The translations under genes were made by a program, and so were the position numbers. From the IMG/VR virus record IMGVR_UViG_3300042317_000174, positions 1-30,555 of that record: 30,555 bases of DNA; one strand, 5' to 3'. Positions 1-30,555 of the stretch are shown in pieces. Source of the DNA: a virus. The notes below the pieces were generated by a model that made no database searches, was not told where the DNA came from, and saw only the letters and a list, made by a program, of their open reading frames with translations. The number at the start of each line of letters is the position of its first letter. Within the stretch, counting starts at the first letter, position 1.

Positions 1-127
1 TTTGGGTAGTCCGCGAACGAATTAAAAACGTAAGGGAAAAACTAGAAAAGGACAAACCAGACGCAAAGGACTACATTAACGGCGGTAAGGACAGCGAAGA
101 ACAATTACTAAAAACCGAACTTGTCCT
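1..127. repeat. Terminal direct repeat marking a closed circle
   Basis: Bases 1-127 are identical to 30429-30555. A reading frame beginning at 30389 continues without interruption through the repeat to its stop at 257. The repeat is therefore best read as assembly overlap of a circular or circularly permuted genome of 30,428 bp. The length of 127 matches a common maximum assembly k-mer, which argues against a biological terminal repeat. Confidence 0.93.
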
Positions 128-257
128 AATCGAAATGCAAAACGAAATAATAAGTTTGAACCGCGAGTTAAACCAATTAGCCAAACGCAACGCACAACTA
201 AGGGTAGCTTACGACGAACTGAAAAACGAACTTAAATACAAAAATATTGAACTATGA
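1..257 (+). CDS. Coiled-coil small protein, 3' part (gene begins at 30389)
   Basis: This is the distal part of a 98-residue protein whose ATG is at 30389; in the closed genome it is one intact gene. Codons here start at base 3. The protein is highly charged and Leu/Glu/Lys/Asn rich. Its C-terminal half (about residues 50-95) has the heptad-like spacing of a coiled coil. No enzymatic motif is visible. The stop TGA (255-257) overlaps the next ATG (254) as ATGA, so it is translationally coupled to the winged-helix gene and belongs to the early replication/recombination operon. Function unknown. Confidence 0.8.
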   Translation, partial: WVVRERIKNVREKLEKDKPDAKDYINGGKDSEEQLLKTELVLIEMQNEIISLNRELNQLAKRNAQLRVAYDELKNELKYKNIEL

Positions 258-475
258 ACCAAGAGAAATTTGAAAAGCTATACGCTCCAAGACAAAACAA
301 GATTTTAAAACTTATTCCATTTTTACAAGAAAGGCCGCGACCTTTGCAGTCAATTGCTAATCATTTAGAGGTGCATAAGGATTCAGTCCGTGTATACATA
401 GGCACACTTCGAAATCTTGAAGTAGAAGTAAAACAAGACAAACTAAGAAAATATTACATAGATGCCACGCTGTAA
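254..475 (+). CDS. Small winged-helix/HTH DNA-binding protein
   Basis: A 73-residue basic protein. Residues about 15-68 read as a compact winged helix: a helix around 'KILKLIPFLQ', a turn-helix around 'SIANHLEVHKDSVRVYIGTL', then a strand pair ('EVEVKQDKLRKYYID'). A DNA-binding role is inferred from this pattern only. The start is fixed by ATGA overlap with the upstream stop. The gene overlaps NinG by 14 bases, so it is co-translated with the recombination genes. It could be a small transcription regulator or a replication accessory protein; no cofactor or oligomerisation domain is present. Confidence 0.6.
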   Translation: MNQEKFEKLYAPRQNKILKLIPFLQERPRPLQSIANHLEVHKDSVRVYIGTLRNLEVEVKQDKLRKYYIDATL

Positions 476-989
476 AAATTGTAAAGACAAGTTCGAACCG
501 ATACGCTTTAACCACAAATTTTGTTTAAAAGACGAATGTATAAAAGCGTTCGTAGAAGAAGCTAAAGCAGCTCAATGGAAAAAGACTAAGGTAAAGTTAA
601 AGAACGACCTCAAAACGACAACGGACTGGCTTAAAGAAGCGCAAAAGGTATTTAATACTTTTGTTCGTCTTCGGGATCGAGGCAAACCTTGCGTAAGTTG
701 CGGCGGTTCTTTAGGTGAAAAGTACGACGCTGGGCATTATTTCAGCATGGGCGGACATAAAGCGGTTACATTCAATGAAGACAACGTACACGCGCAATGC
801 GTAACGTGCAACCGATACAAACACGGGAACTTATTAGAATACCAAATAGGAATAGAAAAGCGAATAGGCCCTGAACGTTTACTAGAATTGCACGAAAAAG
901 CCCACGAAACGCGCAAGTATACACCCGACGAATTGAAGTATTTAATACACACCTACAAAGAAAAAATTAAAATTTTGCAAAAAAAATAG
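462..989 (+). CDS. ninG: NinG/Rap-like recombination endonuclease
   Basis: A 175-residue protein of lambda NinG (Rap) type. That family cleaves Holliday-junction and D-loop branch structures in phage recombination. The N-terminus has a Cys cluster (C4, C7, C21, C26). The conserved core begins near residue 64 with 'FNTFVRLRDRGKPCVSCGG' (C77, C80), followed by 'DAGHYFSMGG' (H92), H110, 'CVTCN' (C113, C116) and H121. These give the Cys/His zinc centre and HNH-like active site of the family. Length is close to lambda NinG. It lies directly upstream of the ERF annealase and exonuclease, consistent with a phage recombination module. Identification is by motif and context and is fairly secure. Confidence 0.88.
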   Translation: MPRCKNCKDKFEPIRFNHKFCLKDECIKAFVEEAKAAQWKKTKVKLKNDLKTTTDWLKEAQKVFNTFVRLRDRGKPCVSCGGSLGEKYDAGHYFSMGGHKAVTFNEDNVHAQCVTCNRYKHGNLLEYQIGIEKRIGPERLLELHEKAHETRKYTPDELKYLIHTYKEKIKILQKK

Positions 990-1018
990 TTTGAATTGAA
1001 ATATAATGACTATATTCG
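990..1018 (+). promoter_or_regulatory. Bacteroidota-type promoter for the ERF/exonuclease operon
   Basis: TTTG at 990-993 is followed after 17 bases by TATATTCG at 1011-1018, one mismatch from the TAnnTTTG -7 consensus. It sits 28 bases before the ERF start codon, just after the NinG stop. Predicted transcription start is around 1024. Confidence 0.55.
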
Positions 1019-1045
1019 CATATCAAAACAATTAAAAACAAGAAC

Positions 1046-1564
1046 ATGAAAAATTTATTTAAAGCGCTTGCGGCTTTTCAGCAAGAAGTACCAGTAATTC
1101 ACAAAGGAACGCAAGGGTTCGGCTATTCTTACGCCGATTTACCCGCAATTTTCGACAAGATTAACCCGCTACTAAAGAAACACGGGCTAGGCTTTACCCA
1201 AATGCTAGATACTAAAGAGGGTATAGACTACATTGTTACGCTTATTTTCCACGTAGAAAGCGGCGAGAACCTAGAAAGCAAGGTAGCAATACCGCACGTA
1301 ACTCTTAAAGGTATGAACGACTACCAAAGCTTTGGTTCGGGCGTGACATATTACCGACGTTATGCTCTTAGTTCGTCTTTAGGACTTGTTACCGACAAAG
1401 ACACGGACGCAAGCGGCGAACAAGTAAAGAAATTACCCGCTATTGACACAAAACGCTTTCAAGACGCGTGTAAAGCAATTGTAGACGGCAAAGTAACCAA
1501 AGAAAAAATAACGTCTAGCTTTACTTTAACTGAGTCACAAACCGAAATGCTTAACGCCTTATGA
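1046..1564 (+). CDS. erf: ERF family single-strand annealing protein
   Basis: A 172-residue protein with the hallmarks of the ERF superfamily of single-strand annealing recombinases, which bind ssDNA and pair complementary strands during phage recombination or circularisation. Visible signatures are 'GYSYADLPAI' (residues 26-35), the hydrophobic 'HGLGF' segment, and 'GSGVTYYRRYALSSSLGL' (about 98-114) followed by 'TDKDTDA'. The start follows the A-rich leader AAAACAAGAACATG and a recognisable promoter. Its stop overlaps the exonuclease start as ATGA, the usual annealase-exonuclease pairing. Confidence 0.92.
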   Translation: MKNLFKALAAFQQEVPVIHKGTQGFGYSYADLPAIFDKINPLLKKHGLGFTQMLDTKEGIDYIVTLIFHVESGENLESKVAIPHVTLKGMNDYQSFGSGVTYYRRYALSSSLGLVTDKDTDASGEQVKKLPAIDTKRFQDACKAIVDGKVTKEKITSSFTLTESQTEMLNAL

Positions 1565-2241
1565 ATACTTTTAGAGTTCGATGCTCGGCGCTTGGCAAAA
1601 TAATGACCTCGCCGCGTTCAAAAAGCGAAATACTCAGCCAAACGGCTAAGACATACGTCGAAGAGCAAGTCTTACAAGCTAAATACGGAATAGTCAAAAC
1701 ATTTAACTCGCGTTACACCGACAAAGGTAACCTAGTCGAAGACGAAAGTATTAAACTAGCTAGCGACGTCCTAGACTTGGGATTTATCTTGAAGAACGAC
1801 GAACACTTTAGTAACGACTGGGTAACGGGTACGCCCGACGTAAACACGGACGACATTCTTCTAGACGTAAAAAGTTCTTGGGACGCTACGACTTTCCCGT
1901 TCTTTGCTACTGAAATACCGACTAAAGACTATTACTACCAATTACAGGGCTATATGTGGCTCACGGGTAAACAAAAAAGTTTACTAGTTTACTGCCTAGT
2001 CAACACACCGCTAGACATGGTTCAAGACGAAATAAGACGCGCACACTGGAACGCCAATCTTTTAGAAGAAAGTTTGGATCTTATAGACGAAGTGCAAAAG
2101 CGCCACAACTTCGACCATATACCCGACAACCGCCGCGTTAAAGTCTTTGAGGTCGAACGTGACGACGAAGTAATAGAACAAATAAAAGAACGCGTCGAAC
2201 TATGCCGCGAGTATTACGAAACCCTTTACAATTTCCTATGA
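1561..2241 (+). CDS. YqaJ/lambda-exonuclease-like PD-(D/E)XK nuclease
   Basis: A 226-residue nuclease of the YqaJ/lambda-exo group, expected to resect dsDNA ends to give the 3' overhangs used by the adjacent annealase. Motifs in order: an acidic helix 'KGNLVEDESI' (E60, E62), 'GTPDV' (D93), 'LLDVKSS' (D102-x-K104, the catalytic D-x-K) and 'YYYQLQGYMWLTG' (Gln-rich QxxxY-like motif near 124-136). The start is an ATGA overlap with the ERF gene. Together with ERF and the SSB-tail protein at 4463 it forms a two-component recombinase. Confidence 0.9.
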   Translation: MNTFRVRCSALGKIMTSPRSKSEILSQTAKTYVEEQVLQAKYGIVKTFNSRYTDKGNLVEDESIKLASDVLDLGFILKNDEHFSNDWVTGTPDVNTDDILLDVKSSWDATTFPFFATEIPTKDYYYQLQGYMWLTGKQKSLLVYCLVNTPLDMVQDEIRRAHWNANLLEESLDLIDEVQKRHNFDHIPDNRRVKVFEVERDDEVIEQIKERVELCREYYETLYNFL

Positions 2242-2450
2242 AACAACAAATAGAAGATAAAATAGTTTTACGTGTTTTGGCCCGTTTTAACGAACGTTCG
2301 AAACTCGGAATAATGAAATACAACACAACGCTAGAAAGAAACGACCTAAGCGCCTTAGAATGGCTCACACACCTACAAGACGAACTTATGGACGCGACTT
2401 TGTACGTAGAACGACTAAAAGACGAAGTAAAACAATTTAAACAAGGATAA
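2238..2450 (+). CDS. Small MazG-like (NTP pyrophosphohydrolase-like) protein
   Basis: A 70-residue protein, starting at the ATG that overlaps the exonuclease stop (ATGA at 2238-2241) rather than an in-frame ATG 36 bases upstream inside the exonuclease. Residues about 27-62 ('KYNTTLERNDLSALEWL', 'LQDELMDATLYVERL') match a short phage protein type related to MazG/dUTPase-like all-alpha NTP pyrophosphohydrolases, in which the two acidic helices hold metal. Only part of the four-helix set is present, so catalysis is uncertain. It is the last gene of the recombination operon. Confidence 0.6.
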   Translation: MKQQIEDKIVLRVLARFNERSKLGIMKYNTTLERNDLSALEWLTHLQDELMDATLYVERLKDEVKQFKQG

Positions 2451-2472
2451 GGGGTAAAAATTGCCACATAAG

Positions 2473-2491
2473 TAAACACGAAATGTAAAAC
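2473..2491 (+). repeat. 19-bp direct repeat, copy 1
   Basis: TAAACACGAAATGTAAAAC is identical to the copy at 2595-2613. The two copies flank the structured segment and terminator-like hairpin, as if the segment had been inserted or duplicated between them. Confidence 0.85.
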
Positions 2492-2563
2492 AAATGCCGT
2501 AGACGTGCGGAACGTAGCCTGCCGAGTAAGTGTCGGTTCTCATCGTAGGGAGATAGAGTTATT

Positions 2564-2590
2564 GCCTTCTTGAGCGAAAAAGGCTTTTTT
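2564..2590 (+). terminator. Intrinsic terminator-like hairpin
   Basis: GCCTT (2564-2568) pairs with AAGGC (2580-2584); the stem can extend inward by TT/AA past one mismatch. Six T residues follow at 2585-2590. It separates the recombination operon from the small-gene array. Confidence 0.55.
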
Positions 2591-2594
2591 AAAC

Positions 2595-2613
2595 TAAACA
2601 CGAAATGTAAAAC
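2595..2613 (+). repeat. 19-bp direct repeat, copy 2
   Basis: Second exact copy of TAAACACGAAATGTAAAAC. It lies just upstream of the first AAACAACAAGAACAATG leader at 2618. Confidence 0.85.
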
Positions 2614-2631
2614 CTTTAAACAACAAGAACA

Positions 2632-2733
2632 ATGAAAAATATACTAAATAAAATATCAGAAGCCATAGGTAATTGGTTTAAGAGAAGGTGGGATGACTAT
2701 AATGAGGACTTTAAAAAGTACGGAGGACTTTAA
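2632..2733 (+). CDS. 33-residue hypothetical small protein
   Basis: A short ORF translating to a basic, aromatic-rich peptide ('NWFKRRWDDYNEDFKK' near its end). It is supported by an exact 17-mer leader before its ATG and by an intact second leader just after its stop. The 'DYNEDFKK' segment resembles the YYNETFK endings of the larger array proteins, so it may be a shortened relative. No function can be assigned. Confidence 0.5.
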   Translation: MKNILNKISEAIGNWFKRRWDDYNEDFKKYGGL

Positions 2734-2749
2734 CTAAACAACAAGAACA

Positions 2750-3022
2750 ATGAAAACAGCAGTAGAAAAAATAATTGAAGAAATAGACAATGAAGTTGAC
2801 TTTTTAAAAACGCACCAATATATAGCAGAAGTACGTGGCAGAATGATTGGTTTAGCATTTGCAAAAAGAGTTGCATTAGAACTAAAAGAATTGGAAATGA
2901 AACATCTTGCTCAAGCATTCGAAGATGGTGAACACAACTACTTCTACTCCAAAAAGACTGGAGAAGATTTTGAGAGTGGTATTGAGTATTACAATGAGAA
3001 ATTTAAACAACAAGAACAATGA
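2750..3022 (+). CDS. Small-array protein, MKTAVE family, copy 1
   Basis: A 90-residue acidic, helical protein opening with 'MKTAVEKIIEEI' and ending 'EYYNEKFKQQEQ'. It shares its start, a central 'ALELKELEMKHLAQAFEDG' helix and its YYNE-x-FKQ ending with the genes at 3201 and 3434, so the three are tandem paralogues. Proteins of this form are frequent in Bacteroidota phages but have no known role to me. The exact 17-mer leader fixes the start. Its stop overlaps the next ATG. Its codons are AT-richer and use GAT more than neighbouring replication and virion genes. Confidence 0.75.
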   Translation: MKTAVEKIIEEIDNEVDFLKTHQYIAEVRGRMIGLAFAKRVALELKELEMKHLAQAFEDGEHNYFYSKKTGEDFESGIEYYNEKFKQQEQ

Positions 3023-3204
3023 AATACTACCATTTAACAATTTTAAGAGATGGCAAATATGTTACTGAATTTGCTCATACAACAAGTATTACAAACTTCC
3101 TTTTAATTGAGAAAACTTTAGGAAGGGAAGTACATATTCTATACTCAAGAGAGATAGATGAAGAACAATATAATTTATTTTACTCTAAACAACAAGAACA
3201 ATGA
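3019..3204 (+). CDS. Small-array protein of unknown function
   Basis: A 61-residue protein, predicted alpha/beta, with strands around 'YYHLTILRDGKYVTEF' and 'REVHILYS'. It ends 'FYSKQQEQ', with the last residues encoded by the junction repeat. It is coupled by ATGA to both neighbours. It is not related to the MKTAVE paralogues, which shows that the array carries different genes behind the same leader. No function can be proposed. Confidence 0.65.
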   Translation: MKYYHLTILRDGKYVTEFAHTTSITNFLLIEKTLGREVHILYSREIDEEQYNLFYSKQQEQ

Positions 3205-3437
3205 AAACAGCAGTAGAATTTTTAGTAAAAGAATTTAGCGATATGTTAGGTCTATTAGACATAAAGCCTATGCAAGAATTATTATTAGTAGATGCAATAA
3301 AAAGAGCCAAAGAAATGGAAAAGGAGCAGATTATTAAAGCAACACTCCACGGGTTTAGGCAAGATTCGGATGGTGATGATTGGGAAGGTGACAATTATAA
3401 TGCAGAACAATACTACAACGAAACATTTAAACAATGA
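3201..3437 (+). CDS. Small-array protein, MKTAVE family, copy 2
   Basis: A 78-residue protein beginning 'MKTAVEFLVKEF', with the family's central 'RAKEMEKEQIIKATLHG' helix and a 'EQYYNETFKQ' ending. It has an acidic Asp/Gly-rich stretch before the end. The start is set by an exact 17-mer leader and ATGA overlap. Of its eight Asp codons six are GAT, unlike the GAC-dominated virion genes. Function unknown; small early helical proteins of this sort may act in host takeover, but that is inference. Confidence 0.75.
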   Translation: MKTAVEFLVKEFSDMLGLLDIKPMQELLLVDAIKRAKEMEKEQIIKATLHGFRQDSDGDDWEGDNYNAEQYYNETFKQ

Positions 3438-3640
3438 AACAGACAGCAGTAAAATGGTTAATTGATAAATTAGGTATTGAAGGTATTGTTTGGTTACAAG
3501 AAGACTTTGAACAAGCCTTAAAAATGGAGAAGGAGCAGATATTAGATTCGCATATAAAAGGACACAACGCACCGTCCAGTACAATTAAAAACTGGGATGC
3601 AGAGAAATACTACAACCAAACCTTTAAACAAGAACAATGA
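3434..3640 (+). CDS. Small-array protein, MKTAVE family, copy 3
   Basis: A 68-residue protein, 'MKQTAVKWLIDKL' to 'EKYYNQTFKQEQ', with the same 'ALKMEKEQILDSHIKG' core helix as copy 2. The leader before it is a shortened repeat (TTTAAACAATG), as expected from repeat-mediated deletion. It is coupled by ATGA on both sides. Confidence 0.75.
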   Translation: MKQTAVKWLIDKLGIEGIVWLQEDFEQALKMEKEQILDSHIKGHNAPSSTIKNWDAEKYYNQTFKQEQ

Positions 3641-3849
3641 AAATAGAAGAAAACTTTATTCAATGGAAAGGAACGGATATATGTATGGATTTTTGGTGTG
3701 ATTGTGGCACACAAAACCACTATGATGGTTACTTTGCTTATTATGTTCAATGCAAAGGATGTAAACAAGTCTATAAACTTGACTCGAAGGTAATGATGCA
3801 GAAATCAGAACTAAATAAAGACCATTCCCCATTGCAAGATGAAGACTAA
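3637..3849 (+). CDS. Small putative zinc-ribbon protein
   Basis: A 70-residue protein with C-x-C ('FWCDCGTQNH', preceded by another Cys in 'DICMDF') and, about 20 residues later, 'QCKGCKQVYKL' (CxxC). The paired Cys motifs suggest a one-zinc ribbon, often a nucleic-acid or protein contact module. The C-terminal 20 residues are polar and probably disordered. The start follows a partial array leader and overlaps the preceding stop (ATGA). No partner can be named. Confidence 0.65.
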   Translation: MKIEENFIQWKGTDICMDFWCDCGTQNHYDGYFAYYVQCKGCKQVYKLDSKVMMQKSELNKDHSPLQDED

Positions 3850-3879
3850 AAAACGAATTGAAACTAAACAACAAGAACA

Positions 3880-4038
3880 ATGAAAATAGAAATAACCCAC
3901 TACGGACACAAAGCCAGCTATGAGTTTGACCACGAGGATGTGGAACTTGAGGACTTGATTTATCACATCGAGCAGTTGATTCGATTGACTGGCTATTCAA
4001 TTAACGGAACATTACAAATAGTAAACGAAGAACAATGA
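3880..4038 (+). CDS. 52-residue hypothetical acidic protein
   Basis: A short acidic ORF behind an exact 17-mer leader (3866-3882). The protein starts 'MKIEITHYGHKASYEF', has a helix around 'VELEDLIYHIEQLIRL' and ends 'IVNEEQ'. Its stop overlaps the next ATG at 4035 as ATGA, which supports the frame. It resembles short beta-beta-alpha phage proteins; no function is visible. Confidence 0.6.
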   Translation: MKIEITHYGHKASYEFDHEDVELEDLIYHIEQLIRLTGYSINGTLQIVNEEQ

Positions 4039-4451
4039 AAAAATTTAACCTAGAGTCTTACAAAGACTTATTAATTGAAATGAACGAAAAGACAAACTTT
4101 CGCTTTGACGAACTAAGCCAAACGCGTTGGGACGTGTTCAACGTCTTAAAGACGAACGGCTACATTAAGAAAGTAGACCGCGCGGTTTACACTTGGGCAG
4201 GTAGAAAACCAACTAAAGCAACCGCCAAACGTGTAGCCATGCTAACGACTGAATACCGCAAAAGCTGGGCGTCTAGTCAAAAGGACAAAAAGGACGTAAA
4301 GGACAAGCAAATTAAAATAAAATTCTCAAATCCTAAACCTAAAGCTATGGACAAACGACAAGAACGCGAACAACTAGCCGCGATCGGTACTATTATTTTA
4401 GTAACGGCCATTGCATTAACGTTAGTCATTGCATTTATTAGTAATTTATAA
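4035..4451 (+). CDS. Tail-anchored membrane protein with possible HTH head
   Basis: A 138-residue protein. The N-terminal 60 residues ('RWDVFNVLKTNGYIKKVDRAV') have a winged-helix-like pattern. Residues 75-112 form a very basic, Lys-rich linker. Residues 115-136 ('AAIGTIILVTAIALTLVIAF') are a single transmembrane segment. The arrangement suggests a cytoplasmic nucleic-acid or protein-binding domain held at the inner membrane by a C-terminal anchor. It is translationally coupled to the upstream small gene, but its codon use is that of the main genome. The specific role is unknown. Confidence 0.6.
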   Translation: MKKFNLESYKDLLIEMNEKTNFRFDELSQTRWDVFNVLKTNGYIKKVDRAVYTWAGRKPTKATAKRVAMLTTEYRKSWASSQKDKKDVKDKQIKIKFSNPKPKAMDKRQEREQLAAIGTIILVTAIALTLVIAFISNL

Positions 4452-4462
4452 AATCAAATATA

Positions 4463-4690
4463 ATGGAAAACAAACCAAATTCAGGCGCAATCTTTAAGAA
4501 CGACAAAAAAACAAGCGCTAACCAACCCGACTACAGGGGAAAAGTAAACGTAAACGGAAAAGAAATGGAAATAGCCCTTTGGGTTAAAACTTCTAGCGCT
4601 GGAAATAGTTATTTTAGTGCGTCTTTTTCCGAACCATACGTAGCGCCTCAAACACAACCAGTAGTTTCAAACGACGACTTACCCTTTTAA
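4463..4690 (+). CDS. Mini SSB-like protein with DDLPF tail
   Basis: A 75-residue protein with a short OB-like beta region ('GKVNVNGKEMEIALWVK', 'NSYFSASFSEP'), a Pro/Gln linker and the exact C-terminal tip 'NDDLPF'. In bacterial SSB proteins that acidic tail recruits recombination and replication partners. The globular part is shorter than a normal SSB OB fold (about 110 residues). It could be a minimal ssDNA-binding protein or a mimic of the SSB tail that captures host SSB partners. Its place in the block with ERF and exonuclease fits a recombination or replication role. Confidence 0.7.
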   Translation: MENKPNSGAIFKNDKKTSANQPDYRGKVNVNGKEMEIALWVKTSSAGNSYFSASFSEPYVAPQTQPVVSNDDLPF

Positions 4691-4693
4691 GTT

Positions 4694-4900
4694 ATGATTA
4701 TGTTTATTCAAGACGAAGCGCTTAGGCGCGGTATTAAAGACCTATTGAAAACACGAACTCGAAACCAAATAGTAACCGAAATAAAACAAAAGACGGGAAA
4801 GTTTCACCATTTCCAAATAAACAATTTCCTAGACGGCAAAGACGTAGCACTTTCGACACTCGTTAAACTTGACGAATACCTTTATAAACACCTACACTAG
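4694..4900 (+). CDS. Small HTH (Xre-like) DNA-binding protein
   Basis: A 68-residue helical protein. Residues 20-60 ('NQIVTEIKQKTGKFHHFQINNFLDGKDVALSTLVKLDEYL' read in parts) show the five-helix rhythm of a Cro/CI-type HTH, with 'FHHFQINNFL' in the recognition position. An alternative start lies two codons downstream (4700). It is the last gene before a strong terminator, so a regulatory role in the early operon is possible. It is too short to be a full CI-like repressor. Confidence 0.5.
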   Translation: MIMFIQDEALRRGIKDLLKTRTRNQIVTEIKQKTGKFHHFQINNFLDGKDVALSTLVKLDEYLYKHLH

Positions 4901-4905
4901 AACTA

Positions 4906-4929
4906 GCCCCCGTAAAAAGGGGCTTTTTT
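4906..4929 (+). terminator. Intrinsic terminator
   Basis: GCCCC (4906-4910) and GGGGC (4919-4923) form a GC-rich stem with an eight-base loop, followed by TTTTTT at 4924-4929. It ends the early/recombination transcription unit. Confidence 0.88.
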
Positions 4930-4943
4930 ATTTAAAAAAAGTC

Positions 4944-4969
4944 TTGTTTAAAAATTAATCTTATATTTG
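4944..4969 (+). promoter_or_regulatory. Bacteroidota-type promoter ahead of the sigma-like gene block
   Basis: TATATTTG at 4962-4969 matches TAnnTTTG exactly. A TTG at 4944-4946 lies 15 bases upstream, shorter than the usual 17-23. It directly follows the terminator and precedes the ATG at 4986 by 16 bases. Confidence 0.65.
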
Positions 4970-4985
4970 ACTAGAATTTAACCAT

Positions 4986-5237
4986 ATGGAAATACTACTT
5001 TACATTGCGCTTGCATGGTTTTTAACGAACTTTGAGCCACTTCAAGACCTAATCGACCGACTCTTTACCGAAGTCCCCTTAAATCGCCTTACAATGTATT
5101 TACACGGCGCGTTCGGTTGTCCTAAGTGCATGGGCTTTTGGGTTACATGGGCTTTAAGCGGTCAATTTCTTACCGCGTGCCTAGTTTCTTTATGTTCTTA
5201 CGTTGTCGACTTATGCTTAGCGAAGCTCAATTACTAG
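4986..5237 (+). CDS. Small membrane protein with CPKCMGFW motif
   Basis: An 83-residue hydrophobic protein with segments near residues 2-15, 40-60 and 60-78. The 'CPKCMGFWVTW' motif recalls the C-x-x-C-x-G-F-W signature of DUF1360-like membrane proteins from phages and bacteria. It probably lies in the inner membrane; biochemical role unknown. First gene after the 4962-4969 promoter. It overlaps the next gene by 25 bases. Confidence 0.6.
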   Translation: MEILLYIALAWFLTNFEPLQDLIDRLFTEVPLNRLTMYLHGAFGCPKCMGFWVTWALSGQFLTACLVSLCSYVVDLCLAKLNY

Positions 5238-5416
5238 AAATAAACGGAATACTAGCCATTCTAAACCCCGAAAGGCTTAGTAAAATGCACTTACGTAAGT
5301 TGCAATCCATTAGAAACAAGGTCACGGGCCAATATGACAACCGATGTTTGTGTGGAGTCCCTGACCGACAAAAGTTTTATAATGAGTTCTTACAATGGTT
5401 TGAAGCGAACGCTTGA
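5213..5416 (+). CDS. Hypothetical small protein
   Basis: A 67-residue protein starting at ATG 5213 ('MLSEAQLLEINGIL'). The longer frame opening at 5126 would lie mostly inside the preceding gene and is less likely. It contains helices and 'CLCGVPDRQKFYNEF', a Cys-x-Cys motif seen in short Bacteroidota phage proteins. No function known. It overlaps both neighbours in the same strand. Confidence 0.55.
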   Translation: MLSEAQLLEINGILAILNPERLSKMHLRKLQSIRNKVTGQYDNRCLCGVPDRQKFYNEFLQWFEANA

Positions 5417-5954
5417 CAAGTACGTAAGCGAAAACTACGAAGAAGTAAGGGCCTACGCTAATTACTTTTTAACGCGTTACGTCAATAGCAAAAAGCTGGC
5501 TTGCTCAATGCTGAACGCCGACACGTGTATAAACAACGCTTATTTGCACGTTTTGACTATTGACACCGAAAAGACGGACGAAAATAGCGTAAAAAGCTAC
5601 CTACTAAACACAATCAAATACCAAATAATTTGGAATACGTCTTTAAGCCATAAACAAGACGACATAAATAGCCAAGTCCCCGACCTACTAGACGAACCTG
5701 ACAACGACGAAGTCTTAGACAAGATCCAAATTGAAAACGTTTACAACTTTCGCAAGTGGTGTATTCAAAAATACAGGTCGGAAATAGTCGACCCTGTGGA
5801 AAAACGAATAGCACAAGTCTATTTTGACGACAAAAAGCAAACGGCCGAAGCTATGGCAGAATATTTTAACGTTAGTCGAACGTCTGCCCATTACATGATC
5901 AGGGACTTAAAACAAAAAATAAGAAAAATTCAATATTGTTATGAGCGCTTATAA
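5382..5954 (+). CDS. Sigma-factor-like transcription protein
   Basis: About 190 residues when started at ATG 5382; an ATG at 5334 would add 16 residues but overlap the previous gene by 83 bases. The N-terminal half ('VRAYANYFLTRYV', 'INNAYLHVLTID', 'SVKSYLLNTIKYQIIWNTS') follows sigma-70 region-2 helices. After an acidic linker, 'RIAQVYFDDKKQTAEAMAEYFNVSRTSA' and 'IRDLKQKIRKI' form a region-4-like HTH. It resembles divergent phage ECF-type sigma proteins and sits just ahead of the late genes, so control of late transcription is a reasonable inference. Some similar proteins are only HTH regulators. Confidence 0.65.
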   Translation: MSSYNGLKRTLDKYVSENYEEVRAYANYFLTRYVNSKKLACSMLNADTCINNAYLHVLTIDTEKTDENSVKSYLLNTIKYQIIWNTSLSHKQDDINSQVPDLLDEPDNDEVLDKIQIENVYNFRKWCIQKYRSEIVDPVEKRIAQVYFDDKKQTAEAMAEYFNVSRTSAHYMIRDLKQKIRKIQYCYERL

Positions 5955-6114
5955 ACTATTTTACGCAGTTGCTACCCTTGCTTTCTTAGCTATGGGCGTA
6001 GCTTTAACTTACGAAGGCCAAACGGCCTATTTGCAAATCTTAGGCGTTGGGATATGCGCTTACATTATTGGTCGCTTTGACGAAGAACTAAACAAGAAAC
6101 AAGATGAAAATTAA
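5941..6114 (+). CDS. 57-residue two-helix membrane protein
   Basis: A short ORF encoding two hydrophobic segments ('FYAVATLAFLAMGVALTY' and 'YLQILGVGICAYIIG') separated by a short polar turn, then a charged tail. It overlaps the sigma-like stop by 14 bases and the next start by 11. Its ATG is preceded by CAATATTGTT, a variant of the recurring late-gene start context. Function unknown. Confidence 0.6.
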   Translation: MSAYKLFYAVATLAFLAMGVALTYEGQTAYLQILGVGICAYIIGRFDEELNKKQDEN

Positions 6115-6391
6115 AGACGAATACAAAGGGAAAACCATAGTAACCTACGACTCGGTTCTAGGACAACGTAAAATCGAAGTCGACAAAATCGACCCCGCAC
6201 GTTTTACGTATTACAATACCATAGGCTTAGGCTACTTATTCGAGAAATCGACTATTGCTTACACGGGAATAGACCACGAAACGGCGCAGTCGGACGCAGT
6301 AGAAGAACCTAAGGCGGTCGAACCAACCGAAACACGTAAGAAACCAGCTACAAAAACACGTAAACGCAAAAGCAATGCCGCAACCAATTAA
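6104..6391 (+). CDS. Hypothetical protein with basic C-terminal tail
   Basis: A 95-residue protein. The first 60 residues look like a small beta domain ('GKTIVTYDSVLGQRKIEVDKI'). An Ala/Glu/Pro linker follows, then a Lys/Arg tail ('KKPATKTRKRKSN') suited to nucleic-acid contact. It lies four genes upstream of small terminase. Similar short proteins occur ahead of terminase in Bacteroidota phages; role unknown. Confidence 0.55.
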   Translation: MKIKDEYKGKTIVTYDSVLGQRKIEVDKIDPARFTYYNTIGLGYLFEKSTIAYTGIDHETAQSDAVEEPKAVEPTETRKKPATKTRKRKSNAATN

Positions 6392-6551
6392 AGGGGAGAA
6401 GAAAGAAACGTTTATTCAGCGTTGCATGGCCGACGAAGAAAGCGTAAACTCGTTCCCTAAAGAAGACCAACGCTATGCCGTATGCCAAAGAGTTTGGGAA
6501 ACACACGCCCGCGAAGCAATGACCGCATACGTTAAGAGCCTCAAAAAATGA
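6375..6551 (+). CDS. 58-residue protein with RCM...AVCxxxW motif
   Basis: Short ORF with 'KGEKKETFIQRCMADEE' then 'EDQRYAVCQRVWE'. This is a recognisable small phage module (KGE-x-x-x-FI-x-RCM … QR-x-AVC-x-x-x-W), also found fused to head-morphogenesis or portal proteins in other phages. It overlaps the previous gene by 17 bases, and its stop overlaps the next ATG (ATGA at 6548), which supports the frame. A head-assembly link is inferred from family context only. Confidence 0.6.
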   Translation: MPQPIKGEKKETFIQRCMADEESVNSFPKEDQRYAVCQRVWETHAREAMTAYVKSLKK

Positions 6552-6742
6552 AATACGCAGTCGTAGACATGGGTAAAAACATGGCCGCTTATTGTAAAGC
6601 AATACAAGACCAGCTAGAACGCGACGGGGTGCATTATGTTTTGTACTTGACAGACCAAGAAGGCTTGCTTTGTATTGAGTTTGTAAGCGAAGACGACTTT
6701 TTAGACCACTTTAAAAACACGAAAAAAAATGGGAAAGCATAA
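6548..6742 (+). CDS. Hypothetical small protein
   Basis: A 64-residue alpha/beta protein ('MKYAVVDMGKNMAAYCK', 'HYVLYLTDQEGLLCIEFV'). Started by ATGA coupling to the upstream gene and overlapping small terminase by 14 bases. No motif recognised. Confidence 0.55.
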   Translation: MKYAVVDMGKNMAAYCKAIQDQLERDGVHYVLYLTDQEGLLCIEFVSEDDFLDHFKNTKKNGKA

Positions 6743-7160
6743 GTACATAGAAACCCCAGAAAAGCTCCTACAAATGTTCGAAGCCTATAAGGAAAAAGTA
6801 CACTCAAACCCAAGAGTAATAGACAAAGCCCTACAAAGCGGAAAGGTAGTTCAAGAAAAACTAAGAGTCCCGTTAACCTACGAAGGGTTCGAGGTATTCG
6901 GGTACGAACAAGGCGTAACAATTGACCATTACTTTAGAAATACGAATGGGGCGTACGAAGATTATTGCGGGGTCTGCCAACGTATAAAGCGGGAAATCCG
7001 ACAAGACCAAATCGAAGGCGGCATGGTTGGGCAATACAACCCGTCAATTACTCAAAGGCTAAACAACCTCACCGAAAAGACGGACGTAACAAGCAACGGC
7101 GAAAACATAAACGAAATCAAAATAAGCATTATTAGACCCGACACGAAAGGACTAGAGTAA
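6729..7160 (+). CDS. terS: Terminase small subunit (putative)
   Basis: A 143-residue protein immediately upstream of and overlapping the large terminase start by one base. It begins 'MGKHKYIETPEKLLQMFEAYKEKV', has an HTH-like centre ('LTYEGFEVFGYEQGVTIDHYF') and a conserved segment 'EGGMVGQYNPSITQRLNNL' followed by 'TEKTDV', typical of small terminases from Bacteroidota phages. The expected role is recognising phage DNA and loading the large subunit for packaging. The call rests on position and this segment. Confidence 0.82.
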   Translation: MGKHKYIETPEKLLQMFEAYKEKVHSNPRVIDKALQSGKVVQEKLRVPLTYEGFEVFGYEQGVTIDHYFRNTNGAYEDYCGVCQRIKREIRQDQIEGGMVGQYNPSITQRLNNLTEKTDVTSNGENINEIKISIIRPDTKGLE

Positions 7161-8311
7161 TGGATTTACAATCGACCATAGTCTTCGAACGTAATTACGA
7201 CGCGCTTTACAACAACGAGGCGCGTTTTATCATTAACGAGGGTGGCTCGCGTTCAAGTAAGACGTATTCGCTTTGTCAATTGATCCTAGTCTATTGCCTA
7301 CAAAACAAAGGCGTGGTCGTTTCTATTATTCGTAAGACATTCCCAGCGCTTAGGGCAACGGCAATGCGCGACTTTTTCGAAGTTCTTAAAGAGTCGGGTA
7401 TTTACGACAAGTCTAGCCACAATATGAGCGAACACATATACACCTTTAGCAATGGCTCAATGGTTGAGTTCTTTAGCGTCGACGACGAACAAAAGATTCG
7501 AGGGCGTAAGCGCTCCCTAGCTTGGTGCAATGAGGCTAACGAACTATTCTACGACGACTTCACGCAGTTAAATATGCGTACCGAATCAAAGCTAATCTTT
7601 GACTACAACCCCAGCGACTCGACAAGCTGGCTTTACGACCTACCAAAAAACGAAAGCGTATTAATCAAATCCACATACAAAGACAACCCGTTTTTACCCG
7701 ACTCAATCAAACGCCAAATAGAAGACCTCAAACGAACCGACGAAGCCCTTTATCAAATTTACGCGCTAGGGGAAAAGGCCATAAGCAAAAGCAACATTTA
7801 CTCAAACTGGACTTTCTTACCTCACAGGCCCTCACGCTTTACGCAATTTGTTTACGGGTGTGACTTTGGTTACAACCACCCAACGGCGTTAGTGCGCGTC
7901 TATTGGCACGAAAAAGACATTTTTATAGAGCCAGTCATTTACGAAAGCTACCTAACCACTTCGAACCTAATTGACCGCCTAGCTGACCTAAACATCGAAA
8001 AGGAAACGGAAATAATAGCCGACTACGCTCGACCTGAAATCATTGCCGAAATGAACAACGCAGGGTTTAACGTCTTAAACGCGAACAAGTCCGTAAAGAA
8101 AGGCATCGACAACATTAAAACCTTCGGGGTCTTTTGTCTTGAAAACGAACACTTAAAGAAAGAATACCAGAATTACAAGTGGAAAAAAATGGGCGACCAA
8201 ATCTTAGACGAACCAGTTAAGCTTTACGACGACGCAATGGACGCGACTAGATACGCAACGACCTACATAAAAGAACAATACTTTACCGACGACGCCTACT
8301 TTGCTTTCTAA
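7160..8311 (+). CDS. terL: Terminase large subunit, PBSX type
   Basis: A 383-residue DNA-packaging motor, a little shorter than the usual 400-550. ATPase domain: Walker A 'GGSRSSKT' (28-35), arginine-rich 'RKTFPALRATAMR', Walker B with catalytic Glu 'LAWCNEAN' (120-127), coupling motif 'FDYNPS' (147-152). Nuclease domain, RNase H-like: 'GCDFGYNHPTALVRV' (D235), 'IIADYARPE' (D288) and 'LYDDAMDATRYA' (D357/D358, D361). All key acidic residues are present, so it should translocate and cut DNA. Unlike most siphophages, the next genes encode tail-type proteins, not portal. Confidence 0.95.
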   Translation: MDLQSTIVFERNYDALYNNEARFIINEGGSRSSKTYSLCQLILVYCLQNKGVVVSIIRKTFPALRATAMRDFFEVLKESGIYDKSSHNMSEHIYTFSNGSMVEFFSVDDEQKIRGRKRSLAWCNEANELFYDDFTQLNMRTESKLIFDYNPSDSTSWLYDLPKNESVLIKSTYKDNPFLPDSIKRQIEDLKRTDEALYQIYALGEKAISKSNIYSNWTFLPHRPSRFTQFVYGCDFGYNHPTALVRVYWHEKDIFIEPVIYESYLTTSNLIDRLADLNIEKETEIIADYARPEIIAEMNNAGFNVLNANKSVKKGIDNIKTFGVFCLENEHLKKEYQNYKWKKMGDQILDEPVKLYDDAMDATRYATTYIKEQYFTDDAYFAF

Positions 8312-8339
8312 TTAAAGACGGGCGCAAATTAATATAGTT

Positions 8340-9809
8340 ATGGCACAAACAATAATAGCACAACCCCAAAGCTTTACACCCGCTTACAACCCCGTAAAGT
8401 TTTTAGTCGACTCGACTAACAAGAACCTCAACGGCTTCAAGTACATTTTCGACGTATACAACGGCGCGACTCTAATCGGACGCTTCAAGATCTTACCTAC
8501 CTACGGAACGGGTTACGGCGAACTTGACCTATCTAAGTTCCTTAGTTCTTACGTTAGTTGGGATTTCCAACCTACGATAACGACGGACTACGACGCGGCA
8601 AATAGCTACTATCCTTTCACGTTAAAGACGGGCGAAGAATACCTAGCGCAGTTCAATTACACCTCAGCCCTTACCAATTCAGGTGGCTTTGTTCGAGTGA
8701 ACGTTTCAAACACGTTTGCAATAGGCGACCAAATAAACATAGCGCAAGCGGACGGCGGTACGGCTAACCCGTTACTCGAAGGCTTACATTCGGTTACCAA
8801 CTCTAGCGCTACATGGTTTGAAGTTAACGTGGCATGGTCTAGCGTTACCGATGCAAACATAGACGGCTCGGTTACCTACGCGGACAACCGCAAAGTAGTA
8901 ACGTACGACATAACTACTTTCTCGACTAAGAACGTTTTTAACGGGGCTAGACGCTTTATTGAGTTCCCAACGTACGACCAAAACACGTACAACCCTAACG
9001 GCATTACAAAGCTTTGGCTTACAAACCAACCTCAAACGGAATTTAGCGCAACCATAGGCCAGGACCTTTGGCTTAACATTCGAGGCCGAATAGGTAAGAA
9101 AATAGTCTTTGAAAACTCGAACGGAGACATTCTTTATAAATTCCTTACAAACAATACGACAATCGAAGGCGTAGCAGTAGGCCCTAATAACGCGGGAATA
9201 CTTACGGCGGGCGTTGGTACGTTACCGCTAATTAAACCCGACACAACCTATTACGAATTTTGGTACGACGACTCTGGGCAAAGTTCCGTAAAATACCGCG
9301 TCAATTTAGACCGACGCGTACAAATTAACGAATACCACCTTTGCTTTTTGGATCGCATGGGTTCATGGTCAAGCTTTGCGTTTCAGCTTAAGTCCTACGA
9401 ACGTGGCGAAGTACAACGCGACGAATACAATAAAGACGTACAAGGCTACGTAAGCGGTGGCGAATGGAATTATAACTACGAAGAGTTTGGGTTTAGTACG
9501 TTCAACATAAACGTCGTAAAGACGCTAGAATTAAATAGCAACTGGATGACTGAAAACATGGCTACCTATTTCGAAGAGTTGGTAACTAGCCCGCAAGTAT
9601 TCTTTAAGCTTGTCACTTACCTAACAACCGAAGACGGCGTGCCAGTAATAGACGAAAACGGATGCCCTGTGCGCGTACCTGAGTCAACAAATTACCTACC
9701 CGTAATTGTAACAAACAACTCTTACGAAGTCTTTAAGCAACGTAACAAGAACCTAATCAAACAAAGCCTAGTTGTTAAGCTAGCAAATAACGACGCAATC
9801 AATGGTTAA
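8340..9809 (+). CDS. Putative tail/baseplate-associated structural protein
   Basis: A 489-residue beta-rich, Thr/Asn/Tyr-rich protein with no enzymatic motif. It starts 'MAQTIIAQPQSFTPAYNPVKF', a form of opening that I associate with a large structural protein of Bacteroidota phages. It lies between terminase and tape measure and overlaps the next gene by eight bases, which supports a tail-tip or fibre role by position only. The start has the context TAATATAGTT-ATG shared by six late genes. Confidence 0.5.
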   Translation: MAQTIIAQPQSFTPAYNPVKFLVDSTNKNLNGFKYIFDVYNGATLIGRFKILPTYGTGYGELDLSKFLSSYVSWDFQPTITTDYDAANSYYPFTLKTGEEYLAQFNYTSALTNSGGFVRVNVSNTFAIGDQINIAQADGGTANPLLEGLHSVTNSSATWFEVNVAWSSVTDANIDGSVTYADNRKVVTYDITTFSTKNVFNGARRFIEFPTYDQNTYNPNGITKLWLTNQPQTEFSATIGQDLWLNIRGRIGKKIVFENSNGDILYKFLTNNTTIEGVAVGPNNAGILTAGVGTLPLIKPDTTYYEFWYDDSGQSSVKYRVNLDRRVQINEYHLCFLDRMGSWSSFAFQLKSYERGEVQRDEYNKDVQGYVSGGEWNYNYEEFGFSTFNINVVKTLELNSNWMTENMATYFEELVTSPQVFFKLVTYLTTEDGVPVIDENGCPVRVPESTNYLPVIVTNNSYEVFKQRNKNLIKQSLVVKLANNDAING

Positions 9810-12507
9810 AATAATTCTAGACACGGGCGTTCTAGACGTGCGCCAAGACGTTAGCTTTCCGCTTACCTTTTCCGTTGGTGAAATTAGAGACATAACCAAA
9901 CGAACGGGGACATTCTCAAAGACCATTGTCTTAGCGGGAACGGACAACAACAACCAACTTCTTAACCACTATTACGACGTCAATATAGACGCGGGTACGT
10001 TTGACGTTTCGCAATTGACGTATTGCCAAGTTACGCAGAACGACGTGGTAATCATGGAGAACGCCGTCTTACAATTGATTTCAGTAAACAAGTCTCAACT
10101 TACGGACGCGCACGAACAAATAGTTAACTACGAGGTATTGATCAAAGACACAAAGGCGGAACTATTCACGGCCATAACAAACGCAGAACTTACCGACCTA
10201 GACTTTAGCGACCTCAACCATTTTAGCAACTCTACGTCGATTATTGCAAGCTTCGGATTTACGCAAGCCAACGGCTATAAATACGTCTTACCTTACGACA
10301 CGGACGCCCTTTATAACGTGCGCCAAATTAAGCCCGCTATTTACGCGAAGACTTATTTCGACCGCATCTTTGCCAATGCAGGTTTTACCTACACGTGGAC
10401 GGACTTACAAAACGCTAGGTTCGATAAATTGCTAATTCCTTACAACGGCGACGAAAACCAAATAGACTGGACGGACTATAAAGTTCTAGCAGAAAACACT
10501 TATACAACTACCAATGCGCAACCTGCAACGGGTTCATTTATTCCGTTTTGGGAACAACTAGACAACTGGACTGAAATCTTAGACACGCAAGGTATCTTTG
10601 ACCCAGTAACGGGCGAGTACACCGCACCGACGGACGTAGACCCAGCGGCTTCGCAGTCTTACGAATTTAAGTTTAATATTACCTATAATATTGTTTTCAA
10701 CAACACGGGGGCAAACCCAGTAAGGCCAGTTTTTTATAATACAACTCTAGGGGCTTACGCGCCAATACCGCGCTTTTTTTACCCATACCTAAGAGCTACA
10801 AACATTACGGGCAGCATAGCCAATTTAACGCCTATTTTAATAGATAGCTACATACCTAGCGGCACAACAATTTACGGCGCTTACGCAAACGTTGGTGTAA
10901 CAACGCCCAGTGGTTACATTACGGCGGGCGACCTTCTAAAGATTAGAGCGGGTATTTCGTCACAAATGCAAAACAACTTGCATTATTGGCGAACTGCTGG
11001 GGGTGTCAATACGCGTGTAGACATTAACATAGACATTACGGATATTAAATTAGAAATAATACCGAATAGTAATACCCAACCAATAGGCGGGTTCGTTACC
11101 ATGAACCAATACGTTCCTGTAAAGATTAAGCAAAGCGACTTTGTTAAGTCCGTCTTTCAAATGTACAACCTATTCGTTGACGTAGACCCAAACCAACCTA
11201 ACAATATAATCTTAACGCACCGCGACGAATATTACGACAACGGCGCGCAGAAAGACTGGACTTATAAACTAGCAAAAGACCGCGAACAAAACTTAGAGTT
11301 CCTACCCGACGTTTCAAACAAGCGCCTTATCTTAACCTACAAACAAGATAACGACACGCCGAACACGTTGTATTTTGAAGCTACCCGCGAAATATACGGA
11401 CAACAAGAATACATTTTTAACTCGGAGTATGTTAAAGACGTAGACACGAAAGAACTAATCTTTAGCCCTACGCCAATAGCCCAAACGACATTCGGTGCGG
11501 TTGTGCCAATGATTGACGGACAAGCCCCGAAGACGAACATAAGAATACTTTACGACGGCGGAGAGCAATCTTGCGGATCTTACGACATAATCGACGGGGG
11601 CCTTACAGGAACTTACGGGGTAACTACTTACCCAGCTATTACACACTTTGACGACGCGCTAACGCCTAGCTTTGACATTAACTTCGGAACGTGCGACTTC
11701 TACTATTACAACCCTCAAACGTTAACCAATAACACGCTTTATAACCTGTATTGGCGTCGTACTATTAACCAAATTAACGAGGGTAAAATGTTAACCGCGT
11801 TTTTCAAGTTGACGGAAAACGACATTCACGGCTTAAAGCTTAGCGACAAAATCCGAATTGATAATTCTTGGTGGAATATTAACCGCGTAATTGATTACAA
11901 CGCAAACACGGAAGGCTTAACAAAGGTTGAACTTATAAGCGCGGATAGCGAACTAGAATTAGCGCCTTTCATTTCAAACACGGGCAACCCTACACCTAGC
12001 CCAACTACTGAGGCTGCGTTGGATTCCGTTCTTAGGTCGTCTACTATTTCGGGTAACGTAATTCTTGAAGGCGCGCAGGTTTCGGTTTACGGACGCGGTA
12101 ACACCATAGCGCAAGGCGTTCGAGGTATTGTAATCGGCAACGGACAAACTCTAGACGAAGACGGAATAATTACGCCAAGAATAAACGGCGCAGCGGCTCA
12201 AACTTCTACTTACGTTGTAAACCTTACCCAAGTAGGAACTAACGCCCCTACGGCTATTGAATTAAGCAATAACATAGGCCCAGTAACTTGGACTCGAACT
12301 TTAAAAGGTCAATACTTAGGAACACCTACAAGCCCTTTCGAGGCTTTGTATACTTTTGTAATGATTAATAGTAACGAGCATGACCACTTATGTAGCGCCT
12401 TTATAAATACAGACGGGGATATAGTCGTAAAAACCACAAACACCCAGAACCACCAACACGAAGACGACATACTAAATAACACAACCCTAGAAATAAGAAT
12501 TTACTAG
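9802..12507 (+). CDS. Large putative tail-tip/receptor-binding structural protein
   Basis: A 901-residue beta-rich protein. The N-terminus ('SFPLTFSVGEIRDITKRTGTFSKT') resembles the N-terminal module of large tail proteins in Bacteroidota phages. The middle is Asn/Thr/Tyr-rich. The C-terminal part, after residue about 735, has a hexapeptide-like 'GNTIAQGVRGIVIGNGQTL' pattern and a His-rich 'NQHHEDD'-like segment ('TTNTQNHQHEDD'), reminiscent of fibre or beta-helix tips. It lies directly upstream of the tape measure, where tail-tip genes could be expected. A baseplate or adhesion role is inferred; no catalytic site seen. Confidence 0.5.
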   Translation: MVKIILDTGVLDVRQDVSFPLTFSVGEIRDITKRTGTFSKTIVLAGTDNNNQLLNHYYDVNIDAGTFDVSQLTYCQVTQNDVVIMENAVLQLISVNKSQLTDAHEQIVNYEVLIKDTKAELFTAITNAELTDLDFSDLNHFSNSTSIIASFGFTQANGYKYVLPYDTDALYNVRQIKPAIYAKTYFDRIFANAGFTYTWTDLQNARFDKLLIPYNGDENQIDWTDYKVLAENTYTTTNAQPATGSFIPFWEQLDNWTEILDTQGIFDPVTGEYTAPTDVDPAASQSYEFKFNITYNIVFNNTGANPVRPVFYNTTLGAYAPIPRFFYPYLRATNITGSIANLTPILIDSYIPSGTTIYGAYANVGVTTPSGYITAGDLLKIRAGISSQMQNNLHYWRTAGGVNTRVDINIDITDIKLEIIPNSNTQPIGGFVTMNQYVPVKIKQSDFVKSVFQMYNLFVDVDPNQPNNIILTHRDEYYDNGAQKDWTYKLAKDREQNLEFLPDVSNKRLILTYKQDNDTPNTLYFEATREIYGQQEYIFNSEYVKDVDTKELIFSPTPIAQTTFGAVVPMIDGQAPKTNIRILYDGGEQSCGSYDIIDGGLTGTYGVTTYPAITHFDDALTPSFDINFGTCDFYYYNPQTLTNNTLYNLYWRRTINQINEGKMLTAFFKLTENDIHGLKLSDKIRIDNSWWNINRVIDYNANTEGLTKVELISADSELELAPFISNTGNPTPSPTTEAALDSVLRSSTISGNVILEGAQVSVYGRGNTIAQGVRGIVIGNGQTLDEDGIITPRINGAAAQTSTYVVNLTQVGTNAPTAIELSNNIGPVTWTRTLKGQYLGTPTSPFEALYTFVMINSNEHDHLCSAFINTDGDIVVKTTNTQNHQHEDDILNNTTLEIRIY

Positions 12508-12510
12508 CCT

Positions 12511-12523
12511 TAATATTGTTATG
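12511..12523 (+). promoter_or_regulatory. Recurring late-gene start element (best example)
   Basis: TAATATTGTTATG ends in the tape-measure start codon. The same ten bases precede the ATGs at 15017 and 21089. One-base variants precede those at 5941 (CAATATTGTT), 8340 (TAATATAGTT) and 18465 (TAATATGGTT), always touching the ATG. The fixed distance suggests a translation-initiation signal or a leaderless -7-like element. Confidence 0.6.
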
Positions 12524-14557
12524 AACGAAGTACAAATTCCTTTAAAACTTACGGGTATTGGCTCAATGAAAGCCGAGCTACGAAGCCTAAAAGCTGAAAT
12601 AGCCGCCGCCACCGACCCGAAACAAATGGAAATGCTCGCCCAAAAAGCGGGTGAACTTTCCGACCGAATAAAAGACGCAAACGACGCGGTCAATGTCTTT
12701 GCTTCGGGTTCTAAGTTCGAACAAATTAGCAACTCATTTGGCGGTATTCGAGACTCTTTGATGTCTTTGGACTTTGAAGAAGCAAGCCAAAAGTCGCAAG
12801 TCTTCGCGAACAACTTAGGTAAGATTGGTAAAGCGGACATTTCTACGGCAATTAAAGGCATTACAGGGACTATTAAAACACTGGGCGGGGCTTTCGTTAA
12901 GCTAGGCGTTCAAATACTCGCAAATCCAATATTTCTACTTGCCGCCGTTATTGTGGCCATAGTTGTGGCAATTGGTTCGTTCCTAAAAAAGATAGGTGTA
13001 CTCGATAAAATTTTCAACGCTATTAACGCAGCGCTTAAACCATTGATCGAAGGATTTAAACAACTTACGGAATGGTTGGGATTAAGTACGGCTGCATCGG
13101 ATGACGCGGCGGAAAAGGTCAAAGCGAATAACGAAAAAATAATAGCTTCGTCTAAAGAAAGGGCCGAAGAACAAAGCAAAGGAATAGAGCAAGAAATTCA
13201 GCTTGCTCAATCCTTAGGAAAAGAAACGACGGACTTAGAAATTGAAAAGACGAAAGTAACCGAACGTGAAGCTAAAAAACGTTTAAAGCAAACCGAAAAA
13301 GACCTTAAAGAATTAGGGGATAAGCGCGGTACTTTAGCCGAGCAAGAAAGAGCCAGACTTAAGAAACAACTTAAAGACGAAAACGCGCTAATAAAACAAG
13401 CGCAAATAGACCGCAAAGTTATTATAAACAAAGCCGCAAAAGAAGAAGCGGACGCGGCAAAAGTGCAAGCGGAAAAAGACGCAGAAGCGGCAAAGTCTAG
13501 GGCAGAGGCAGCGGCTAAAGCGTACAAAGAAGGCAAAACGGCTATTCAAAAAGAAATCGCAGCGGCTAATAAATTAGTCTCCGACTCGGGTAAAACACAA
13601 CAACAAAAAGAAGTAGACGACGCAACGGCAAAATATGACGCGCTAATTAAAGAAGCTAAGAAATATAAGCAAGATACAACGGCCTTAGAAACGGCTAAAA
13701 ATATTGAGGTTGCCGCAATTAATAAAACGTTTGCCGACCAAGAACTTGCTAGACAAAAAGAAGTGCAAAAAGGAATAAGCGACTTCTTAACTTCGGAAGC
13801 TTTGAGACAAGAAGCCATAGAGGAACAAATTTACCAAGCTGGCCTAAGCGACCAACAACGTGAACTCGAAGCGAATAAATACCACTACGAAAACCTAATA
13901 GCCGAAGCCGAAAGGTATGGTGTTGACGCAACTACATTGCTTCAAGAACAAAAAGAAAAAGAAGAAGAAATAAATAAAAGGTTTAGAGAAAAAGAAAAGC
14001 AAGACGCGCTAGACGCAATCGAACAAGCTAAGCAAGTACGCGACGCTAGAATACAAGCAATTGGGGACTACGCACAAAGCGCCCTTAACTTGACAAGCTT
14101 AGTAGTAAAAGACCAAAAGAAACTCGAACAAATAAACAAGGCCAGCGCTTTAATTCAAATAGGCATCGACACGGCTAAGGCTATTTCAGGACTTGTAGCG
14201 GCTTCACAACAAAACGTTTTAAACGGCGTTACGGGTGGTTTAGCGGGTGCGGCTCAGTTTGCTAGCGGTATCTTACAAATTACAACGAACATGGTTAAGG
14301 CTAAGCAATTACTTAGCAACCCTAGCGGGTCGGTTTCGGGATCTAGCAATACTTCGTCTTCGGATAGTTCTACAAGCGCTACGTCAATAGTTCCGCAGGT
14401 TAACCTATTCGGTCAAGGCAACGACTTAAACACGGCGGGACAAACTAAAAGCGTAAACGCTACGCCTAGTTTTGTAGTTCAAGCGGTTGTCAGCGAAACG
14501 GACATAACAAACACACAAACGAAAATCAATAAAATAAAACAAGGTTCGGAATTATGA
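12521..14557 (+). CDS. Tail tape measure protein
   Basis: A 678-residue protein with typical tape-measure composition: Ala/Lys/Glu-rich helices, a hydrophobic segment at about 134-155 ('NPIFLLAAVIVAIVVAIGSF'), long coiled-coil stretches from about 190 to 520, and a second Gly/Ala-rich hydrophobic region around 555-620. The Ser/Thr-rich end precedes a final helix. Tape-measure length scales with tail length at roughly 1.5 angstrom per residue, so a tail near 100 nm is expected, which fits a siphovirus. It overlaps the next gene (ATGA at 14554). Confidence 0.9.
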   Translation: MNEVQIPLKLTGIGSMKAELRSLKAEIAAATDPKQMEMLAQKAGELSDRIKDANDAVNVFASGSKFEQISNSFGGIRDSLMSLDFEEASQKSQVFANNLGKIGKADISTAIKGITGTIKTLGGAFVKLGVQILANPIFLLAAVIVAIVVAIGSFLKKIGVLDKIFNAINAALKPLIEGFKQLTEWLGLSTAASDDAAEKVKANNEKIIASSKERAEEQSKGIEQEIQLAQSLGKETTDLEIEKTKVTEREAKKRLKQTEKDLKELGDKRGTLAEQERARLKKQLKDENALIKQAQIDRKVIINKAAKEEADAAKVQAEKDAEAAKSRAEAAAKAYKEGKTAIQKEIAAANKLVSDSGKTQQQKEVDDATAKYDALIKEAKKYKQDTTALETAKNIEVAAINKTFADQELARQKEVQKGISDFLTSEALRQEAIEEQIYQAGLSDQQRELEANKYHYENLIAEAERYGVDATTLLQEQKEKEEEINKRFREKEKQDALDAIEQAKQVRDARIQAIGDYAQSALNLTSLVVKDQKKLEQINKASALIQIGIDTAKAISGLVAASQQNVLNGVTGGLAGAAQFASGILQITTNMVKAKQLLSNPSGSVSGSSNTSSSDSSTSATSIVPQVNLFGQGNDLNTAGQTKSVNATPSFVVQAVVSETDITNTQTKINKIKQGSEL

Positions 14558-15003
14558 CAAGTTACCAAGCACTTATAAACGAAATAACAACGTTTTACGA
14601 CAACCATATTCAAGTAAAAAAGGTAGGGTCGGACTTTAAAGAACAAATGTTTAACTTCGCCACTAAAGACGAAAAATACCCTATTGTTTACATAGTTCCC
14701 GTAACGGCGTTGGCCACCGAAAACACGAACGACTTTGTACTTGAAATTTATTGTTTCGATATTATCCAAAAAGACCGCGCGAATATTAACGTAATTCTAA
14801 GCGACTGCCAACAGATTTTATACGACTTGTATACGTACTTCATAAACTCGGACAACTATTCGTTTGACCTAGTAGACACCCCTACTTTCGAGCCGTTAAA
14901 TAACGACTTACTAGACTATGCAGCGGGTTGGGTAATGACCGCAACTTACGCCGTAAACAACTGGACAGACTGCGCCGTACCGCTTAAACAAGAACCAAAT
15001 TAA
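14554..15003 (+). CDS. Putative tail completion/minor tail protein
   Basis: A 149-residue alpha/beta protein starting 'MTSYQALINEITTFYDNH', with 'KYPIVYIVPVTA' and 'FVLEIYCFDII' strands and 'ILSDCQQILYDLYTYF' helix. This order resembles tail-terminator or neck proteins that cap the tail tube, and similar proteins sit next to the tape measure in Bacteroidota phages. Coupled to the tape measure by ATGA. The role is inferred from position and fold impression. Confidence 0.5.
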   Translation: MTSYQALINEITTFYDNHIQVKKVGSDFKEQMFNFATKDEKYPIVYIVPVTALATENTNDFVLEIYCFDIIQKDRANINVILSDCQQILYDLYTYFINSDNYSFDLVDTPTFEPLNNDLLDYAAGWVMTATYAVNNWTDCAVPLKQEPN

Positions 15004-15016
15004 TTTTAATATTGTT

Positions 15017-16294
15017 ATGAACCTAACGCAGAAAATTAGCCAAATGACGCCCAAAGGGGCGGACTTAGACGCTACCGATTTAATAGAAGTTTCAACAATT
15101 GTAGGCGGTTCTTACGTTACTAAGTCAATCACTGGTCAAGAACTCATTGATGCGATACCGTTACCGCCCACAGGCTTAACCATAGGCACTACACCGATAT
15201 CTTCGGGTACAATAGGACGTGTATTGTTTGAAGGTACGGGGAATGTGTTACAGCAGTCAGCTAACTTAACATATAACTCAGCTACAAATCTTGCGACAAT
15301 TGCAGGTATAAATTTAACCACAAATGTTAGTGGGTCTTTTATTTCAGTTAACGAAGAAATTTCGATACAGTCTACAAGCTTAACGAGAAGAATAGACTTA
15401 TTGCAGTCAAGCAACGTGCGGCTTCGTGTAGCTGGCACCACAGGCAACGTCCTAATAAACACAACAACCGATGCAGGCTTCAAGTTAGACGTCAATGGAA
15501 CTGCGAGGGTGCAGAATGATTTAACCATTAGCAGAAACCACAATGGAGTTACGAGAGTTGATGTATCAAATACAACATCAGGCACAGCAGCTTTTACAGA
15601 GTATAGAGTTTCTCCAAATTCTTTATCTTCAGGTACTGCAAGTTTTGGTAAATATAGCGCAACCACAACCGCATTTAAATTCATATTAGCAAATGATGCT
15701 TATTTATATAGTGGAGGTAGTGGCGATATTTCTATATTGAATGACTTTTCAACGGGTCGTATTAAGTTTGGAGCAGGCGCAAGTTCTACGGCTCAAATGA
15801 CATTATTCAGTACAGGCAACGTAGGCATCAACACCACCACAGACGCTGGCTTTAAACTTGACGTTAACGGGACTGCGAGGTTCGTAGCTCCAAATACATA
15901 CGCAATAACGTATGATATAAATGGGAACTTTAATGCAGCAGGCGCATACTCAAATTTTTCTTTAACAAATGCCGCAGGAAGTTTAAGAGCAAAATTAAAT
16001 AATGACGGACCTAACGGAACGCTAACGCTTTATCAAAATGCCACGGGATATATCTTCTTGAATGGCGCTCAATCAGGAAACAATAGTTTTATCTCAACCG
16101 CATTGAGTATTGGTAATCAATCCGCAGCAAATGCAAGTTCAATCCTTGAATTAACATCAACAACAAAAGGCTTCCTACCACCACGAATGACAACAACGCA
16201 ACGCAACGCAATCTCATCACCTGCGGCAGGGCTTATGGTGTACGATACAACACTCAATGCCATGTTTTATTTTAACGGCACAATTTGGATTTAA
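15017..16294 (+). CDS. Tail fibre, likely host-range determinant
   Basis: A 425-residue Gly/Ser/Thr/Asn-rich fibre. The N-terminus ('LTQKISQMTPKGADLDATDLIEVS') is a conserved virion-attachment type. The shaft has two copies of an internal unit ending 'TTDAGFKLDVNGTAR' (about residues 148-170 and 271-293). The end 'TTKGFLPPRMTTTQR...GLMVYDTTLNAMFYFNG' is a C-terminal module widespread in Bacteroidota phage fibres. The DNA from about 15230 on is AT-richer and uses more GAT/AAT codons than neighbours, suggesting exchange of the shaft and tip. The start carries TAATATTGTT-ATG. Confidence 0.82.
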   Translation: MNLTQKISQMTPKGADLDATDLIEVSTIVGGSYVTKSITGQELIDAIPLPPTGLTIGTTPISSGTIGRVLFEGTGNVLQQSANLTYNSATNLATIAGINLTTNVSGSFISVNEEISIQSTSLTRRIDLLQSSNVRLRVAGTTGNVLINTTTDAGFKLDVNGTARVQNDLTISRNHNGVTRVDVSNTTSGTAAFTEYRVSPNSLSSGTASFGKYSATTTAFKFILANDAYLYSGGSGDISILNDFSTGRIKFGAGASSTAQMTLFSTGNVGINTTTDAGFKLDVNGTARFVAPNTYAITYDINGNFNAAGAYSNFSLTNAAGSLRAKLNNDGPNGTLTLYQNATGYIFLNGAQSGNNSFISTALSIGNQSAANASSILELTSTTKGFLPPRMTTTQRNAISSPAAGLMVYDTTLNAMFYFNGTIWI

Positions 16295-16306
16295 TTAACT
16301 AAAAAT

Positions 16307-16576
16307 ATGAAAACACAACCAACACAAGGAGTAGCAATTGAACCAATTGTCTACCCACTAAACGCAGGAACGGCTACGCAAATGTCCGTTTTAGTTCTTA
16401 ACTTTACAACTGAAGCAACCACTTGCACAACGTACTGGCAGCTCCTAACTGAAGACGGACTACAACTTTCGCAAGGTAACTACACCTTAACTGAGGAAGA
16501 GTTCGCAGCTTGGGGTACAGATAACAACTACGTTAACCAAGTCGTTGCTGCCGCTATTGGCGTAACTTTAATTTAA
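16307..16576 (+). CDS. Small protein next to tail fibre, unknown
   Basis: An 89-residue neutral, beta-rich protein ('AIEPIVYPLNAGTATQMSV', 'LNFTTEATTCTTYWQLL', 'QLSQGNYTLTEEEFAAWG'). No signal peptide or catalytic motif. Proteins of this form often accompany tail fibres in Bacteroidota phages and may be fibre accessory or virion proteins. The role is inferred from position. Confidence 0.6.
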   Translation: MKTQPTQGVAIEPIVYPLNAGTATQMSVLVLNFTTEATTCTTYWQLLTEDGLQLSQGNYTLTEEEFAAWGTDNNYVNQVVAAAIGVTLI

Positions 16577-16580
16577 GATT

Positions 16581-16727
16581 ATGATTAATTTATCAGAAGA
16601 GAACGTAAAAGAGTTAGAAGGATTCATTCAAGAAATGCCCGTAAAATACGGATTGCCTTTATTGCAGTATTTACAAAAGCTAGCGCAAGAACAAAACACG
16701 AACGAAGAAAATGGCGTACAAGAATAA
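16581..16727 (+). CDS. 48-residue hypothetical acidic protein
   Basis: Short ORF encoding a helical acidic peptide ('LSEENVKELEGFIQEM', 'YGLPLLQYLQKLAQEQ'). It lies four bases after the previous stop and overlaps the next start by 17 bases, a compact spacing that supports its reality. Function unknown. Confidence 0.5.
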   Translation: MINLSEENVKELEGFIQEMPVKYGLPLLQYLQKLAQEQNTNEENGVQE

Positions 16728-17142
16728 CGGCATATTTAACATTAAGTACAAAACACGTAACAAGATCGCAAAGACTTTGAAGCGTGTTATTGCATCCGAG
16801 GCACTAATCGACACGGGCGCGCTTTACGACTCTATTAGAATAAACGCACAGATACCCGCTTTAGGTGAACTAGAAATTCAAATTCTAGCTATGTACTATT
16901 TCGGATATTTAAACAACGGAACTGAAAACATGGTTAAGTTTGATCTATGCGCAAAGCTGACCGAAGCCTTAAACGCTGACGGCACAACCGCAGAAATATT
17001 TCAGCAGTACACCGAATGGATGGCAGAACGTTACCCTATCTTAGAAGTAGCTACAATTTTAGGCCAAAAGAAAAGTATTATTTACACGTTTGAGCCAATC
17101 GGTGGGGAGTTCAACTGGGCGTTAACCTTTAGCGGTTTCTAA
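16711..17142 (+). CDS. Putative virion protein, HK97 gp10-like
   Basis: A 143-residue protein. The segment 'ALIDTGALYDSIRINAQIP' recalls the TGAL-x-x-S(I/V) motif of HK97 gp10-like tail-completion proteins, followed by strands 'ELEIQILAMYYFGYLNNG'. Two helices and a final beta strand complete it. It is the last plus-strand gene of the tail block and its 3' end overlaps the minus-strand gene by 21 bases (17122-17142), so the two transcription units converge there. No terminator hairpin is evident in the overlap. Confidence 0.5.
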   Translation: MAYKNNGIFNIKYKTRNKIAKTLKRVIASEALIDTGALYDSIRINAQIPALGELEIQILAMYYFGYLNNGTENMVKFDLCAKLTEALNADGTTAEIFQQYTEWMAERYPILEVATILGQKKSIIYTFEPIGGEFNWALTFSGF

Positions 17143-17904
17143 GTAGCCCATTTCCTTACGCATACTTAACATATTAAACACGAAGATTAAGGGCAGTTCA
17201 CCGACTGCCTTTATTTTTGTTATGTCACCTTCGCAAAGGTCGAACAATAAAGATTCCCAGCCCCACTTCTTAGACTTCTTGGCTTGTTCTTGGGCCTTAA
17301 GTTCAGCTTTGTAAGCTTCTAAGCTATCAAATTCTTTAACGTCTAGGGGTTCGTCGTCTTCGTCGTCGTCTTGATTAAATAGGTTTTCGTATTTCTTTAG
17401 AAAGTCGTCGCGCCACTTTAAGAACTCAGGAATAAGCCCGTAAACTTGCGTAATATTTAGGTCGTCGAACTTGTCGAATACGTCGAACGGGTTAAATATG
17501 TAGGGTTCAAATTCAATATTCCCCCAGTTATCCTTATTAATACGCCTGTAAAACACGGAAACAATATGCGAAATATGCTTTAAGTAGTCGTTTGTCAAGA
17601 AATAGTTAAGGTCTATAAACTCGTCTAGCGTTAGCTTCTTAAACGGCTTTAAAATGTACGTGTCGCCGTCTATTATAACTTCGCTTGCGTGGGCCTTCTT
17701 AGGCTCGCTAAGAACCCATTTAACCGACTTGAATAGTTCGCCTATTTCGTCTAAAGAAAGTTCTTCTAATTCGTCGCTAGGCACGTCTAAAAGGATTGCA
17801 AGCGTTTCTAGTTGCGTATTGAAAAACCCTTCGGAGTCTTTGAGTTCCCGAAGTTCTTTAAATTGGTACAACTTAACCTCATGCCAACCCTTCGGTACTT
17901 TCAT
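17122..17904 (-). CDS. Minus-strand paralogue 2, possible tail-assembly chaperone
   Basis: A 260-residue protein starting 'MKVPKGWHEVKLYQFKELREL'. Its layout parallels the upstream gene at 17879: an opening IP/VP-x-x-x-x-E-x-x-x-x-QF, a middle 'LAILLDVPSDELEELSLDEI', an 'IDGDTYILKPF' strand pair, then a helical end. After residue 180 it adds an Asp-rich stretch ('NQDDDEDDEPLDVKEF') and a Lys-rich helix. The pair may be tail-assembly chaperones (lambda G/T-like) because no other candidate exists and the neighbours are tail genes. That is inference. It starts 26 bases before the upstream stop in another frame. Confidence 0.55.
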   Translation of the reverse strand: MKVPKGWHEVKLYQFKELRELKDSEGFFNTQLETLAILLDVPSDELEELSLDEIGELFKSVKWVLSEPKKAHASEVIIDGDTYILKPFKKLTLDEFIDLNYFLTNDYLKHISHIVSVFYRRINKDNWGNIEFEPYIFNPFDVFDKFDDLNITQVYGLIPEFLKWRDDFLKKYENLFNQDDDEDDEPLDVKEFDSLEAYKAELKAQEQAKKSKKWGWESLLFDLCEGDITKIKAVGELPLIFVFNMLSMRKEMGYLETAKG

Positions 17905-18424
17905 TTAGGTTTTCGACTTGTTTGTTAATTGTTTCGGCAATAGCTACTAGGTAAGGCACGGCTACTTCGGCTGGCATTTCACGAATAATTTTAGACTTTA
18001 ATTTAATGTGCGCGTCCGTGTAGTGTTCGGTTTTGCTTAGGTCCGTTCTTTTAAAGATTACCGCCAATGCTTCGGAAATAAACCCTTTGTGTTTGCTAGC
18101 TAAAATCTTTTCAATATGCTTTGTGTCTTTAGCCGTAAGCTTAAAGTCTTGGTCGTAGGCTTGGTAAGTGTAGCCGTCGTTTTCAAAACGCTTTAATAAG
18201 ATACCTTCGGGGGTTTTCGCCGTGTTAAAAAGACGGATTGCTTCTTTAAAATCTTCGAACTCCATGTCTTCGGCCTCAGGAACACCCATATACTTAAACA
18301 CCTCTAGATGTTTTTCGACGTTGTCTAGCTTTTGATTAGCATGAATTTCCGTAATGTCTTCGAACTGCTGAATAGTTAACTCGTTTAACTCGTTCGGAAT
18401 GTCTTTGTTACAAATTGTTACCAT
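17879..18424 (-). CDS. Minus-strand paralogue 1, possible tail-assembly chaperone
   Basis: A 181-residue protein from ATG 18424 ('MVTICNKDIPNELNELTIQQF'). A farther in-frame ATG would place the start within the divergent gene and the promoter inside the coding region. Features: 'KHLEVFKYMGVPEAEDMEF', 'FENDGYTYQAYDQDFKLT', then helices and 'EMPAEVAVPYLVAIAETI'. No enzymatic motif. With the next gene it makes the only minus-strand operon in the genome, expressed from its own promoter at 18438-18445. The opening motif and order of elements are shared with the 17122 gene, so the two look like an old tandem duplication. Confidence 0.6.
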   Translation of the reverse strand: MVTICNKDIPNELNELTIQQFEDITEIHANQKLDNVEKHLEVFKYMGVPEAEDMEFEDFKEAIRLFNTAKTPEGILLKRFENDGYTYQAYDQDFKLTAKDTKHIEKILASKHKGFISEALAVIFKRTDLSKTEHYTDAHIKLKSKIIREMPAEVAVPYLVAIAETINKQVENLNESTEGLA

Positions 18425-18437
18425 AGTTTTTTTTGAA

Positions 18438-18445
18438 CAAATATA
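18438..18445 (-). promoter_or_regulatory. Minus-strand -7 element
   Basis: Read on the minus strand, bases 18445-18438 give TATATTTG, an exact TAnnTTTG match, 13 bases before the ATG at 18424. No clear TTTG is seen at the expected upstream distance. On the plus strand the same gap contains TTTG (18432-18435) 19 bases before TAATATGG, so promoters for both directions may overlap here. Confidence 0.6.
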
Positions 18446-18464
18446 AGGGTTTTTTAATATGGTT

Positions 18465-19451
18465 ATGGTAAACGACTTACCCATTTACAAAATAACAATC
18501 GACCCCGAATACTCCGACGGCGAAGACTTAGGCATTGAACAAATAGCCTTTACTTCAAATCCAGCTATAAAAGTTAAGGGCATGGCCTTTGCAAACGTTA
18601 CAAAACGTTTCTTTAGCGACGAACTTAAATACCGAGTAACCGCGCCCGCAATGATCCCAATGGAAATTTACCGACGCGACGACGAAGCGGGCGAATACTA
18701 CGTGCAGTTCGAAGAACAAACCATCGAGCAAATCTACGTTAAGTTTATGCGCGACCTACAAAATAGGAACGTGTTTAACTTAGAGCATGACCCTAGTAAA
18801 GAAGTTCCCGCTTACATTCTTGAAGCGTGGATAGTCGAAAACCCTACCCAAGACAAAGCGCTTACAACCTACGGGATAGAAGTTCCTAAAGGTACTTTAA
18901 TGTTAACGGCTCAAATTACCGATGCCGAGTATTACAACAAGCTAGTTAAAGACGAACAATTAGGGTTTTCAATCGAGGGCTTTTTGGGTATGAAATTATG
19001 TAACCAATTAACTAAATATAATATGAATTTCCCAGACGGAGAACACCTCATTGAAGGTAAAATCTACGTAGTTAAGGACGGCCAAGTTGTCGAAATTAAA
19101 GAAGTAGAAAAAGAAGAAGTCGAAATGGCCGCCGAAGAAGTCGTAGAAGAAACGACCGAAGAAGTAGCTATGGAAGACACAAGCGTAACCGAAGAAGAAG
19201 TAGTCGAAGAAGAAGTAGAAACCGAAATGGCAGTAGACCCAACGGCAGACTCCGAAGCTATCTTAGCTATTGTTACACCTTTCATCGAAGAACGCGAGCG
19301 TGCATTGATCGGCATGATTGCAGACCTTAAAAACCAAATCGAAGAACTCGGTGTGGCTAAAGAAGAAATCGAAGACGAAATGGAAATGGCAAAAGAAACA
19401 AAAATGTCGGCTTTCGATAAATTTAAAGCGTTCCGCGCATCAAACAAGTAA
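18465..19451 (+). CDS. XkdF-like prohead protease with acidic scaffold tail
   Basis: A 328-residue protein. Residues about 40-205 match the XkdF-type phage serine protease domain: 'RVTAPAMIPMEIYRRDD', 'VFNLEHDPSKEVPAYILEAW' (candidate catalytic H108) and 'EQLGFSIEGFLG' (candidate S169). From about 215 on it is extremely Glu-rich and helical, ending 'KFKAFRASNK', as in fused protease-scaffold proteins that guide capsid assembly and are then degraded. Start 18465 is preferred over 18459 because TAATATGGTT directly precedes it, as at other late genes. It is followed by the capsid gene. Confidence 0.85.
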   Translation: MVNDLPIYKITIDPEYSDGEDLGIEQIAFTSNPAIKVKGMAFANVTKRFFSDELKYRVTAPAMIPMEIYRRDDEAGEYYVQFEEQTIEQIYVKFMRDLQNRNVFNLEHDPSKEVPAYILEAWIVENPTQDKALTTYGIEVPKGTLMLTAQITDAEYYNKLVKDEQLGFSIEGFLGMKLCNQLTKYNMNFPDGEHLIEGKIYVVKDGQVVEIKEVEKEEVEMAAEEVVEETTEEVAMEDTSVTEEEVVEEEVETEMAVDPTADSEAILAIVTPFIEERERALIGMIADLKNQIEELGVAKEEIEDEMEMAKETKMSAFDKFKAFRASNK

Positions 19452-19481
19452 ATAAAAACCAAACAATAAAAACCAAAAACA

Positions 19482-20411
19482 ATGATTAGAAACCTAAAAT
19501 TTGACTTGGACGTAGACACAAACGCGTTGTTATGTCCTAACCCAGATGAGTTTTACTCTAAAGCTTATTTAACCGAAGACATTGCGGACAACTACCGCAC
19601 ATTGCCAGGCATCAAAAGTGCCACTAAATTGGCTAACGTTACTTTCGGTAACATCCTCGCGCCGTCTACATGTAACTTTACTGCCCCTAGCGACAACCTC
19701 GACGCAGTAGACATCGACGTTTGTGCGCTTTCTGCAATGGCACAAATTTGCCAATTCGACCTCGAGCAATCTTTCCTTGCTTTGCAAATGTCTCAAGGTT
19801 CAAACGGCGACTTTACAGTTGCTTCTTTCATGTCTTACTACTGGACTGAAATGGCTGCTCGTATCGGTAACGACCTCGAACTTATCCGTTGGCAAGGTGA
19901 CACTACAAGCGAGGACGACGTTCTTTCTTTGTGTGACGGCTACTTGAAAAGATTGTGTGCAGACGCAGCAGTAAACGGCCTTTATTCAGGTGCTATTGAT
20001 AGTTCAAACGTATTGGCTCGCATGACTGCGGTTCTTCAGGCTTCACCTGCTGCCGTTCAAGCTAAGCGCGCTGACCTTCGTTTGTTCGTTTCTAGCGACG
20101 TTTTCGTAAACTACCAAATTGCCGCCGCTTCAGGTAACACTTTGACTTACGTTACCGCACCGCTTGCACCTACTTTCTTAGGTATCAAAATCGTTCTTGC
20201 TGAGGGTATGCCAGTTAACACTATGGTTCTTGCTCTTAAGACAGACCTTATCTATGCGTTCGATGCTGAAGGCGATGCTAAAGCATTGAAAGCGGTTAAC
20301 CTTTCTGACTCAGTAGCTGAGCCTTACATTCGTACACGTGCGAACTTGAAAGCTGGTTTTCATTATACTAACCCTTCACAAATCGTTGTTTACAACGTTT
20401 GTTTTGACTAG
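19482..20411 (+). CDS. Major capsid protein, HK97-fold
   Basis: A 309-residue protein directly downstream of the protease/scaffold and closed by a strong terminator, the usual place for the capsid gene. Features: 'IKSATKLANVTFGNILAPSTC', an Ala-rich central helix ('SPAAVQAKRADLRLFVSSDVF') and 'TFLGIKIVLAEGMPVNTMV', an order common in HK97-like capsid proteins of Bacteroidota phages. Codons differ from its neighbours: more GCT, CTT, CGT and TTG, consistent with selection for high expression. It has an A-rich leader (AAAACCAAAAACAATG). Cleavage of an N-terminal delta domain is not evident, since scaffold is on the protease. Confidence 0.85.
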   Translation: MIRNLKFDLDVDTNALLCPNPDEFYSKAYLTEDIADNYRTLPGIKSATKLANVTFGNILAPSTCNFTAPSDNLDAVDIDVCALSAMAQICQFDLEQSFLALQMSQGSNGDFTVASFMSYYWTEMAARIGNDLELIRWQGDTTSEDDVLSLCDGYLKRLCADAAVNGLYSGAIDSSNVLARMTAVLQASPAAVQAKRADLRLFVSSDVFVNYQIAAASGNTLTYVTAPLAPTFLGIKIVLAEGMPVNTMVLALKTDLIYAFDAEGDAKALKAVNLSDSVAEPYIRTRANLKAGFHYTNPSQIVVYNVCFD

Positions 20412-20436
20412 TATTTAACCAAGAATTAAAACATAC

Positions 20437-20465
20437 GGGGCGGCCATAAAACGCCGCCCTTTTTT
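20437..20465 (+). terminator. Intrinsic terminator after capsid gene
   Basis: GGGGCGGC (20437-20444) pairs with GCCGCCCT (20453-20460), with the outer pair a G-T wobble, and a T-run reaches 20465. Strong GC stem. It should end or attenuate capsid transcripts. Confidence 0.9.
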
Positions 20466-20488
20466 ATAACCAAAAAAAATTACAAATC

Positions 20489-21004
20489 ATGGCATGTGCT
20501 ACACTCGAAGAAATCCTAAAAGGATGTGACTCAAATAGCGGTGGTATTTACACCCTATTAATTAACCAACAAGATAACATTACGGGAATTACAACCAACG
20601 AGACAGGAACTAACTGGGAAGTTACCGCAATTACCCACACTACGCCTTACGTTGCTTTGGAGTTCAAACGTAATACGGGAAGCTTTACCGAAGACGGAAC
20701 TATTGACCTAGTGAATGGTTCTTCTTACGTTACTCAAACTATTAACTTAATGTTTCACCGACGCGACCAAGAAAAAAGCCGCGCAATCAAAGTTCTTGGC
20801 GCTGGCCAGCAGTACTTGAATGCCGTTGTTGGTGACGCAAACGGGAAATATTGGTACTTCCCTTACTTACAAGTAAGCGCTTACGGCGAAGGCTCTGGGG
20901 TTACCCGTGCAGATGGCAGTAAGTATTCACTTACGCTTTTGGCTGAAAATGAGACGCTCGCATATGAGGTCGATCCAGCTATTATTGCGGGCTTACTCGT
21001 TTAA
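20489..21004 (+). CDS. Candidate major tail (tube) protein
   Basis: A 171-residue beta-rich protein between two terminators, so probably made in quantity. It has 'GGIYTLLINQQDNITGI' near the start, 'ITHTTPYVALEFKRNTGSF' and an end 'YFPYLQVSAYGEGSGVTRAD' with 'KYSLTLLAENETLAYEVD'. This ending is characteristic of a conserved Bacteroidota phage protein that I take to be the tail-tube subunit. No other tube candidate is seen. A decoration or minor capsid role is the alternative. No separate promoter is visible between the capsid terminator and its ATG. Confidence 0.55.
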   Translation: MACATLEEILKGCDSNSGGIYTLLINQQDNITGITTNETGTNWEVTAITHTTPYVALEFKRNTGSFTEDGTIDLVNGSSYVTQTINLMFHRRDQEKSRAIKVLGAGQQYLNAVVGDANGKYWYFPYLQVSAYGEGSGVTRADGSKYSLTLLAENETLAYEVDPAIIAGLLV

Positions 21005-21028
21005 TTTTCTTGCAACCAAACCTAGTAG

Positions 21029-21051
21029 ACCCCCTCTTAGTAGGGGGTTTT
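21029..21051 (+). terminator. Intrinsic terminator
   Basis: ACCCCCT (21029-21035) and AGGGGGT (21042-21048) form a seven-pair stem with a six-base loop, followed by a short T-run to 21051. Confidence 0.85.
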
Positions 21052-21088
21052 CTATTTGAACAAGTCCCAAATAAAATTTAATATTGTT

Positions 21089-21439
21089 ATGATTTACATT
21101 GAAAAAGGGGAAATAAATACGTTTGCTTTAACCTTAAACGAGGTTACTACAATAGTAGACCCTTTTTACTTGTTCGTCTTTGAGGGCGAATTTAACACGG
21201 CTAGCGAACCTATTCTTTGGGCGGGCTTAGATACGTCAAACTTTCCGACTAGATACAACCTATTTACTTTAGAAGAAGGCGTAGACCTAGAACTTATAAG
21301 AGGGCAATACACGTATTCAGTTTACGAAAGCCCCGTGCAAATAATTGTAGACGAAAACACAACAACAAACGGACTTAATTTAATAGAAACGGGGCGCTTA
21401 GTAGTTGCGGGCGGTTCAATTTCTAGTATATACGACTAA
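21089..21439 (+). CDS. Hypothetical virion-region protein
   Basis: A 116-residue beta-rich protein starting 'MIYIEKGEINTFALTLNEV', with 'RYNLFTLEEGVDLELIRG' and ending in 'LIETGRLVVAG'. A TTG 33 bases upstream would extend the frame, but ATG 21089 is preceded by TAATATTGTT, the same ten bases as at the tape-measure and fibre starts. TTTG at 21054-21057 lies 21 bases before that element. Proteins of this form are common in Bacteroidota phage structural blocks. Role unknown. Confidence 0.65.
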   Translation: MIYIEKGEINTFALTLNEVTTIVDPFYLFVFEGEFNTASEPILWAGLDTSNFPTRYNLFTLEEGVDLELIRGQYTYSVYESPVQIIVDENTTTNGLNLIETGRLVVAGGSISSIYD

Positions 21440-21443
21440 TAAA

Positions 21444-22748
21444 ATGGGAATATTCGACAGATTTAGACAACAAAAACCCGAAGTAGTAGAAGGCTACCAA
21501 AGCTTCTCGACTCCTTTTGGTAAAATCGGACGCGGTGACTTGTCGTTACCTTACGTAAACGGACGTTACCAAATTGCTGGCTATGTGCCATTTGGGCAGG
21601 ACAACCTTTTTCCCGAAACTCTTAACCAACTTTACTACACGTCGCCTTTACACGGGGCAATCGTAGACTTTAAAGTTAACGCAACTATTGGCGCGGGCTA
21701 CGAATTAAAGACGGACAAGCTTACACCTCAGGAACTTCTAGACCTTTACACTTGGGAAAAGAAAATGCGTCTAGCTAAAGCGGTTAAAGCCGTTACTAAA
21801 CAACTAGTAATGCACAACCGCGTTTACTTTAAGTTGCACTTTGACGAAAAAGGTAAGCTTCATAAAATCGAAAACGTAAGCCCTGAAAAAGTCCGTATTA
21901 ACAATACGAAAACTTGTTACTATTTGTGCGACGATTGGGCCTCTAGAATAGACGTAGAACAAGTAAAGCCTTACCACCCGCTAAACACGGACAAATGTCA
22001 GCTTTATAGCTACGAATTACCTAGCATCGGACAAGATTACTATTCATTACCGCAGTACACTTCGGCCCTTAACTTCGCCTTTTTGTCGGGCGAACTTTCG
22101 TACTTCGCAAAGTCGAACATTCAAAATAGTATTTTCCCAGCTTTTGCCATGATGTTCCCAAAACGTCCGCAAAGCGAAGAAGAAAAGAAAGTATTACGCG
22201 ACACAATCGACCGCATGAAAGGCGCGGCAAACGCGGGTAAAGGCGTGGCATTCTTTGCTAACTCTGCGGATCAATTACCGAAAATCGAAAGCATCCCTAC
22301 AAACCAAAACGACAAACTATTTCAAGAAGCTAGCGGTTTAAACACCGAGCAAATTTGCTTTGCCCATACAATCGACCCTATTTTATTAGGCGTTCGCACG
22401 TCGGGTTCTTTGGGTAATGGTTCGGACATTAAACAAGCCTACATTATTTTCGAGAAAAACGTCGTTATTCCGTTGCGTGAAATGGTTACCGAAATCTTTC
22501 AAGAACTCTTAAATATTTCTAGACTAAAGGCCGACTTTACAATTAAGAATTTCCAAATAATTAACGAAACAATTGTAGAAGTAGAAGGCGACGCTAGTAA
22601 AACACAGGACGCCCTTAACGCAATGAGTCCGCTTGTAGCTACCAAAGTCTTAAACACAATGACAACCAACGAAGTCCGCGCCCTTGCAAGCTTACCGCCT
22701 ATTGAGGGTGGCGATGTCGTACCTAGTCAACAACCCGCCGCAATATGA
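21444..22748 (+). CDS. Portal protein
   Basis: A 434-residue protein starting 'MGIFDRFRQQKPEVVEGY'; the frame is open farther upstream but only with a non-ATG start inside the previous gene. Portal features: 'LYYTSPLHGAIVDFKVNATIGAGYEL' (read in parts), a helical stem region, 'RVYFKLHFDEKGKLHKIENV' and a C-terminal 'HTIDPILLGV' with 'GSDIKQAYIIFEKNVVIPL'. These match the dodecameric portals through which DNA enters and leaves the head. It lies downstream of the capsid, far from terminase (about 13 kb), an uncommon order. Confidence 0.85.
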   Translation: MGIFDRFRQQKPEVVEGYQSFSTPFGKIGRGDLSLPYVNGRYQIAGYVPFGQDNLFPETLNQLYYTSPLHGAIVDFKVNATIGAGYELKTDKLTPQELLDLYTWEKKMRLAKAVKAVTKQLVMHNRVYFKLHFDEKGKLHKIENVSPEKVRINNTKTCYYLCDDWASRIDVEQVKPYHPLNTDKCQLYSYELPSIGQDYYSLPQYTSALNFAFLSGELSYFAKSNIQNSIFPAFAMMFPKRPQSEEEKKVLRDTIDRMKGAANAGKGVAFFANSADQLPKIESIPTNQNDKLFQEASGLNTEQICFAHTIDPILLGVRTSGSLGNGSDIKQAYIIFEKNVVIPLREMVTEIFQELLNISRLKADFTIKNFQIINETIVEVEGDASKTQDALNAMSPLVATKVLNTMTTNEVRALASLPPIEGGDVVPSQQPAAI

Positions 22749-23302
22749 TCTACTTTATAACCGAAACTTACCTAAAGACGAACACGCCTATTACGGCGAA
22801 CGTAGACGTTACCGACGTAACGCCCTACATTGCTACACAAAGCGACCTTAGAGTTCAACCAATTCTCGGCACTACGTTCTACAAGTACATGTTAAACGCC
22901 TACAATACGCAGACTTTAACTAACGACGAAGAAACGTTGGTGGAGTTTATTCAACCCGTCGTCGCCTGGCGTAGTGCTGAGGATGCCGTCTTTGGTTTGT
23001 CTTACCAACTTAAAAACAAAGGTATTCAAACGCAATTTGGTGACTACTCAGGCAGCGTTTCACGTGCTGAGGTGGCGTTTTCAATGGAGCATTACGCACA
23101 AAAAGCCAGCTTCTACGAACAACGTTTGATTAGATACCTACTAGCTAATAAAAACCTTTACCCGCAGTTTACTAGCCAAACAAATAAAGACACGGACTTG
23201 CGCCCACAAATTGAAGCCTGTGACTGCGTAGGGACTTGCTGGGGACGTTGCGGACAACGTTACAATGACAACGGATACAATAATTCTGTAATGGTTTTCT
23301 AA
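22745..23302 (+). CDS. Head-tail connector protein (DUF6712-like)
   Basis: A 185-residue protein coupled to the portal gene (start overlaps its stop by four bases). The opening 'FITETYLKTNTPITANVDV' and 'DLRVQPILGTTFYKYML' match a helical connector/adaptor family of Bacteroidota phages (DUF6712-like), expected to attach below the portal ring. The C-terminus has several Cys ('CDCVGTCWGRCGQ'), unusual for a connector; these could bind metal or make disulfides. Confidence 0.65.
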   Translation: MIYFITETYLKTNTPITANVDVTDVTPYIATQSDLRVQPILGTTFYKYMLNAYNTQTLTNDEETLVEFIQPVVAWRSAEDAVFGLSYQLKNKGIQTQFGDYSGSVSRAEVAFSMEHYAQKASFYEQRLIRYLLANKNLYPQFTSQTNKDTDLRPQIEACDCVGTCWGRCGQRYNDNGYNNSVMVF

Positions 23303-23529
23303 TGACTGAGTTCGTTACCCTTGTAAAAAAATACGGCGTTACTGGTGTTCTTTGCTTATGGTTGTGGCACACGGACAACCGACTTAACAAGGTCGAGACG
23401 GCCCTTTACGACTGCTACAAAACCCAAACTTTCCGACAAGCTACGAAAACACGAATAGACTTACCTGAAAAACTTTTAGCCGTATTGCCAAATGATAAAA
23501 GAACTAATAAACGAAACTTTAAAGCCTAA
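23302..23529 (+). CDS. Small membrane-associated protein of the lysis cassette
   Basis: A 75-residue protein with one hydrophobic segment ('YGVTGVLCLWLW', residues 11-22) then 'HTDNRLNKVETALYDCYK'. This arrangement, a short anchor followed by an amphipathic helix, resembles BhlA/holin-like accessory proteins and is common before holin genes in Bacteroidota phages. It overlaps the holin gene by 38 bases. Could be a holin partner or antiholin; not shown. Confidence 0.55.
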   Translation: MTEFVTLVKKYGVTGVLCLWLWHTDNRLNKVETALYDCYKTQTFRQATKTRIDLPEKLLAVLPNDKRTNKRNFKA

Positions 23530-23707
23530 CGGAAAATGGTCTATAAAAAGGCTATCCGCTTTTACGTCGTTTTGGATCGCGGTTCTTTACGCCTTGCTTC
23601 CGTTATTCAAGCCGTTTAAAGTTCACGAATTTGTATTTGTCGGGCTATTAACTTACTCGGCTACTGCAATAGGTTTAACTGTATGGAGTAAAAAAATAGA
23701 CAAATGA
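23492..23707 (+). CDS. Putative holin, two transmembrane helices
   Basis: A 71-residue protein with a basic N-terminus and two hydrophobic helices (about residues 22-39 '[17 protein letters not shown]' and 46-64 '[19 protein letters not shown]'), then a basic tail 'WSKKIDK'. The size and topology suit a class II holin that opens the inner membrane at lysis. It is directly followed (ATGA) by the endolysin. Confidence 0.72.
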
Positions 23708-24168
23708 TAACAACTGCACAAGCCTTAGCAAAATACGGACAACCCAACGAGACGGGAACGTATTTAACCACCATTAAACTACCCTACCCAATGCGCATAG
23801 CTTGGGACACTAAGACAATGGTAACAAAGATGCGTTGCCATAAACTTGTCGCAGATGCGTTTTTAAACGTGTTTAACGAACTTTTAGAGGTCTACGGGTA
23901 TCAACGCCTTGTCGAACTCGGAATAGACCTTTACGGCGGATGTTTTAACTTTCGTAAAATGCGAGGCGGTTCGTCTTGGTCAAAGCACGCTTGGGGTATT
24001 GCCATCGATTTAGACCCTGCGAGAAACACTCTAAAAGAAACTTCTAAGACTGCGCGCTTTGCACGTCCTGAGTACAAGCAAATGATTGACATTTTCTACA
24101 AACACGGATTTATTTCACTCGGTAAAGAAAAGAACTATGACTGGATGCACTTCGAGATTGGCGGTTAG
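23704..24168 (+). CDS. Endolysin, M15-family D-Ala-D-Ala peptidase
   Basis: A 154-residue zinc peptidase of the VanY/M15 type that would cut peptidoglycan peptide stems. Zinc ligands are visible as '[13 protein letters not shown]' (H95 and D102, the HxxxxxxD motif) and '[10 protein letters not shown]' (H149). D104 and W148 fit the active-site surround. No signal peptide, so release to the periplasm needs the holin upstream, to which it is coupled. It overlaps the spanin candidate by 32 bases. Confidence 0.9.
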
Positions 24169-24589
24169 TTCCGTTATTTTGTCGCTTTTATTGGCAATAC
24201 TTGCGACAAGTTGCTCGGTAAATTACCACGTTCGTAAAGCCTTTAAAAAAGGTTATAAGTGCGACGAGGTTGCTGATACAATTCAAATAACTTCGATTGA
24301 CTCAATTCCGTACGTTTTAAGGGACTCTATTATGTGGGAAAGGGTATTAGTCCAAAAAGATACAATCGTGCGTTATAAGGTCTCTAAAGTGCCTTTAACG
24401 CGATTTCAGGAGAGAATTGCCTATAAGTTAAAGCGAGATACCCTGCGAATGATTGAAAAAGTCGAGGTTGTCAAATGGAAAACTGAAAAGCGCAAAAATA
24501 CTAAACCTAACATTTTATTACTAGTTTTAGGATTTGTAGTGGGAATGTTTACGGCGTTCTTGCTACGTAACTTTAAAACTATTCTATGA
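24137..24589 (+). CDS. Candidate unimolecular spanin (lipoprotein with C-terminal anchor)
   Basis: A 150-residue protein. A lipoprotein signal peptide ('[16 protein letters not shown]', lipid-accepting Cys26) is followed by a beta-rich, charged domain and a C-terminal membrane segment ('[19 protein letters not shown]', about 126-143) with a basic end. An outer-membrane lipid anchor plus an inner-membrane helix in one chain is the defining plan of u-spanins such as T1 gp11, which fuse the two membranes at the end of lysis. The start at 24137 is chosen over 24086 because the latter adds 17 polar residues before the signal. It overlaps the endolysin gene in another frame. Confidence 0.72.
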
Positions 24590-25650
24590 AAATACCACGT
24601 ATAAGATTAAAGGCGGATGAGTTTGCAATAGTTGAACAATACCGCGCAATTAAAAACCAAGCCAATGGCTTAGGACTAGACGAAAAAGATGTAAAACATG
24701 GCTGGCTCAAGAACAAAGAGGCCAGTCTTTTTTTTAAGAACCCGTCTTTTAGTAACGAGTTCGACGTTAATAAGATTGATTTTAAGAAACTATTTGAAGA
24801 CGTACCGCCGTTATCTATTGAAAAGCTACGTAAAGGTGAACTAAAGGGCGAATTTGACAAGCTAGTATTTACCGACGTACACGTAGGAATGGACGCAAGC
24901 GACAAGGGTCGTAATATGTACCCAACCGAATGGAACGAAACAATACTTTTCGAACGTCTTACCGCAATGGTGAACTTTACCCTAGAAAAACAAGAAAGTA
25001 ATGTACTTTACATTTCGGATTTAGGCGACTTTTTAGACGGGTTTAACGGGCAAACTACTAGAGGCGGTCATTCGTTGCCTCAAAACATGTCAAACCAACA
25101 AGCTTTCGACGTGGCCTTTATGTTTAAGGTTCGTCTTTTAGAAGCCCTTGCACCGCATTACAAATTGATTGTATTTAGAAGCGTTTGCAACGACAACCAT
25201 AGCGGGGACTTTGCGTACTTCGTCAACCAAGCGGTTAAACACTACGTAGAAACGCAACTAAAAAACGTTAAAATAATTAACCAAACGTCGTTCATTGACT
25301 GGGAGCTTGTCGGAAATTATTGCTTTGTTTCTACTCATGGTAAAGACACGCACAATTTAAAACACGGATTTAAACCAAAGATTGATCCAAACCAAGTAAA
25401 CAAAATAGTAGGTTATTTGAATAGTCAGGGCCTACTTAATAAAGGCTACGAAATCATTTTCGAAAAGGGCGACTCACACCAATACTTGTTCGACGCGTCA
25501 AGTTCGGACGTTTTTAAGTATTACAATTACCCCGCGTTTAGTCCGTCTTCTAATTGGGTTGCTACAAACTTTCAGCTAGGACGTTCTGGTTTTATACATT
25601 TTAACTACGGACTATTAACAAAATCAATAAACGAATACTTTTTTAAGTAA
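24586..25650 (+). CDS. Calcineurin-like metallophosphoesterase
   Basis: A 354-residue protein. A small helical N-terminal region (10-50) with 'GLDEKDVKHGWLKNKEAS' is followed by the five metallophosphoesterase motifs: 'FTDVHVG' (D97, H99), 'DLGDFLDG' (147-152 core), 'CNDNHSG' (201-207), 'STHGKD' (H251) and 'GDSHQ' (H298). All metal ligands seem present, so it should hydrolyse phosphodiesters, possibly nucleic acid, in the cytoplasm. It is coupled (ATGA) to the spanin gene and ends the late transcript. Related genes are frequent in Bacteroidota phages; substrate unknown. Confidence 0.82.
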   Translation: MKIPRIRLKADEFAIVEQYRAIKNQANGLGLDEKDVKHGWLKNKEASLFFKNPSFSNEFDVNKIDFKKLFEDVPPLSIEKLRKGELKGEFDKLVFTDVHVGMDASDKGRNMYPTEWNETILFERLTAMVNFTLEKQESNVLYISDLGDFLDGFNGQTTRGGHSLPQNMSNQQAFDVAFMFKVRLLEALAPHYKLIVFRSVCNDNHSGDFAYFVNQAVKHYVETQLKNVKIINQTSFIDWELVGNYCFVSTHGKDTHNLKHGFKPKIDPNQVNKIVGYLNSQGLLNKGYEIIFEKGDSHQYLFDASSSDVFKYYNYPAFSPSSNWVATNFQLGRSGFIHFNYGLLTKSINEYFFK

Positions 25651-25680
25651 ATTAGTGAACTTTTTCATAGTTCTGTTTTG

Positions 25681-25708
25681 AAGCCAGCCTTTCGGGGTTG
25701 GCTTTTTT
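25681..25708 (+). terminator. Intrinsic terminator of the late region
   Basis: AAGCCAGCC (25681-25689) pairs with GGTTGGCTT (25696-25704) over nine pairs with one wobble, loop TTTCGG, then T-run to 25708. It ends the structural and lysis transcripts. Confidence 0.9.
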
Positions 25709-25712
25709 GTTT

Positions 25713-25720
25713 TATATTTG
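25713..25720 (+). promoter_or_regulatory. Possible promoter of a short RNA
   Basis: TATATTTG, an exact -7 match, begins five bases after the late terminator. A TTG at 25698-25700 is only 12 bases upstream, so the -33 part is weak or missing. Confidence 0.4.
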
Positions 25721-25725
25721 TACTA

Positions 25726-25791
25726 CTTTAGTAATTCCAAAACAAAGTAAATCTAATTTGATCGCCCCATTCTATACGGATGGGGTTTTTT
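25726..25791 (+). ncRNA. Possible ~65-nt small RNA
   Basis: Between the -7 element at 25713-25720 and a second terminator at 25765-25791 lies about 65 bases without an ORF. A six-pair helix is possible between TACTTT (25724-25729) and AAAGTA (25744-25749), followed by the terminator stem. A promoter-to-terminator unit of this size fits a small RNA, but the start site is a guess and the promoter is incomplete. Confidence 0.3.
25765..25791 (+). terminator. Second intrinsic terminator
   Basis: CCCCAT (25765-25770) pairs with ATGGGG (25780-25785), nine-base loop, then TTTTTT at 25786-25791. Confidence 0.82.
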
Positions 25792-25980
25792 CGTATTATA
25801 ATAGGATATTTGCAACTATTTGCGTACCTAATCGGGTATAAACCGACTAAACTGACATTATATTGCACCTTTTCGGGTACAAAATAAGGGTAAAACCTTA
25901 AAACGTGAAAAAAATTTTGCGTCTACAAGCCCCGTCTAATAAGGAAATCTAAAAAAATGTTAAAAAAAGTTGTTAAAAAG
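25792..25980. other. Noncoding control region upstream of early promoter
   Basis: With the terminators before it, this belongs to a 386-bp gene-free stretch (25651-26036). It holds repeated GGGTA-type sequences: CGGGTATAAA near 25834, CGGGTACAAA near 25875 and AGGGTAAAAC near 25887. It also has a TCGG/CCGA inverted pair around the first and then A/T-rich runs before the promoter. The repeats could be operator sites for an early regulator or part of a replication origin. Nothing coding is visible. Confidence 0.4.
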
Positions 25981-26011
25981 TTTGGTAGCTTGTGAATAGT
26001 ATATATATTTG
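25981..26011 (+). promoter_or_regulatory. Strong early promoter, Bacteroidota consensus
   Basis: TTTG (25981-25984), 19-base spacer, TATATTTG (26004-26011): both elements match the Bacteroidota sigma-A consensus exactly at ideal spacing. The expected start is near 26017, about 20 bases before the first early ATG at 26037. Confidence 0.9.
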
Positions 26012-26036
26012 CATATAATCTTTTAACAAAAACACT

Positions 26037-26213
26037 ATGAACAAAGAACAAATTTTAGAACTTATCCGCAGTCAAGAACAAGAATTGTACAAAGACTTGC
26101 AAGAATGTAAAAGCCAATACGGCGTAGACCACAACCATACACGCTACGCTTTAGGCGCGTGGGGTTCAGTATTAAACTTATTACAAACAATTGAGAACAA
26201 TGAAGTTAATTAA
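26037..26213 (+). CDS. First early gene, 58-residue helical protein
   Basis: Short ORF directly behind the strongest promoter. The protein is helical ('NKEQILELIRSQEQELYKDL', 'RYALGAWGSVLNLLQTIE') with an internal 'YGVDHNHT' turn. It overlaps the next gene by 14 bases. The position suggests immediate early expression, where host-takeover proteins are often found; no function can be read from sequence. Confidence 0.6.
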   Translation: MNKEQILELIRSQEQELYKDLQECKSQYGVDHNHTRYALGAWGSVLNLLQTIENNEVN

Positions 26214-26445
26214 AAAATATTCGTTTTTGTTTAAGGACTTGAACACGGACGAAAAGCAAATCTTAGGAAGCGGAGTAGTATTTATCTTAGGTACTGTCTT
26301 CTTTATTTACTTACTTGGGACGGCTACACCGCACCGCAAAGATGCAAAAACACGGAACTACCAAACTTATTTCAAGCCTAAGTACGAACTACCTAAGTCT
26401 TACGCTAAGTATTCGAACCACGTTTATAACTCTAAATTCAAATAA
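26200..26445 (+). CDS. Small single-pass membrane protein
   Basis: An 81-residue protein from ATG 26200 (preceded by TTGAGAACA, like the array leader; the frame is open nine bases upstream only from a TTG). One transmembrane segment ('GSGVVFILGTVFFIYLLGT', about residues 23-41), then a basic Tyr/Lys-rich tail of about 40 residues, probably cytoplasmic. Early operon, unknown role. Confidence 0.6.
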   Translation: MKLIKKYSFLFKDLNTDEKQILGSGVVFILGTVFFIYLLGTATPHRKDAKTRNYQTYFKPKYELPKSYAKYSNHVYNSKFK

Positions 26446-26446
26446 A

Positions 26447-26755
26447 ATGATTGTTACAGAACTAAAAGACTTTGAGGTCTACCGAGACACGGACAAGAAT
26501 TTTGTCTACTTATTTGTTACTCTTTGGGACGAAGGCGACACGGACACGAACGCCGAAATCTTAGCCGAATACGAAATAGAAATTTACGACTCTTATTCTA
26601 ATTACAAAATCACTAAAAAATACTACAATGAAATCCTTACCATCAAACAAACGCGAGACTGCGATGACTACCTCGAAAAAATCTACGAAGCAAACACTTT
26701 CGAAGACGCTTACGTTCAAGAATACAACGACGAAGGGACTTGGTGGTTCATTTAG
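26447..26755 (+). CDS. Acidic hypothetical early protein
   Basis: A 102-residue acidic protein beginning at ATG 26447, two bases after the preceding stop ('MIVTELKDFEVYRDTDKN'). The first half is beta-rich with many Asp/Glu, and the second has a helix ('DCDDYLEKIYEANTFED') and ends 'DEGTWWFI'. The strong negative charge could suit a DNA-mimic or protein-binding role, but this is only a suggestion. The frame is open upstream, but that part lies inside the preceding gene. Confidence 0.6.
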   Translation: MIVTELKDFEVYRDTDKNFVYLFVTLWDEGDTDTNAEILAEYEIEIYDSYSNYKITKKYYNEILTIKQTRDCDDYLEKIYEANTFEDAYVQEYNDEGTWWFI

Positions 26756-26840
26756 AGACTACCAACTAAATAGGTACTGGGATAACTTTAACTTTGGTCT
26801 TTACCACCGAATTTGTGAAATTAAAATGACAGAGATATGA
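26628..26840 (+). CDS. Doubtful small ORF overlapping its neighbour
   Basis: A 70-residue frame whose first 43 codons lie inside the preceding gene; a later ATG at 26664 is possible. The unique 3' part encodes 'FRDYQLNRYWDNFNFGLYHR'. Its stop overlaps the next ATG (ATGA at 26837), the coupling used throughout this operon, which is the only support. The Lys/Thr-rich N-terminal half looks like out-of-frame translation. Confidence 0.3.
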   Translation: MKSLPSNKRETAMTTSKKSTKQTLSKTLTFKNTTTKGLGGSFRDYQLNRYWDNFNFGLYHRICEIKMTEI

Positions 26841-27040
26841 CACCGAAAGAAAAAGCATTAGAGTTAGTAGATAAAATGAAATACCCTATGGATGGTGTTT
26901 ATATAATAAGTCACGTTGCTAACGAACTTGCATTGATTGCAGTTGAATTTTCAAAGGAATTTATTACAGGTGATTTATCGGAAGCATTTGATAAGTTTTT
27001 ATACATTCAAGAAGTTAAAGAAGAAATCGAAAAGCTATGA
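26837..27040 (+). CDS. MTPKEKA-family small protein, copy 1
   Basis: A 67-residue helical protein ('MTPKEKALELVDKMKYPMDG', 'ANELALIAVEFSKEFI', 'EVKEEIEKL'). This is a very common short protein in Bacteroidota phages of unknown function. It shares its opening and its 'A..(I/L)ALI.V' core with the following gene, so the two are tandem paralogues. GAT codons dominate here, unlike in the next genes. Coupled downstream by ATGA. Confidence 0.7.
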   Translation: MTPKEKALELVDKMKYPMDGVYIISHVANELALIAVEFSKEFITGDLSEAFDKFLYIQEVKEEIEKL

Positions 27041-27255
27041 CACCAAAAGAACACGCAGAACAATTGTACAATATTGCTCTTATGCAAATACCCGAAGAAG
27101 AAAACGAAAAAGGATTGTTTAAGAATAGATTAGTAGCTAAAGAAATTGCTTTACTTATGGTCGACAATTTTAGAAGATGGCTTTGGCATTCGTACCCAGT
27201 AAAATACGGACACGACCATTGGTTAAACGTTAACAAAGAACTATTAGACTTATGA
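27037..27255 (+). CDS. MTPKEKA-family small protein, copy 2
   Basis: A 72-residue relative of the preceding gene ('MTPKEHAEQLYNIALMQI', 'AKEIALLMVDNFRRWLW', 'WLNVNKELLDL'). Same layout: N-terminal amphipathic helix, A-K-E-x-A core helix, closing K-E-x-x-x-L helix. ATGA coupling on both sides. Function unknown. Confidence 0.7.
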   Translation: MTPKEHAEQLYNIALMQIPEEENEKGLFKNRLVAKEIALLMVDNFRRWLWHSYPVKYGHDHWLNVNKELLDL

Positions 27256-27398
27256 AATGGAAACTAACTTACTTCGTCGGATCTAAAGCCGTCGAAAGCT
27301 GGGTTTTAAACTCGCAAAGCCTAGCATATTGGAAAAAACAAGACTTACTAGCAACAAGACGCTACGAATTAGGAAAATTTAAAGTAGAACAAATATGA
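27252..27398 (+). CDS. 48-residue hypothetical basic protein
   Basis: Short ORF with ATGA overlaps at both ends. The peptide has strands at its start ('KWKLTYFVGSKAVESWVL'), a basic helix ('YWKKQDLLATRRYELGKF') and no known motif. The tight coupling between two more credible genes is the main support. Confidence 0.5.
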   Translation: MKWKLTYFVGSKAVESWVLNSQSLAYWKKQDLLATRRYELGKFKVEQI

Positions 27399-27826
27399 AC
27401 CGACTTACCTCAATACACGAACTAATAGAAAAATACGGACTACTAGACAAGTCAAGACGCCGAGACGTACTTTTTAAACGCTATTACCTTTACAATGAAT
27501 TACGTACCTGTGGGCTTAGCCTTTCGGAAATTGGCCGTGTTTTCAACAAGAACCATGCTACAATCTTACACGGGTTACGCGTTCACAAAGACTTAACTAG
27601 TTACCGAGACGTTGACTACGTAGCTGAGACGTGCGCGCTTCAAGCCTACCTAGACGGCGCGGAGTTGCCAGACGTATCGAAAGTGTTTAAGACGCAAAAA
27701 GACTACGATCTAAAGACGGACGTACTTAAGGCCCACAACCTAGCCTCGTTTAAACGTGTACAAAGACGGATAAAAATGGGTTTTTACGAAGAAATTTTAC
27801 AAGACAAGCAACTTTTAGTAGAATAA
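27395..27826 (+). CDS. DnaA domain IV-like HTH protein
   Basis: A 143-residue protein. Residues 30-66 ('YNELRTCGLSLSEIGRVF', then 'NKNHATILHGLRVHKDL') match the origin-binding HTH of DnaA domain IV (S-L-x-E-I-G-x-x-F-x-x-x-H-A/T-T-I/V), without the AAA+ domains. The rest is basic and helical. It may bind the phage origin or DnaA boxes and take part in initiation, or displace host DnaA. It is located two genes before the helicase-like ATPase. A promoter-like TACATTTG starts a new transcript right after it. Confidence 0.72.
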   Translation: MNRLTSIHELIEKYGLLDKSRRRDVLFKRYYLYNELRTCGLSLSEIGRVFNKNHATILHGLRVHKDLTSYRDVDYVAETCALQAYLDGAELPDVSKVFKTQKDYDLKTDVLKAHNLASFKRVQRRIKMGFYEEILQDKQLLVE

Positions 27827-27831
27827 AACGT

Positions 27832-27839
27832 TACATTTG
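27832..27839 (+). promoter_or_regulatory. -7 element upstream of the leader RNA
   Basis: TACATTTG matches TAnnTTTG, six bases after the preceding stop. No good TTTG is found at the usual distance upstream. The expected transcript starts at about 27845, exactly at the first base of the leader's first hairpin. Confidence 0.5.
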
Positions 27840-27844
27840 TACAT

Positions 27845-27934
27845 GGTTCGCTCTCACACCATAGAACCTAAAGGTATTATTAACCCTTGTAATGAAGTAG
27901 ATGTGAGAGCCTACGGATTTATGAGGGTTTTTTT
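27845..27934 (+). ncRNA. Candidate cis-regulatory leader with crossing helices
   Basis: Three helices can be drawn. (a) GGTTC (27845-27849) with GAACC (27864-27868), a hairpin with a 14-base loop. (b) GCTCTCACA (27850-27858), inside that loop, with TGTGAGAGC (27902-27910), nine perfect pairs, forming an H-type pseudoknot with (a). (c) AACCCT (27882-27887) with AGGGTT (27924-27929) followed by seven Ts, a terminator-like helix that crosses (b). Helices (b) and (c) should compete or stack, as in attenuators and riboswitches. It lies just upstream of the replication gene at 27953. No known family recognised. Confidence 0.5.
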
Positions 27935-27952
27935 ATGCTTAACAAACAACAA

Positions 27953-28576
27953 ATGGCAAAAGACAAGAAAAGTTTTTTATTGTACGTGGATTTGATTCAT
28001 ACAATTGAAAAGCTAAACGACGAACAAGCGGGAAAATTGTTTAAACACGTATTGAGGTACGTTAACGACAAGAACCCAGAAAGCGACCAATTTACTGAGG
28101 TTGTATTCGAACCAATTAAACAAACGTTAAAGCGTGACTTGGAAAAGTACGAAGGTATACGACAACGTAATAGCGAAAACGCAAAGAAGCGATGGGATGC
28201 CACCGCATGCGACCGCATACCAAATATGCCAGCGGTTACCAAAAATGCCGATAATGATAGTGTTAATGATAATGATATAAATATAATAGACTTTGATTCT
28301 TTACTTTTATTATTGCAGGCTACATTTAAACGAAAGTTTAGAGTAATGAACGACAAAGTTAAAAGGTCGTACAAAGCACGTATAAAAGAAGGGTACACAA
28401 TAGACGACATACACAACGCTATTAAAAACTGCCAATCTAACGCCTACCATAAAGACAATAACTACCAATATTGTACGCCTGAGTTCTTTAGTAGGGCAGA
28501 CATTTTAGATAAATACGCGGACAGAACAATAGTAACCGAAAGTGACGCTATCTTAGCACACCTAAAAAACAATTAA
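27953..28576 (+). CDS. Replication initiator-like protein (DUF6291 plus phage C-terminal domain)
   Basis: A 207-residue protein starting 'MAKDKKSFLLYVDLIHTI', where a DUF6291-like N-terminal domain normally begins; ATG 27935 would add six residues but lies in the leader's T-run. Residues about 5-75 form that domain, 75-105 a basic, polar linker rich in Asn/Asp, and 115-195 ('KRKFRVMNDKVKRSYKAR', 'YTIDDIHNAIKN', 'YCTPEFFSRADILDKYA') the conserved C-terminal domain of phage replication proteins that often recruit helicase. A role in origin recognition or helicase loading is inferred, supported by the helicase-like gene following at once. Confidence 0.72.
   Translation: MAKDKKSFLLYVDLIHTIEKLNDEQAGKLFKHVLRYVNDKNPESDQFTEVVFEPIKQTLKRDLEKYEGIRQRNSENAKKRWDATACDRIPNMPAVTKNADNDSVNDNDINIIDFDSLLLLLQATFKRKFRVMNDKVKRSYKARIKEGYTIDDIHNAIKNCQSNAYHKDNNYQYCTPEFFSRADILDKYADRTIVTESDAILAHLKNN
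28245..28300. other. AT-rich iterated stretch inside the initiator gene, possible origin
   Basis: The linker between the two initiator domains is encoded by repeated TAATGATA-type units (GATAATGATA, TTAATGATAATGATA) in a strongly AT-rich context. In lambda-like phages the origin lies in the same place, between the domains of the O gene. This is a positional analogy only. Confidence 0.3.
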
Positions 28577-28577
28577 A

Positions 28578-29507
28578 ATGCTACTCAAACAAGGCGACGC
28601 ACTACAGTACTTACTAGACGTAAGGGACGGCAAAATAAAACAAGGGCTAGGCTTAGATTGTTACCTAGACGAACACCTTAAATTTAAACCTAAGCAACTC
28701 AATATAATTCTAGGGCATGACAACGTAGGTAAGACGTACTGGATAAATTGGTATTTCCTTACCCTAGCTTTAAAGCATGACTTAACTTTCTGCATTTGGT
28801 CGGGTGAAAACCAAAAGGGGCAAATTTTGCGCGACATGGTTCAAATGTATCGAGGTAAACACTTTAGTAAATTAACGCATTCACAAATAGCGGGCGACGT
28901 TGCGTACTTAGAACAATACTTTTCGTTCATTGATAACTCGAATTTGTACAAACCAGAACAAATTTTAGACCTATTCAAACAAAGTGGGTGCAAAGTGGGG
29001 CTTATTGATCCATTCACGGGCCTAGACCGCGAAATGTCGTTTGCTGGGAATTACGAATTTATGAATACCGCCCGTCAATTTGTCAATAAAACGGGCATGA
29101 CTATCTACATAAACACGCACCCGAATACTGAAAGCGGACGTAGCGGTAACTTATACACCGAAGGCGAACTAAAAGGGCATTTAAAAGCACCTTTAAAAGA
29201 CCACGTTGAGGGCGGTAAGGCTTTCTTAAACCGATGCGATGACATGCTAGTAATACACCGACTAATTAAACACCCAGAATACAAATTTAAAACTTGGGTA
29301 AACGTCGAAAAAGTTAAGGACACCGAAACGGGCGGTAAGCATACCGAAATTGATTACCCAGTAGTTTTTGACTTTAATAGCGGGTTGGGCTTTACAATTA
29401 ACGGAATAGACCCCCTACGAAAACACCGACCAAAAGACATACAAAAAACAATAACCGACGGCATTATTTCGACAAGCCAAAAATTACGCAACTTAAACAC
29501 TTTTTAA
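28578..29507 (+). CDS. DnaB/RecA-like replicative helicase ATPase
   Basis: A 309-residue P-loop ATPase. Walker A 'GHDNVGKT' (46-53), 'FCIWSGENQKGQI' with the catalytic Glu, Walker B 'KVGLIDPF' (139-146) and sensor 'IYINTHPNTESGR' (about 175-187) are in the order of the DnaB/SF4 C-terminal domain. There is no DnaB N-terminal domain, so it is a core-only helicase or a RecA-like loader. It follows the initiator by one base, a standard initiator-helicase pair. The phage has no primase or polymerase of its own, so host enzymes are presumably recruited. Confidence 0.82.
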   Translation: MLLKQGDALQYLLDVRDGKIKQGLGLDCYLDEHLKFKPKQLNIILGHDNVGKTYWINWYFLTLALKHDLTFCIWSGENQKGQILRDMVQMYRGKHFSKLTHSQIAGDVAYLEQYFSFIDNSNLYKPEQILDLFKQSGCKVGLIDPFTGLDREMSFAGNYEFMNTARQFVNKTGMTIYINTHPNTESGRSGNLYTEGELKGHLKAPLKDHVEGGKAFLNRCDDMLVIHRLIKHPEYKFKTWVNVEKVKDTETGGKHTEIDYPVVFDFNSGLGFTINGIDPLRKHRPKDIQKTITDGIISTSQKLRNLNTF

Positions 29508-29508
29508 A

Positions 29509-30378
29509 ATGAAGACAAGTAACAATGTAATATGCGCAACAAGTGCAGGTTTGACTTCGGTAATGATGGCAATTAAAATGAAAGAATGGTATCCACAATG
29601 CAATGTAGTAAACGTGTTTTTAAATACAGGTAAAGAAGACCCGCGAAGCCTTGAATTTATGCATGAGTGTGATAATTATTTTAACTTGAATTTAGTTTGG
29701 TTAGAAGCGGTTATAAATGGCAAAAAACAAGGTAGCACCTACAAGGTTACCTCTTACTACAATTTAAACACGGACGGAAAAATATTTGAAAAAGGAATAC
29801 AAAAATACGGAATACCGAGTAGGGTAAATAAATGGTGCAACCGAGAATTGAAGTTAGAACCATTAAGAAAATATGCAAATGATATTTTTGGTTTTGATAA
29901 TTGGTCTTTAGCACTTGGAATAAGAATAGACGAAATAGACAGGGTATCGGAAAAATACAAAGAAAATAATACTTTTTACCCTCCATTTGAAAACAAAGTA
30001 GACCAACGCGAACGAAATAAGTTTTGGAAAGACCAACCCATTAAGTTAAAAATAAAAGGATACGAAGGTAATTGCGATTTTTGCTTTGAGAAGTCAAAAA
30101 GAAAACGAATGACCATAGCTTTAGAAAATCCTAATAAATTAATTTGGTGGGATAAAATGGAAAAGAAATATGCGTTAATTGAAATTGAAGGTAAAGACCA
30201 ATACAATTCTATGGTTCAAAGCGGCGGGGCTTATTTCGGCAGATTAAACGAATCTATTGAGCAAATAGTTGAAGACGCTAAAAAACCTTTCTATAAAGCA
30301 ACTGACGAATACGTATACGAAAATGACTTATTTGATTTTGAGACTGATTGCGGCATAAATTGTAAAATTGAATTATAA
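29509..30378 (+). CDS. PAPS-reductase-like PP-loop protein
   Basis: A 289-residue member of the adenine-nucleotide alpha-hydrolase superfamily, close to phage PAPS-reductase-like proteins. The PP-loop is 'TSAGLTSVMMA' (11-21), where the usual SGG-x-TS has Ala in place of the first Gly. 'NVFLNTGKEDPRSLEF' follows as expected. 'KWCNRELKLEP' (C110) corresponds to the conserved Cys/Lys region. C189/C192 ('CDFC') with C281/C285 at the end may bind zinc or an iron-sulfur cluster. Possible roles are sulfur or nucleotide metabolism, or DNA modification. AT-rich codons with many GAT suggest recent acquisition. Confidence 0.75.
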   Translation: MKTSNNVICATSAGLTSVMMAIKMKEWYPQCNVVNVFLNTGKEDPRSLEFMHECDNYFNLNLVWLEAVINGKKQGSTYKVTSYYNLNTDGKIFEKGIQKYGIPSRVNKWCNRELKLEPLRKYANDIFGFDNWSLALGIRIDEIDRVSEKYKENNTFYPPFENKVDQRERNKFWKDQPIKLKIKGYEGNCDFCFEKSKRKRMTIALENPNKLIWWDKMEKKYALIEIEGKDQYNSMVQSGGAYFGRLNESIEQIVEDAKKPFYKATDEYVYENDLFDFETDCGINCKIEL

Positions 30379-30388
30379 AAATAAAATT

Positions 30389-30555
30389 ATGGATCTAGAC
30401 TTAAAAATACTTTGGGCTAAGAACACCCTTTGGGTAGTCCGCGAACGAATTAAAAACGTAAGGGAAAAACTAGAAAAGGACAAACCAGACGCAAAGGACT
30501 ACATTAACGGCGGTAAGGACAGCGAAGAACAATTACTAAAAACCGAACTTGTCCT
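30389..30555 (+). CDS. Coiled-coil small protein, 5' part (continues at base 1)
   Basis: ATG 30389 follows the PP-loop gene by ten bases. The frame ('MDLDLKILWAKNTLWVVRER') is open to the end of the window and, because 30429-30555 equals 1-127, continues to the stop at 257. Total 98 residues. N-terminal helix with two Trp, then charged coiled coil. Function unknown. Confidence 0.8.
   Translation, partial: MDLDLKILWAKNTLWVVRERIKNVREKLEKDKPDAKDYINGGKDSEEQLLKTELV

Follow-up and report, generated by a model that had tools for sequence, protein, structure and literature searches.

A covarying leader RNA with a kissing contact and a terminator-like stem precedes replication genes in phages of Flavobacteriia

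Introduction

In translational pseudoknot switches of the SAM-II and preQ1-II type, a hairpin loop pairs with the ribosome-binding region, and in the copy-control leaders of IncB/IncIalpha plasmids (repZ), the loop of a 5' hairpin regulates a replication gene by pairing at a distant site. Phage HK022 carries two put RNAs (putL and putR) of about 70 nt with two stem-loops each; putL lies just downstream of its promoter, and RNAs of this type cause antitermination in cis, bound to the beta' zinc-binding domain (PMC9378689). The HMP-PP riboswitch (thiS motif) stands before a gene; its pseudoknotted fold rests directly on the stem of an intrinsic terminator, and it is characterized by exclusive states that share bases, a strongly conserved terminator loop, and association with one pathway (PMC6478431).

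The leader RNA described here lies in a 30.6-kb virus record, which is referred to as the window. It shares with the put RNAs a place behind early phage promoters, the occurrence of two copies in a genome, two stem-loops and, putatively, an action on elongation, but put is an antiterminator from another host phylum that lacks an embedded terminator and for which the part of the HK022 account consulted describes no kissing of two hairpins (PMC9378689); sequence similarity between the two would not be expected. On that description, the two are set apart: a put-type RNA would consist of two stem-loops in about 70 nt with no embedded terminator, whereas this leader has a terminator-like stem, a U-run, and a kissing contact. 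With the HMP-PP riboswitch, it has in common the pseudoknotted fold built on a terminator, but its folds are compatible, its loops drift, and the genes behind it are diverse. Like the repZ leaders, it combines loop-loop pairing with a replication gene and with loop sequences that diversify between relatives; unlike them, it contains a terminator and also precedes non-replication genes, and no antisense RNA or antisense promoter was identified for it.

Results

The leader occupies an intergenic stretch of about 126 nt between an upstream gene (27395-27826) and the likely start codon at 27953 (ATGGCAAAAGAC). The product of the upstream gene matches the DnaA C-terminal helix-turn-helix domain below the family cut-off (29.6 bits against 31.5, E = 7e-7). 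The putatively gated gene (27953-28576, plus strand) encodes a DUF6291/Phg_2220_C replication-initiation-like protein (Pfam PF19808, E = 1.2e-23; Phg_2220_C, E = 9e-5; PHROGs replication initiation families, E = 4e-6 to 8e-5), and the next gene of the operon (28578-29507, plus strand) encodes a primase/helicase-like protein (PHROGs primase/helicase, E = 1e-19). Tenacibaculum phage Gundel_1 shows a similar order, with a DnaA-like gene, a gap, a replication protein, and a DNA replication protein. Further downstream, the window carries a PAPS-reductase-domain gene (29509-30378; PF01507, E = 7e-5) on the 3' side of the replication genes, where similar PAPS-reductase-type genes are also found in Riemerella phages RAP44 and GRNRAP2.

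The promoter -7 element TACATTTG (TAnnTTTG), of the Bacteroidetes type, is read directly at 27832-27839 on the plus strand; in the alignments, its counterpart in relatives is TATATTTG or a close variant. The element is also present in relatives found by blastn, tblastn, and covariance-model searches, all of which identified leaders without requiring a promoter. From its position, transcription of the leader would start at hairpin P1 or a few bases before it.

The structured RNA spans positions 27840-27934, with all of its parts on the plus strand. Hairpin P1 (27845-27868; GGTTC/GAACC, 27845-27849/27864-27868) carries a 14-nt loop, L1, that holds the 5' strand of the kissing helix K (GCTCTCACA, 27850-27858). 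A single-stranded linker (TAAAGGTATTATT, 27869-27881), near-invariant in the columns of alignments A1, A3, and A4, leads to the 5' strand of the terminator stem P2 (AACCCTTGTAA, 27882-27892), which forms 11 bp with the 3' strand TTATGAGGGTT (27919-27929). Above P2 follow an internal loop identified in the alignments, with UGAA (27893-27896) opposite GGAU (27915-27918), and hairpin P3 (27897-27914; GTAG/CTAC, 27897-27900/27911-27914). The loop of P3, L3, contains the 3' strand of K (TGTGAGAGC, 27902-27910), the complement of 27850-27858; K joins the two hairpin loops L1 and L3 and is, accordingly, a kissing contact. A U-run (T7, 27928-27934), of which two of the seven T lie inside helix P2, closes the terminator.

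The initial annotation, made from the window sequence, had described a leader RNA that starts from a promoter-like element, folds into a pseudoknot across a terminator helix, and precedes a replication gene. That description stands, and each element on which it was built (the promoter-like TACATTTG, GGTTC/GAACC, the nine-base complement, a helix AACCCT/AGGGTT at 27882-27887/27924-27929, and T7) was found in its place; P3 and the full 11-bp extent of P2 had been missed. The helices had further been described as crossing and mutually exclusive. P1, K, P2, and P3 do cross topologically, but their bases are disjoint and all of them are conserved together; they form one kissing-hairpin fold and are not exclusive states. 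The start codon, taken to lie just behind the T-run, is likely the one at 27953, which is kept in relatives, rather than 27935. Folded as a nested structure without pseudoknots, the window leader has a z-score of -1.56, equaled by 17 of 200 shuffles; because it is only modestly stable for its composition, the case rests on its relatives.

Relatives were collected by a tblastn-guided scan with the DUF6291 protein, which yielded 80 viral loci; blastn with the leader matched about 30 of these and, in a search of named phages, Gundel_1. In 22 distinct leaders, 96.5% of the cells of a four-helix model are standard pairs, and 22 of the 27 pairs show two-sided changes. K is paired in 100% of these leaders, with five of its seven pairs double-changed. 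The covariation score is 0.739, compared with 0.225 for shuffles, none of which matches it, and at most 0.14 for slid controls; when the partners are slid by one column, pairing falls to 45-51%. In 36 type-1 leaders (the subtype of the window), 89.2% of the base-pair cells are kept, with two-sided changes again at 22 of 27 pairs, and K, 7-9 bp long, is 92.9% paired, again with double changes at five of seven pairs. All these counts are contingent on MAFFT alignments that were not fitted to the structure. By helix, two-sided changes occur at all five pairs of P1, all four of P3 (GTAG/CTAC in the window, with many variants among relatives), and 8 of the 11 pairs of P2 (36 leaders). The variants of K, all paired, include CTCTCAC/GTGAGAG, GTCTCAC, CTTCGAC, GCTGGAC, ATCCGAC, and CTCCTAC. 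Lack of covariation in the 9-bp helix had been named in advance as grounds for giving up the claim; K covaries in both sets, and the compensatory changes sought in relatives are present in every helix that had been named. Since this covariation goes beyond what one sequence could show, we accept the leader RNA as real, and the comparison confirms the window leader as a member of a conserved structured RNA.

A fold descriptor (TAnnYTTG, P1, K of at least 6 bp, P2, and a T-run) gave 108 matches in 0.96 Mb of fetched loci and one match in twice as much control sequence; the loci had been chosen as related, and the count gauges specificity rather than frequency. The promoter element and T-run are demanded by the descriptor, and their presence in its matches is not evidence for them. 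Three subtypes were distinguished, with a common layout of TAnnTTTG promoter, P1, linker, P2, P3, U-run, and a start codon about 20 nt further on. Type 1, to which the window belongs, has a 14-nt L1, a K of 7-9 bp, and the internal loop UGAA/GGAU. Type 2 has an L1 of 6-7 nt that lies wholly within K (xxGCAG with CTGCxx) and the internal loop AGUA/GAA, which we take to resemble a sarcin-ricin/bulged-G module. Type 3 has a GAAG/CTTC hairpin. The linker consensus is AAAGGWATTATT in type 1 and AAAAACATTATT in type 2. Type 2 covaries as well (29 leaders, 88.3% paired, K 96.5%), with a count of further pair types not above that of shuffles. The type-1 model R1 finds type-2 copies in loci L100 (E = 7e-4) and L085 (E = 1e-3), and the type-2 model R2 finds the type-1 copy in L078 (E = 6e-4) and the copy in Flavobacterium phage 11b (E = 8e-4); by this mutual detection, types 1 and 2 share one structured RNA family.

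Among named isolates, located by scanning fetched homologous loci for the fold, it occurs in Gundel_1 and Muminvirus tooticki6-1 (two copies each), Cellulophaga phages phi19:3 and phi13:2, Flavobacterium phages elemoA and 11b, FCOV-F13, and Olleya phage Harreka_1; some of these copies are weak in the models (E of 0.1-0.9) and rest on the descriptor and position. A blastn search of named phages with a type-2 leader and the type-1 leader of L083 gave chance matches only. No match was found in Bacteroides phage B124-14 or in the first 50 kb of crAss001, Cellulophaga phi38:1, and phi17:2, and none was found beside the replication gene in Riemerella RAP44 or GRNRAP2. In some phages, each of two operons has its own leader, and the two differ in subtype and K sequence; in L085, L100, L115, and L116, two such leaders lie about 2 kb apart within one phage. 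Type 1 looks phage-borne, because a pattern scan of 84,980 prokaryote genomes gave three matches, in unrelated taxa and none with the fold; the strict pattern could miss diverged prophage copies. The initial annotation had recognized no named family, and Rfam 15 gave no match at the gathering score for the window or 18 related loci; the best hit at E ≤ 10 was mir-989 noise (E = 3). No description of a leader of this kind was found in Rfam or in the open-access papers searched, and subscription journals may hold one. On these sequence comparisons, we file it as a hitherto uncatalogued RNA family, carried by phages of Flavobacteriia, that would belong to a known general kind, the structured cis-regulatory leaders.

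The leader most often lies 5' of replication genes. The initial annotation had tied it to a DUF6291-type gene, which is correct for the window; the link is not essential, since leaders also precede genes for an AntA/KilAC antirepressor, a ParB-N6-methylase, NUMOD4-HNH and GIY-YIG endonucleases, and small proteins of unknown function. The collection of loci is biased toward DUF6291, the protein used in the first scan, and the diversity of genes shows in RNA-pattern scans free of that bias. In six loci (L066, L067, L078, L117, L127, and L139), the gene immediately behind the leader, after a longer spacer of 46-49 nt, encodes a recurrent protein of about 60-70 aa (for example, MVQLIFYGSVK... or MAVQLKFYGTE...); two of these proteins were scanned against PHROGs, with no match. 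Homing-type endonuclease genes (GIY-YIG-like, NUMOD4-HNH) lie directly behind the leader in L103, L124, and L139 (first copy). In most of 77 distinct leaders, the distance from the stem to the start codon is about 17-26 nt, although the genes are not homologous. The spacer contains a TAnnTTTG promoter in only 6 of the 77, all similar in sequence, and the spacer of the window (about 20 nt) has no promoter of its own.

P2 has the features of an intrinsic terminator. In the window and across the family, its base is G+C-rich, the part above is A+U-rich, and a T-run follows. Among the relatives listed, nearly all have this run directly after P2, mostly with a length of 5-8 T; in a few, Gundel_1 among them, it is interrupted. 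The run is present as well in relatives that were identified independently of the descriptor. With L3 free, the stem energy of P2 is predicted at -15.1 kcal/mol for the window leader, against a family median of -17.0. P2 was not listed by a terminator search that allowed loops of 3-8 nt, owing to its large structured tip. Inspection of type 1 revealed no conserved antiterminator, that is, no terminator-excluding structure of the kind that defines a switching attenuator; hence, an explicit ON conformation cannot be drawn for the window leader. One candidate, AAGG (linker) with CCTT (P2), present in some sequences, was rejected because P2 varies (GCCATT) opposite an unchanging linker, and the pairing does not covary. 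A coaxial stack would have the linker lengthen with the helix; the measured correlation (r = -0.79) is dominated by where the boundary between linker and P2 is drawn, and the idea was dropped.

A genuine mutually exclusive partner was found only in type 2. In 20 of the 29 type-2 leaders, the L1-loop sequence is repeated exactly in the start-codon region, downstream of the U-run, and stops 0-6 nt short of the start codon (K'; AAGCAG, GAGCAG, AGGCAG, GTTGCAG, GGACAG, or GGGCAG; for example, L010:2985-3000, L028:3006-3020, and L114 on the minus strand), with 0 of 232 matches across classes. Because K' repeats the L1 loop, L3 can pair with either L1 or the ribosome site, but not with both. In L112/L119 (L1 GGGCAG, L3 CTGCCT, K' AGGCAG), K' fits L3 better than L1 does, which indicates that K' tracks L3. 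In nearly every locus, K' occurs only at the start codon of the leader's own gene, with no K-type site before other start codons. Some type-2 subsets (the GTGCAG, GTCGCAG, and GGTCAG classes, L085/L100, and L115) lack K', as does type 1, including the window's own leader; hence, K' is an addition and not part of the core. A loop that pairs with the ribosome region and would hide the start site recalls the SAM-II and preQ1-II switches, from which type-2 leaders differ in having a second, competing loop partner (the P1 hairpin), an intrinsic terminator in between, and no known ligand.

Discussion

We favor, with moderate confidence, a 5' leader that acts in cis on an early phage operon, gating expression through its embedded terminator and, in type 2, through the start site. 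The transcript would begin at P1 or a few bases before it, and L1 would kiss L3, the apical loop of the P2-P3 hairpin. P2-P3 would act as an intrinsic terminator that RNA polymerase must pass to make the replication gene; that P2 and the U-run terminate is suggested by their features. Kissing through K may tune read-through, by altering either the formation of P2 or the response of the polymerase, and the leader would thereby set the amount of early (replication) gene product. In type 2, K', which lies after the terminator, would pair with L3 and so occlude the translation start, and L1 would relieve this by holding L3. A protein of host or phage, a small molecule, or folding kinetics alone may shift the balance. 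L1 is synthesized before L3, and L3 before K'; this order points to kissing as the default, with loss of P1 or of its grip freeing K' to pair with L3. More tentatively, L3 at the tip of the terminator could be the hub of a switch, either held by the 5' hairpin in the kiss or captured by the copy of the L1 loop at the start codon, coupling termination to translation of early phage genes. The hub sequence differs between phages and between the two leaders of one phage, a variation that would keep circuits apart.

Some features of this cis-acting leader would also suit a put-like antiterminator, with the RNA binding the polymerase from which it emerges and making it resistant to P2 and to later terminators of the early operon. 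Leaders lie right behind promoters, number one or two to a phage, occur on different operons, and keep their shape while helix sequences drift, much as in the HK022 precedent of two put RNAs. In these leaders, however, the terminator belongs to the element itself, and antitermination would have no need of the start-codon partner of L3 in type 2; we regard this explanation as unlikely.

P2 and the U-run could alternatively serve stability or the formation of the 3' end of a separate RNA. A stable, trans-acting RNA of about 95 nt would account for the complete set of promoter, compact fold, and terminator, the downstream gene then living on leak-through, and the window contains another promoter-plus-terminator unit (25713-25786). 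That unit (25706-25800) has an TATATTTG promoter at 25713 and a strong terminator hairpin (25764-25786) within about 50 nt, resembles by its sequence an independent RNA of about 70 nt, and has near-identical copies in L003 and L051. For the leader, we consider such a role improbable, mainly on account of gene placement: with the gene close behind P2 and a promoter-free spacer at near-constant length before unrelated genes, transcription from any upstream promoter must read through P2 and the U-run, which favors attenuation over a free-standing small RNA. The cis partner of L3 at the start codon in type 2 also argues against action in trans, as does the absence of the K sequences of the window (7-9 nt) from both strands of the rest of the record.

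If P2 did not terminate, the leader might protect the 5' end of the mRNA or enhance its translation, the knotted 5' end blocking decay while the U-run and the short, A/U-rich spacer feed ribosomes; the structure would indeed sit at the very 5' end. Against this role, the family retains the arrangement to be expected in a terminator, a stem with a G+C-rich base and a T-run behind it, and K' in type 2 would block the ribosome site rather than feed it; we think the role quite improbable. A ligand-sensing riboswitch with a terminator-embedded aptamer, for which the pseudoknotted fold on a terminator, the conserved unpaired linker, the interchangeable non-Watson-Crick modules UGAA/GGAU and AGUA/GAA, and the HMP-PP precedent (PMC6478431) might speak, is very unlikely, as the downstream genes (replication, antirepressor, methylase, and homing nucleases) share no pathway, K and P3 drift freely, and no long, strictly conserved pocket was seen.

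Little of the gene control of Bacteroidota phages has been mapped, and the cis-acting leader before replication genes offers a concrete handle on when these phages begin replicating. The hosts concerned are Flavobacterium, Tenacibaculum, Cellulophaga, and Olleya, and the F. columnare phage FCOV-F13 is relevant to fish farming. If the switch centered on L3 proves true, these leaders would be natural orthogonal RNA switches, with one scaffold and swappable loop codes of 6-9 nt, which would be useful for RNA design.
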